From the NCBI GenBank assembly GCA_011503125.2, contig WWBZ02000051.1:620001-684000 (forward strand): DNA of 64,000 bases, read 5' to 3'. The notes under the pieces are model-generated. The model did no database searches. It saw only the letters and a program-made list of their open reading frames with translations, and was not told the origin of the DNA. Positions 1-64,000 of the stretch are shown here, piece by piece. How positions within the stretch are numbered: the stretch's first letter is position 1; every line of letters begins with the position of its first letter. The DNA is from Botryosphaeria dothidea (taxonomy: Eukaryota > Ascomycota > Dothideomycetes > Botryosphaeriales > Botryosphaeriaceae). The translations under genes were made by a program, and so were the position numbers.

Positions 1-43
1 CCTGCCAGTGGGCGAGCGGCGCGCGCAATTGTTGCCCGCACGC

Positions 44-83
<40 letters not shown>

Positions 84-2532
84 TGGCGATAGGATCACGT
101 CGCTCTGCTCTCGTCGTAGTGTCGCAATGCGGCTCTGCATGTGTCGTCGAACCTCGTTGCCCCCGCGGTCAGCGCGCCTGCTGGGTGGGCGGCGTGCCCG
201 TGCAGTCGGTCGGCCGCAGCCGGCCTGAGCGATCATATGGGCCGTGGCTGCGGTGAGGACGGCGCATTGCTGCAGCCAGCGCCCGCGGCATTGGCTCACG
301 GTCGCGGGATGTGCGCGCCTGCGATCGGCCCTCCGCAGTGCTTGCTGCACCCATGCCGCTGCCATGCAGCGCGCACCATGCCAGCTCCTCGAGCTTCGCG
401 CGCGCACAACCGGGACGGCGGGCCAAGGGGCCTGGGCGCTGGCATTCCGCACGCGGCGCAGAGCAGCAGCAGTGCACCCGCGGCACGGCACAGCACCGCA
501 CCGCACCGCTTCGCGCTGGAGGTCGCTGCTGTCTCGCCTGCGGGCTCTACGCCCACGTGGGCGGGCTTGGATGCCTGCCGCTGCTCACTGCAGCTGCGCC
601 TGGTGCTGGAGCTGGTCCTGGCCTGGAGCGGCGGGCGTGCTGGTGCGGTGCTGCTTGGATCGCCGGCGTTCTCCGCCGCGCTTGCTTTTCTCCGTTGGGC
701 CCAGGCCGTGGGCCAGGAATAGCAGAGAGGTCTGACACGGTCTTAGACCGCGGTCATCAGGCCTCGCAACGCGCCGAGCGGAGATCCGAATGGGGAAGAC
801 GTCTTTATTGCCAGCATGGCCAAGGACCGAGCAGGCGCGTATTCGGCTAGTGTCTGCGAGCTGGCCAGCTTGGTCAGTGATGACAGGCCGCGCTGGAGAG
901 AGACAAAGATCATTGTCGCCCCTGAAACGAGGAGAATGTGTGGTGCAGCGCTTCCCGATCCCTCCCTTCGGTGTCGGGGCGGGCTGTCTTGTAAAAACCA
1001 ATGTGGGCGCGCGTCCGCAGAGCCGGAAATTCTGAGCCGCACGTTCCCCGTCCTTGTTTCGGCGGCCTAGCTTTAGCTACGTCCGCTGTGTCTCTCGGCG
1101 CAGCATTCCCAGCGCGGCTGGCAGAGGCTTGAACCGGTCCGGTGCCCAAGCGGTCGTCCCGCAGCCCACAGTCCAGCCGCGGCGCCGCCAGAGCCCAGCG
1201 AGCGCCAGGCTGGAGCCAGTGCCCGGCGGGGCCCAGGCATGTCATCCACCAGACAGGCAGGGTCCAAGGGCGCGGGGAGCGCGTCCTCGCAGGCGGGCGT
1301 GGCCCCCGGCAGTTGTGCACCACCCGCCGCCTCTCATGCCATGCCCAGCAGCTAGAAGAAAAAGGCGCGATCTCGAGGCATCAGCCCTTAATCTCACGCT
1401 TGCTTGCTTCTTGCCGCTCGCTTGCCCGGCCTGCGTCCGCCAGCGCGCGCAGCTAAGCTTAGCCCGCCCGGCCTGAACCTTCTCCCGCGCGGGCTCACCT
1501 GAATCCATCGCCAATTGCGTCCGATCCAGATTCACCCAGAGCACGGACGGATCCTCTCGCCTGGTGAGGCCGGTCGACGGCGTCAGGGCCCCTAGCAGCC
1601 AGTCAGCCACGCGAACCACCATACCCTGACGCTCCTGGCCTGGCGTACATATACGTGACGGCGCACCTCCACTCACGACAAAGCCGCCGCCGCGAGTGAC
1701 CTCAGTCTCGACCAGCCATACCGCGCCCCAAGCCCCCAGGCACGCCCAAAGAGCGCAACAAAGAGGACCCGCCAGCCCCAACACGCGCCGCCTGCCCTCC
1801 GCGCCGTCCCTTCGCGCCCTACTGTCTCTCTTCATCCCAGGCACCGGGACGCGCCTCCTCTGTTTACCAGAAACCAGATCTCGCACAGCTCCGTGCGACG
1901 GCCCTCGTTGCACCGCGTCTGCGCAACCAAGAACTCGGGCTCGTCCAAGGTTGGCGAGCAGCCCGTGGCACTTCGCCTGACTCCCAGCGCCCATTGTGCG
2001 CCGACAGCTCCCGCGCTGCCTCACCCTCTGCGCCGGGGTAGCCTGAGACTTCTAGAAGTCTTTTGGATTGGCCTGCAGAGATCGGTGCTACTCCTCCCGA
2101 CCACGCCGCAGGGATCTTCACGGTAGACTTTTCACCAGATCCACCACTTCTCGCTATCCGTGCAGGAATCCGTCCTTGTGCGTGACAGCCGTCCGTTTCT
2201 GGCATCGCGAGCCTCTTTAACCGCCTCCTCCTCGCCCTCGCCCAAGCGCGCTGCTCTTCCGGCCCCTCGCCCTCACCACCTCCTCCAACATCTCTCATCT
2301 GTATTCTGCACGCGCGCCCAATCTGCCGGCGCGTAGTTAGTAGTAGCCCTCACTGGATTACTCAAGGACACAAAGTGGTCAGTCTTGGCCGGGCGCAGGC
2401 GTGAGAACTCCGCCGCCGACCAGCACTCTGTATTCACTTCCCTCTCCCCCTCTCACCTCCAACGACCGGCCAGCAGGCCAAGGACCCGAGAAATCCTTCA
2501 ACGTGGCTGCCGCCGTCGCTCTCCCGACCCAT
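1..2532. other. Gene-poor region upstream of the C2H2 regulator
   Basis: No open frame here reads like a protein: the longer ones are low-complexity Arg/Ala/Pro translations of GC-rich DNA and overlap on both strands. It begins with a trinucleotide repeat (separate entry). The part from about 1.6 kb on is pyrimidine-rich on the plus strand, as is usual for fungal promoters and 5' leaders, so it probably holds the promoter and a long leader of the gene at 2533. Confidence 0.5.
44..82. repeat. (GCA)n trinucleotide microsatellite
   Basis: Thirteen perfect GCA units in a row, followed at once by ATGG. Read on the plus strand it would give poly-Ala or poly-Gln, but no credible gene surrounds it, so I treat it as a simple-sequence repeat. 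Confidence 0.9.
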
Positions 2533-3905
2533 ATGCATCCTGGGCCGGATTCTATGGGTGCACCAACGAGCTTCACAGCTCGCCGGCCTAACGCTTCGTC
2601 TCTGCCTAACTTTGAGCTCCCTCCTCCTCCACTTTCGAGCCTCCAGAAATTCCCCACCTTCTCATCCACCAACAACTCGCAATCTCCCGCGACGGGCAAC
2701 ATAGGCAATCTTCTGACGCCGCCTAGCAATTTGTCTGACGGTATGAGCTCCAACGCGCAGTCGTCGCAAAACATGTCTTCCTACAACCCCCACGGGTATG
2801 TTTGGTCGCCACCACCCCAAGGCTCCACGCCGTATGGCTTCCAGCCGCAAGCCCCCTCCACGTCACAGTCCTACGCCACTCCTCGAGGTAAGCGAAGAAC
2901 AAAGACTCAAAGAAACCGCGAGATGGCAATGATCGGCTAACAAGGCTGCCAGGATTGCCTCCACCCCCGTACGAGATGAACCACCTACCACCTTTCCCCT
3001 CGTCAGGATCCATGTCCGCGCCCTCAACCCTGCCAACCATGTCTGGAGCGCAGAATGCGATGTCGAACATGATGAACTCGCAGAATCCGGTTTCTTCGTC
3101 GGCGCCTCACCAGTCTCCAATCCACTCCCAAGAACCCTTTTCCTCAAGGCTGCCTCCCACCCCCACTTATCACTACAACTCTCAGCCATCTACGACGCCA
3201 CAGCAGCCAAACTTTCCCTACTCGACTGGACCTTCCCCGACGCAGCCTAGCCCTCTGAGCGCCGGTGGCGCCATGCACCGCATGTCGCCTGCTCATAGCT
3301 CAGCCCAGGTCCCATCGATGCAATCAGGACCTGCACATTCACCCCTGCCGTACCAACGGCATTCGTACCAGAGCTATCCGTTGCCAGGACCCGTGCTCTC
3401 CAACGTAAACAACCCGAACGGGCAGCTTGCGTTGGTGGGTGGCATGCCGCACGGCGGAATGATGCCGGGGTTCCCTAATAGTGGACACGCGGCCAGCATG
3501 GGCCATATCTACGGCCAAGCACATCCCGGAGCCCACCAGGCACCGCCGAACGATCGTCCATTCAAGTGCGACCAGTGCCCGCAGAGCTTTAACCGTAACC
3601 ACGATCTGAAGCGTCACAAGCGAATCCACTTGGCGGTGAAGCCGTTCCCCTGTGGCCACTGCGACAAGAGCTTCTCGCGCAAAGATGCGCTCAAGGTAAT
3701 TACATTCCCATCAAACTCACCCGCTGTATTTGTAGGTCAAAGAAATCGCTAACGTGTTGCACAGAGGCACATCCTGGTCAAGGGTTGTGGAAAGGCTGCA
3801 GCGGCAGCAGAAGCTGAAAAGCACGATGGATCCGTTTCACCGACTGATAAAGGCTCGATGGTCAGTGAGGCGAGCGAGCACAAGCCTGTTTTGTCGGGCC
3901 ATTAA
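2533..3905 (+). CDS. C2H2 zinc-finger transcription factor
   Basis: Probable nuclear DNA-binding regulator of 412 aa. Exons are 2533-2887, 2953-3695 and 3765-3905; both introns (65 and 69 bp) are GT-AG. About 320 residues of Pro/Ser/Gln/Asn-rich, presumably disordered sequence precede two adjacent fingers: FKCDQC...HKRIH at about 322-344, and FPCGHC...RHILVKGC at about 352-378, whose last ligand appears to be Cys (C2HC). The linker HLAVKPF is close to the TGEKP class. The second finger is split by the intron after DALK, and splicing restores ALKRHILVKGC. A short Ala/Glu/Ser tail ends in VLSGH. The start is the first ATG in a frame that is open from about 2401, so an upstream coding exon cannot be excluded. 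I recognise the class but not the named ortholog. Confidence 0.85.
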
Positions 3906-6900
3906 TGAGGCGTTTTTCGATTCCTCGTTTACTTCTTGGATACGATACCCCTAAATTCTCGTCTCGACTCTCCGTTGTACTATTTGTCCTTGGATTCCAG
4001 CTGCTGTACCAATTCCACATTCTGGGTGTACCGAGGGCCGTCACCAAAGAAGCACGCCACCAACGATCCTATCGAAACCGCGTTGTTACGGCTACCCCGT
4101 TATCCGACTTCCGGCGCCTTTGAACACCACTCCTCTTCGCTGTCGATATTCTCGGGCTTCCAAGAGCTGATCGCAGCAACATTGACATTTTCTACTCCTT
4201 CTTATTGATATATTCTTTCCCATTTCTTCTAGTGTCTGATGTCCTACTCAGTCGTTTCTGCCTGTGCGTTTTGTCGGGTTTATTTCCTTTCTTCAACGCT
4301 AGGATACCTCTTATGTTTTCTGCTATCTTTGCTAGGATTTCTTTTCGAAGCTTCCTATTTCTCAGGCCTTTCTTCGATTAGGGGCTCGGGTCTCACATGG
4401 CAATAAGGCAGCGATACGGACGGGTATACGGCACTTTTCTCCGGAAGCATTTCAGAAATCATTTTCGGCGGGCGGTTGGAGTAACAAGCGGGAATTTTTG
4501 TCTCTTTGCGGGCATGTCTATACGGAGTGGGGTGAAGCAAGCACGGCGCGTGTTATTGGGTCTTTTTGGGCGCCTTGCCCTCTGGGCTGTGTTTGGGAGT
4601 CAAAAGTATCATATTACGATATCAAGATACCGTTACAGCATCATATGAAATCATGGATCACACCTCCGCGATAAAATCCCAAAGCAAGAAGCGCCGAAGA
4701 ACCGGACCGTGACACAGTTAGGCGAGCCGTTGGGTACGTTATCCGATCGGTTTGTCACGAGCCAGACCCCGTGGGGAGGGGGAGCAATGGGCCCGGATGT
4801 ATCCAGCAACTTCCCGGCCGGCAGCATGGCACGCAGATGATTCCTTCGACTGGGCATGCAGGCGAAGAACTTTTTTGCTGTCGGACGAGTCGAGACCCGG
4901 CGGGATTTGAGCAGGGTTGTGTCTTTTGGGTGGCGGGCGTTCTACGGCGCGGCGAGCCCGGGTGAACGGTCTGGCCAGCCATCCATACGAAGCGATAACC
5001 AATACGAATTAGCACAGCTTCCAGGCCACCACTAGAATTGTTGAAGGAAAACAAAAGGCCAAGCAGCATCAAGGCAATTAGGTAGGGGAGCTCGATGCGC
5101 CCATGCAAGTCATTGATGCGGGCTGGGAAACAAAGCAAAGACAAACACCTTCCGAAAGGAGATGAGACTGCATCTAGACGTCCGAGGACGAGGTCGGCTG
5201 GGCGGGCGTCCCCCTTTGGTCGCGGACAAAGGTGGCACAGCAATTACAAAACGTCGAAGACAATGGGTGCCCTTTTGTTGTGTCGATGATATCAGGTTCG
5301 AGACATGGTAATATTATTTGTTGCTACTTCCATCATGTCACCTTGTCTCTTTTCCTTGTTGTCTTGGATGATTGGGGGCGGGCAAGCCACCTCGTCGGAG
5401 ATGGCTTCCCAGGACCGGCTGGCAGGAGGCGGGCGAGCGAGGCTGACCGGACTGGCAAGAGCAAAGACTGATGCTGCGTGTTTCCGGCGCCTTCTGGGAT
5501 GGTGGCGGAGGTGGTGGCTAATAATACCTGCGACTTTTTGCTGAACACAAGAATACACACGCATTCCAGGCTTCGGCACATTGCCGAATCGAACGGATAC
5601 GTCAGCCGGGAGGTCCGACGACCAGGCAGGATGCCACCCCCTCAGCATTCTTGCAGAGCGTGATTGAGGCGACTGGCGAAGCATCCCGCCTGAATATGCA
5701 CTGGCATAAGACGATCAAGGGATGCGCAGGCGATGATGGGCAGGGCGGGCTGCGACTAGAACGCAGAGATTTTGCGGGCGAGTGGAGCATTTGTCAGGAA
5801 TGAGACACGTCGCGTGGACAGGTGGGAGATCGTGATGCAGCGCGAGGTGTAGGTGCGGTTCCAGTGTTTGGGCTTTCCGGGGGTGGTCAGTCGGGCGGAT
5901 GTGCAGCAGGGTGCAGCGCGCCGTGCGACGGGAGCGATCTCGGTCAAGCTCGGATCGGCGTGCGCGATGACGCCAACTCCTCCGCGCTCTCTCGTCTCAG
6001 TCTCAACCGCTTCTCTCCGCAGTCGGTGTTCACGCTGTTCCTTCCTGCCTGTTTGCACCAATCCATCCCAAGCATGCCCCGATTCCTGGCATGGAGGCGC
6101 TCGCGGCAACCTGGCTCGCGGGCATCATTCACAGCTCGTGGCACGCGGGCCATGACGGGGAACAGCGAAATGAGCTCCTTCTCACGCGTTCGTTGAAGAT
6201 GGTAATGGAATTTCTGCACTGCCTGCGCTGACATTGCGCACCGGCGGTCGCCAGAGAGCGGTGGCCGTGACAGCTGAAGCTCCCGCGGGCGGTCAGCGCA
6301 GCGTTCGCCGGCGTGCATTCTTTCGTCTTTGGTGACCGCAGCAACGCCGTGATATCTCACATACAAACAGCCTGCTACGTGCAAGCTTCATTCTTCGCGC
6401 ACCCTCACCGAGTCTCCGCTGTCTTGGTCCAACACCTCATTTTCTCACTTCACTCTGTGCCTGGCCTGGTAGCTTCCCTCGCCGTTCCTTCCAATCGTGA
6501 CTGCCGCCGCGGCGATTGGGCAGGAGCAACCGCGTACGGTTATTGCCAACTCCACCAGCGGAAATCCTCCTCGCGTCACATCCCCGCCTCCACACCCTTC
6601 TCAAGCACCTACGTCTTCTCCGACCCGACAAGCCCTTCCACTTTCATTTCCGCTGCAGCTTGGCTTGTTTGCCGAGCGGTCCGTTCCTTCGCTGCACTGT
6701 GACGCCCATTGGCCCAGCGCAGACTATCCAGCGACCACTTCTTCTCCGGACCGGCCACATTCTCCCATCCTCCAACGGCCATCGGCCAGGGTCCACTCGT
6801 CACTGCTCCTCTGTCGCGAATCGACCTTTCCCTCGACGTGCACTTTCAGTAACTCGTCGCTCCCCTAAGCCCAGCGCGACGACACCCCACTTTGTTGAGA

Positions 6901-6976
6901 TCTTCCCACCGCGGGTCTGCGCAGGAGCATAGCTAACCGGCCTGTCGAAATCCTCTCATCCGCAACACCCGCTCCA
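3906..6976. other. Intergenic, 3.1 kb, no gene seen
   Basis: Downstream of the zinc-finger gene the sequence is T-rich (4150-4400), consistent with a 3' UTR. From about 6.3 kb it becomes C/T-rich on the plus strand, typical of a fungal promoter and leader for the kinase gene at 6977. The open frames between are short, overlapping and without recognisable motifs. Confidence 0.5.
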
Positions 6977-9900
6977 ATGGAGCGCTCCGGTCGAGCCGCC
7001 CGCTACAATTCCCAAAAGTCCAGGCGGCCACTGACAGACGCGACCTCGCGAGCGAACTCATCCACTCCACCGTCGCGCGGCACGAAAACCTCCGTTCAGC
7101 ATCATGGCTACGCGCAACAGCAGCTCCCCCACAACGAGTCCCTACTGCCGCAAGGCGATACTTTGACCGTCCACCACCCCGCGTCCACCGCTGAGAACAA
7201 GCGCCTTGCCAACGTTGCAAAGGTCGACGGTAGAGCTGTAAAGAGGGACTCCGCGACCTCTACCATGAGCAACAGCTCTGGCCGCAAGACTCACATCGGA
7301 CCATGGCAGCTGGGCAAGACCATTGGAGAGGGAGGGTGTTCGCGCGTCAGGGCTGTGAGACACTGCGTTACTGGCCAGCTTGGAGCGGCCAAGATCATTT
7401 CCAAGAAGACGGCGGACAAGGTCAAGGCCCAGAGCTTGCTAAATCTCTACAAGTCTGCCGAGACTGATCCTAAGCTTGCGGCGCAAATGAAGGTCATGCC
7501 CTTCGGTCTTGAGCGCGAGATCGTCATCATGAAGCTACTGAACCATTCCAACATCGTCAAGCTGTTTGATGTATGGGAGAACCGTAGTGAACTGTAGGTG
7601 GTTCCTTTCTCTTCAGCTTCAGAGTGCTGCCGCACTAACCCTCTCCAGGTACTTGATCATGGAGTATGTCGAGGGTGGCGAGCTCTTTGGATATATCGAC
7701 GAAAACATTGGCCTTCCCGAAATGGAGACTGTCTTCATCTTCCGTCAAATTGTCGCCGCGCTGCTGTACTGTCACCGAATCAAGATTCACCATCGGGATC
7801 TGAAGCCTGAGAACATCCTTATCGACGCCGAGAATCTGACCATCAAGCTTGTCGACTTTGGCATGGCCGCTCTTCAGCCGGAGGGCAGGTGGCTCAGTAC
7901 ACCTTGTGGAAGCCCTCACTATGCTGCGCCGGAAGTGATACGCTACAAGCAATACGACGGTGGTCAGGCGGATGTCTGGAGCTGCGGTGTCATTCTCTAC
8001 GTCATGCTCACTGGACAGCCTCCCTTTACGTACAACGATCGCCAGGATCTAACGCACCTGTTCAAGATCATCGCGCAGGCTAGGTACGTCATGCCGGATA
8101 ACTTGAGCGACGAAGCCCAGGACCTCATCAGCAAGATTCTGGTACCTGACCCCCGTCGGCGCATCAACATCGAAGGAGTGTGGAAACACCCTTTCCTTCA
8201 CAAATATGATGCGGAGTTTGGCTTTGATGAAGAGACGGATAAAGACATCTGGAATGGACCCAAACCGCGCATCAGTCATTGGGATCTCCGCTATGCTGAG
8301 GACGTTGACAGGGAGACTCTTCGCAACATGCGCTGCCTCTGGCACAGCGAGGCAGAGGAAACCATCATGCGGAAGCTCATGAACAACGAGGCGAACCAGG
8401 AGAAATTCTTCTACAACTCTCTTCAGAAGTACAAGGAGCAGCAGCTGGAGCATTGGCCTGGAGAGCCAGAGATTGCTTACTCTGCAAGCGATTATCACCA
8501 TGCTGAGCCTTTGACCAGGCCCCACCAGTCTCCTCCAATTACTCACAGCCGTACGAAGTCTCAGTTCTCGATCCTCAACGATGAGCATCTCCAGATGGGA
8601 AACAGCTTCCAGCACCCTCCTCCATCTGAGAAGAGCTACGATCCTTTCCGGGCCTCAAGGGAGCCTTCGCTGGCAAACAAAGGCAATTATATGAACGTTA
8701 CAGTCCACCGTGGTGGTACAATTGATAGCGGGCACCGTAACCGCAGGTCATCCATGGCGTTGAGCAGCAGTCATGGGCGTGGAAGCTCACTGCGCGTTGA
8801 GACACTGAAGAAGACTGGCACTGGCTGGCGGACCTCGGGACTCTCCAGCATCGATTCACGTGGCAGCTCGAGGAGGGGTTCCGTCGTTACGCCTGCAAGG
8901 CACAGGAAGTCACTGTCCAGGTCATCAACAAGCAGTTCTGTTTGGGCGAGCTCACCGCCTATAGTTGTGAGACCCAGCAGCTCGCACAAGCGCGGTGTTA
9001 GCTTCGCGCATCTTCGCAAGAGTTCCACAACGAGCCGTCTTACTGTTACGGAGACGACCCTGGCGCAGTGCACGCCTGAGCAACGCAAATACCTGCAAGA
9101 GGCCGCCGCAGAGGAAGAGCAGCCACAGGAACCGGTCCCGGCACTTCCCAGCACGCCCGCTCAGACATCCCCACCTGTACCTTCCGGGTCTGTGTTGAAG
9201 AATGCTAAGCCTCGCCTGAAGATTAGGCCTCCGGAGACTCCCGGTCGTGTCATCGATGGAGAAGTCCGGAAAGCGAGCGTTGAGCTCGAGAAGGCGCTGG
9301 ACGAAGCTTTCAATCGCACTTCGGTCAGTTCTAGTGTGCGAACTTCTTCCGAAAGACCTCCTTTCGAGTATGAGACCCCGCCATCCTCGGTCTCATATCG
9401 CGGGTCTGGTGCCTCGGCCTACACTGCAGATGCGCAGGCTCTGAAGCAAGTCGATACACAGCGTCCGCTGCCTCCACTTCCACCCGAGGCCAGCCACGAC
9501 TCGCCAAACACGTACCTTGCTCGTGAGCTGGCTGAGACCCGTGAACGCCTCGCAGCGCGTTTTGCGTTGGAAGGTGGCGAGAACACAGCCAACTACAACG
9601 AAGTCCTGAGCTCTCTCGATCGCCTGTTGCACCCCGCTGCGCGTCTGACACCAGCTGATGGAAACCAACGTTCAGTTTCTGCCCCCCAGCAACAGTCCCC
9701 TCAGCACCCTCGACTTCTTCCAATCATCTCAGAGGAAGGCAAGTCCACCCCTGATGCAAGCCCGCAGATTGGAACACCCAACTGGCGCACTGCGACCCGC
9801 GCTGCGACGGATCCGGTGAGTCAAGCCCGCGATCGGTACCAGGGGAATCAGACAATTCGCGTCGTCGATGCCAGCTCTCCTGCTCCAACCGGTCCGCACG

Positions 9901-11188
9901 TTCCGCCTCTCAATATCCGGAAGAAGAGCAGTGGCAGCACACTTGCCCAGACTGCCACATCTGGTGTGCCGACACCTGCGCACGCGTATTACCTGCAGAC
10001 ATCCGTTCCAGCCACACCTAGCCCCGTCAACCAGCTCCGCCACAAGACTAGTCGCATTGCAGAGCTTGGTCAGGCGCCGTCACCGTTTTTGCACCGTGAC
10101 TCTTTGGATACTGCGACGCAGACCACCCCTGCACAGACCCCTCCTCAAGCGTCCACCCCCAGTACCGCAGCAAAGGAGGATAAGGTCACCAAGAAGCGCA
10201 GCTGGTTCAAGCGGCGGGCCAGTGACAAGGATCAGCCGGAGCAGATTCAATATACCACGGACTTTGCCCGTCGTCCGCGGATCCCAGAAGCATGGCAAGG
10301 CTTGGATGATCGCCTAGAGCGGCCGAAGCCCCGCGCCGTGTCGTCATACGCAAAGTCGGATAGGAAGAACAACGCCAGCCCGAGTGCGAGCAGCAATAGC
10401 GAGTTTCCGATGCGAGACCTGGAGAAGGAGAAGAACGATAAGTTGGCCGGTCTCAAGAAGAACCTTGCGACTTTGTTTGGCAAAAGGTTGCCGGACAAGA
10501 AGGCGTGTGGTTCACTGACTCTGAGTAAGTATCAGAGATTTGTCGTTCGGGAACGTCCCTTCAAGTACTAACAGATTAATTCCTAGTGCCCTCGAATTAT
10601 TCGGCAAGCTCTCTTCCCTCTTCCGGCTTGTCATTTGGCGAAGATTTTGAACCGTCAGCCCCGCGCTACAGCGAAGGACAGAACTGGCTGTCTCGCTTCC
10701 TCCACATCAAGCCCGCTACAAAGATTCTTGCTTTCCAAGTGGGCCGAGGCCGTGTTCGTCAGGAGATTGTTCGCCTTCTCCGCGATTGGAAGCGGTTCGG
10801 TGTGCGTGATGTCAAGTTTGACCGTGCGACGAATATCATTCAGGCTCGTGTCGATAAGACCAACCGTGAGTTTTACCTCCCCGCCAAGGCACCGGCGAAA
10901 CTCAAGCAGTATTATGAAGTATTAGCCAACACCTCCACTTTTGCTGACTCAGGTATTCCTCAACCAGAGCTCCAGATGAAGCCCGTCGCTTTCACCGCGG
11001 AGCTGTTCACTGTTCTCCAGCAAGGTCGGCGCGCTCAGATGTCTGTTGGACGCTTCACTCAGACCCGCGGAGCTGCAAGCAGCTTCCGCAAGGTCGTCGA
11101 TATCCTCGAGGAGGTCCTCACAGAGAAGGGTCTTATCATCGAGGACGAGATCCGCTTTCGGGAAGTAGCCGCTGTTCTTGGCTGCTAA
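6977..11188 (+). CDS. Gin4/Hsl1/Cdr2-type Ser/Thr protein kinase
   Basis: Septin- and bud-neck-associated kinase family (Nim1-related) linking morphogenesis to cell-cycle entry in fungi. The product is 1364 aa, from exons 6977-7593, 7649-10524 and 10587-11188 (introns 55 and 62 bp). The kinase domain spans about 108-389: Gly loop IGEGGCSRV, AAKII with the ATP lysine at about 139, HHRDLKPEN with the catalytic Asp at about 256, DFGMA at about 275, the activation segment TPCGSPHYAAPE, and DVWSCGVILYVML. The N-lobe insert before LEREIVIMK is typical of this subfamily. A roughly 800-residue Ser/Pro/Thr-rich linker with basic clusters follows. The last exon encodes a compact alpha/beta region (from about 1180, NWLSRFLHIKPATK) that fits the KA1-like membrane or septin-targeting domain. 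All catalytic residues are present. Within the Gin4/Hsl1/Kcc4 group I cannot assign a finer name. Confidence 0.92.
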
Positions 11189-13752
11189 TTCGCCCGCTTC
11201 TGTACAACATGATTTGGACGCCATTGCCAGTTGAACCGAGCTGGAACTCTAGTGCATTCATTCCCTTTCCTCAGGTTACGACGGCATTAGTATTCCAGTA
11301 TCTAATCAACGAAGATGATTGGATTGGAACGAAAAATTTGGTTTTGTTTTGAGATGAGACTTGGTGGTTCATGGGCAATTCCTGCTGGATGTTCCGCAGC
11401 AAATCGACTGGTCCGGCTTTTCGTGTCGGCCAACCAAGATGTTGGTTTTCAGAGCTCGCCTATTGGGATATGGACCGCATTCTCCGCCATCGGGATTTCC
11501 TGTCTGCTGGTTGGCATTCGCATTCCCGCCTCGGGGCTGATGCGCGACTGAAAAATGTCCATGCGAGGCTTACCTGTCTGTCCCTCTAGAGAACCAGCAC
11601 ACGGCATTCGCCATCGCTCAGCCTGGATCTCCCAAGTTTAACCTTCGCATTCGGATTTCGTCGATTGCACTAATTTCTTACTCTCGCCTGCTTAATATTT
11701 TGCATCCCTGGCGGCGGTATTTTGAATTTCATCATTGCGACTACTTCTTCCTTCGATGATACCAGGAACGAGCGCACAAAATTTTCGACAAGCGAACAAA
11801 AAGTACGTCGGAAAACAAGCATGGGGATGCATGACTACGGGTGTAATGGACTGGCGTTTTACTCATGCGATCGAGGTACATATCATCTCTTCGCGAGTCG
11901 GTATTCTGTTTAATGCTCGTCCCATTTCATCAGGGTCTTTCGGTTTCTCTGTTTCGGTTTCTTGTTTTTCCCTCCGCCTCACATCACTCTAATAACATCA
12001 ACTTTTTCCTTTTTGTTAGACCGGCGAATAGTACTGGAGAGCATGGCATGCAGTCTGGTAGTTGTGCTACGATAAGGTTCTTTGACTTTTCCTTTTGCTC
12101 TTCGAAAGCATCTGGTAGTATAGGAAAATGGGAAAGAAAAATCAAATCAAAACGGAATGGGGTTCAAGGGTGGTTGTTCCATTGAGTTGACGATGACGAT
12201 CGGGAAACGAGAGCAGTAAGTGCTTGATTGATTGGCCGGGTTTCTGGGGTGATCGGTTTCAAGGGTCTGTTGCTGTGGAACAGAAAGGCAGACCAGCGGC
12301 TTTTGTAAATAGATGATAAGGTAGCGGATGGTTAACCCTAACGGTGATGAAGTCTTTGGGCTAGTGATGCCTGTTGTTCGCGCGGCTACTCGATGATGAA
12401 TTGAAGCCTTGTTCAGAACTCTCATCACGCTTCATGCGGTTGTTCTGCCTTCGAGTATATTGTTTAGACTTCACATGGGTTGCGGTGCTGCTGCATTATC
12501 TACCCAACGCAACGAATTAATGTCTCAATGCGCTTGCAGCCATCACGCGCACAATTACGGAATGTTCCTCAGCGTCTCAACACGACGTCTGCTTGAACAG
12601 GCATCGCATAGACAATGCATACAATATAGGACACGCGCATACCCAGAACGATGACTTCACTGCCCTTCTTCCTCTCCCTCCCGGGCGAGCAAGCTTTGAC
12701 GAGGAAGACAAGCGAGTAAACACACCCTACACGCGGCGAGACTAGCATGAAGGGAGAAACAATCTCCGCGCTACTTCGCTCATGCATGTACGCGCGTCTC
12801 TCTTCCCTATTCTCTCCCTCTCTCTCGCGTTTCCCGCGCACCACCCACCCACCCTTCGTCTCTCTCTTTCCCCGCATACCTCGCGTAAATGCCGTGCGAC
12901 CACAGACGCATCACGCCTCCCGCCCACCACCACACGAAGCACACCACCGGAAGAGGCTGCGTGCAGCCGACCGAGAACCAGGATGCTTTCTGTGTGTGCG
13001 CCCCTCCCCTTCCCCCTCCTTTCCCGCTGCCGAGCCCACAACCACGAGTGGTACGGTGGGGTTGGACGAGCGCGGGTATGCAATGCGGCGAGACGAATGG
13101 GGAAGCGTAGAAGAAAGGTAAAAGAGAGGGATTCATGCCGTGTGCCCGACTATGCAGAGACGGGCTTCTGGACGTGGCATCATACACTTGCGCATGAGAC
13201 AAGATGCGACGTCCTTTCCGATCGAATCTGCTGCCTGCTTTTGCCTGCCTGCCTGCCTGCTTGCTGGAGAAGGATCTTTCTTGCCTTATCTGCGAAAGAG
13301 AAAGAAAGTGAGGTATTTTCGCCCATTTTCCATTAGGTGCTCTACAACCAGAAACAGAAGAAACCCATCTCCGCGAAGAGCGGGTCCCTCAGTCTTGTGA
13401 TTCTCATGCTATATGGTTCCTAAAACCAACGAAGAAGGGAAAAGGCCATAGATATCATTTCCGAATAAACCCCAAACCTCCTATAACGCCGTCGCTTTTT
13501 TTGATGCTGCCCATGTTGCGATTAATCCACGCCGCTGAATCCCGTTCTTGCTTCCCCTTCCCCAAGCTGTGCAAGAAAAGAAAAAGATAACATCCGCCAT
13601 TCCTCACAAACTGCCGAGGCCAATGATGCAACCACCCGCTTATTCCACAGGCTTCTTCTGCCGGTTAACCCTCAGCCTACTGCTTGATGAGCCCGGCCTG
13701 GTCCATTCGCAGTCCATCCATACAATGCTCCCTCCCTTCCCGATACCCCAGC
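11189..13752. other. Intergenic, 2.6 kb, convergent gene ends
   Basis: Lies between the 3' ends of the kinase gene (plus) and the nucleoporin gene (minus). The left half is T-rich and UTR-like. 12.8-13.1 kb is rich in CCTCTCC/CCCACC tracts and gives overlapping low-complexity frames on both strands. A short CTGC-type tandem repeat lies near 13243-13262. No protein-like frame was found. Confidence 0.5.
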
Positions 13753-15170
13753 TCAGTCGTCCCCGCCAATCCCCAAGAAATCCGTGCCGAACAGCGAATC
13801 GATCCAGGCCCACACCTTCCAGTACATGCTCGCGGCCTCCCAGTCGAAGGCCCCGTCTTCCTTGCGCGGGACCTCGTTGCCGATGACCTCGGTGGCGCCG
13901 CCGACGAAGAGACGGATCAGCGGCAGCGAGCCCAGCAGCTGCTGCCACTTGTTGCCCACGGGCAGCAGCGCCTGCTCGGCCGGCAGCAGGACCGCGCGCT
14001 TGGCGCCACGCACCCTCAGCGGCGGCGGCGCGACGGGCGCCGGGTCGGCGGGCGCGGCGCCGGGCGTCTGCGCGCTCAGGGCGGCCGTCGCGGTCGACTC
14101 GAACGACGTCTGCGGGGTCGCGACGGCAGCGGGCGCGGACTGCGCGCTGCGGGCGGACGGGCGGTGGCGGGGCGGCGGGGCGGCGGAGGCGGTCGCGGTC
14201 GCGGACGAGGCCGTGTCCGAGTGCGTGGGGCTGGCGGCGGAGCCGCGCAGCGTGGCGCTGGTGTTGCTGGGGCTCGAGTGCAGGCTGACGTCGCCGGCCA
14301 GGCGGGCGTGCGAGGAGGGCACGGCGACGTCGCCGAGCGCGGGGCCGGCGCCGCGGTAGAGCTCGGCGAAGACGGCGTGGCCGTGCAGCAGGTGCGGCGA
14401 GTAGTGGCAGGCGCGGTCGGCGGCCTCGGGCGAGTCGAACGTCACCTTGATCCAGTGGTTGCCGCCGCAGTACGTGTTCTTCTTGCGCAGGGCGGCGGCC
14501 GAGAGCGAGCGCGCGGCGGCGGCGGTGCGGTTGAGGCTGAGCGAAGTGTTGTACTTGGAGTTGGGCGGGTGTCGGTCGTAGTCCTCGTAGACCAGGCCCT
14601 CGGACACGCGCTCGTAGAAGTCGATTGCCGCCCATTGCGTCTCGCTGCTGAAGCCGTATAGTATCACCTCCGTGGGCTCTTTCGTGACCGATGTCTGGCT
14701 GAGGGGAAGCGCCGGTGCGCCGGTTGCTGGTTGTGGTGGTTGCGGTGCAGCGGGCGGTTGCTCTACGGCTTTGGGGGCGGAGGCTTTGACTTGGGTGAAG
14801 ATTTCATCGATGGCCTTGAGATTGGCGGCGCGGTTCTGGTCCTCCTTGCGGGCCGGGGTGCCAGTGGTCTTGCTGCGCGAGAGGCCGCGGCGGCGTGTGG
14901 AGCGGCCGAACGGTCCTTTCTCTTCGACGTAGCGACGCTGGCCGTGGGTGTCGCCGCTGTCATGTTCGTCAGAATCGAATATCGTGTCGGTCCAAAAGAC
15001 GCTCATGTTGGAAGGGCGAGGGTGCTGGGATAGTAGGATGGCGCGGGTGGAAAGTTGCAGACTTACTCAGCGTACTCGTAGCCCCATGGTAACTGGCGGC
15101 CGGCGGCGTCGAAGGCGCGTTCGGACTCGGGCACGGCGTGCACCTGCATGCCTCCGCGGAAGGAGTTCAT
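13753..15170 (-). CDS. nup53: Nucleoporin Nup53 (Nup35-type RRM)
   Basis: Nuclear pore scaffold nucleoporin of the Nup53/Nup35/MPPN family that ties the inner ring to the pore membrane. The product is 450 aa. Exon 1 is 15067-15170, the intron 15002-15066 and exon 2 13753-15001; splicing yields GYEYADVFWTDTIFDS, which reads through naturally. The atypical RRM spans about 145-252, starting EVILYGFSSETQWAAIDFYE and ending FAELYRG. A Ser/Ala/Pro-rich linker follows, and the C-terminus (about 425-450) holds an aromatic amphipathic helix, YWKVWAWIDSLFGTDF, of the kind that inserts in the nuclear membrane in this family. The 3' half of the gene is very GC-rich. A start at MSVFW (15006) would drop the first 35 residues and seems less likely because the spliced N-terminus is continuous. 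Confidence 0.88.
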
Positions 15171-16615
15171 TGTGACTGATGAAGAGGCGGCGCGCGAACG
15201 CGGTTGAAGGGCTGAGATGTTTACGCTCTGGCTCTCGGTCGTGCTCGATGCGGTGGAAAATCCTAGCTCCGCCCCGAACCGCTGAATCCGTGCCATCCTG
15301 GTGGCTTGGTTGCCGCGACGCGTCAAGAGATCGGAATTTGACTTGCTGTGCGAGGGCTTTGCGCGACGTCGACGTTGGAATGAAGAACGAAGTGTTGAAG
15401 CCGGCGATACAGGGTGCAGAGTGTGCAGGGTGAAGCGCATGTCCAGCGCGATGTGTTGTGCTTGCAAGGGACAAACAATACAAACCCAGGGCTTGGCGCT
15501 GTCGGCTACGCTTTTCACATGGCAGGAACGTCACAACCAGCACGGTGCTCCACAATTACAGGATACGATAGTGAGTAGATGGATATCTAGATTCTAAGAA
15601 ACAACAAAAATCTGCCCGCCATCTGCGCCAACCATGGTTGCTCGTGAAAACATCACCTCTCAACATTTTGAGGCTCAAACGTCATCATAAACGAGCAATC
15701 AGGAAGCTGCTAACGCTCGACCAATGCCGTGGAGATAATTTACTCCGGAACGGACCAAAGAAAATGCCGGGCAGAAATTGCTGGCAGATTACCGATACTG
15801 TAGTTTCCATGTCAGCGGAAGTTCGACAAGATGCCAATGCCGAGAAGGTGAGATGGGTGTGTCCTCAGTGATCTTGGTGTATAAAGGGTAATCATTCCCG
15901 AAGGATCAGATACTATCTAGGCGTGATATGTTTTTTAATCATCGGACAGGGGGATGTGCTTGTGATTGAAACAAGCGAAAATTCGGCTTACCTTACTGCG
16001 GCCGCTGCAAGTGCGGTTGAGCAGCCATAATTCTTCCCATTAGCAGCAGTAGGTGCGTGCCTGAAGGAGCCTACACGTATCTATGCAAGTCAGCGAGAAT
16101 TCGACCAAATGCTTGAGCGAGAGTGCGCGTGTGATGGGTGTCAGAATATGTAAGAATTGAATATCATCGAACCTACGCCGTTAAGAGTCGCTGGCGGGCG
16201 CCTCCGGTCGCAGGCATCAATCGCAAATTACCTCATCATTCGAGAAGACGTGGAAAAAGTGTAGAGAGAAACGTACCTTTGCCGCAGCTGCAGCGAGTTG
16301 GGGGCGCGAGCGACGCGCAGGAAAAGTTTGAAAAATAAGAAGTTCTCGGGGTTGGCGGCGCACAAAAGTCGCGAGGTGCGCCGAGACCGGCTATTCCCGA
16401 TCGGGTGTGGCTCGCACACAACCAAAATCATCGGTAAGCGAGCACTCTCTCGAGATAGCGAGCACCGCGTGGATTTCGACCTCCCCAACTAACGACAACA
16501 GCAGCACCACCGACCCCGTAGCACAGTACGTTGCCCAACGCCGCCGCGCAGTCCAGCTCATCTTTACTCCCTCGTTCGCTCGCTCACATTCCCTCGCACA
16601 GGCAAATCAGCCGCA
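15171..16615. other. Divergent promoter region of nup53 and rpl14
   Basis: A 1.4 kb spacer between two divergent gene starts. The last 150 bp before the eL14 start are pyrimidine-rich, typical of strongly expressed fungal ribosomal protein genes. A short frame near 15638-15871 has no recognisable motif. No RNA gene seen. Confidence 0.5.
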
Positions 16616-17251
16616 ATGGGTGACGCAGAGGTCAAGGCATCGCAGTGGAGGCTCGTCGAGGTCGGCCGTGTCGTCCTCTTCGCTCAGGGCCCCTATGAGG
16701 GCAAGCTCGCCACCATCGTCGAGATCATCGACCACAAGCGCGTATGTTGAGCGCCCATTCTGCCGCCCGCGCGGCTTCAGGCGCGGCACCCTGCAACAGA
16801 ATACTCACAATCCACCCAGGTCCTCGTCGATGGTCCCGCTTCCAACTCCGAGAAGGTCGTCCCTCGCCACGCCTCTCCTCTTTCCCACCTCTCCTTGACT
16901 CCGATTGTCATCCCCAAGCTCCCCCGCGCTGCTCGCACCGGTGTCGTTAAGAAGATCTGGGATGCCACCGAGGTCGACAAAAAGTTCGGCGAGAGCGCAT
17001 GGGCGAAGAACAAGGACAGGATCGCCAAGCGCAGGGCGCTGACCGACTTCGAGCGCTTCAAGGTCATGAGGTTGAGGAAGCAGGTTGGTAACCCCCAGAC
17101 TTAAGGACCGACTGTGGGAGGACGCTGCAATGCAGCAGAAGGCCGCGGGTCCGCAAATTTACTACAGAGCAACGAACTGACCGTTTATTTGCAGGCCAAC
17201 TACGAGGTCAAGAAGACCTTCGCCAAGCTCCGTGCCTCCGCTAAGGCGTAA
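16616..17251 (+). CDS. rpl14: 60S ribosomal protein eL14
   Basis: Structural protein of the cytosolic large ribosomal subunit, 148 aa. Exons are 16616-16741, 16820-17083 and 17195-17251; introns of 78 and 111 bp, all phase 0. The N-terminus [20 protein letters not shown] is the KOW-type core of eL14, followed by VLVDGP and the basic C-terminal half ending [14 protein letters not shown]. Length fits the fungal family. Without the last intron the frame would end prematurely at QVGNPQT, so splicing to the 17195 exon is needed for the conserved tail. Ribosomal protein genes of filamentous fungi commonly have several small introns near the start, as here. Confidence 0.95.
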
Positions 17252-17840
17252 AAGGGTTCATCGGTGAGACGGGGTTCTTTAGGACGGGTTGTTTTACGGC
17301 ATTACACTGGGGAAAGTCATGAGGTCAACATGACCCTGCGCGGCATTTTCCATCCCCGAGAACACAATGGAGACGGTTCAGAAAAGATATCAAGTATCCA
17401 CGGTTCTCAAAAAAATGAATGCAAATCCGGACAAGCGGGGCGTATGGGATTGTTTTTGAAGAGAGTGCCATGGTCTAATTTGCAGACAGTGTCTGATGGC
17501 TATTGATTGAGGCGACTTAACCGATAATGCACGGTACCTAATTGTTTGCCCAGAGTAAACTCGCCACACTGTCTCTCCGGCTCTAATGGAGCGGTCCGTA
17601 GGTCAGAATGCCGGACGTTAACCATTACAGCTGAGACGTGTTGCGACCGCTTCGCACATTGCTCAATGTCTTTGGTGCATCTGGAATTCAAGTAGTCGAC
17701 ACATCTTCACAGGAGCATCTCGCATGGATCGGCCTATAAGGTTTGCCAACATGAGAAAATTGCCGAGGAACTGTAAACAAACACTTTCAACGTCATGTTT
17801 CCCTACCAGGTTCCTTGCGCGGGTCATTATTTTCCGGCCT
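17252..17840. other. Intergenic between convergent genes
   Basis: About 590 bp between the 3' ends of rpl14 and the MDR oxidoreductase gene. AT-rich in places, with no protein-like frame and no RNA gene recognised. It should hold both 3' UTRs. Confidence 0.5.
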
Positions 17841-19011
17841 TCACAGATCCTGAATCTTCACGACCACTTTCCCCTTCGCTCTCTGGCTCAGCATTCGGCC
17901 ATAGGCCTGTTCCAGCATCAGTCAGTGCAAGCTCAAGTAGGAACAATGGAAGAAATAAGATACTTACCCCCAGGACATCTTCCATTTCGAACACACTATC
18001 AAGCACTCTCTTCAGCTTGCCCTCCTTCACCAACCGCAATAACTCTTCTCTGCCTTCTTGATCGATATTCGTCTGTTGAAAGACAAACTTTCTCGGCGTA
18101 CCACCAAGGAACACCGGCCACCATCGGTTGACCGCAGTCGCCCAAAGCCAATTCCCCATCCCCTCCATTGCTCCTACATTCACAAACACGCTCTCCTCCT
18201 TCAAGAACTGCGGGCTTCGTTCATACAAGATCTGCGTCCCCACGCAATCCAACACCGCATCCAACTTCCCCCCGTCCCCATCCCCACCATACCTCTCCGC
18301 CAACCACCCCACCACCCCCCCCTTTCCACACTCGCGATAATCCACCACCACATCCGCGCCCAGGCTCTTGACCAGCCTGAACCCCTCCTCCCCCGACCCC
18401 GTCGCCACCACCTCCGCCGCCCCCAGCGCCTTCGCCACCTGCACCACCATCGTCCCCACGCCGCCCGTCCCGCCATTCACAAACACCCTGCTGCCCGGCC
18501 CCACCCCCGCCGCCCGGCACATCTTCAGCGCCGCCTGCCCGTTGCCTTCCAGGCCCGCCGCGTCCTCGGGCGAAACCTCCGCGGGGCAGGGCGCGACGTC
18601 GGCGGGGGCGACGCGCACGTACTGCGCCAGCGCGCCCTCGCCGTGCAGCAGCTGCGCGGCGAGGGGCAGCAGGCCGAAGACGCGGGTGTTGGGGGCGAGG
18701 TGGGGCGGGGAGTCCGGGGTCGTCTGCGCGACGGTGCCGGTGAAGGAGACTTCGGGGATGCAGGGGCGGGCGCCGCGGAGGAAGGGGAGGAGCGGGATGA
18801 AGCGGCCGATGGAGGGTGTGAGGGCGGCGTGAGTGACGCGGATGAGGACGTCGGGGGAGCTGGGGGCGAGGGTCGGGGTTGGGTGGTTGGGGGTGAGGGT
18901 GAGGACGTCGTGGATGGGGCCGCGGCGGTGGTAGGTCCAGGCGCGCATGGTGGGTGGGATGGGTGGCGAGGTGGTGGTGGTGGTGGTGGTGGTGGTGGTG
19001 GTGGTGGACAT
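17841..19011 (-). CDS. Zinc-free MDR oxidoreductase, quinone-reductase-like
   Basis: Medium-chain dehydrogenase/reductase probably using NADPH; the substrate is unknown. The product is 369 aa: exon 1 17968-19011, a 61 bp intron (17907-17967) and exon 2 17841-17906, giving EDVLGAYGRMLSQRAKGKVVVKIQDL in pieces across the junction, a normal MDR C-terminus. The GroES-like part contains DVLIRVTHAALTPS, and the Rossmann motif is VFVNGGTGGVGTMVVQVAKALGA. The catalytic zinc ligands of alcohol dehydrogenases are not apparent, so I favour the quinone oxidoreductase-like branch. The N-terminus MSTTTTTTTTTTTTSPP is encoded by a GGT/GTG microsatellite; a second Met at residue 22 (MRAWTYHRRG) begins the conserved domain and may be the true start. 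Coding GC content is high. Confidence 0.85.
18968..19009. repeat. (GTG)n microsatellite at the MDR gene start
   Basis: A run of GTG units on the plus strand, which on the minus strand encodes the poly-Thr stretch at residues 3-14 of the MDR oxidoreductase if the upstream ATG is used. The length is expected to vary between strains. Confidence 0.8.
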
Positions 19012-20171
19012 GGTGATGGGATTTAGTTCGGGGCGGGCGAGGTAGGTAAGGTTCTTTGGGGAATTTGGTAGAGATCAAGTGGAGGGAAAATTTGGACAGG
19101 AATGGAAATGAGCATGAAATGGCATATTGAGACCTTTATATGTGAAATGGCGGGGCTGGACGCGTCTCTCGCTCGTTGCCTGAAGACAGCCCATGAAATT
19201 GGTCGAATGACGTGAATTCCGGTGCTACAACGCCTGAGCGGAGTTGTTGCGAGCGGGGAGAATCCTACAGAGGAGAAACTTGCTTCAAAGAGGCATCGAC
19301 AAAACGTGGGCAGTTCACGATTTCGTCCGGAAGAGGTGGTGTACGGCTGACCACACTATTACGGACGGACAAAAGCATCGAAACCTGGTGATAGGTTACC
19401 TCTGTTGAATCCTTCTTGGATGCACAAATTTATGAGATCGAGAAGTAGGATGACTTTGAAGCTGCGACTGCACAAGGAAATGCTTGACATTTGCAACACT
19501 TAAGAAACCCAGCTGTGAGCTGCATAATCAAAATCCTCAGTGGACCAAGAACAAAAAAACAAAGAGCAACAGCTTTAGCAGCAACAACAACACCTGTATG
19601 AGCACTGCAATTTTCCATGGGGACTAATGCCAGCTTCTCAAGTGATGCCCTTTCTTTGGATCAATCGCGAGTGGCCTCTAGTCGAAAGGAAAAGATCGTA
19701 GTTAATTAGTGGAAGATACGTGGTCTTTGTGCTTGGTAGACTGTAGAATTGAGATTTGAAGGTAAACGCAGGCGCTGAATGCTGCAAGTTATTCTTGGTC
19801 ATGAACGGAAATGTCGCATTGCGCTTGCATGCACATATCTAGGTTCAGCTGCAGCAGTCTAGGAATGGTAGCTGTTGAGGCGAGGCGACGGCACGCGGGT
19901 ATTTGCGAGAGCAGGATGCGGATCGTGCACCGTGGTCTTCAATAGTATGCGACGCGAGCAAAGTCGACGGGGAAAATGCAGAGCCCGCATTTGAGCTTGC
20001 TTTGAGCTGTGGTTGGGATGGTGGTGGTTGCGGGGTTGGTGCGGTGATGGATGGCATCACACCGTCTCGCTTGCAGCAGCTGCCGCGCACAAGCAGTTTT
20101 CAGTCCCACCAAGCAGCTCAACGCCCGGCGACGACAACCCTCGCATCGCTCCACCATACAACCCGCCCACC
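19012..20171. other. Divergent promoter region of the MDR gene and egd2
   Basis: About 1.16 kb between two divergent starts, AT-richer than the genes on either side. No protein-like frame and no RNA gene were recognised. The last 100 bp before 20172 are C-rich, fitting a leader for an abundant protein. Confidence 0.5.
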
Positions 20172-20984
20172 ATGTCCAACCCCCGTGTCGAAGAGCTCCC
20201 CGACGAGCCCGAGAAGAAGGTTGCCGAGGTCGCCGACGATGACTCCAGCTCCGAGTCTGGCGACGAGGGTGCCGGCGACGCCAGCATCCCCGCTGGCGCC
20301 CAGGTTACCGTCCACTCGCGCAACGAGAAGAAGGCCCGCAAGGCCATCGCGAAGCTCGGCCTGAAGCACATCGAGGGCATCACTCGCGTTACCCTCCGCA
20401 GGCCCAAGAACGTGAGTTACGCACTGCGCCAGCCTGCGCCCTTTGCAGCCTCGCGCCCGCTTCATCGCAGCCTCGCCAGCCCCGCCCCGAAGCTGCAATC
20501 GACGCTGGAACAATCCCGGAGCTGATACGCCCATTTTCGAGCTCTAGCTGACTGAACGTAGATCCTCTTCGTCATCAACAACCCCGACGTCTACAAGTCC
20601 CCCAACAGCAACACCTGGATGTAAGCAATTCCGGGAACCACCTCGATTGGACAATTTTGATAACAATTCCGCAGCATCTTCGGTGAGGCCAAGATCGAGG
20701 ACCTGAACGCCGCTGCTCAGGCCTCCGCTGCCCAGCAGCTCGCCCAGGCCGAGGCTGCCGGTGACCACGAGGGCCACGACCACGGCAAGGGCAAGGAGCC
20801 TGCCACCGAGGAAAAGAAGGAAGAGGAGGAGGACGATGGCGAGGAGGTCGACGAGACCGGTCTCGAGGCCAAGGACATTGAGTTGGTCATGCAGCAGGCC
20901 AGCGTCTCGCGGAAGAAGGCCGTCAAGGCGCTCAAGGAGAACGACAACGACATTGTCAACTCCATCATGGCCCTCAGCATATAA
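20172..20984 (+). CDS. egd2: Nascent polypeptide-associated complex subunit alpha
   Basis: Ribosome-associated chaperone subunit that pairs with NAC beta (Egd1/Btt1) and contacts emerging chains. The product is 202 aa from exons 20172-20411, 20562-20620 and 20675-20984 (introns 150 and 54 bp). An acidic N-terminus is followed by the NAC domain: [60 protein letters not shown]. An acidic linker leads to the C-terminal UBA domain, [20 protein letters not shown] through [10 protein letters not shown]. Length and order match fungal Egd2. The last exon junction (Trp-Ile-Ile-Phe-Gly) is split in phase 2 and restores the conserved motif. Confidence 0.96.
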
Positions 20985-21459
20985 GTTCGCGGAAGCGCGG
21001 GCATGCGTTGAGGCTACGCGACACGCTGCTTTCTTTACCCGGGAGCGAAGGCTGGGCGAAGGGCTTATCGGCATCTGTACAAGATAAGACACTGGGCCGC
21101 GACCTAGGATAGGAACCATTGGACTCTGCGGAGCCATGGTAAAATCTAAAAAGTTCCTTCGAGTTTGGGGCCGCATGTTGTGCTCAGGCTGGCCGTATGT
21201 GGTCAATTGCTATTTCTATGACTTGTCTTCCGTGATATCAATGGCAAGATCGCTTTTGGCCTGAGGATTGGATAGTGAATGTCGAATTGGGCAGCTGTGT
21301 GTAGCTCTGTCCACCTGGTAATGCTTCGTGCGTGCGAGAGCGGTGCATCACGTGAGGGGCCTTGGCACTGACGGGCCTGCGGGAAGCTCGAAAACGCAGC
21401 CGACTTCGTCCTTCCCAGTCCGATACTCTCCACTCCACACCAACGTAGCAACCATCACA
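20985..21459. other. Short intergenic region
   Basis: 475 bp between two plus-strand housekeeping genes; it must hold the egd2 3' UTR and the atp7 promoter. Nothing else is seen. Confidence 0.5.
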
Positions 21460-22260
21460 ATGGCCGTCGGAGTACGTGCAATGCCCCTGTCTATCCCGTC
21501 GCAGCCCGTCCAGATCTCGATTTCTGTCCCCGCGCACCTGCGTTGAGGGGCCCCCGGTGCCGGAGCAATTGGCAGTAACGCTAACATCCGTCCCAACCTA
21601 CAGCGCAGCGCAGCCTTGAAGATCGACTGGACGAAGCTGGGCACCCAGCTGGGCCTGCGCGGCTCGACTGCGAACGCGCTCGCCGCCTTCAAGAAGCGCA
21701 ACGACGACGCGCGCCGCAAGGTGCAGCAGCTGTCCGAGCAGCCGAGCACCGTCGACTTCTCCCACTACCGCTCCGTCCTCAAGAACCAGGCCATCGTCGA
21801 CCAGATCGAGAAGGAGTTCAACGCCTTCAAGCCCGCCACCTACGACGTCAACAGGCAGATCAAGTCCATCGAGGCATTTGAGGCGCAGGCCGTCAAGAGC
21901 GCCGAGGACACCAAGGGCGCTGTCGACGCCGAGCTGCGCGACCTGGAGAAGACTCTGAAGAACATTGAGGAGGCCAGGCCTTTCGAGGACCTCACCGTGG
22001 TGCGTATATGCTCACGCTGGAGATGGAATTGGGCGGCAATTGTTAGAATTGCGGATGGTTTGGCTGATTGGCGTTTTCTTCTACAGGACGAGGTTGCCGC
22101 CGCCCGCCCCGACATCGACCAGCGCACCGAGCAGCTCATCAGCAAGGGTCGCTGGGCCGTTCCCGGCTACAAGGTGCGTGTCTATAAGCTACCCGAATTG
22201 CAGCGACATACAATGCTGACCCCCCAACAGGAGAAGTTTGGCGATCTGTCCGTCCTCTAG
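21460..22260 (+). CDS. atp7: Mitochondrial ATP synthase subunit d
   Basis: Peripheral stalk subunit of the mitochondrial F1Fo ATP synthase. The product is 174 aa from four exons: 21460-21471, 21604-21999, 22087-22173 and 22231-22260. The first exon is only 12 nt (Met-Ala-Val-Gly) and is joined to [20 protein letters not shown], the typical N-terminus of fungal Atp7. [20 protein letters not shown] and a helical middle follow, ending [12 protein letters not shown]. All introns are phase 0 (132, 87 and 57 bp). The length matches the family. The tiny first and last exons make this gene easy to mispredict; a start inside exon 2 would lose the conserved first residues. Confidence 0.95.
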
Positions 22261-22994
22261 ATGCTCTCATGGTTATCGAAAATCATCTCGTCCTCGCCGG
22301 GACTGTACTATTGTGCATAGCTCCGATTTCCCCGGCGTCAAGATAGATAGTTCAACTGGCTATTTTGACCGCACGAAGACCAATATCCCAGAATTGATTC
22401 CTTTTGCTCTTCTTCTGCTCGCTATTTTTCGAATTGAGGACGACATGCATTCTACTAACTATTCAGGTACATGTCTTTTCAACATCTGTGTTTCTGAGAT
22501 TACTGTTAATTGGACGGGGTGGTTGCTTGACTCATACCGGTTGTCCTATCCCTGTCATCACTGGGACTACTACCAACTGGCTGCAAAACGGCATGCTCAG
22601 CACTGAGTTTTTGGAACCCTCGCGTCAGTCTCGATTACTCGTATCTCGTAGGAATTGCTCGCCGTCGCCTTAAGGTTGGATACCCCACTAATTACGCCTC
22701 AACTGCGCTCTCTTCTAACCTGGACCAATTTCGGAAAATGGAACACTTGCCGGAACGCTTAAGTGGAAGAGCAAAGGAATAGGAGAGGTCTGGGATTGGC
22801 GGTGCATTCGGGGAAAATCACGGGCTGTGGGCTCTGGCTCTGATTCAACTTCCCTTTCTTTGAGCGAGCTTCGCCAAACACAACCGCGTGAGAAGTTACA
22901 ACACGACGACACCCTACAGCCTGAAGAACATTCTGGCAATTAATCTCGTGACTGCCATATTATTCTATCTTGCGCACAAACGAGCAACGATCTA
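22261..22994. other. Intergenic between convergent genes
   Basis: 734 bp between the 3' ends of atp7 and the Trk transporter gene, T-rich at the left as expected for a 3' UTR. No gene recognised. Confidence 0.5.
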
Positions 22995-25183
22995 TCAAGT
23001 CATTTCGAAATGCGGTCTATCATCTTCATCTTGCTCCCTCGACGTGCTCGTCCCCTCGCCGCGACTATCATCTCTCCGCTGTCTTTCCGGATCCTGCTCG
23101 GTCAAGCCGTGCCCGGGGCCGAGGCCCCTCGCCCCGCTCTCCTCCTCGTCGCGCCGGCACTCGGCCTCATCCTCGCTCGACCAGCGCCCGTACTCGCCGT
23201 ACTCGCGGTCCATGCGGTGCATCAGCTCCTCGCCCGGCAGCAGGATGCTGCGGTCGATGGCGAGCGGCAGGCCGCGGTGCCGGCCGCGCAGCATCACGCC
23301 CAGCATGACGACCTTGCTGCCGGTCTGGAAGGCGCCGCTCAGGCTGTACTGGTCGTAGGGCACGCCCGTGCTGAGCCCGACGGTGCCGTACGCGCTGGTG
23401 ACCTCGAAGAGGACGTTGAAGACGTCGAAGCCGGGCTGGGCGTTGATCAGCTTGGCGCGCTCGACGATGCAGATCAGGAACCACGCCAGCAGCTGGAACC
23501 AGATGTCGTAGGCCAGCTGGCGCCGCAGGTGCATCCCGAGCCCTCCGCCGTTGCTGCGTCCGCCGTCTCCCGGGTGTCGCCTGTCGAGGCCGACGCTGCG
23601 CTCTTCGTACGTGTTGGTTTGGCGGAGGGCCATGACGATGGGGAAGGAGCTGATGTACATGGTCACGAGGTAGGCGACGAGCAGCGCGGGCGCGAGGGAG
23701 GAGATGGCGATGATGTAGGCGCCGCTGTTGCGCAGCCCCGTCGCCTGGAAGAGGCCGTCGAGGATGCGCGTGCCCACCGGCCCCGCGCTCTCGACGGGCG
23801 ACAGGCCGATGTTGAGCAGCTCGTACAGGATCCACATGGCCAGGTCGATCAGCAGCTGGATCGCGAGCAGGTACCACGTCTCCTTGGCCGGGAAGAGGTA
23901 GATGAAGCAGCGTCGCGGGTGGTGCAGCAGGAAGAGGCAGGTTTGGCGCAGGCGCGAGGCGGCGGGCACGCTCTTGGAGATGCACCAGATGAGCAGGCGG
24001 AGCAGGATGGGGAACTGCGTGTTGCCCGCGACGGTCAGCGCGCCGCTGACGATCAGGATCAGCGCGTCGCCCGAGAAGGGGACGTAGTTGGCGTTGAGCA
24101 CGTTGAGGCCGCCGTTGCTGAAGCTGGTCACCGTCGCGAAGAAGCCCCACCACCCGGGCTTGAGGTCGCCGGGCTGCGAGGTGTGCAAGATGGCGGCGAT
24201 GCTGTCGCGGTAGGCGTAGGGGACCAGGAAGAGGGCGCCCAGCGCGTACCAGAAGACTTGGTAGGCGATCAGCAGCGCCAGGAGCAGCTCGAGCGCCCGG
24301 TACTCGACGCCGCCCAGCTCGGCGCGCTCGTGCTCGCTGAGGTTGCGGAAGCGGCCGCGCACGTCGAACTGCGCGTCGAAGGAAACGTAGGACCGCGACC
24401 GGTCTTGCTGCGGCTGCCATTCTTGCTGCAGGCGCCGGAAGGGGTAGTGGAAGAGGCGCTGCACGCTGTGGGCTTCCCAGGGCCACGGGAAGGCGCCGAA
24501 GCCCGAGTCGTGGTGGTAGAGGCGTTTGGCGGACGGTTTCTCGTGGGCGTGGGATGGATGGGCGCGGAGGGGCCGTTGATCCTCGCTGTTGGAGCGGTCG
24601 CTGCCGTTGGGGATGTTGCGTCTCCGCACTCGGGAGGTGTCGCGGTGCGGTCTTGCTTCTCGGTCCTCTTGGTGTTTTCGGGCGTCTTGCTCTTCCAGGT
24701 CTCGGACCATTTGACGGCCGGATCGGGAGTTCTGCACGACGTCCGCGAGCTTGCGGTGGAAGTAGTGGCGGCGGATGATGATGACGAATGAAGAGACGAA
24801 TGGGACGGTGCCGACGATGAGTAGGATGCAGAGGACTGCTTGCTGGAATCCTGTCAGGGCTCCGAGGTTGACGGTGTTGAGTCCTACATGGATCATCAGT
24901 GGCCGCGGGATTTTGTGGGGGAATTCAGCGTGCCTGTCGTTGTCATGGCGCTGCAGCACAGAAAGAGCGCGTCGATGTAGCGTAGTGGGCTCCCATTGAT
25001 TTGCTTAGGGTCATTGGCCAGACCTTCGCCATACACAATAACAGAGCCGATCAGAGTGACGACAATGAAATAGAGCATATGCATGCGGTAGAAGTTGAGG
25101 TGGAGGACTTCATTTTTGAGATATTGCAGGAAGTGCTCTTTGGCTTCGTGAGGGTTCCGGACTTCCTCTATGGGATCGCGCAT
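22995..25183 (-). CDS. TRK1: Trk-type high-affinity potassium transporter
   Basis: Plasma-membrane potassium uptake protein of the fungal Trk/HKT family, 712 aa. Exon 1 is 24934-25183 and exon 2 22995-24883. The four pore-loop filters are visible: TTTGLNTV (across the splice junction), SFSNGGLNV, GLRNSGAY and TSAYGTVGLSTG, each with a Gly, and M1-P-M2 style hydrophobic segments surround them. The long hydrophilic loop between the first and second repeats (charged, about residues 125-270) is typical of fungal Trk1. The C-terminus is acidic and Arg-rich. The junction needs a 50 bp intron starting GC rather than GT (see separate entry). The start is the first in-frame ATG after an upstream stop. 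KPLHFLKK lies just upstream in frame, so an extra 5' exon is possible. Confidence 0.9.
24884..24933 (-). other. Probable GC-AG intron in the Trk gene
   Basis: Minus-strand sequence reads ACGACAG|GCACGC at the donor and GATCCATGTAG|GACTC at the acceptor, with a CACTGAT branch-like site near the 3' end. Removing these 50 bp joins SAMTTTG to LNTVNLG, restoring the invariant first potassium-filter loop. I found no GT donor that would keep the conserved residues. A sequencing error at the donor would look the same. Confidence 0.7.
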
Positions 25184-26532
25184 TTTCTTGAGAAAATGCA
25201 GGGGCTTTTGCGGAAGCAGATCGGAGCTCGAACATGTAGGGTCGAAGTAGCAATGAATGTTTAGCTTTCAGGAAGTGAGTAGGCGGTCATTGAACATTGC
25301 GGCAGTCGTGAAGCAGCGGTTTGGATGTTGCCAGTTTCGAATTCATCAGACCGGAGGTGGTGGATGATCTTTGTACAACCAAGGCAGCGGCATAATTTTG
25401 GTTTTGTTCGGCAGTGGCCTTGGAGTTGGCGCTTTACACCCTGGAGTGGAGCCAAGGAGCTTGTGCGCTGTCAGGGACAGGATGTTGTTTAACTGACGTC
25501 ATGGTTGAGACATGGGCCGTCCCGCCTCTCTCGGGTGCGACCGGCAGGAGATAGCTCTGATTGACATTATCCCCAATAGAATACAGGCAGAACTTACTGT
25601 CCGCGCAAGCTTTCCATTGAACGCCGTTGCCCCGCTGTACGAGTGATAGCCGTAATACGGCAAAGTACATACATCTCGCCTATGAAAGATTTCATTCTAA
25701 GAGCCAGGAAGATCTACTACGTTTGGGTGTCTGTTGTTCATCAATATGTCAAAGAATCCCCTCGCGAACTGTTGGCTGCAGGATACCGCCGTGGGTCGCA
25801 TTGGTAGCTGGATGCGCACTGCCGGTCGGAAGTTCATGACCTCAAACTTCTCCACATCTCAAGGGGGACGAGCAGATCAAATCAGTGCATGCTGTTGAAA
25901 AAGCGGGTTGGCCACCAAAAATAGGGAAGCCGTCCATTTACACTTGCAGCTGAGGATTTTCCCCTTGGAGCAGATCAAACCACAAGCGAGAACTTGGCAG
26001 CAGAATTGATGAGCTTGGCTTGATCCTTAAATGTGTCATGCTGTTGAAAGTAAGAATATTATTCCCTTTGTTTGTAGATTTCATCACGGGCTGCTTAGTA
26101 GGTCAATATTTCAGAGGTAGCGAAACATCATTTTCCCTCTCTCGGAAGATAATCGACAGTCCGTAAATGCTCAAAGCTGCCTGTCGCGACCAGATGGAGT
26201 GATCCGTCGGTCAAGCGGAGCTGTGGTTTGAGGGGTGCACATATTGAGGGCAACCGATGACGTAAGGCACTGGCGAGTCGCGCTCGGAACGCGTTGAACG
26301 CCAGCCCCCGCGTCAGCCAAACTTGTCCACTTCCGTGCAAACCCACGACGACAACCCGACAACCCCTCTCGCAACCTCTGTGCACAGGATCAATGCTCGA
26401 TGTCGGCTTGAAAAAAACATCAATTGAGTCTCTAAAACACATTTGTTCCACTGATGGTACTAATCTAAGTGAGCCGGGAGGCTCTTGGTATCTCTGCTAC
26501 CTGTTGGTCGAATCCTAGTCCGCTCAGTTCCG
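25184..26532. other. Intergenic, 1.35 kb
   Basis: AT-rich spacer between the Trk gene start and the 3' end of the small Cys-rich gene. It contains only short frames without protein-like features. The Trk promoter should lie here. Confidence 0.45.
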
Positions 26533-27100
26533 TCAATTCGACTCATCCGTGGGGTATCCGAAGCTCCTCAGAGCCCGGTCTAGCTCCGCTTCCCTTTCCT
26601 CGATGTTTCTGCACGGAAGGCCCCAAGCGAGCCTCTCGCTCGCACTCGGCTCTTCGGCAAGATAACGCGACAATGTGGTCGAAGGGAGATGGCTGAATGC
26701 TTTGGGGGTTGCCATTCGTCAGCAAGAACAGAACGCATATCAAGTGGAATGAAGCATACTTGAGCGCCGCTCCATACGGATCACTGGGGTGAGGATCCTC
26801 TCGCGAATCTTCGCATTTTTTCTGCAGACTTTGCTGGGATGCGCCCGGTACTCTGAAGCTCATTCGGTCAGCTATGACTACTGTTGAAGACTACCAGGAA
26901 ACGTACGTGACTGCTTTGCTCTCGGAAATTGTGGCACCAGTGCAGTTGGCGCATGCTATAGCTCCGCAGTCGCTGCATGCCGGATGTAGCGAGTATATCT
27001 GTGGCCCGTAGCCACAGCCACAACAGAAGTAGGCCGGTTCCCCTCGACTACTGATCTTGGGATCCTGATGGTTTGGGGCGATTGCCATCCGAACCATCAT
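26533..27100 (-). CDS. Small cysteine-rich hypothetical protein, CxxC-type
   Basis: Predicted 148 aa protein from three exons: 26907-27100, 26760-26852 and 26533-26692. Both introns look real: GTACGT...GCTGAC...TTCAG (54 bp) and GTATGC...GCTGAC...TTCAG (67 bp), and both phases agree. The N-terminal part carries a compact putative zinc-binding motif, FCCGCGYGPQIYSLHPACSDC followed by CANC, in the style of a short-protein family common in Pezizomycotina, often annotated only as hypothetical. The C-terminal exon is charged and helical (SRYLAEEPSASERLAWG, then EEREAELDRALRSFG). No signal peptide is visible, so an intracellular role is likely. The function is unknown. The start could be either of two adjacent ATGs (27100 or 27097). 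Confidence 0.65.
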
Positions 27101-27965
27101 GTGCGATATCGATTCGGTGGGCAAGAAAATATATGGCTATTTCGTCCTGAATCTCCGAAGGTATGTGATTGTCAACAGCAGTTGATTCCGGCTCCTATCC
27201 CTTAAATATCTCCATCTCTTCTGGTGGTGTCGTGTTTTCCTTCTTGCGCATCTTCACATGGTTCTTCGTACGCATCTGCAAAACGTCTTTCCAACACGCA
27301 ATCGTGTCGGTGTACTCATGCGCTACTGCGCGATTCGTGTTGACGCATCCAAAATGCAGCGTTTTGCCCTTACTGCCGATCTGGCATACTCAGGCCTCGG
27401 TCACGCGCTCACGAGTATTCGCACAGAGTACGTGCTGACACGCACCTCCCCTTCACGCGTATGCGCGCAGAGCCGCAAGGCTGGCCTTCCAAGGCGTAAA
27501 CCAAACTCACCGGTCGGTACCTGGGTGTTCGTGCAGCTATGTCCGCGCGAAAGAACCCCCGATTCAAGGCTATGTTTGATGGCTGTGCCTCTCTTGGCTG
27601 TGGATTGGTTCCTTGGGGATGCAAGCCATCACGGATTTGCCAATCCGAGCTGTGTGTTTTGTTTCATCCCCTGTCTGACTCTGCATGGAGTTGCACTAAG
27701 GACGCGCGAGGGGCGCAGCCTGCGCGCGACTGCGCAAAGGTAGCCTTGAGGGCTTGCGCATTTATCCTTCTCTCGCCCACTCCGCGCAATTGACCGCCTT
27801 TTCTTTCTCGCAATGTTTTTTTTTTGGTCCGCTCACGCCGAGTGCTAAGTTTTCGCGTTAACGTTGTTTCCGGGCTGAAGAGCTGAAGAGGCCGCCCCCA
27901 ACGACCAACTCGGCAACGCGCTTAGGTCATCAACATCACGCCCAGCCTTACAACCGCTGGTCGCA
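27101..27965. other. Intergenic between divergent genes
   Basis: About 865 bp separating the small Cys-rich gene (minus) from the HMG/C2H2 gene (plus). A poly-T run of eleven lies near 27816. Short frames here lack recognisable motifs. Confidence 0.45.
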
Positions 27966-30664
27966 ATGGGAGAATCCAAAGTGCCTCGGCAGGACAAGAA
28001 AGAGGTGTTGGCGCAAGAGGCCGCAAAGCGCATTCTGAATGATATTCGAGGGAAAGGGCAATCGCAGCTTTCAGTTGAAAATTATTCTCCGCCAGAAACA
28101 GTCGGAGACGCTAAAGATGATGGTGCCAGAAAGGTCTCAAACTTCAAAGAAGGGGCTGTAACGGAGGGCACTCACACCAAAGTCTACCGAGAGGCAACTG
28201 CTAGCAGGAAAAACCATGCCGTTCCGGCAGCCACGGGTACCCAGGCACTTCCAACTCGTGCGAAGAATCCGAGAAGAGTTGATGTCCTTCCTGAGCAAAA
28301 GAAATCGCCCCTGTCCAGGCTTGAACAAGCCTTCGACAACCTCAGTGTCAGCAATACAGATGCTCAAGTTTCTCAGTCTGCCCTCACGACAGAATCAATA
28401 GCGACCACGCCTCTCACACGCACGATTGACTCAAGGGATCGAAGAGGGCGTTCCATGGCCCTCCACGGGCATGGAAGACGATCGCAAGGCACAAACACGC
28501 CAGAATCCGACGCAAGCAGTGGCCTCCAAGACATGATATCGGCACCTCAATCAATTTCGTCCGCGAAGAGACAGGAAGTTCCTCTAACGAAGCATCTCGA
28601 AGCGCGGGAGAACTTCACTGAGTCGTCCAGTAATGAAACGTCCGGAAAGAGCAACTCCAATATTTCTATGCCTGTGGTTGAGGGTATACATCTTGATACA
28701 CCCTCCCGGGGAGAACGATCAATAACATGCGGTCCCAACGTCCAAGCCTGGTTATCATTTGATGAAAGCACCTCTGATCTGTCCACCGCTGCGTCTGAAA
28801 TTTTCTCTAACAGTAAGCCCTTCCCTTTTAAAATTTGCCGAGCCGTCTTTTGCTGACATACACAGCGTTGGTGGGCAACCTAAAAGAGCAGAACCTGAAC
28901 TTTGTCGACATCATCAACAATGTGGGCTCCAGTTGGCAAAAGCTATCTCCGGAAGAGCGTCAGGCTTTCGAACAACAGGCATCAAACACTTCAAAGGCAA
29001 TGCAGGAGACGGCCGACGCAGCCGCAGCCGAGCTTGATACGGGCAATGTGTCCGACACGGCAAAGAAGGAGATTGTCGACAGGCTCATGGGATATTTCTA
29101 CAGGCTGTTCGGCAACAAACTCCAGGAATCTTCCGACTGCCTGACTGGGATTGGAAGCTCCTGGGGAAGTTCCCAATCCGTTTGCACTTCCATAGATCTG
29201 GAGCCTTCAGAGGGCAATGATGGCTCCCGCCGCGGCCAGACCACCCAAGGTCGGGACAGAAGTCACCAGCTGTTTCCACAATCAGGAAGTGCCGCACAGT
29301 CGAGGAAGAGAAATGGCAGAAGTAGTCAAGAAGGAGACTCCGATTTTGAAGAAGATGAAAGTGATGGCAAGCGTCGCAAACCGTCATCAGGGAAGCCAGA
29401 TGGCTTGTCTCATATACCAAGACGATTCGCTTGCCCTTTCACCAAGCGGTTTCGTGACCAACCTCCAAAGACTTCGGCTTGTATCTGCAAAGGGTTCAGC
29501 ACCGCTCATCGAGTCAAGGAGCACCTTTACCGCGTTCATTTACAACACAGATACACATGTTTTCGATGCTACGAGAAGTTTGATAACGATACACAGCTTA
29601 AAGCGCACGCCAGAGCAGCGGAAATTTGTGAAGCAGTTGACGAACCGCCGGATGAGCAAGAGCTGGATGCTGAACAGGAGAAGCAGCTGAAGAGCGAGAA
29701 GCTTGCAAGAGATGCTTCCGAGGAAAATAAGTGGGCTTTCATCTACCTGGTCTGTTTCCGAGATGCAGCTGAAGCCGACGTGCCATCTCCTTGTGAGTTT
29801 TATCATTTATGCACTGTCTTCCGTCAACGGTTGTTCAATATTCTAATCGGGCTGAAACTCTCAGATTTCGAACATCCCACGCAAAGGTCACCCTCAGCTC
29901 AGGACTTTGAAATGTATGAGCAGTATCAAAGAGAAAGGCTGCCGCAGATCGTGCGACAGGAGCTTGAACGTACAGTGAAGAGGGGCCCACAGCTGGATCG
30001 GGTTACGGAAATCCTTGAGAGCCATCTTCCTGAAACCGTCCGTTTGGCGCTTACAAGGGTTTCTGAGGGATACCGAATCAAAAGGACTGGATCATCGTCG
30101 AGCGAAGCTGGCAGTCAAAGCCGCCACACACGCTCCATCTCCGACGCACAAACCTCTGCTTCTCGCATGGATGGATTGCGGCCCGGTGAGCCCTGGACGC
30201 ATGCAACATTGGCTGACCATGCCGGAGGCTTTTCATCTGGCTGGGTTGGGCCTTTCAATTTTCTGACGGTGCCGCCATCTGATACCGCTTACAGCTCTTT
30301 GGACGATACCTATACCATGAATTCAGCCTCGACATCTGAATGGTATCTGCCCATACACAATGACGATTCTACATATGCCTCTGGATCAATGCTGCAGAAT
30401 CGTGTCCGCGGCACGCAAACGCCGCCTGAGAGCAGTATCAGTCCGGTGTATCCCAGATTCGATCCAACCTTGCAACAGCAGGCGCCATACTCCCAAAGGA
30501 ATCTCGGTGGCGCGTCCGTTACCGACAGTGCTCAAGGTCGCTGGAATGTGAACCGTGCACAGGCAACGTATCTGAATGAACGTGACTACCGAGGTGTAGG
30601 AGACCAGTTCGACCTGCCGGATGCTTATAATTCTTCTTATCGTACACGATTTCCGGGTCTTTGA
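27966..30664 (+). CDS. HMG-box-like plus fungal C2H2-module protein
   Basis: Likely nuclear protein of 857 aa from exons 27966-28812, 28866-29792 and 29865-30664. The first 270 residues are Ser/Thr-rich and disordered-looking. About 275-330 resembles an HMG box that has lost its first helix: EIFSNTLVGNLKEQNLNFVD, then VGSSWQKLSPEERQAFEQQA. A conserved segment EIVDRLMGYFYRLFGNKLQE follows at about 351. At about 469-540 lies a fungal C2H2-type module: RFACPFTKR, a Cys pair, [16 protein letters not shown], then CFRCYEKF and AHARAAEIC. This module recurs in many uncharacterised Pezizomycotina proteins. The last intron (72 bp) falls in a Tyr codon after SP and stays in frame if retained. The C-terminal 300 residues are low-complexity. 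The next gene shares the module and this intron position, so the two are paralogous over that part. Confidence 0.8.
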
Positions 30665-31121
30665 AAGTTCTGGTCAATGATTCAAGGATCTGGAATGTTC
30701 GGCTTGCAGTGCTGGACACAGCTGATTTTTCATTGACACGATATCATGTAAATGGGACGATGTATCTCGGAGGTACCGACGCCTCTGTCAATTCTTATCC
30801 GTTTTCTGGAGTCCGCTATCGGTATCTACCCACTGCACAGACGATTGTCAGGCTGTGTTGTTGTGGCGCAGCTGCATGTTCGCTTTTTGATTGGTTATAT
30901 CCTGTAGAGGTCAGCCGCCCTGCGGGGATCCCTGCACGGTGGCGTTGCGCGTGTCGATTCATGCGCAGTCGCGCGCGAACAGCCTTGTGGGAGAGTTATT
31001 TCACCCCACAGCGCCCGCCATCTTCTCTATCTATCAATCGTCTCATCATCTTGTGCTTCCATCACGCTTTGTATCACCGTGATCGCAACCCGCAGACTGA
31101 ACGACTACTCACCTCATCAGC
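30665..31121. other. Spacer between the two paralogous regulator genes
   Basis: 457 bp between two co-directional genes; it must contain the first gene's 3' UTR and the second gene's promoter. No other feature seen. Confidence 0.5.
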
Positions 31122-33937
31122 ATGGAGTCAGTCGCAGCAAGTATAGTGAACAGGCAGGCTCCAGATGGAAACCAGAAACGAGATGATCAGCCAGAAGTTG
31201 CAGGTGAGAACCTTCCAACGCTCACCTGCTTACGCCATCAGATGAGCCCTAACTTGAGCTACACAGACGCTTTTTCACTTCCACCTCCATATCTGCAACC
31301 GCGCTCTCCCGCGCGTGCGTTTGAGACTACGGGTCCACCTCCAGATTCGCAAGGTTGGCCTCCCACACATGCATTCGACACGTCTGGTCAAATAGCTCCA
31401 CCAGGAATGAAACCCAGAGTGACTGCAACGCTGTGGGAAGAAGAGGGAACACTATGTTTCCAGGTAGAAGCCAAAGGAGTTTCCGTTGCTCGCCGCGAAG
31501 ATAATCATTTCATCAACGGGAATAAACTCCTGAACGTTGCTGGTATGACCCGAACCCGCCGTGACGGTATCTTGAAGAGCGAAAAGACTAGACATGTGGT
31601 CAAGATTGGACCGATGCACCTAAAAGGCGTATGGTAAGTATTTGAATCTTAGCATTATCTTTGGGATTTCTGACATGCAAAGGATACCGTTCGAGCGTGC
31701 ACTCGACTTGGCAAACAAGGATGCAATTACAGGAATGCTATATCCTTTGTTTGTGCATGATATTGGAGCTCTACTCTATCACCCTAATAACCAACGTGGC
31801 TCTGTTGGAACTCGTCATGCAACCGCTGCACTTGACCGCCTTCGATACATTAAGGCGCCGGTAGCCTCACAAGCACCCCCATCGCACCAACACCATATGT
31901 TGAGCAGCCCTTCGATCTCCGCCCAGGCCCTGCAGTCATTGGATTCAAACGCTACTCTGTCTCAAAAGCACCCGCCAACACCACTCACGAGCCGCTCTAG
32001 CATCATTGGCCTGGGAAATGGTAGTAGTTCGTATCAAAGGGGTAGCATTGATATCTCGAATGCTAAAGAAAACCAGTCTTCGGCCAATGTCGGATCGAAG
32101 AACTCTGGCAAAGCTGAGCAGCACCATAATGAGACCGGGCGGAGCTCACTCGAACACGCGAAGCCAGATGATGACCTCAAACCTTCGGTACCCACGGAAA
32201 AGGTACAGAAAGTCGAACTCGATGGGACCTTGGTCTATGTTACCGCAAGGACCGAGATCGTCAACCGGCTGATGGACACCTTCTACGAACTTTTCGGTGA
32301 GACGATGCAAGAATCGTGTGGTAGTGAATCTGAGGATAGTGGCTCCGAGGGGTGTTCCTCGTCTGCTGCCACTTCAAGCAAAGACGTCGATGCACCGCTG
32401 AGGACGCTCACTGAGGAGATAGAAATACCCGCGGGTAGGATATCTTCAGAGCCGACACTTCGTGCTATCTCTTCACCGGACTCGACTTATAGAGGATTTG
32501 AAAGACCCCAGGTCGAGATAGAAAGAATCTCCATGAACCAAAGAGGTGGCAACGGAAAAGCTCCGGCGCGAAAGAACAACCCTGTGAGAGGCGTGTGTGC
32601 GCAATCCTCTTTAATCAAAAGTAGAACAGTGGCGGGCAAGCGGAGAAAAGACAGCAGTGATGCGGATCACTCTGACGAAGAAGATCGAGATGATCGCAGA
32701 AAACAGCCACGACGATCATCAAAAAAGAATCCGGAACTACTCAACTCTCTCAATAGATTCGCCTGTCCGTTCGTCAAAAGACGTCCACAGCGGCCTCCAA
32801 AGTGTGCAGCCTGCGTTTACCCGGGTTTCGGCACTACGCACCGCGTGAAGGAACACTTGTATAGGAATCATATCCGGCAACGCAAAATCAGATGTCCGAG
32901 GTGCTACGAGTCCTTTGATGATGATTCTCTTCTCAGAGCGCACGTGACAGCCACGGAGAGGTGTCCCGAGGGTGAGGAGCCTCCACAAGATGAAGAGTTG
33001 AGCCAGGAGCAGGAAAGGAGCCTGAGGAGCAAAAGAAGACTGGGGAGGGAAGGCTCGGAAGAGGTGAGATGGCGGCAAATCTTCCAGATCTGCTTCCCGG
33101 AAGTTCTCGAAGTAGACATATCTTCCCCTTGTAAGTGAAGCCTTTCGCGAATTCATCAAGCGAAGCTAATATTATCGTACAGACTGCGAGTGGCAGCAAT
33201 CACCAGGCTCAGGAGGATTCGAACACTTTGAACAATTTCAACGCCGAATGTTGCCAGAACTGGTGCGGCAAGCATTGGATGAGGCAGTACCAACGGCCCC
33301 GCAGCTTGCACAGCTGGAGGAGAGCGTGAGGAGCCAGCTTGTTGACATCATACGGACTTGCCAGGATCAAGTGTGTGAACAATACCGCATGTCAACAAAT
33401 TCTCCAAGAGATCGAGCCGGACCGAACGATCTGGCGACCGACGTTTGCAATAATACTCTTCAGGACTATCGTGACGAAGTTCCGGCGTTCGAACACTCTA
33501 CAAGCTTCAGCACGAATGCCGACCCTCCCAGGAATCTGGTGCCTGGCGCTCTTTGCCCAATCCCACAAGATGAAGAAACCGCAGCGTTCCTGGACTTAAA
33601 TATCTTCACGTCCAACCATCCGCCATCTCAATCTCATGACTCTGACTCAGGCTACGGTACTACAGGAGCCGAGCTCGAGAAAACTCGAGAATTCCTTTGG
33701 TTATCAGAAAACAGCTACGCAATGCTGCAAGAAGAAGGTACTTCGGACTGGCAAACTTCATTCGGACTGCTGCCTCATGATCTTGGCGAGGAGCCGTCTG
33801 GCCTCAACGGATTTCAATCTACAGTGCAGAATGAGTTTCACCTAGATGATCTTGGAGTGGGAGAGCATTTCGATTCCGCCGATCTCGACGGAGGTCACTC
33901 CAGCGTGGCGCCATTCCCGAACCACCGGAAAGACTAA
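31122..33937 (+). CDS. StuA-type APSES domain fused to fungal C2H2 module
   Basis: Predicted regulator of 883 aa from exons 31122-31203, 31267-31633, 31683-33130 and 33183-33937 (introns 63, 49, 52 bp). Residues about 77-187 form a complete StuA-like APSES DNA-binding domain: [85 protein letters not shown] and [19 protein letters not shown]. The following stretch [23 protein letters not shown] recalls the region after APSES in StuA. Instead of ending like StuA, the protein continues with the module seen in the upstream gene: [20 protein letters not shown] (about 341), then [33 protein letters not shown] and AHVTATERC (about 508-575), and [13 protein letters not shown]. No stop or frameshift separates the two parts. 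The canonical StuA of the genome is presumably elsewhere. Targets are unknown. Confidence 0.85.
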
Positions 33938-34300
33938 GGTACTTTCGCTGGCTCATTCATAATCACCTCCACTTTTTCTATCCGGCTGCTGTACTCCGCC
34001 TCTTCCTGGCGTCCAATGTATTGTCTCAAGTATTGCCTCGAACTAAGTCTCCCGTTTTACTTGATCATTCAGCTCTTTTATTCTCATAGATTTAACAATC
34101 AATACGATACGAAGATACGCAAGCATTCAACTGGATACTGAACCCACGAGCAATCCCGAAGAAGCAGTCAAGATTTGGATTCCCCTTTCAAGACTAACGA
34201 TAGTCGCGGTGTTTGAACGAATACACAGTCGATAAGCTTCGAACTTGTTGACTTTTCCCTGGGGAAGATAATCTCCTTGTGTATCCAGCTTCGGGCACCG

Positions 34301-34343
34301 TAACGCCCCTACTTGCGAATGCTCCTCCAAGCTTGGGGCGTTA
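34301..34343. repeat. Short inverted repeat (9 bp arms)
   Basis: TAACGCCCC at 34301-34309 and its reverse complement at 34335-34343 flank a 25 bp spacer. It could be a hairpin, a regulatory site or the relic of a small transposon; the sequence alone does not decide. Confidence 0.5.
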
Positions 34344-35506
34344 GGGAGACTATTGCGCCTCTCGCTGTACGAATACGAGGTCCCTCATGTTCCGGTGTAT
34401 CGTGGGTCCGTCTATTTAGGGACGCACCTCTTTGTGGTAATCGCTAAGCCTTCCTTGCTCTAGAAACTTCTATGGGGAGTGTCGGCATCCCGATAGACAC
34501 CATGATCTACTGGTGACCCGAACTTAGCGCCCCTTGCAGACGTCCATTCCACAAATGCGGAAAATCCATGCCTTAAGCAGCTCATGTGTAGGTTTTTTCC
34601 CCGGTGACCTTGAAGCGCCAAAACCGAGCCTTTGCATACTCACAATTTGTTGGGGCTGTTTTGTCTATGCTCATAGAAGACATCAACGCTATCGAAAGGT
34701 GCATTTCTAAGTAGTGACACAAATGTTTCAACTCAGTGTTGGAGCAACATGTAATAGTTACTATTTATAGCCTGTCCCTACGTCAATCTACGGCAGCTCA
34801 ATTCCCCACATTCCCTTGGAACCACTAGAATTACAACTATGTCGCGCCTTACCTGTTGTGGATGAGGCTACATACACCAGACACGCTAGCGCCCAAATTA
34901 GCCTTTATCAGGTGGACAACGGGTGGCCAACTTCGTGTTGAATCTCCCGAGGGAGGCCGGATGGTCTGAACAGCTGGAACGGGTTGCATCCGGTTTGCAC
35001 GGTTCTCCGCTAGATCAAGCACTGCCTCGAGACTTTCAGCAGCACGCGGGCGCATCCGGCGAAATTTGTAACGACATCGGGCGAATGGCCTCGGATGAAG
35101 ACGAAAGCGTGGTTGAGCCTCCGCGAGGCAGCAAATCCCCGCAATCGAGCTCTGTGCACAAGACACGGTCAAAATCGAGAGAAAATCGATTGGTTGGTGC
35201 TGTGAAAACAGCACTGAGTTCTCCGAAACCTCCGCTGCGAAGCAACTTTTACATTCGCTTAACCAGAACAGCAGCGTTGCTCTCTACATTAAGGCACTCA
35301 TGTTTCGGAGTGCCTGGCATCCCTCCGAAAAAGTACCGTGACGTCGAATGCCTAATAGTGAGTGCGCTGTCTCTCTGTTGTTCTTAGCCGTGCCTTCCGC
35401 GACGTGGTGCCATGCGTTTCTGTGCGTTCAGGGGCGAATGACGTCGTAGCGCAAGTGCTCCTCGTATTGAACTCGACACCGCCACTGCTACTACACACAT
35501 CAATGG

Positions 35507-35515
35507 TATATATAA
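35507..35515 (+). promoter_or_regulatory. TATA-like element
   Basis: TATATATAA about 130 bp before the ATG of the small secreted protein gene, followed by a CA-rich leader. Well placed for a core promoter of a strongly expressed gene; not proven. Confidence 0.5.
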
Positions 35516-35643
35516 GTGAAGCTTTGAAGCAGCTCTGAAAATGCATCAACAACTCAAAATCAACCAGCGCTATCTTCAAAACAGTAAAACACCACTCTCG
35601 CTTTTCACCACCACCACCAACACCACCACATTATCCATACAAA

Positions 35644-36267
35644 ATGCAGTTCAAGACTCTCATCGTCGGCGCTGCTATTGCCGCCACCGCCGCTGCCGCT
35701 CCCACCGCTGCCTCCAACAAGCCCTTCAACCTCATCGCCATCCAGTCCGGTTCCGTCATCCACAACCTGCCCATCTCCGCTGAGGGCGGCAGCCTCTGGG
35801 TTGATCACAAGACGAACGCCTCTTGCTCGTCCGGCCCCGCCGCGACTGACCCCACCGCTGCTTCGACCACCTTTTTCGTCACTCCCGAGAGTCAGGGTTT
35901 CTTCCTGTACGGCAAGCTACCCAACGAGAACGCCAAGCAGCAATGTAAGTATTCCCCGCACCACACCCGCACAAACAAGAACTTCAACAACTGACAACCT
36001 CCAGTCTTCACCGACCGCTCAGGCATGGGCAGGGGCGTCCTCGGCTACCGCGACGTCCCCGTCACCGGCAGGAACTTCGAGCTCTGGGGCTGGACCATCA
36101 ACGGCACGCACCTGAACTTCGACGGCCAGGAGTCCTTCTACGCCTGCCCCGTCGATGACTCGTACGTCGTGTCTCTGGGCCTGATCGACCCCGAGCAGAA
36201 GGACTGCTTGAGCTTTGCCGCTCACGTCGTTGAGACCGACAGCCCCGTTGGCTGCTACTACAACTAA
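35644..36267 (+). CDS. Small secreted protein, PhiA-like cell-wall protein
   Basis: Predicted secreted protein of 187 aa from exons 35644-35944 and 36005-36267 (60 bp intron). A signal peptide is clear: MQFKTLIVGAAIAATAAAAP with likely cleavage near residue 19. The mature part begins with FNLIAIQSGSVIHNLPISAE and contains FELWGWTINGTHLNFDG and FYACPVDDSYVVSLGL, a layout like fungal PhiA-type wall proteins and related small secreted beta-rich proteins. Cys residues are few; the terminal CYYN is as in several family members. Possible N-glycosylation sites are NAS and NGT. Codon usage is strongly C-ending, suggesting high expression, in keeping with the TATA element upstream. Assignment to PhiA itself is by general resemblance. 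Confidence 0.78.
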
Positions 36268-37709
36268 ATGCGGTGGTATTGATGTACAAAAAGTGAATAA
36301 TATGTAATGCGTAAATGAAAAGTATTCATGGCGGTATGCCTTACCAACATACAAGCAGATAACACTCTGAGCTTCTACGTGACAGCGATTCACCATGCCA
36401 CTAAACTTATCCAAGAGTCTCACAAGTGACAAGACTAAGAAGAAGAACTGGGCTTGGAAACAAGTTAATGAGATCTTTGGCCAGGGGAAAAGACCGCGGA
36501 TGATTTGGGCCGAAAGTTCAGATCGACAACTGTGCTCTATTTGCTTGTCCTGTGGACTGCTCTTGGTTTCGATAGAGGTGTTTCGGCGCCAAACCGAACA
36601 CACGGGCCAAGAGGCGGCCAAAAAAAATATCGCAGCAAGAAGAAACAAAACGTATGTATGTACAACAGCCGGGATTTCCCAATGGTCACCCGCTTGAGTA
36701 CTAATCGGCCGGTTCGCAGCTCAAGTATGGCAGGAAGCCCTATATTCTCGTGTCCGATCATCCCGAATTCATTTCGTCTCTTTTCGGGAATGATTAAACG
36801 CCCACAAAATGCTGATCTAGAATTTCCAGCCCGTTGATCAGCAACCAACATCAATACCCTATCGAATGTATTATCTACAAATTAGACGCGAAAATTACTT
36901 ATAAGTTCCCTATTCTGGGATTTCAGGGTACGAAAAAGAGATCAAACGTTACAATTGTACCAATAGACCAGCTCCGTTTTTCCACGACTCCTGCCATAGG
37001 CCATCTGTTCCCGAACGGCGAGTGATCTGCTTCACGCTCGCGTCGGCCACGTATATATAGGGTGAGCACCGCCTGCGATGTTTCTTCAGCTGTCTATTGC
37101 TTTACTTCACTACCCAACCCATCATATGTGGTAAATATAGGTACAGGTGGGGCCTCACGTGATGCGGGCGCTAAGCCCGGGTTGTCGGTTTCCCAGAACC
37201 CAACTTCTATCGCGATGAGTTGGCATTCCCGCTATTCTTTTGCTCCCTCATCGTGTCCCCGCCCAGGAACGTGCTTCTCGTCACTTGTCCTTAAACGCTC
37301 CTTCCCCGTAGGGCGCGCTGGCTTGTACGTCTTTCCCGTGACTCCTCAAGCCCTTGCGGGCGTGCTTTCTGTGTGGGCTTCGGTTGTTGCCTGCTGCTGG
37401 GCCCGTACCCGTTGGTTTCCCGTGTGGGATTCTTGACGTGCGGCTCTTTCACCCCTGAGGCTTTCCGCCCCTTGCGGCGCTTCGTCGCGTAAGGGCTCCC
37501 AGCCCGTGGGGTGATAAAGCCCTGGTTCCCTGAGGTTCGTAACAACTTCTCTGCCTCTTCTCGCACGAGACATCTTTTAAGATCCACTAGATAAACTCAT
37601 TGGGAGACTTCATCACACGGGTGTCGATTAAGCTGACTTTGAGACTATTTCGTTTCGCTATTTCTAGGTCCTTTATGGCTACTTCTCTACGCAAATATTA
37701 CCTCCAGAC
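36268..37709. other. Gene-poor, AT-rich region with possible element relic
   Basis: AT-rich sequence up to about 37.1 kb. Then a compositionally distinct, GC-richer block at about 37.15-37.58 kb contains two CCTTGCGG motifs and an open minus-strand frame of about 98 codons that is basic and repetitive. I see no terminal repeats or transposase motifs, so a degenerate mobile-element fragment is only a suggestion. Confidence 0.35.
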
Positions 37710-39818
37710 ATGCTCGTACCGCTTGAGCCTATAGCGCCAGAAAAAAGGAAATTTCTGTTTAGAAATCCAGAAAAGTCAGCAACATCAGGTTTGCCTTGGC
37801 CATGCAGTAGTTTTCCCCAATTTTCACAGGCTCAGCAGCTTTCTTCCAGAGGTGTAGCGACCTTATGTGAGGTCTGCAAAGGCATCACGTTGAGCGCCTT
37901 GGAAAGCCCACATGGATACACTTATACCGGCAAGACTTTGGAAAGATCAGCTGGCCTTCCAAATGCCTGTCGTCTTTGTGCTCTTATTTTGAGCACTCTC
38001 AAAGATGCGTACGTGGACATGGTTCAAGATGTCAATCTTGACGTTAAAAAGAGTGTTGATCAGGCAGAGAAGGCTTTCTCAGAGATCCTCAATGCGAACG
38101 ATCAGTGTGTTGTACTTTTCGCATTCGCAGATTCAGACATAGCTCTCGTACCCGAACCACCATTCCTAAAGACTGAAGGGGGCTTGCCACCTATTCTAAC
38201 TTTATACAATCCATCTGGTAAGATAGGCACACAATAGTAAGAGTTGCCTAAATTTTTAACTTAGATAGGGTCACCATCTACTGGCTCAACGGAGTATTTT
38301 GTGCCGTGCTCTACGACAATCGAAGCTGTAACCTTAGTGGCACATTGGCTATCAGAATGTTTCGCAACCCACTCGAAGTGCCCCAAAACGATTGAATCTC
38401 CGCTCCCTAAAAGACTTCTCGATGTTGGATTCCTAGGTGATGCAGATGATTCGGCACGCCTCTGGCTGAACCCTTACTTAAACAACGAGGATGACAGCTA
38501 CAGAGGCCCGTATGGGCGATATGTTGCCTTGACTTACTGCTGGGGGACCCGAGCTTTTACCACCCTTACACCTGAAAGGCAGGCCAGCATGATTCACGGA
38601 ATCGATATGGCAAATATTCCATCAACCATCCGTGATGCTATTCGCATCACTCGCTTACTCGGAATCCGTTATCTCTGGGTCGATTCGTTGTGTATCTTCC
38701 AGGGAACTAGCGCCCAGGTTCGTGAGGACTGGACGGAACAATCCCAGCAAATGGCCAACGTATATAAGAACGCTACTCTTACTATCGGTTCGGACACTGC
38801 GGAGGACGCTTATCAAGGGTTTCAGCACGCTGAAAGCCCTGTTTACAAGTCTTTCGCTCTCCTCCCGTCAACATGGTCATCATTAAAAACAAACAGCCCT
38901 ATGTTCGTCGGTCCGGATGGTGCTCTAGCTGGAGTCCCCTTCCCAAAACTGCATACTCGCGGATGGACATTCCAGGAGCGGCTATTGTCGACCCGTTATA
39001 TCACACTCGGTTCAGATGGAATGTTCTGGGAATGCTTACATGGGAGGCAATATGATAATGCCTGCTTATGGCATTCTTATGAGGAGCTTTCCCCGAAGTT
39101 GCCCAGGTCACCTACCTTCCAGGATTGGCACCTTCTTATTAAGGAATATTCAAAAAAGCAGCTCACTAAGCCAGAGGATAGGCTGGTGGCGCTTGCTGGC
39201 CTGCGTGCTCACTTCTTACATTTGCGCGGAGTCCAAGACACGGACCTTGCTGGGCTTTGGGGAAGCAATCTTTCCTGGGACTTACTTTGGGAGTCCTTAG
39301 GATTCGGATGCAAAACCAACTTGATGAGCATGGCGCCTTCCTGGTCGTGGATATCTACCTGCCACCCTGTTTCCTGGTCAATCGCTCACTGTTACCAGGC
39401 AGAGCACGTCTGTCATTCCGGGTGCGTGTCCGTACTGGATGCTACTGCAAAAGGCCCTTCGATTGGCCTCACATCGAAAATTGAAGGCAGAATAAAGCTG
39501 AGTGGGTTGGTGAGCAGGGTAAAGTCTATTGCTGGCGATCGCAGAAACATGGTGATAGTGGACGAGCTGGGAAACACGGTTCATGCGGCGTGTGACGAAG
39601 GGAGGCCTTACTTGACAAAGCTCCGTTTGATCCCGGAGGCTGATAAAGTCGCCAGCAGTATATTCTGTGTCCAGTTTCACAGCAACCCCGGATGCATCGG
39701 TCTCTTAGTGGAATCAACTGATAAAACTTGTACTGAGTTTAGACGACTTGGGATCTATCGGACTAGGGATGCAATGACATTCAGACCAGAAAAGCCAGTT
39801 GTTGTCGTAGTCGTATAG
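37710..39818 (+). CDS. HET-domain protein (heterokaryon incompatibility type)
   Basis: Intracellular protein of the fungal HET family, whose members act in non-self recognition and regulated cell death. The product is 685 aa from exons 37710-38217 and 38269-39818 (51 bp intron). The N-terminus has a Cys-containing segment, LCEVCKGITL followed by CRLCALIL, common in front of HET domains. The HET domain proper (about 265-420) shows YVALTYCWG, NIPSTIRDAIRITRLLGIRY, LWVDSLCIFQ, REDWTEQSQQMANVYKNATL and TIGSD, then RGWTFQERLLSTRYI. The C-terminal half has the usual GLWGSNLSWDLLW and APSWSWIS motifs. No NACHT, WD or ankyrin repeats are attached. It ends in a run of Val. The gene lies in a sparse, repeat-like neighbourhood typical of variable HET genes. 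The allelic or signalling partner is unknown. Confidence 0.9.
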
Positions 39819-40715
39819 CCGTTACCACATCCGCAACTTATCAATTTTTCTCATCCCAATTATGGCTTCTTAGTATTTGCTATGGAGGATATAGAGTAAC
39901 TCAACAGAGCGCCCGGTTACAGAGTACCAATGGAATATCCAAGATCCGAGTGTAATGGAGGACCTCTTCTACTAGATTTTGGAATCACCTAGCAGATGGT
40001 TGAGACCGTTGGTTGGTTCACCTTGAAGGACAGGAGGTGCGAAGGCAGCTGATCGGTCGAGAGGGAAGTCACAGTATTGGGGGTGCGCGACGCGAGTCAG
40101 GCTCGTTACCTCCAATAGGTCTGTATTGGAACTTCGAGTTGACTACGAAGGGTTAAAGTGCCATCTAACTAGAGGTGATGCTACTGGAAATATTCTGTAG
40201 GGTCTCTGATATGCTGTTGGAAGCTAGAAGACCTTGCGTGAGGTCTCGCCCTCCCGGACCCAGTGAGGCTGCGACCTGTTCGGCCCTTGAAGGCAATCCT
40301 GCCTAGAGGTAAGTCTTGGTGAAGCCAGAGGCGCCTAAGCCTGATGTCCATCCCTCATCGCTTTGGCGAAAGGTCAATGAAGAGTAAAAAGAAAAGAAAA
40401 AGAACTAAGTCCAGAAAGCCCCACAGCGTTGCCGACGTAATCAGATGGAACACACCATTCGCTCTTTTAGATAATGGTAAAATTTACGCCAAATCACCAA
40501 CATGGATAGCCACAACTCGTCCGAGTCGGTCTCATACATAGGCTTTATTGAAGGAGAAAGATACTCTTGGTTCAACTTTATCTTTCATTTTCCCAGAGGC
40601 TTATGCTGCTTTTACACTGGAATATACATTGTTTCTCGTACTAAACTAAGAACTATGCTATAATGGTAATCTTTTAGGTATGTGCCCTACGCACCGTCTC
40701 TAATATTCCACGGTT
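39819..40715. other. Intergenic, nothing recognised
   Basis: About 900 bp between the 3' ends of the HET gene and of the GPI-anchored protein gene. AT-rich at both ends, with a more GC-balanced middle (40.0-40.35 kb) that shows no protein-like frame. It could be unannotated repeat material. Confidence 0.4.
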
Positions 40716-43694
40716 TTAGAGGGATGCTAAACTAAATAGATAGGCAATAAATGAAATGACTGCTATTTCTGCCCTCAGTGCTTGACTTGATGCACGGCTT
40801 GGGATGAGCGATTGCTCCGCGTCGTTGCCCTGTGTTTTACTCTCACCAGCGTCGCTGCCACCCTGCCCAGAGCTTGTTGAAGAGGCCTTGCTTACGGTAC
40901 TTTCGCGAGACTCCTCTGCTGCCTCGAATGCCGCAGCACTAGCTAATGGTGTGTTTTGAGCGGTCGGTCCTATGGCGAAGCTGCTCCGCATCTCATGCGA
41001 GCTGTCTGTTCCACCAGTTGTGCTCAATGTGTATCTTCTGACAGAGCCGCTTCCATCGGCCTCGCTCACGAATAACACTCCACTGCTAAGAGATGCAACA
41101 GCGCCATCGGTGGTGATAGCATTCCCCGGTGTGAGCGTAGACGAGCCGACGATGGCGATGTTGAGGTTCTGAGGATCGGCAACGATGGTCTGAGTCCCCA
41201 CCGCGGCCACCGGAGCTGCAGTGTGCGTGATATAGTTGAAAAAAGTTGTCTCCCCTGATGAATACTGCTGCGCTGGCGGCAGAGCCGTGAAAATTATGGT
41301 AGACAGCGGCGCGCCGTTGGTAGAGTCCATGAGAAGGATACGGTCTGACCCCACAGACCAAGTGTGCCCATCCACCGTCATGAGGCTGCTCATGGCGACA
41401 GTCTTCGTGCCGATGATCAGGCGGACAGTGTTCGCGGGATCCAGGAACACAGGGTGTCCTTCGACGTACGCGACAGGTATGGAGGACGTGGCCGACCCGG
41501 CGGATAATGGACTGTCCGTGCTTTTAGGTACGCTCGCGGGCTGGAGTTTCGGTGGTGCAGTATCAGATTGATGGTTTGGGCCGTCGGTTTGCTGAGATGC
41601 ATACTCTGGGTCAACACTGAGCGCAGAGACCAAGGCTGAGATGACATTGCCCAGTCCAGGTAGCGTTGGTACCGGTACTCTGGCAGCAGTCGCTGTAGAG
41701 TGGCCTCCAATAGGGGATTGTCGTGCCGGATCCTCGGTATCGCTGGCGCTTGTAGGAGCACTTTGCGACACACTCACTCCACCTGTGCTATGAGATTTCG
41801 CTTGGGTTCCCGGGTTCTGTATGATGATTAACGAATTGACCAAAGCGAACAAAGAATCGGAAGAAGCTTGTGGTAGATAGGCATTTTACTTACATCGTAC
41901 GTAGCTGTTTGAACAGTGTGAGTGACCGTGTTCGAGGCCGTGGCTGGTAGAGGAGCCGAAGCAGGTTGCGGGCCTTCCGTTTTGTGACCAATGCTTGCTG
42001 ACATAGTCGTTCCAAACATTCCATCCGCCGTTGTCAAGGGGAGTGGAGGATCGTAAGCTCCGGTGAGATCCAACTCGCAGTCAGCCCAGGCGGGATCGAG
42101 TTGACGTATCAATTCCGGAACAGCAATTTGAGGGTTGTATTGGTCTTCGACGATTACCGAGCAACCGTCAAATGGCCAGTTGAATTCGCACATAGTTTGA
42201 CCTGACAAGACATCAGAAACACACAGCAGAGTATGGCTGGTGCATTAGAGAAAGAATGCTCACATTTATAAGCGCTATAAGGTATAGGCTGATTCAGGTC
42301 CGCGAAGTTGAATGGCAGCGCCGTCCCGCCATCCGGTGGGTAGCCATAGCGAAGGTAGGTCTGAGAACAGATACTAGAAAGGTCTGTAGATGGAATTCTG
42401 ACGATAGCGCCCGGATATGACTGTCCCACTGGCTTTGTGAATGCACCAGGGTACTGGTAGCATATTTGATGCGCGGTGGCCTTTTCATAGCTGATGTACA
42501 CGCTGTCCTGGAAGAAGGCCGAGCCACCGATGATCACGCTGGCGTGAGAATGAGTGGATGAGCTATCTGTACGGTGTTAGTGGCTAAGGAGAGTGATGGT
42601 GACTCCGACACTTACTCTGGTAGAGGAACTTTGCTGGTTCCGTCGCACACATGTTCCTGCTTGCTGTTTTGGGTACTGGAAAGTACAGCAGCCGCACTGA
42701 ACCTCCACCAATTGTACATTTCCCATCACAGCTGACCGTGCAATCACCGTGAAAACATCCCGCCCCGTCTTGGGTTTTGGTGAAGTAAGTTCCAGGGTCA
42801 CAGAACGGGGAGTATACTCCCTGCTGCGACAGAGGGAGGTTGACCCAGATCGCAAAAGCGCTCGCGCAATCCGTTGGATTTATACTACACTTGGGCCTGG
42901 GATCAGGATAATCATCTATTACACCGGTGGGTTCGATATGAGGCGAGAAATCGTACGTCTTGGTGATGCATGGAGCGCTGGACACACGCGGATGTCCATC
43001 ACAGAGCGTTATTGCGCCCAGAAGATCCGTTTCCGATAAGAACCACGAGCAGTCCTGATATGTTGTAAATGTGCTAGTTGAGACATATGACGTGCCGTTT
43101 GCGGTCCCAGTGAGTACGGAAATTCCATGCGGTGGGTAAATTGTGGTCTTCTGCTCGGAAGCCCAATATCTTGCTGCACGATCCCAGGAGTATGACGCCG
43201 CGAGACAACGGCTGACATAGCTCCATCCTACATTGATGGTCAACTGGATTGATAGGTGATGGTTTGAAGCCATATTTACCAGATCCAGTGAGATCGACTG
43301 TCCCAGAAAAGTTACGACCATCTGGGAATGAGAACGAGAGGCTTTGTGTAATCGATGAAGCGTTACCAAGCGACATTACTGAAGGAGTGACCGCCAACGA
43401 TGAATGTGATTTGGAAGATGACTGGTCTTCGCTGAGATGGGTTGAATTGCGAATTGTAGACACAGGGTCATGGCTATCGGTTGACGATGCAGGCACCGTT
43501 GTTGCGCCTAAGCCCTCGAGTATTATATCGCCCAGCCCTTTACTCGTCGGAATACCTGTGTCTGTTTCTGAGAATATGGTTAGCGAGATAACAACGGTAA
43601 ATTATCAGGGCGTACTTTTTTGTGTCTGGGCGGGGCAGCGAGCAACGAAGTGAGCGAAGCATAAGAATGCGCTCCACCATATGTTTGAATGCAT
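40716..43694 (-). CDS. GPI-anchored cell-surface protein, adhesin-like
   Basis: Predicted surface glycoprotein of 896 aa from six exons: 43616-43694, 43280-43567, 42616-43227, 42264-42566, 41894-42201 and 40716-41816. All five introns (48-77 bp) are GT-AG and consistent in phase. Residues 1-22 form a signal peptide (MHSNIWWSAFLCFAHFVARC). A Ser/Thr-rich stretch follows, then a Cys-containing ectodomain with WSYVSRCLAASYSWDRAARY, CSINPTDCASAFAIW, GVYSPFCDPG and CTVSCDGKC. The C-terminal third contains repeats of the type seen in fungal surface proteins, for example VGSSTLTPGNAITTDGAVAS and VDGHTWSVGSDRILLMDS. A Ser/Glu-rich stalk ends in a hydrophobic tail (AEIAVISFIAYLFSLASL) fitting a GPI-attachment signal. 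The function is unknown; adhesion or wall structure is an inference. Confidence 0.82.
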
Positions 43695-43966
43695 TGTTCC
43701 CTGTCTATCTTTCGAGACTATGAGGAGCACGAACCGCAAAAATGGGCCCCGCTTTGTATTTGTCTGCTTATTTGAAAAGCGCTGGGCTAAATGGTGGCGC
43801 CGGCATGACAAGTCGTGTAACCATCCACGATCTCAGCAGATATAAATAACTTCCAATCGTTGCCCGCGATGAGGATCGAGTAGCCTTGATCCTAGGACCA
43901 TTCCACAACCTGCCTGCTTCAACCTCCCCTCTTTGTACGCCTCATCGAAATGGCCTTTTTAGCCCC

Positions 43967-44221
43967 ATGGGGCCATTAAAGCCTTTCCGCCGACAGGGAC
44001 TATGTGGTATGACCACCCTAGCCGATGAATTCGAGGAACTAGGCGCATACCGCGGCGTGCAGCGGCTTCTGCGGGAGGGAAGATTCGGCGAGGTATGGTT
44101 CTTCCGTGCGCGGCGCGACTATGAAGTACAAAAGTTATTTCTTAACCGTATATGGCAATATGCACGGCACGGCACCCACCAGGTGAATTTGAAGTGCCCA
44201 GATTTTCTTGAGGCCTGGTAG
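43967..44221 (+). CDS. Doubtful small ORF, 84 aa
   Basis: An ATG-initiated frame of 84 codons starting MGPLKPFRRQ and containing MTTLADEFEELGAY and REGRFGEVWFFRARRDYEVQ. The amino-acid composition is more protein-like than the surrounding frames. It has no signal peptide, intron or family motif. It may be a remnant of a longer gene or chance. Reported only because this region is otherwise empty. Confidence 0.2.
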   Translation: MGPLKPFRRQGLCGMTTLADEFEELGAYRGVQRLLREGRFGEVWFFRARRDYEVQKLFLNRIWQYARHGTHQVNLKCPDFLEAW

Positions 44222-45302
44222 ACTTCGATTGATTTCACTGTCGTCCTGTACAGTACAGTAGTAATGTGAGATCGGAAGCTTCAACTGCATAACTGCGAGT
44301 CACAACTTGGGAAAAAATCTATCAGCTCCGAAAACGAGATTCTGCATGTATCCCAATTATTCCTCTCACACCGTCTGCCCTGTCAACCATCACACCCATT
44401 GATGACATCATCACATCAACGCCAGTGTAGCACAGCATCTCCATCCCAGCTGCTGTACGTTTTGCATTTTTTCTATTCTGCGTTCCTGTTTGCGGTTTTG
44501 TGGACCTGTCTCGGGCTGAAGCGAAACCCACGTCCGCTCTGCAACTGCCAGCATGCTTCAAATAGGCCGAGAAAGGTAGACCCGTGCCTTCAACTGATCC
44601 TGGACTTAGTTTGCTCTTTCTCAAAACTCTGTCATTGGTCATAGGATCGAAGAAGCCGAACCAAGAACTGGTGATGTCGTAATCATCTCCCCTCGAGCTG
44701 GTGTACGCTTGGACAATATGCTGTAAGCACAACTCTTCAGAGGGGGCAGGCGGGAAGCTTGGCCTGCGGCCCAAACAATACACACGCAATGAATCGGCGC
44801 AGTACGAGGGTTCTTAGTCAGTGTAGAGGCGGGGCACTTAATACTCCGCGGCTAGACCTCGATAGCATCAGTCAGCAAGATTTTCCTACAGGTACGAGAC
44901 GAAAGTATCGGCACAGGGCACGCTGGGCCGATTATCACCGGGAGGCGCGGCCGCGTCATCGATTGAGAATGTAAGAGCTGGGCCGCTGCTCTTGCATACG
45001 GCATCATGATCGCGACGCTCCAAACGTTCCTGGGGCGCGGAATTGCAGATTTTTAGGGCGAGAACGAAGAGGCAGGTTTCGATGGGCAGGTGACCGCGGT
45101 GGGTGTGGCACGTCGGAAGATGAGGTAGGCGATCTACTGCGAGCTTCTTTGCATGGTAACTCGTAGGGTCGGAGGCGAACAGTAGGGAAAGCATAGGACT
45201 TCTGGTACGTTATCTAGACGGTTGGCGCGATTGACGATAGCATGTTGGAATCTTCGGCCGACAAGTGAAGTGGGAGCTGATTTTTGTTCAGCCCACTGAC
45301 GG

Positions 45303-45304
<2 letters not shown>

Positions 45305-45340
<36 letters not shown>
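45305..45340. repeat. (GCA)n trinucleotide microsatellite
   Basis: About twelve GCA units with one interrupted unit at the right end. Not inside a recognised gene. Confidence 0.9.
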
Positions 45341-45343
<3 letters not shown>

Positions 45344-46656
45344 GGATTGGGGGGAAGGGAGGTTCATATGTGCGGGAAAGGAGGGGAGCAGGCAACGACT
45401 GTCTTTGTTCTTAATCAGGCGCAGGACTCGCCATGCATGGATGGCTGTGTTGCGTGCTCCTCCAACGATCGAACGCCACCATCAGGCTTGGCTGGAGTCA
45501 AGGTGACGCCCAGAGCGGGACGGAAAAGTCGCGCACCGTAATGACGCGGCCGGTGAGAAGAGACTGGCTGGGCGTGTTACGAGCGTTCGACTGGGCGTGC
45601 GAAAACAGGCGGGCGAAGAGAAAGTGAGGGCAGGAAGCGAGCGTGAGGGGCTGCAAATAGAGTAGACAGGTGAGGAAGACACGACCGGAACTCTGCGGCA
45701 TGGGCAGCTGTCAACATATAAGGCACTTGGAAGTCGAGGCCTGGATGATGCCACAAGGAACCCTTGAGGCCGTGCCGATCCTGTGCAAGGGCCTGGACTG
45801 GACGCATGAAATATGATAATACGGGAGAGCGCAATATGGCGATTGGAAGCGGGGAAAATAAGTACGTGGGGCTGAGGGGGTGTAATCGAACGTCGGAAGC
45901 TTGCAGATCTAGGTTCAGTGCGGAGGGCCTAGAAGGAGATCGATTGTGCGGACGGCAAAAGATTTGGTTGCACTGGTAGGCAGTGGAGTACAACGCTACA
46001 AGTTCTAGCGGCCGGGTACGTGGGCAGTGTTGAGGCTGAGGGACGTGCGTAATGACACAGGGAAGGTGCGGAGAATTAGGATAGTGCGTGCTGGAAGAGG
46101 AGCGAGATAGCGGCATTCTAGAGGCGTGCGGGAGGAAGCTGGAGAGTGTAGTCCGGCTCCGCTAAGTATTGACATGCTGCAGCAGGGGAGAACGAGGGAC
46201 GCGGCGGCCATGTTTTTGCATGCCCGCAACAGGCCTGGTGTTGGACTATGAACTGTTAGGAGAAACAGGGTCTTATTGTACCAAGGATCAACAGCGAAAA
46301 TTTGCTAGATAGCTACTATATAAGAGGCTGCAGGGTCACCTACCCTCCTCCTCATGCCACTCATCATCTGGTAATGCGAATAACCACAATTCAACACCTG
46401 GCCTTCCCGGCGGCGCTCGGAGCACCGACAGTAAGCTCCGTCGACAAGCGGGGAAGACCAAGACGAGTCATGAACATTGCTAGGACGAAAGCCTCTACCG
46501 TGGTAGTTTCCACTGAGGAGGGCTTATACATACCGTCTTAGAGCAATGATGGGAGTCTTTCACAGTTGCATTTCTGTAAGTGTTTTCCCTTTTGCCAAGC
46601 GAGGGTTGTCCGCCTGCTGTCCGCCAGTGAAACAGCCTCCTTCGTGAGCTGGCGTC

Positions 46657-46675
46657 TTTTTTTTTTTTTTTTTTT
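46657..46675. repeat. Poly-T tract of 19
   Basis: Homopolymer run of nineteen T. It could be the poly-A tail of a retro-element on the minus strand or a simple low-complexity tract; no flanking target duplication was found by eye. Confidence 0.8.
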
Positions 46676-47625
46676 GGCCTGAGTAGGGCGTCTGCGGCAA
46701 AGGAGCCCGAAAGAGCTGGCCCCACTGCTGTGCCAACTTGGCTACCCCAGCCCATGCCCTACTTCGGCGAGAGGAATGTGGCGATGCGGCCAGCGGAGTA
46801 CCTCACCGCACATTGTTGCAGTACGCCACCATCCCAGAAATAGCTATATCCATGCAGGAAAAGAGTACCTCCTGCAAGCTTGTCCTCTGTATCTCCACGT
46901 CATCCATCGGGATAAAATGGTTGCGGAGTGCCCGGCGATTGGGACGAAGCTGACGTTACAGAGATAGTGGGCATGAAGAGCTCTAAAGTACGTCGGGCAA
47001 TTCTATGACTGATTCCACGGAATGCCGGGAAACCTTGGGAGAGCCTCGTGGCTACAATGACGCCATTTGCGTGAGGTGGAATTCGAAAATTAGAAGACCA
47101 GAGAGGAGTTTGTCAAACCATTTTGGATTTTTGGTTCAGGTGTAATAGCATGGCGTGACGGGGCCAAATCTTGTAGATACCTGAATTGCTTTTCAATCGT
47201 TTCATTATAAATGCTATCTCGCGGCCCCATAAGCCATCATCAACACGGTCGTCATCCGAGTTGAGGCTCAAATGAGGAAGAATATAGAATTGTGAGACAG
47301 TCCGTGGTTTACAATTTTGCGTCCATATGACAATTGAAAATGTTTCGCATGATGGCTTAACTTCTTTGATTATATTGAAGCACTATGGCGGGAGGAAAAC
47401 CCCAAACGACATGTATGCATGTACAAGGTGTGAATTGCTCCCTTTCAGCCGTGGGCGAGCTTAAACTACGCAAAGCTAGTGTTTTACTACGCTCGCGCCT
47501 CTATTATCCACAAATATAAGGCTCCTTTTACTTCTTCCCATATCATTTTCTCAGATACTCTTTACTCTTCAATCTCTTATGGCTTTGTCTTTCTACGGCT
47601 AGAAATCTTATGCTGTTTAGCTTCT

Positions 47626-49215
47626 CTAGCAGACCGTCTCCCCATCCAACGTCCGCATATGCACATGTTTAAAATCCTTCCAAACTATTTCCACCTCTCC
47701 GTCACCATTCACACTTCCAAACAGCTCTAGCAACTCCTCCGACGGTCGCCAGTTACCGACCTGCCACTCAACCATGCCATTACCACTCTCACCCCTCTTG
47801 TATTCGACCCCCCACCTATGCAAGCTCTCCTCATCCTCATCATACTCCTCCGCCATCTCCTCTCCCGGCGCCCACGCCAACCACGCACAAACCTCCGCCC
47901 GCGCCACCACCGGCATCCTGGCCACCGCCCGCGCAAACGCGCCCAACACCCCCTCCACCCTCTCCCTCACCGGCACCACCCGAAAGCAACACGGCTCGCC
48001 TTCCTCCGACGGCAGCCCGCCCTCCTCCGCAAACGCCGCATCCACCTCCGCATCCGCCGCGCTCGGCCCCAGCGGCGGATAGTGCTCGGCCCCCACGACG
48101 AAGCCCGCACCGCCAGCGCCCTCGCCGCGCGGCCCGCAGAACAGCCACGACCCGTCCGCCAGCGCCGGGTGCAGCTCGACGCGCAGCGCCCTCAAGCGCG
48201 GCCACGCCGGCGCCGCCTCTTCTTCTTCCTCCTCCCCTGCCGCCGGCCAGAACAGCGCCGCGTCGCCCCGCACGCGCAGGTCGAGCTCGACGAGGTTGCG
48301 CGAAAACGCGCGCAGCGCGGCGCTGAGCGGGTCGAAGGCGTGCGGGTGCGCGAGGTCGGGCTGCGGGGCGTCCTGCCGGGAGCCCGACGGGCCGTACTGC
48401 TGGATCGCGGCGAAGTGGAGGGTGGCTTTGCGGAGGGCGGGTGGGGGCGGGGCGGCGGCGACGGCGCGGGCGAGCGCGTGGCGGGCGTCGCGGCGGGGGC
48501 CTTGCCAGGCGTGTGCGTAGGCGTTCCGGGCGGGGGAGAGGTGGTTGGGTTGGTCGCGCTCGTAGAGGTGGGGGAGGTGGAGCTCGGAGAGGGCGGGGCA
48601 GGCGAGGACGAGGGCGTGGATGGCGCTGAGGTCGATGGGGCGGATGGCGCTGTCGTCGGGGCGGTGGGTGGTGTCCTTTGCTTCGAGGTGGAGGGTGTGG
48701 ACGAGGGAGAGGGAGGGGAGGTGGGTGGGGTTGTGGAGGTGTAGGCGCCAGCTGGTGTAGCGGCGGTGGTGGCAGGGCTTGTTGCCGTCGTCGAGTTTGG
48801 GGGCCATCTTGATTCGGAGGGCGATGCTGGGCGGTTGGTTCTCGGGCGCTGTGGTTCTGTCTTCGTGTGCTTTGAGTGCTGTGAACAGGGCCGAGATTTG
48901 GCTGGAGAATTGCTGATCGTATGTGTCGAGGTCTTCGCGGGTTTCTCTGCATGCAAGAGGCTGCTCTGCAGTGTGTTTCAACTCAGGGAATGTGACGGTG
49001 AATTCGACCTCGCACAGGAAATGGACGCGGTGGCCGCGGTATCGCAGCAGGATCTCGTCGAGATTCTGACCGCTTCTCAATCGCGCGCATCTCGGGTATC
49101 TGGTTCTCTCGACAGCAACTTGAAAGGTCTGGGATACGGTAAGGAGATTGATGTGGGTATCATGGTCGGCGTAGAAGACAATGCGCTCGAGAAGCTCCTG
49201 TGGTAATTTACGCAT
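47626..49215 (-). CDS. F-box protein
   Basis: Likely substrate-recognition subunit of an SCF ubiquitin ligase, 529 aa, apparently without introns. The N-terminus MRKLPQELLERIVFYADHDT followed by NLLTVSQTFQVAVERTRYPR is a standard fungal F-box (about residues 1-45), expected to bind Skp1. The rest has no repeat pattern I can name. It contains leucine-rich stretches such as HLPSLSLVHTLHLEA and ALVLACPALSELHLPHLYER, reminiscent of degenerate leucine-rich repeats, and an acidic Glu run near residue 330. The middle and 3' part are markedly GC-rich. The target is unknown. Family assignment rests on the N-terminus; such proteins are numerous and diverse in ascomycetes. Confidence 0.82.
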   Translation of the reverse strand: MRKLPQELLERIVFYADHDTHINLLTVSQTFQVAVERTRYPRCARLRSGQNLDEILLRYRGHRVHFLCEVEFTVTFPELKHTAEQPLACRETREDLDTYDQQFSSQISALFTALKAHEDRTTAPENQPPSIALRIKMAPKLDDGNKPCHHRRYTSWRLHLHNPTHLPSLSLVHTLHLEAKDTTHRPDDSAIRPIDLSAIHALVLACPALSELHLPHLYERDQPNHLSPARNAYAHAWQGPRRDARHALARAVAAAPPPPALRKATLHFAAIQQYGPSGSRQDAPQPDLAHPHAFDPLSAALRAFSRNLVELDLRVRGDAALFWPAAGEEEEEEAAPAWPRLRALRVELHPALADGSWLFCGPRGEGAGGAGFVVGAEHYPPLGPSAADAEVDAAFAEEGGLPSEEGEPCCFRVVPVRERVEGVLGAFARAVARMPVVARAEVCAWLAWAPGEEMAEEYDEDEESLHRWGVEYKRGESGNGMVEWQVGNWRPSEELLELFGSVNGDGEVEIVWKDFKHVHMRTLDGETVC

Positions 49216-49628
49216 CTTCGGCTGGTTGGGCGTGACGACCGAAAAGTAGAATCAGGTTTCATAGAGGAAGCAGCGGGAAGCGTTGGGCTTTATACTGGAT
49301 GCCAAGAGACGTCAGCCACGGGGCTGAATGCTCGGCAGGTGACCCTGGTCATTGCCTGAATAGGAAGGTGTCTTTCCAATTCCACCACCTCTAATTTCGA
49401 GGCATACACGCCCAATTCGGGAAACACTCTCCTTCGATTCCTCTGAGTCAATATCTTCCTCTTCTTATCCTCTGTCATCTTCTGAGAGAAATGAAAGACG
49501 AGCAAGTCCGTCCTAAAATAGTAAGTGTTTGAGAGACATCCCCAGCCAATCGGGACTGCCGCACACCGCACTCATCAGCTACGACCACCGCTTGATACAA
49601 TGTCGTCCGATGGTCATGTATCTCTACA
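49216..49628. other. Intergenic, 413 bp
   Basis: Between the F-box gene start and the LysM gene stop, both on the minus strand. It must hold the F-box promoter. Nothing else is seen. Confidence 0.45.
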
Positions 49629-49867
49629 TCAGCCAGCCACACCAATGCAGTAGTAATAATCCAACCAGAACGCAGTCCCGCAATCGTCCCCATTCGTCCC
49701 CAGCGCCGTATTCCACTCGACCAACTGCGCCAGCGTAATCCCATTCCTCTCCGCAAACGCGAAGCAATAATCCCCACTCACCGCCCGATCCCACGTATTG
49801 CAATTCGCCGCCTGTCCCTCCTGCACCCACTCCGCCGGCGGTGACCCCGTAGCACTCGGCACGCCGC

Positions 49868-49907
<40 letters not shown>

Positions 49908-52324
49908 AACCGCCGGCGCATCGCCCGACACGCCCACGCAGTACGCCTGGTCCAGCCAGAAGTTATCCACGCAATCGGCGCTAACCGCCGGGTTCCACGC
50001 CAGGAACTGGCTCAAGCTGATGCCCGCGTCCTCCGCGGCGCTGGTGCACGTGTCGCCCTGCACGACGATGTGCCACTCGTCGCAATCCGGCGGCTGGCCC
50101 GTATGCGTCGGGGCGCCCGGCCCCACCTTCGTCGTCGTCGCGGTTTGCGTGCTGGTGACTGCGGTCGGGCCGTCGGACGTGACGGCGGTGCTCGTCGTGG
50201 TCGACGGCCCGTCGCCCCCGCCCGCCACGCCCACGCAGTACGCCGACTCGAGCCAGAAGTTGGCACTGCAGTCGCCGCTGACGGCCGGGTTCCACGCGAG
50301 GAACTGCGCGAGCGAGATGCCGGCGGCGTCGGCGACGCTCTGGCACGAGTCGCCGTCGACGACGACGTGCCAGGCGTCGCAGGTGGCGGGCTGTCCCGTG
50401 TGCGTCGGGCCGGGGGCGGTGGGGCCGGTCGTCGGCGTCGCGGTGGCGGCGGGCGTTGTGGTCGTGGGCGTGTTGTCGGCTTCTTGGTAGTAGGAGCCGC
50501 AGTAGCGGAGGCCGGGCGTGAAGGCGCAGGAGGCGGTGAGGTTGTCGCCGAGGCTGGGGTTCCAGACGCTGAGGTCTTCGAGCGTGACATCGTACATGTA
50601 GGCGGCGAACTCGCAGTTGTTGGACCAGCGCGTGGACGTCAGGTTGTGTTGGTAGTCGTCGCCGGCGAAATAGGCGGCGCAGTCCTCGCGCGTGCCATTG
50701 GAGAGCGGGAGCGGGGTGTAGAGACGGATATACTGCGTCTCGGTGGCGTCGGGTAGAGCGGTGAAGGGCGTGCCGGTGAAGGGAGCCGTGGCCGTGGCCG
50801 TCATGTAGCCCGGGCGGCCGGAGTAAGTGTTGACTGTGTGATTTAGGACATGCTATGTCTTGGGATGAGGCCGTGTTGCTTACTGTCTCCCACTGCTTGC
50901 ACGCAGTAACTCTCATCCGCCAGGAGGTTGGTGCAGTTGGCATTGATTGACGGGTTGAGAAGCACAAAATCTTCAAGAGAGATACCGAATTTGAGCGTCA
51001 AGAGGTTGCAGTAGTCTCCGGGCTGCACATCATACCATCTACCGCAGTTCGCATTTGAACCTGACGCAGCATCTGTGGGTACGGGAGCTGCAGAGGTGGG
51101 CGTAATTGGGGCTAAGTCTGTTGTAGGAGGAGGCACGAACTGCGTTCCAGGTGCAGAGACACAAAGCTGAGTGCCATTCATATTCTCCAGATTGTAGCAG
51201 CCATAGTTGATAATCTCCATGCAATGTCAGACCAGGGTCCGATACATGTAAAGGGTTAAAACTCACCGGATTCCAAGCGTGCAGCTGAGCCTCGGTGATG
51301 TTGGCGGCTTTCGATATGGATTTGCACGTGTCATTGGCCTGAACAGTGACTACCCTGCAAGAGTTTGTGATGCAGAGTTCTCCAGATGTGGGGAAATCAG
51401 CACACCAGGCGGATAGGTCATTATCCGATAGGAGCCAAGCTGTACCGATACCTTGCGAGGTCGAGATACTGTAGCAGTCGTCCGCAGGTTGTATAGCGTA
51501 GGTGTTGCCGGAACAAGGTGTGGGTGTAACCGTGGGCTCTTGCCTTTTAGGACATTCTAGTTCAGTACGTGCAAAAGATACAAATATGATCGAAATTACT
51601 TACGTGTAAAAGCCGAGTGTAGTCGTGGCAAGTGGTTGCCCAATCACATTACAGCTTGATGTCATGGACTCATACAGAGACAGACTGGCAATGACCGGCC
51701 CATCAAAGTATGGTGAACCGGCTTGAAGCTTTAGATTCTTGACCAAGCAGGCGTCACAATCATCGGGCTGCGTTGTATCTGATGGAATGGTATCGAGGTA
51801 ATTGAACATGCTGTCTTCTCGAGTCTCAGCGCATGCTCTGAGCAATATCAGGACGGATACTTACTTCCGGGGTCCTCGAATGCCGCCGCAACTGCCGCGA
51901 CATTATTGCAGTATCGATCACCGTCCTTTAGACAAGTCGATTCAAACAAGTATTGGCAACTTCCAGGGATCATGAGCGCGGATACATTGAGATCAAAAGA
52001 TCCAGGTAGGATCTCTTCTCCACATGCTTCCTGTACGGTGCTTTGGTAGCTTGAAAGTGCAGATTTGCAGTCGGTGGTGCATATCCGAGCCAGTGTTTCG
52101 GGAGTGTAAAAGAAGTTCGGCCGAAGATTTTTTACCACCGGATCACAAGCAACATTGGACAACAATGCCTCAGAGCAGGCATTAGTAAGTGTAGTGGGGA
52201 CAGAGGAATTGTAGAGAAGCTGGATAGCGTGGGTTGTCTGGCTGTAGAAAGACAAAGCCACGAGGGATCGAAGAGTAAAGATTGTCTGAGAGAACGACAG
52301 AGAAAGGAGTGAAAGGAGCTTCAT
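49629..52324 (-). CDS. Secreted multi-LysM protein
   Basis: Predicted extracellular chitin-binding protein of 827 aa from five exons: 51865-52324, 51604-51814, 51267-51543, 50884-51214 and 49629-50833. Introns of 50-60 bp agree in phase. A hydrophobic N-terminus (MKLLSLLSLSF to about residue 35) is a signal sequence. The first 230 residues are a Cys-rich region with no named domain. LysM-type units follow: CRVVTVQANDTCKSISKAAN with AWNP; RWYDVQPGDYCNLLTLKFGI with LNPSI; a degenerate unit with LEDLSVWNPSLG; then WHVVVDGDSCQSVADAAGIS, WHIVVQGDTCTSAAEDAGIS and WDRAVSGDYCFAFAERNGIT. Thr/Pro-rich linkers separate the last three; one is a run of Thr from a GTC repeat. It is divergently paired with the chitinase at 53525. 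LysM proteins can shield or bind chitin; an effector role is an inference. Confidence 0.9.
49870..49908. repeat. (GTC)n microsatellite inside the LysM gene
   Basis: About twelve GTC units on the plus strand, encoding a poly-Thr linker on the minus strand between the last two LysM units. In-frame expansion or contraction would change only linker length. Confidence 0.85.
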
Positions 52325-53524
52325 CTTCAAAGTTTGATAAAAAAAGCGAGACTGAGGTTTGAGGGCAGCAAAACACTGGCTTGGGAAAAGCGTGCCGTCA
52401 GCTTGCCTCTTTTACCATTCCCTTCCATCGTGCATCGGAGTCAGCCTTCTGCCAAGGCGGGAATGCAGTAGCTTATTGCGGTGCAGAACCTTTGTGGATG
52501 CAATTACCGGCCATGCATGGGGGAAAAAAGAACACCCTTCGCCTAAGCTACATGAAGCATCGATAAAGATGTGCCAAGTGGGTTGGGGTCCAAAACCAAC
52601 ACCATCAAAGCGAGGGCTTCCTCCGTCGGATTCGTTTTCAACGCCATCTCAGTAACCGACATGCAGTACCAAGACCACGATAAGGTGTCTTATCTGAGTC
52701 TGGGATATTGGTGGCGCCTTCATTTGCAACAGAATGCCTGTGGTTCATGACTCCATTTTCGGATAAATCTTCTCGGACCTCTCCATATCCGCAGAACCGC
52801 CTTGATGCTCTAGTGTACATTTCCTGCGTGGGATAAGATTGTCATACGACTTTTTCTCAGGCAGCAATTGCCTTCTCCAATCGAGGCAGCCTCGTGATAG
52901 TACTATAGCCGCCTGTTGCATATCTTTGAGACATTTACAGATATTGTGCTGCAAGCCGCCACTTCAGCTGTGCTTGGCGTGGTCAGATTTAGAACGAACA
53001 TATGCAGGGAATTTGTTTTAAAGGGTCTGCTGATCCAAGCGAGCCGGTAGCCTTGTTGGAGCTAGCCGGGAAATCGTTTTTTTGCGGATATAGCGTGCAG
53101 AAAAAGCGATGACCGCGGGTGATTACCGAGATCCGCCTGATTCTGCGGATGCAGGTACCCCCAGGTACATCCGTGACCGCTAGCCTCTTCCGGAAGGTAC
53201 ATCAATTCTGGCCCCCGCCAAGCAACACCATTGAATCCTTCCAACACATTATATGTTTTTTCTAAGTTCGCCATGTCTTGGTATTCGGACCCTATGGACA
53301 AGTCCCGAAGAAGTCTGCCGGAGATACCTAGAAACGACCTTTTCGGCCCTCCGACGCGGAATTGATGCAGCAAAGCAACAGCCACCATCCTATGCCGCAG
53401 TCTTCGCACCCATTGTATACATAATGGTGCTCGATTGGACCATCAGGATGCAGGCTCGTCTCAAGCAACTATTCAATCCTTTCTCTTTCTTTTCCTGAAG
53501 TCGGCCGATCGACTGCGGGCCCAT
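52325..53524. promoter_or_regulatory. Shared divergent promoter region of LysM and chitinase genes
   Basis: 1.2 kb between the start codons of two divergent secreted chitin-related genes. No protein-like frame is present. I did not identify specific binding sites. The layout would allow joint control, which is an inference from arrangement only. Confidence 0.5.
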
Positions 53525-56500
53525 ATGTGGTCCTTCACGCTCCTTCTTATTGCTGGCTTAGCCTCAGCTTTCCCTCATTCTCATGGCAACAGCCACTCTC
53601 TTTTCCACGCCTCCGCTACAAAGGACAACGGCAATACTTGCCGCAACCCAACTTCCTACTATGATTACTCCGCAAAGACCCGCCGGGATGAAGCTTTACC
53701 CATCTGCCCCGTAGACCTGACTTCGTTTGCTGTAGATGTCAACTCGCTCTTTGCTCGTCAAGTTGTCGGCGGCGAAGACTACTCATGCGCTCCGGACCGG
53801 CCTTGCAAGAACGGTGCCTGCTGCCCCAAAGAGACTCTGCAATGCAATTACGGCGAAGAGTACTGCGGTACATCCGGTATCTCTCCAAACGAAGTCTGCT
53901 GGTCCAACTGCGATGCCAAAGCCGAATGCGGTAAGAACGCTGCAGTTCCCGGGCAGAAATGTCTTTTGAATGTTTGCTGTGGCAAGTGGGGTTTCTGTGG
54001 TATGACCGATGACTACTGCACCAAAGAGGACAACGGTGCGACCGGTGGCTGCCAGTCCAACTGTGATCAACCAGGGCCGAAGAACAAGGCCAGTGACCAG
54101 TCCAACAGGATCATCGGCTACTACGAATCATGGCGCTACAACAGCGTCTGTCAAGGCATGGTGAGTTCTCAAACAACTTCCAGCGAATAGACCCCCGCTT
54201 ATCTACATTCCAGGGATTTAACGATATTCCGGTCAACTCTTTGACGCACTTGTTCTTTTCTTTTGGCTACATCACTCCCGGCGATTTTAGCATTGCCGGG
54301 ATGGATGGCCTTCCTTATTCCCTGTTTTCAGACTTCACAGATCTGAAGAAGAAAAACCCAGGCCTAAAGACCGTCGTTGCTCTGGGCGGTTGGACTTTCA
54401 ATGACCCGGGTCCTACACAGAAGGTCTTCAGTGACATGGTCAGCACCAAGGAGAACCGCGCCAGGTTCATTGAGAACCTCTTCTCCTTCATGCGCCAATA
54501 CGCATTCGATGGAGTTGACTTTGACTGGGTACGTTACAGTGGTCCGTTGTTTGTTCGAGGGCATGAACCTGATACAGAAATATAGGAATATCCAGGTGCT
54601 GATGACCGTGGCGGTGTCGCTGATGACGGAAAGAACTTTGTTACTTTCCTCAAGGAGTTGGACGATGAGAACAAAAAGCAACCCATGAAGTATATTGTAT
54701 CCTTCACTGCTCCAACCAGCTACTGGTACTTAAGGCACTTTGACCTGAAGGTATGTGACTGCAACAAGAAATGATCCCGGATCGGAGAAGCTGACGAGCT
54801 TTTGAAGGCTGTCGATTATGTGGACTTCATTAATGTCATGTCCTATGAGTAAGCGCTCGATTCCATCAGTCCTGGTCATGAACTTTGCACTAATCAAATC
54901 CAGCTTGCATGGTGTTTGGGATCGTGACAATCCCATCGGCTCGAACATCTATGGCCATACCAACCTGACGGAAATGAGGCTCGCCTTCGACCTTTTCTGG
55001 CGTAACGACGTCCCAGCTAACAAGCTCAACATGGGCTTGGGCTTCTACGGCCGTAGTTTCCAGCTCGAAAACTCTGCTTGCAGCAAGCCCGGGTGTCGCT
55101 TCAAGGGCGGTGCTACTAAAGGTGCTTGCAGCGGTGAAGCCGGCATCCTCAGCTACCGAGAGATCCAGGAAATTATCAAGAAGAATAACCTCAAGCCATA
55201 TCATGACAAAATCGCTGGAGTCAAGTACATAACCTATGGAGGCGACCAATGGGTTTCTTTTGTGAGTACCTGTCCCCCTACGTAACCGACCTTTGTGCTG
55301 ACATTTCCGTTCCCAGGATGACGATGACACTTTCAAGCAAAAGAAAGAGCTCGCTACAGATCTTGGATTAGGAGGCTACTTGATATGGGCTGTTGATCAA
55401 GACGATGCAGAGCTCAGCGCTCTCCAGTCTGTGATTTCCCCCAAGAAGCTGGGTGACTTCAAGAATAACGCCAAGGACAAGTCCTACTGGGAGGATTCAA
55501 ATGCTCAGTGCTATATCACTGAATGTGATGGTAAATGTAATCCTGGCTTTCTACAGATCACCGAACAGAACTGCGGCAAAGACGACAAGAAGAGTAAGCT
55601 TTGCTGTCCACTCTCTGGAGCTCCCAATAAGAAGGACTGCCAGTGGCGAGGTGGGCCCACGTGGTGTAATGGACATTGCCACGATGACGAAGTCATGCTG
55701 CAGATGAACCGGTACGTTCTAATTTCAATATCAGACACCATACAGATCAACTGACCGTTTGTCAGATGGGGTGATAACGGCTACTGTAAAGATGGCAACA
55801 AGGCCTACTGTTGCAAGAGTCCCTTAGCCCAGGAGAACCAGTGTTACTGGGCGGGAATGGGAAAGCAATGTAACAGTGGAGACCGTGCAATGACATTCTC
55901 GGGCACTGTCCTGTCAGAAGCTGCTGAGATTGGCCAGGAGATTATCAAGCTGGTTGGCAAACCTACTCCACTCCACGAGATGGCTGGTGAAGCTCTGTCC
56001 GACCTGCTTGAGATTATTGAAGTCGACACCATGAAGGTCTACTGTTGTCCCGATGAGGATGCTAAGAGGTGGAAGAACTGTGACTGGTATGGCGAACCTG
56101 GATCATGCTTCGACAATCACTGTCCGGAAGTGCGCTCCGTGCAATTGACAGACAGCTACTTCGGAGCTGGAGAGACGTGCGGTATCAAGCTTGAGAGAGT
56201 TCGCGGTAAGTGTATTTGTTTCCTGCTGGGTTGTTGTTCTGTTCCACTAACGCGATTTTCCCCAGTCTTCTGCTGTGACCCCGTCGAAGGCGAGAAGCTC
56301 TTCCTGCCCGTCCCGCTGGAGAACCTGTTCGAGAAACCTCCCACGGGTGACAACGTAGATACCGATTTCGACTTGTTCACGGATGATACCTTCGGCGACG
56401 GAAGTTCAGACTCTGATGACAATCCCAGTGACGCTGCCTTCCAGTTCGTCGTCCTCACATCCCCGGAAGACCTGCAAGTCTCCCTTGACAAGCGCGACGG

Positions 56501-59500
56501 CTCGCATTGGGACATGTTCAACTGCAGAGACGCCGTAACCGAAGGCGAACACACGGTTCAGATGGTCTGCACCGACTTCTCCGAGGACAGCAACTGCCAC
56601 AAGATTGGCCTTGGTCATGGCGTGCCCGGCACCATCCTTCAGATGCCCCAAGGCTGCGGCCCCGGCAAATACGCCGTTGCCAAGAGCATGGAACCATCTT
56701 CGTCCAAAAACATCCTCCCGCGGCATCTTTCTCATCTGGGCGAGCGCGCAGTGGTGTACGACTTGACCTTCGACTACAACTTCCAAAGAGTCCCGCGCGA
56801 CCTGGGCGACACGCAGATGCGCGTCGACTTCTCCAACCAGCAGAACTACTGGAACGAAATCGTCAACGCCGCGGCATCGAAGAAGAAGCGCAAGCACAAG
56901 AGGTCCCTTGAGGACGTTGGTGGGAACCATGTCCAGTGGCTGGAAGAGGAGTTCCGGGATGACTACCACTTCGGCGGGTTTAGCAAGCGGGAGCTCCACG
57001 AGCGTTGGTTCGGCTCCGACATCTTGAACTGGCTCACCAGAATGATCAAGCCGGAGATCAAACGAGACTTCACGCACGACATCAAAGAGACCTTCACGGC
57101 CAAGATTGTTGATGAGAAATGGTCGTGCCAGAAGGGAGATGTGGGTTATGATGGACACATTCTTGCCCAGGCACTCCTTGACATCGACGTCGCTACCAGC
57201 TTTGGCTTCGCTCTCATAGTGACAAGCCTCGTGGCACCTCTGGATCTCGGCCAAAGTTATCTCACCTTTTACAACAAAGGCGAGATTACCGGCACTGTCA
57301 CCTTGGAGGCTGTGGCCCGGGTTCTGTACAACAACAAGAAGACGATACTCAATCTACCCTTCCCTGGAGCCTCATTTAGAATCCACGGAATTGCCACCAT
57401 CGGTCCCGCAATCACCGTCGAGGGCGAGATCGACGCTCAGTTTGGTATTGCGGCGACCATTGAAACGAAGCTTCAGATTGCATCATGGGAAACAAGACAG
57501 ACCCTCCCAGACACGAGCGAGTACAAGCCCGATGAGATCGGCGACGGCCCAGATCTAGACAGGACTGGCAGTTACCAGGGCGGGCGAGAGCCAGAGTTCT
57601 ACGCAGGCGTAGCCGTGTCCGGAGATGTCACCACGAAGCTCAGAGCATCAGCCGGTAAGTTTGAGCTCCCAACCGTGAAACATGGTATGCTAATATGTTT
57701 TTCAGAGTTCGGTGTCCGGTTCGATGACCAGTGGAAAGTACCATTTGCGGGCGCGTCAGTTGTTGGCGAAGCCAGCGTCTTCCTCAAGGCCGGTGCAGGA
57801 GTTTCAACCGTCGCAAATTGCCCTTTCTCCTACTCCCTCGATGTCGGCGCTCGTCTATACGCTCACGTCTCGGACGGCAACGTCTTGGGATGGGGAATGA
57901 AGGACTTCGATATCACACCGGCCTGGAATAAGAACCTCGCCAAACAAGAATGTCCCGATCTTGGACCTATTCCCCAGAAAAAGAGTATCATTCCAGGAAT
58001 ACCTGGAGGTATTTCAGATAACGAAACTTCTGATGCATCCCATCTCAGTAGCCTGAAAGCACGTTCTGAGAACCACGAAGTGCACAGCTTACAAAAACGT
58101 AGTGGCGTCTATGGACCGGCATTCAGAATCCCTGTTGGAAGCTACTTCTGCCCGAGCTCCTCTGACTCTAGTGAGAGCGATGGAAGTGCCTGTGACAATG
58201 CCAAACCGGCGTGGGATGATGATGAGTTCCTCACCAGTGGCGACGATTACACACTTACTCGTAGGGACTATCATGATTACGAAAACGATGACGAGGATCC
58301 CGGAGATGACTGGGAGGATCCATGGTTGTACAATTCGTCTCTTAGCTACAACATTGAGGAGCGTAGCCTTGAGAAGCGTATCGACACAAAGGACGGCAAG
58401 CTATGCGGCATTGACATCTCATCGCGGTATCCCCAAGGAGCCAAGGCGCCGTCCAAAGGCGATCTTCCGGTAAGTGCTTTTAGATCACCTTGTAGCATTT
58501 CTTGATCACGACTAATCAATTTTCCTTTCGTCCAGAATGCGCCGGTATACGGTTGGGAACATCCGAAAGTCTGCAGCAGCTTTGACTGGGGCGCTCCTTT
58601 GGACGCACCGGTAGCGGGCGTGCAGTATGATTCAGAGCATGTCCTCGAGTGGCAGCTTATCGCGCTGTTCTTCCGAGAGCTAAACAACAACGAGGCCACC
58701 ATCCTCGACCCAGATCCAAGAGTCAACTCACAGCTGGCTTTCTGCAAGTACGTAGAGAAGTACTGGACTGTGGACTTCGCGATCGCTGGAGGCACACCGA
58801 AAAATCCTGCGCAGCACATCGCGGATCAGTATCCCACCGTCAACACTTTCACAGACGAGTGGGTCTTACTGGAGCATGATATCAACACGCCAGCCAAGGG
58901 AAAAGTGAGTGTTCCCCTATTGCTGGACCTCAGACGAATTCGAGGGTTTTAACGAGTAAATGCTGATGTACTTTGATCGCTCAGGCCTGGAACGCTTATC
59001 CGAGAAACAAAAACATCGTCTCGCCAACAAAGTTCCAGAATCACCTCAAAGGTGGTCTAGACGGAGGGCGCGAAGCACTTCTCGTACTGCGTTACCTCAT
59101 CGGCGCCATCGAATACCAAAGTGACGCCACAATCGTCGACATCATGCGCCGGCAGAAGGGAAGGGTGCAAGACATGCTCCGCACGCTCGACACGCAGTTG
59201 CTGGCCGCCAACCCACCCGCGATCACCGGGGCCACGGCCAGACCGTGGCAGGCGATGGATCTGGCAGGCAAGTGGCACATCTTCATGACGGAGAAGTTCT
59301 ACCTGGCGCAGACGAAGACGTACAAGGCCATCAACGACTATCTTCCCATGCTGCAGAACAAGTTCGCAACGCAGGATCTCAGAGATGCGGCGGTGGAGCA
59401 GCCGGGGGATAGTGACGACGATAAGAAGAGGAAGATTGCGGAGAGGAACTTGATTGATGATATTGATGCGTTGTCTGACAGGTTGAAGACGCTTCGACCA

Positions 59501-59518
59501 TGGACAAATCCGTTTTAG
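53525..59518 (+). CDS. Large secreted GH18 chitinase, killer-toxin-alpha-like subgroup
   Basis: Predicted extracellular enzyme of 1801 aa hydrolysing chitin beta-1,4 links. Eleven exons: 53525-54160, 54214-54528, 54586-54750, 54808-54848, 54904-55261, 55317-55711, 55766-56205, 56266-57654, 57706-58469, 58536-58904 and 58985-59518. Signal peptide MWSFTLLLIAGLASAF. A chitin-binding type-1 motif (CLLNVCCGKWGFCGMTDDYC) lies near 145-175. The GH18 barrel starts at about 196 (IIGYYESWR) and contains the full catalytic signature DGVDFDWEYP, acid Glu at about 318, plus FYGRSF and GGYLIWAVDQDD. Cys-rich units follow (CQWRGGPTWCNGHC, CDWYGEPGSCFDNHC), then about 1000 residues of uncharacterised C-terminal sequence with KR sites. 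This order matches fungal subgroup C chitinases, which resemble the alpha subunit of yeast killer toxin. The neighbouring LysM gene is a usual partner. Confidence 0.93.
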
Positions 59519-60134
59519 AAGCAGGGATAATGAATCAATATCTCAGTAGTAACGAGTTGACATTCGGAGTCAATTTAGTTAGAATTGTATACTTATGATG
59601 CTGCAAAACTGTTGCGATTAGCGTGTCTCTGGTGCCTCACCTCGAATGCTCTATTGATCTGATAGCGGTGACTCGTCGGGCATGACCGGGATGAGAAGAC
59701 GCCCCACAGCTCTTGCTTGAGTATCTCCATCACTTTCTTGTTTCGGCTAACTGCGTTTATATCACGACTCTGCGCACTCGCATTGTCTTGAAATCCAAGC
59801 CGTGAATCTACGCTGGGTGGAGAGGTTAGGATTTCATGGATCAGCATGACTCAGTAAGTGTGCTTACAAGCGGTGTCAAGATCAACGCCTCATTTCAGTT
59901 GTGGGCTCAGGACTTCAAGGTAACAATAAATACTCCATGGGGCCTGTTGATTGACTGTTCTAGTACCTGATTCAGGGATAGCGTGCTTGCACATATCGGC
60001 CCGTTCTTGACAGTGCGAAAGATCCATTCGGAGCAGAAGATGCTTTTGCCGAGGAAGGGTTCCATTCATCTATAATTGGAGCAGCTCCTGAAGTCAGAAA
60101 GACGACAATACTGAGTACCACTCGCTTGCCCTCC
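59519..60134. other. Intergenic, 616 bp
   Basis: AT-rich spacer between two plus-strand genes, probably the chitinase 3' UTR and amidase promoter. A minus-strand frame of 84 codons has no family features. Confidence 0.45.
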
Positions 60135-61988
60135 ATGATTTTCACGGTGTATCTGTTTTCTCTGTTCCTTATCCTCGGTCGATCATTCGCAAGGCTTGTT
60201 GATGATGGAAAAATCACAACGCTAAACAGTATACCGTACTACATTGGAGGCACTTCTATTGCGAAGCTCTCTGGGTTTTCGTCTTATACCTTTGGACAAA
60301 ATTTCCCGGATCAGGATCTTATTCCACTCACCATACTCCATGCCGATGGAACCACCTTCTCTGTCGAGGAGTACAACACGACCATCTCTGATTTCAATAG
60401 TCGAGATGATGTCTTCCAGAACGGGTTCCTGCAGATCGTCTATGTGATCTGGACTGCCGAAAGCTCAGAGGCTCTGGAACCCTGGAGATCTTTTGCGCAA
60501 GAAACCCACCAAACGAAGTTATTTCTCGGCCAGGGTACCAATGTTACACTGAGTGCGACTATCCCGAACGGTCCCTACTTCATTTCCGCCGCGACTGGGA
60601 GCATATTCAAAACCTACAGGCTTTATCCAGACCACAATCTTGCCTTCACTCAAGCAGCAGTCAGCGACGAACGTGGCGGCTTCCTGGCAATCCCGGGCAT
60701 GGCCAACAGTGTTGCGGTTCCATCAAGGCTCTACTACACTCCGTCCGCTTCCCAACCACTTGCCGGGCTTCGAATGGGCGTAAAGGATATCTTCGCAGTC
60801 AAGGGCCTCAAGACCAGCGGGGGTAGCCGTGCTTACTACGATACCTACCCTGAGCAAAACCCCACAGCGCCCTCCGTCCAGCGGCTGATTGACCAAGGCG
60901 CTGTGCTTGTCGGGAAGACCGCGACAGCGCAGTTTGCAAACGGCGATCGCCCAACGGTTGACTGGGTCGACTATCACTGTCCGTTCAACCCGCGTGGAGA
61001 CGGGTACCAGGTCCCATCTGGCTCTTCCTCCGGCTCCGCTGCCGCAATCGCCTCGTACGAGTGGCTCGACTTCGCCGTCGGCAGCGACACCGGCGGCTCC
61101 ATGCGCAGCCCAGCCCGCATGAACGGAGTCTTCGGAAACCGCCCATCCACCGGAGCAGTCTCAATGGACGGCGTCCTCCCCTTGTCCCCGCACTTCGACA
61201 CCGCCGGCGTCTTCACCCGCAGCGGCTCTCTCTGGTCCACCATCACCGCCCTGTGGTACGAGACCCAGCCCCCGCCGTCCTACCCCAAGCGCATCTACGT
61301 CTCCCGCAACTCCACCACCGGCGCCCCCGCCGCCCTCGCGCTCTTCTCGGCCTTCCTCGCCCGCCTCGAGCGCCTCCTCAACACCACCCACACCGTCGTC
61401 GACATCGCCGCCCACTGGCACGCCACGCACCCGCCCAACACCACATCCTCCATCGCCAACCTCCTCGCCCCCGCCTACGCGGTCCTCACCGCCGCCGACC
61501 AGCACGCCCTCCTCGCGCAGCCCTTCCGCGCGCACTACGCCGCCGCCCACGCCGGCGCGACCCCCTTCGTCAACCCCAACCCCCGCGCGCGGTGGGCCTG
61601 GGGCGCCGCGCACGCCTCCGCCCACTACGCCGCCGCCGCGTTCGGCCGGCCCGACCGGGACGCCTGCTCGGAGGGCGTGTACGTGTACGCGGGCGCGCTG
61701 GGCGGCGCGCCCAGCTACCGCGACGAGTACCTGGCGCCGCGGGACGCGCCGCCGCTCGAGTTTGCGGACTGGACGGTGGCGGGGTATGCGGGCGCGGCGG
61801 AGGTGGTGGTGCCGGTGGGGGAGGTGGCGTACGCGAGCAGGGTGACGGGGCGGGTGGAGTGGCTTCCGGTGGCGGTGAATGTGGGCGTGGCGAGGGGGTG
61901 TGATGGCGCGCTGGGCGCGTTGGTGAGGAGGCTGGAGGAGGAGGGGGTCGTGAGGGAGGTCGGGGTGGGGACGCGGCTGTATGGGTAG
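60135..61988 (+). CDS. Secreted amidase-signature enzyme
   Basis: Predicted secreted amide hydrolase of 617 aa, apparently intronless. A signal peptide is visible (MIFTVYLFSLFLILGRSFA). The first 190 residues, with TTLNSIPYYIGGTSIAKLSG and VEEYNTTISDFNSRDDVFQN, look like the Arp1/scytalone-dehydratase-like N-terminal extension found in front of some fungal amidases. The amidase-signature core follows: GVKDIFAVKG with the catalytic Lys, then VPSGSSSGSAAAIASYEW with the cis-Ser, and VGSDTGGSMRSPA with the nucleophile Ser. So all three catalytic residues are present. The substrate is unknown. The 3' half from about 61.0 kb is extremely GC-rich and C/G-ending compared with the 5' half of the same gene. 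The start is the first ATG in frame; an upstream TTG at 60126 is not a likely start. Confidence 0.87.
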   Translation: MIFTVYLFSLFLILGRSFARLVDDGKITTLNSIPYYIGGTSIAKLSGFSSYTFGQNFPDQDLIPLTILHADGTTFSVEEYNTTISDFNSRDDVFQNGFLQIVYVIWTAESSEALEPWRSFAQETHQTKLFLGQGTNVTLSATIPNGPYFISAATGSIFKTYRLYPDHNLAFTQAAVSDERGGFLAIPGMANSVAVPSRLYYTPSASQPLAGLRMGVKDIFAVKGLKTSGGSRAYYDTYPEQNPTAPSVQRLIDQGAVLVGKTATAQFANGDRPTVDWVDYHCPFNPRGDGYQVPSGSSSGSAAAIASYEWLDFAVGSDTGGSMRSPARMNGVFGNRPSTGAVSMDGVLPLSPHFDTAGVFTRSGSLWSTITALWYETQPPPSYPKRIYVSRNSTTGAPAALALFSAFLARLERLLNTTHTVVDIAAHWHATHPPNTTSSIANLLAPAYAVLTAADQHALLAQPFRAHYAAAHAGATPFVNPNPRARWAWGAAHASAHYAAAAFGRPDRDACSEGVYVYAGALGGAPSYRDEYLAPRDAPPLEFADWTVAGYAGAAEVVVPVGEVAYASRVTGRVEWLPVAVNVGVARGCDGALGALVRRLEEEGVVREVGVGTRLYG

Positions 61989-62185
61989 GTTTGGAGGGGA
62001 GGTGGGTGTGCACCTTGATGGTTTGATCGGCGGGTGGGGTTGGGTACCTTGAGGGCTTGTTGGCTTACGTGATTTGTACCCTTGGGTTGCAATATCTATT
62101 TGGGATACCATTGGTTATTTAGCCATTGGGTTTGAAACGGAATTATCCAGCTTCGAAGTTTTGACTGTCCGGAAAGTGTGACGTG
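61989..62185. other. Short intergenic region
   Basis: 197 bp between the amidase stop and the next start on the same strand, an unusually tight spacing for this window. Confidence 0.5.
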
Positions 62186-64000
62186 ATGATGCGGAAACAG
62201 AAGTCGGTGGCTATTGTCGGAGGTGCGTGATTTTCGTCTTTGAATTCTCTCTACTAACACGTGAGGAAGCGGGCATATTTGGCCTTTCCCTGGCTACTGT
62301 TCTGCGTGAAAAGGGTGAGTGTTCATCCGCCAAAGTCTCAAGTCTAAAAGCTCATCCACTTCAGGCTATGAGGTCACAGTATTTGATCAGCATCAGTACG
62401 ATGAGACAGAATATCAACCAGGACTTGACGGTCGAGTTCAGGTTGCATCCGTCGATGAGAACAAGATAGTGAGCATGTTGCAGAAAAGATGTTGGATGCA
62501 TTCAAACCTGACCCTCTCAGTTCCGAGCATCATATGGAACAAAGCTGCACTATCAGCGACTTGCTTTGGAGAGCCGGCAAGAATGGGCGTCCCTCAATGA
62601 GCTACGCAAAAACGGGCTTCCGGAATCAGAGAAGAGAGAACAGGACGAACTCTTCGTAGGCTGTGGAATGCTCCGGGTGCAGCCCACTGAGGAGCTTGGG
62701 GACTTGGAGAAAGAGACACTGGCGAATATGGAAAGAGAGGGATTGAGGCACACCCAGTTCGTCAAGAGCAACCAGTCTGATAGAGACCGAGCTGTCAGCA
62801 CTGGGTGGGATTCAAAGCTTCTTGAGTTTTCCATTCCAGACGGTTCCTCTAAGAGCTTTGAAGCCGTTCTTGATTCACTTGCAGGTTTTACGAGATGCAG
62901 TGATGCTTGCTCTCACTTTCAAAAGATGGCTACCATTAAGGGAGTGAAGTTTCGGCTTGGACCTCAGGCCGGTGCTTTTGAGTCTTTGGTTGAGGAGCGC
63001 ATCCCAGATCCAACGCTCAAGCGGGCTCTCGGATTGACAACTAAAGACGGTACCTTTCACAAAGCTGATGTGGTCGTCATAGCTGGTAAGCATTGCTTAC
63101 AACTTCTTGAACAGTTACAAGCTGAACGTTTCTCTACAGCCGGGTCCTTTACTACGCAATTACTCCCTGATATGTCGTATCACCTCGAATCGTCTGCTGG
63201 AAGTATAGTCACATTCAAAATTGACAAGGAAAATGCACAGCTGTGGGAAAAGTATTCCCCAGAAAGATTCCCCGTCATTACATGGAAGAGCGCCCCACGT
63301 GACAGTGCTGGTAAGGACACTGGCAGCGTTTACGTTTTCCCCAGAACCCCGGAAGGCCTTGTCAAGATTGGATATCGCGGTATTAAGGTGTGTTGTTGGC
63401 CGTAGGCAGTCTAGTATTCGTGCTGACATACCTCATCCAAGTTCACGAACTTTCAACCGGCTCCTGAGGGTTGTCCCTTTAGCCAGGACGGCCAATGGTC
63501 AGTGCCTCTTCCGCCGGAGCAGTCTTCATCAATCCCTGCGCCTGCGGATGATGCTATTAGACGATTTGTGTCCATATTCCTGCCTGAGTTCAAGGACATG
63601 CCATTCCACTCGACGAAGCTGTGCTGGTACACCGACTCCCTGGACAATTCTTTTGTGGTGTGTATCTGAATTCATTGTTTTACACGTGAGTTTAGCTGAG
63701 GGTTGAAAACTTTAGATTGATTATGTTCCGACATACGCCGAGAAGTCAGTGTTTGTTTGCACCGGTGGCAGTGGTCATGGAGCCAAATTCCTGCCAGTCC
63801 TTGGAAAGGTGAATGCTACATTGGAAACACTCGCGAGCGTGCATTAGGCTAACCCGTCCCACTGCAGCATGCGGCAGACATAATCGAATACGGTGATCAA
63901 AGCACATCGTATATGCGCGAATTCTGGCGGTGGCGGGAGGATGTGCCGAGAGGCAACGGACTCGCCGAAGGGCCGGATGGGCCTCGCAATATTGGGCCAG
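62186..64000 (+). CDS. FAD-dependent oxidoreductase, DAO/sarcosine-oxidase-like (3' end cut)
   Basis: Flavoenzyme of the D-amino-acid oxidase/sarcosine oxidase fold, incomplete at the window edge with about 480 residues visible. Exons: 62186-62222, 62270-62314, 62365-62468, 62521-63085, 63140-63387, 63442-63657, 63716-63808 and 63868 onward; all seven introns are 47-59 bp. The N-terminus, joined across the first two junctions, is [20 protein letters not shown] then GYEVTVFDQ, the dinucleotide-binding GxGxxG fold with the acidic residue that holds the FAD ribose. Other landmarks are [34 protein letters not shown] and [15 protein letters not shown] near the C-terminal FAD contact. The substrate could be an N-methyl amino acid, an amine or a fructosyl amino acid. 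Two adjacent ATGs (62186 and 62189) can serve as start. It is the immediate downstream neighbour of the amidase. Confidence 0.85.

Follow-up and report, generated by a model that had tools for sequence, protein, structure and literature searches.

Botryosphaeria dothidea is a plant-associated fungus. StuA is a master developmental regulator, and StuA-type APSES proteins govern fungal development as well as virulence in several species. One case of StuA-type virulence control is described in the accessible part of PMC10715145, and KilA-N proteins with ankyrin repeats in that of PMC9605165. Fungal dual-specificity factors are tabulated in PMC5415576; the accessible part of this table contains no combination with APSES, and the same part of that paper suggests that such factors spread mostly by duplication and not by new fusions. 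Homeobox proteins with C-terminal C2H2 fingers, HbxC/E/F, are reported in the available text of PMC7142095, and CsHOX8, a homeobox protein with C2H2 fingers, in that of PMC8406175. A description of an APSES-zinc fusion was not found in the literature searched, in which subscription journals were thinly covered.

A gene that joins these two parts was read in one B. dothidea assembly (contig C47), in a window of 64,000 nucleotides whose numbering is used for the locus below. To judge by its sequence, the chimera of an APSES domain and a zinc module in one gene model is real (Table 1). An earlier note on this DNA had proposed a continuous gene model with matching intron phases. This was borne out, as both introns are GT-AG, in phases 2 and 1, and the product has 904 residues. 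The APSES domain that the note placed at residues 77-187 is present, with a KilA-N match at residues 120-197 (31.1 bits, above the Pfam cut-off of 23.8), but its limits had to be moved to residues 86-208 by alignment with StuA. The module read further on, from RFACPF to CPRCYESF, is found at residues 529-582. Exon 2 alone codes for the remainder of the APSES domain, for the linker and for the complete zinc module, and is stop-free over 482 codons (chance about 2e-10, calculated from base composition). In local alignments of the chimera, StuA similarity extends until residue 315 and two zinc-family relatives align from residues 342 and 348, and a third alignment, weaker than these, pairs the chimera with the upstream gene from residue 295 on. 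The junction lies at about residues 303-342. Since the two halves meet within exon 2, the fusion is independent of any splicing choice.

Table 1. Coordinates in the window of the chimeric gene, its upstream tandem relative and the public gene model.
Feature	Position	Strand	Remarks
Upstream tandem relative, HMG-box-like segment and zinc module as in the chimera	27966..30664	+	857 aa
Exons of upstream tandem gene	27966-28812, 28866-29792, 29865-30664	+	Complete reading frame of its own
Exons of public model P0001, by mapping	28455-29749, 32077-32295, 32950-33129, 33185-33934	+	
Chimeric APSES / zinc-module gene, stop codon included	31122..33937	+	Gene model; 3 exons, 904 aa
Exon 1: N-terminus, first part of APSES domain	31122..31633	+	Gene model
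APSES (KilA-N) domain, residues 86-208, split by intron 1	31377..31794	+	Pfam PF04383, StuA alignment
Intron 1, 49 nt, GT-AG, phase 2	31634..31682	+	Position and phase as KGVW^IPF intron of own StuA
Exon 2, 1,448 nt: rest of APSES domain, StuA-like linker, fusion junction, zinc module	31683..33130	+	
StuA-derived linker, residues 209-302	31795..32076	+	Local alignment with StuA
Junction interval, residues 303-341: StuA similarity fading, zinc-family similarity starting	32077..32193	+	
Zinc-family conserved helix, residues 358-381	32242..32313	+	
Basic stretch, residues 488-519; might serve as nuclear localisation signal	32632..32727	+	Sequence
Finger 1, C532-C548-H562-H567, long C-C loop	32764..32871	+	Alignment and structure model
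Finger 2, C575-C578-H591-C598 (C2HC)	32893..32964	+	Four ligands invariant in alignment
Intron 2, 52 nt, GT-AG, phase 1	33131..33182	+	Upstream gene has intron at equal SP^Y place
Exon 3: helices of the C-terminal part (near residues 660-735, judged from P0223), tail	33183..33937	+	

The public annotation of the locus is different. The public model P0001 (‘GTA08_BOTSDO07540 [Botryosphaeria dothidea]’, 798 aa) runs the upstream gene into the end of the chimera and leaves out positions 29750-32076 and 32296-32949. The APSES exons and a zinc core are among the parts left out, and without the APSES exons the architecture is invisible in that record. By tying the upstream gene to the C-terminus, P0001 speaks for a locus of two ordinary neighbours, in which a zinc protein next to part of a duplicated StuA was taken here for one gene. 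This is barely credible, however, as one stop-free exon of 1,448 nt carries the rest of the APSES domain together with the linker and the complete module, and the two similarities nearly abut in it. Moreover, P0001 needs introns of 2,327 and 654 nt, whereas the four introns modelled in the two genes measure 49, 52, 53 and 72 nt. P0001 is probably a mis-annotation. An assembly break at the locus was disfavoured together with the two-gene reading, because exon 2 holds parts of both halves.

The APSES half of the chimera derives from a StuA of the Botryosphaeriaceae type. A canonical StuA is retained in the B. dothidea genome on contig C78 and is, by its sequence, the likely StuA orthologue. The chimera and this StuA are identical at 110 of 123 residues of the APSES domain and at 58 of the 106 residues aligned in the linker and beyond (residues 209-314). 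The KGVW/IPF intron is common to both in position and phase, and the other APSES intron of StuA (RRE^D) is absent in the chimera. StuA similarity ends at residue 315, and therefore the C-terminal half of StuA is missing; neither this half nor the basic tail that is present in the own StuA was found in the chimera. A tree of 45 APSES rows was built with 35 StuA proteins picked from the 222 proteins listed by the homology searches, plus the own StuA. Parastagonospora and Capronia were dropped from it, as the start or end of the domain was not found by pattern, and the metagenomic fusion P0122 was omitted. The chimera was placed in a five-row set with the own, the Neofusicoccum, the Macrophomina and one metagenomic StuA (98/82, from a bootstrap that had not settled). 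Without the other fusions it was again placed in a five-row set (98/86), with the same four StuA as nearest rows. That tree also put it in a two-row set (99/92), with the Neofusicoccum StuA nearest by path; the placement claimed is limited to the five-row set and does not extend to the two-row set.

Over the 123 codons of the APSES domain, the chimera and the own StuA differ at 10 first, 8 second and 68 third codon positions. This excess of silent difference indicates constraint at the protein level after much silent change, although part of the constraint measured against StuA is that of the StuA branch itself. The chimera also keeps 90 of the 97 columns that are invariant across 33 StuA proteins (own included). 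The other 7 columns account for 7 of its 13 substitutions relative to the own StuA (D107E, C121S, T134N, G145T, F180L, E184D and K185A), and the target site of the chimera’s APSES domain could therefore be altered or lost. These substitutions and the drift of the linker would fit a decaying or non-functional chimera that was retained by chance. Such decay is quite unlikely in view of the 904-codon open frame, the canonical splice sites, the retention of all eight zinc ligands and the strong surplus of differences at third codon positions.

APSES matches in the genome were found at the chimera and on contigs C1, C36, C69 and C78, and none of them lies near another zinc-module place. The C1, C36 and C69 loci look by eye like the ankyrin-type MBF/SBF subgroup. 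The two Mbp1-like APSES loci, L002 (C36:443274-446474) and L003 (C69:2380709-2383909), are identical over their full 3,201 bases with one of them reverse-complemented, which would be either a recent duplication or assembly redundancy.

The zinc module (residues 530-653) is an atypical C2H2/C2HC module. In 45 aligned sequences, seven of its eight ligands are invariant and H562 is nearly so. The ligand pattern is C-x15-C-x13-H-x4-H and C-x2-C-x12-H-x6-C, followed by a conserved W and P; this spacing is that of the chimera. As all eight ligands of the family are kept, the chimera fits the fungal zinc-module family grouped here. In the chimera no Pfam zinc-finger model scored above its cut-off (zf-H2C2_2, 13 versus 40 bits; zf-C2H2_4, 12.6 versus 27). 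Ankyrin repeats were not found in a Pfam search with E up to 1, which returned KilA-N and the two sub-threshold finger models only. The predicted structure of the module is confident (mean pLDDT 85.2, pTM 0.70), and a search of the PDB gave no significant fold match for it. In the Diplodia protein P0223, a helix preceding the module was predicted at high confidence, as were the two long helices that follow it. DNA binding by the module is putative. With regard to the two DNA-binding classes that define dual-specificity factors, the APSES domain is present and the zinc module is a putative DNA-binding domain.

By its sequence, the zinc half is related to the HMG-like gene that lies next to it on the upstream side. 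The HMG_box_2 match in that gene (19.7 bits, E 0.0014) lies below the cut-off of 22.4. Module matches occur at 18 or more places in the B. dothidea genome (27 exon matches), and 1 of the 18 carries an APSES domain. The upstream neighbour is the best module match after the chimera itself, at 52 percent identity. The two tandem genes have the SP^Y intron in common in their gene models, and in both the HRVK-EHLYR stretch of finger 1 is unbroken. In nine other places of the family the match breaks at this stretch, as it would at an intron. A zinc tree was built with 29 of 57 non-APSES module proteins, picked by hand. In it the chimera falls in a clade of four rows (99/94), whose other members are the upstream gene, a bromodomain/HMG protein from a metagenome and a protein of Diplodia. 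The clade holds without long branches (99/95). These three relatives carry HMG-like, bromodomain/HMG-like or RGS N-termini. A sister position to Diplodia P0223 (96/76) was lost without long branches, and only the four-row clade is claimed.

Several other observations were made on this family and on the window. The metagenomic protein P0224, a relative of the upstream tandem gene, has a bromodomain ahead of its HMG-like segment. Like the pair in the window, zinc-module genes lie close together on C18: L015 and L008 (2704558, 2706348), and L011 and L021 (2819050, 2822006). L020 (C65:1-2756), one of the module places counted above, belongs to an 11.9-kb contig and is a 99.6 percent copy of L016 (C29:4045667-4048939) over the 2,762 bases compared; C65 is perhaps a redundant contig. 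The N-terminal part of metagenomic P0225 closely resembles, by eye, the family member L055 (C69:1852562-1855768), and its contig may belong to a fungus closely related to B. dothidea. Within the window, a gene with a HET domain (heterokaryon incompatibility) is located about 4 kb downstream of the chimera (38265-39815, 92 bits). A LysM-domain protein gene lies at 49632-50852 on the minus strand (63.9 bits), and an Rfam match to the snoRNA Afu_514 at 16139-16243, also on the minus strand (65 bits; gathering score 39).

The earlier note knew of no APSES protein with a C2H2 module of this kind and suggested a search by domain architecture. The search found such fusions in other fungi, and the architecture is not unique. 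In a profile scan, 12 of the 222 distinct proteins listed by two homology searches (a whole-protein search, with the best 120 of 598 hits, and a fusion-alignment search, with the best 120 of 859) matched both APSES and the module, so that all fusion counts are lower bounds. These at least 12 fusions come from 11 named species in 9 genera and from one metagenome contig, and the records of the other fusions name them only ‘HTH APSES-type’ or hypothetical. PMC5415576 asks of a dual-specificity factor that it occur in at least five genomes, and the named species listed here are more than that. Fusions were found in Lophium mytilinum, Cercophora sp., Pseudomassariella vexata, Colletotrichum cereale, Neoarthrinium moseri, Annulohypoxylon moriforme and Seiridium cardinale. 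Identifiers of the listed fusions include P0002-P0005, P0009, P0010, P0012 and P0121. Some gene models are incomplete, including P0079, P0122 and P0124. Part of finger 1 is missing in Neopestalotiopsis clavispora (P0012), the finger core is missing in Seiridium cupressi, and the APSES part has only 35 residues in C. graminicola; these missing parts may be gene-model errors. The module of the Diaporthe amygdali fusion is divergent (E 1.7e-17). In P0005 of Colletotrichum cereale, a partial module match at residues 4-76 stands ahead of the APSES domain, as if this domain lay between two module pieces or the gene model had been merged. The note had looked for support from orthologs in related species. 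Within Botryosphaeriaceae the searches listed none, the Neofusicoccum and Macrophomina matches being ordinary StuA, and the fusions listed do not share an origin with the chimera where this was tested (Lophium and the Sordariomycetes).

The trees support an origin of the chimera that is independent of the Lophium and Sordariomycete fusions. One clade of the chimera with the Sordariomycete fusions is rejected on the zinc half (p 3.8e-7; 8.1e-5 without long branches) and on the APSES half (p 2.7e-5). One clade of the chimera with Lophium is likewise rejected on zinc (p 3.0e-4) and APSES (p 0.0038). A clade that unites all the fusions is rejected on the APSES and zinc halves (p 6.6e-10 and 4.7e-53, a value so small being rough). 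A single ancestral fusion is thus rejected for the chimera on both halves, and the APSES-zinc fusion therefore would have arisen at least twice, possibly three times. The count depends on Lophium and the Sordariomycetes, whose union is rejected on APSES (p 6.0e-8) and not on zinc (p 0.083; 0.092 without long branches). The Sordariomycete fusions as one clade are rejected on neither half (APSES p 0.115, zinc p 0.60) and may represent one event. These tests were performed on hand-picked rows with several long branches, the chimera included. P0122, for which no anchor was found, was added to the zinc tree that gave p 0.60, and 8 long or uncertain rows were removed in the reduced tree. The APSES half of Diaporthe P0077 stands next to the Cryphonectria StuA (96/91), and placing it in one clade with the Sordariomycete fusions gives p 0.02. 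Its zinc half groups with those fusions (89/48) on a very long branch, and a separate Diaporthe origin is therefore not claimed.

The zinc results for Lophium and the Sordariomycetes, and the union of the Sordariomycete fusions on either half, would also suit a fusion that was ancestral to Pezizomycotina, was lost in most species and had its APSES half replaced later, by gene conversion, with the sequence of the resident StuA, so that the fusions would only seem independent. This history is unlikely. The chimera’s zinc half too rejects the union, which conversion of the APSES half leaves unexplained, and its closest zinc relatives have HMG-like, bromodomain or RGS N-termini instead.

The zinc module is joined to other domains in other proteins. 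A search with the zinc half only listed 58 proteins, and the 57 besides P0001 all carry the module and none an APSES domain; as the other APSES fusions, which carry the module, are not in this list, the 58 are an incomplete sample. A further Pfam domain at E 1e-4 was found in 6 of the 57, namely two homeodomains and one each of bromodomain, RGS, kinase and PHD. P0229 gave a seventh match, to Rtf2, which overlaps with the module. The homeodomain cases (two Ilyonectria proteins) and the bromodomain case are the most trusted, the latter because its N-terminus resembles by eye that of the upstream gene. With RGS, PHD and kinase, separate genes may have been merged in the models. The module also follows HMG-like, bromodomain and homeodomain segments, and perhaps RGS domains.

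These joinings bear on two further readings. The module family could be a promiscuous carrier that repeatedly acquires the N-terminal recognition domains of resident regulators and makes target-diverting competitors. The captures would include the StuA APSES domain at least twice, a homeodomain, an HMG box, a bromodomain and perhaps RGS. This extension is tentative and rather doubtful. The N-terminal domain differs even among the chimera’s closest relatives, and if the reading is true, domain capture would be a standing mechanism of regulatory rewiring. The same partners (homeodomain, bromodomain and HMG-like segment, with RGS, kinase and PHD as possible ones) would suit an APSES domain that is no longer regulatory and acts as bait or adaptor in a zinc family that collects regulatory domains. 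This reading is highly unlikely: the other 51 of the 57 sampled members have no further Pfam domain at E 1e-4, the RGS, PHD and kinase cases are maybe merged models, and the APSES domain of the chimera is well conserved.

The preferred reading, to which a probability of about 60 percent is assigned, is that of a chimeric transcription factor that competes with StuA or diverts it. The StuA gene would have been duplicated, and its 5′ part, with the APSES domain and the linker, joined within the disordered linker to a copy of a zinc-module gene; a relative of the zinc donor would still adjoin the chimera. The protein would enter the nucleus through its basic stretch, and its APSES domain would bind StuA-type sites. 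As the zinc module and the helices take the place of the StuA tail in the output half, the chimera might then compete with StuA, or bring the module’s partners or own DNA site to StuA-regulated promoters. A binder of StuA sites with a replaced output half is the most likely role.

A protein with the DNA reader of StuA and a replaced output half offers a natural test of network rewiring. Recurrent joining of APSES and zinc parts may be a fungal way of rewiring gene control. Because the fusion recurs, this question is testable by dating the fusions and by comparing their targets with those of intact StuA in the same genome. In comparison with known systems, the chimera would be a dual-domain fungal regulator of recurrent and independent, but not unique, design. 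It resembles StuA, Asm1, Efg1 and Sok2 in the APSES domain, in one intron and in a StuA-like linker, and differs from them in having the zinc module and helices where StuA has its C-terminal half and basic tail. It shares the KilA-N/APSES fold with the MBF/SBF proteins Mbp1, Swi4 and Swi6, and the four solved structures matched by its APSES sequence are of Mbp1 type (1bm8, 1mb1, 1l3g and 4ux5), whereas the ankyrin repeats of those proteins were not found in it. HbxC/E/F and CsHOX8, as described in the available parts of their sources, are alike in pairing a DNA-binding domain with C2H2 fingers, a likeness by description; the Ilyonectria homeodomain protein P0227 carries the zinc module of the chimera itself. 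The other fungal fusions have an APSES domain followed by the same module, and on both halves the Lophium and Sordariomycete sets are of separate origin from the chimera. Finally, the chimera is similar to the dual-specificity factors of PMC5415576, as far as the accessible part defines them, in that a single protein combines domains of two classes, each a putative DNA binder. It differs in that the APSES-zinc fusion appears to have arisen at least twice, and such repeated fusion to one kind of zinc module would be a counter-example to the suggestion in that part of the paper that these factors spread mostly by duplication over new fusion.
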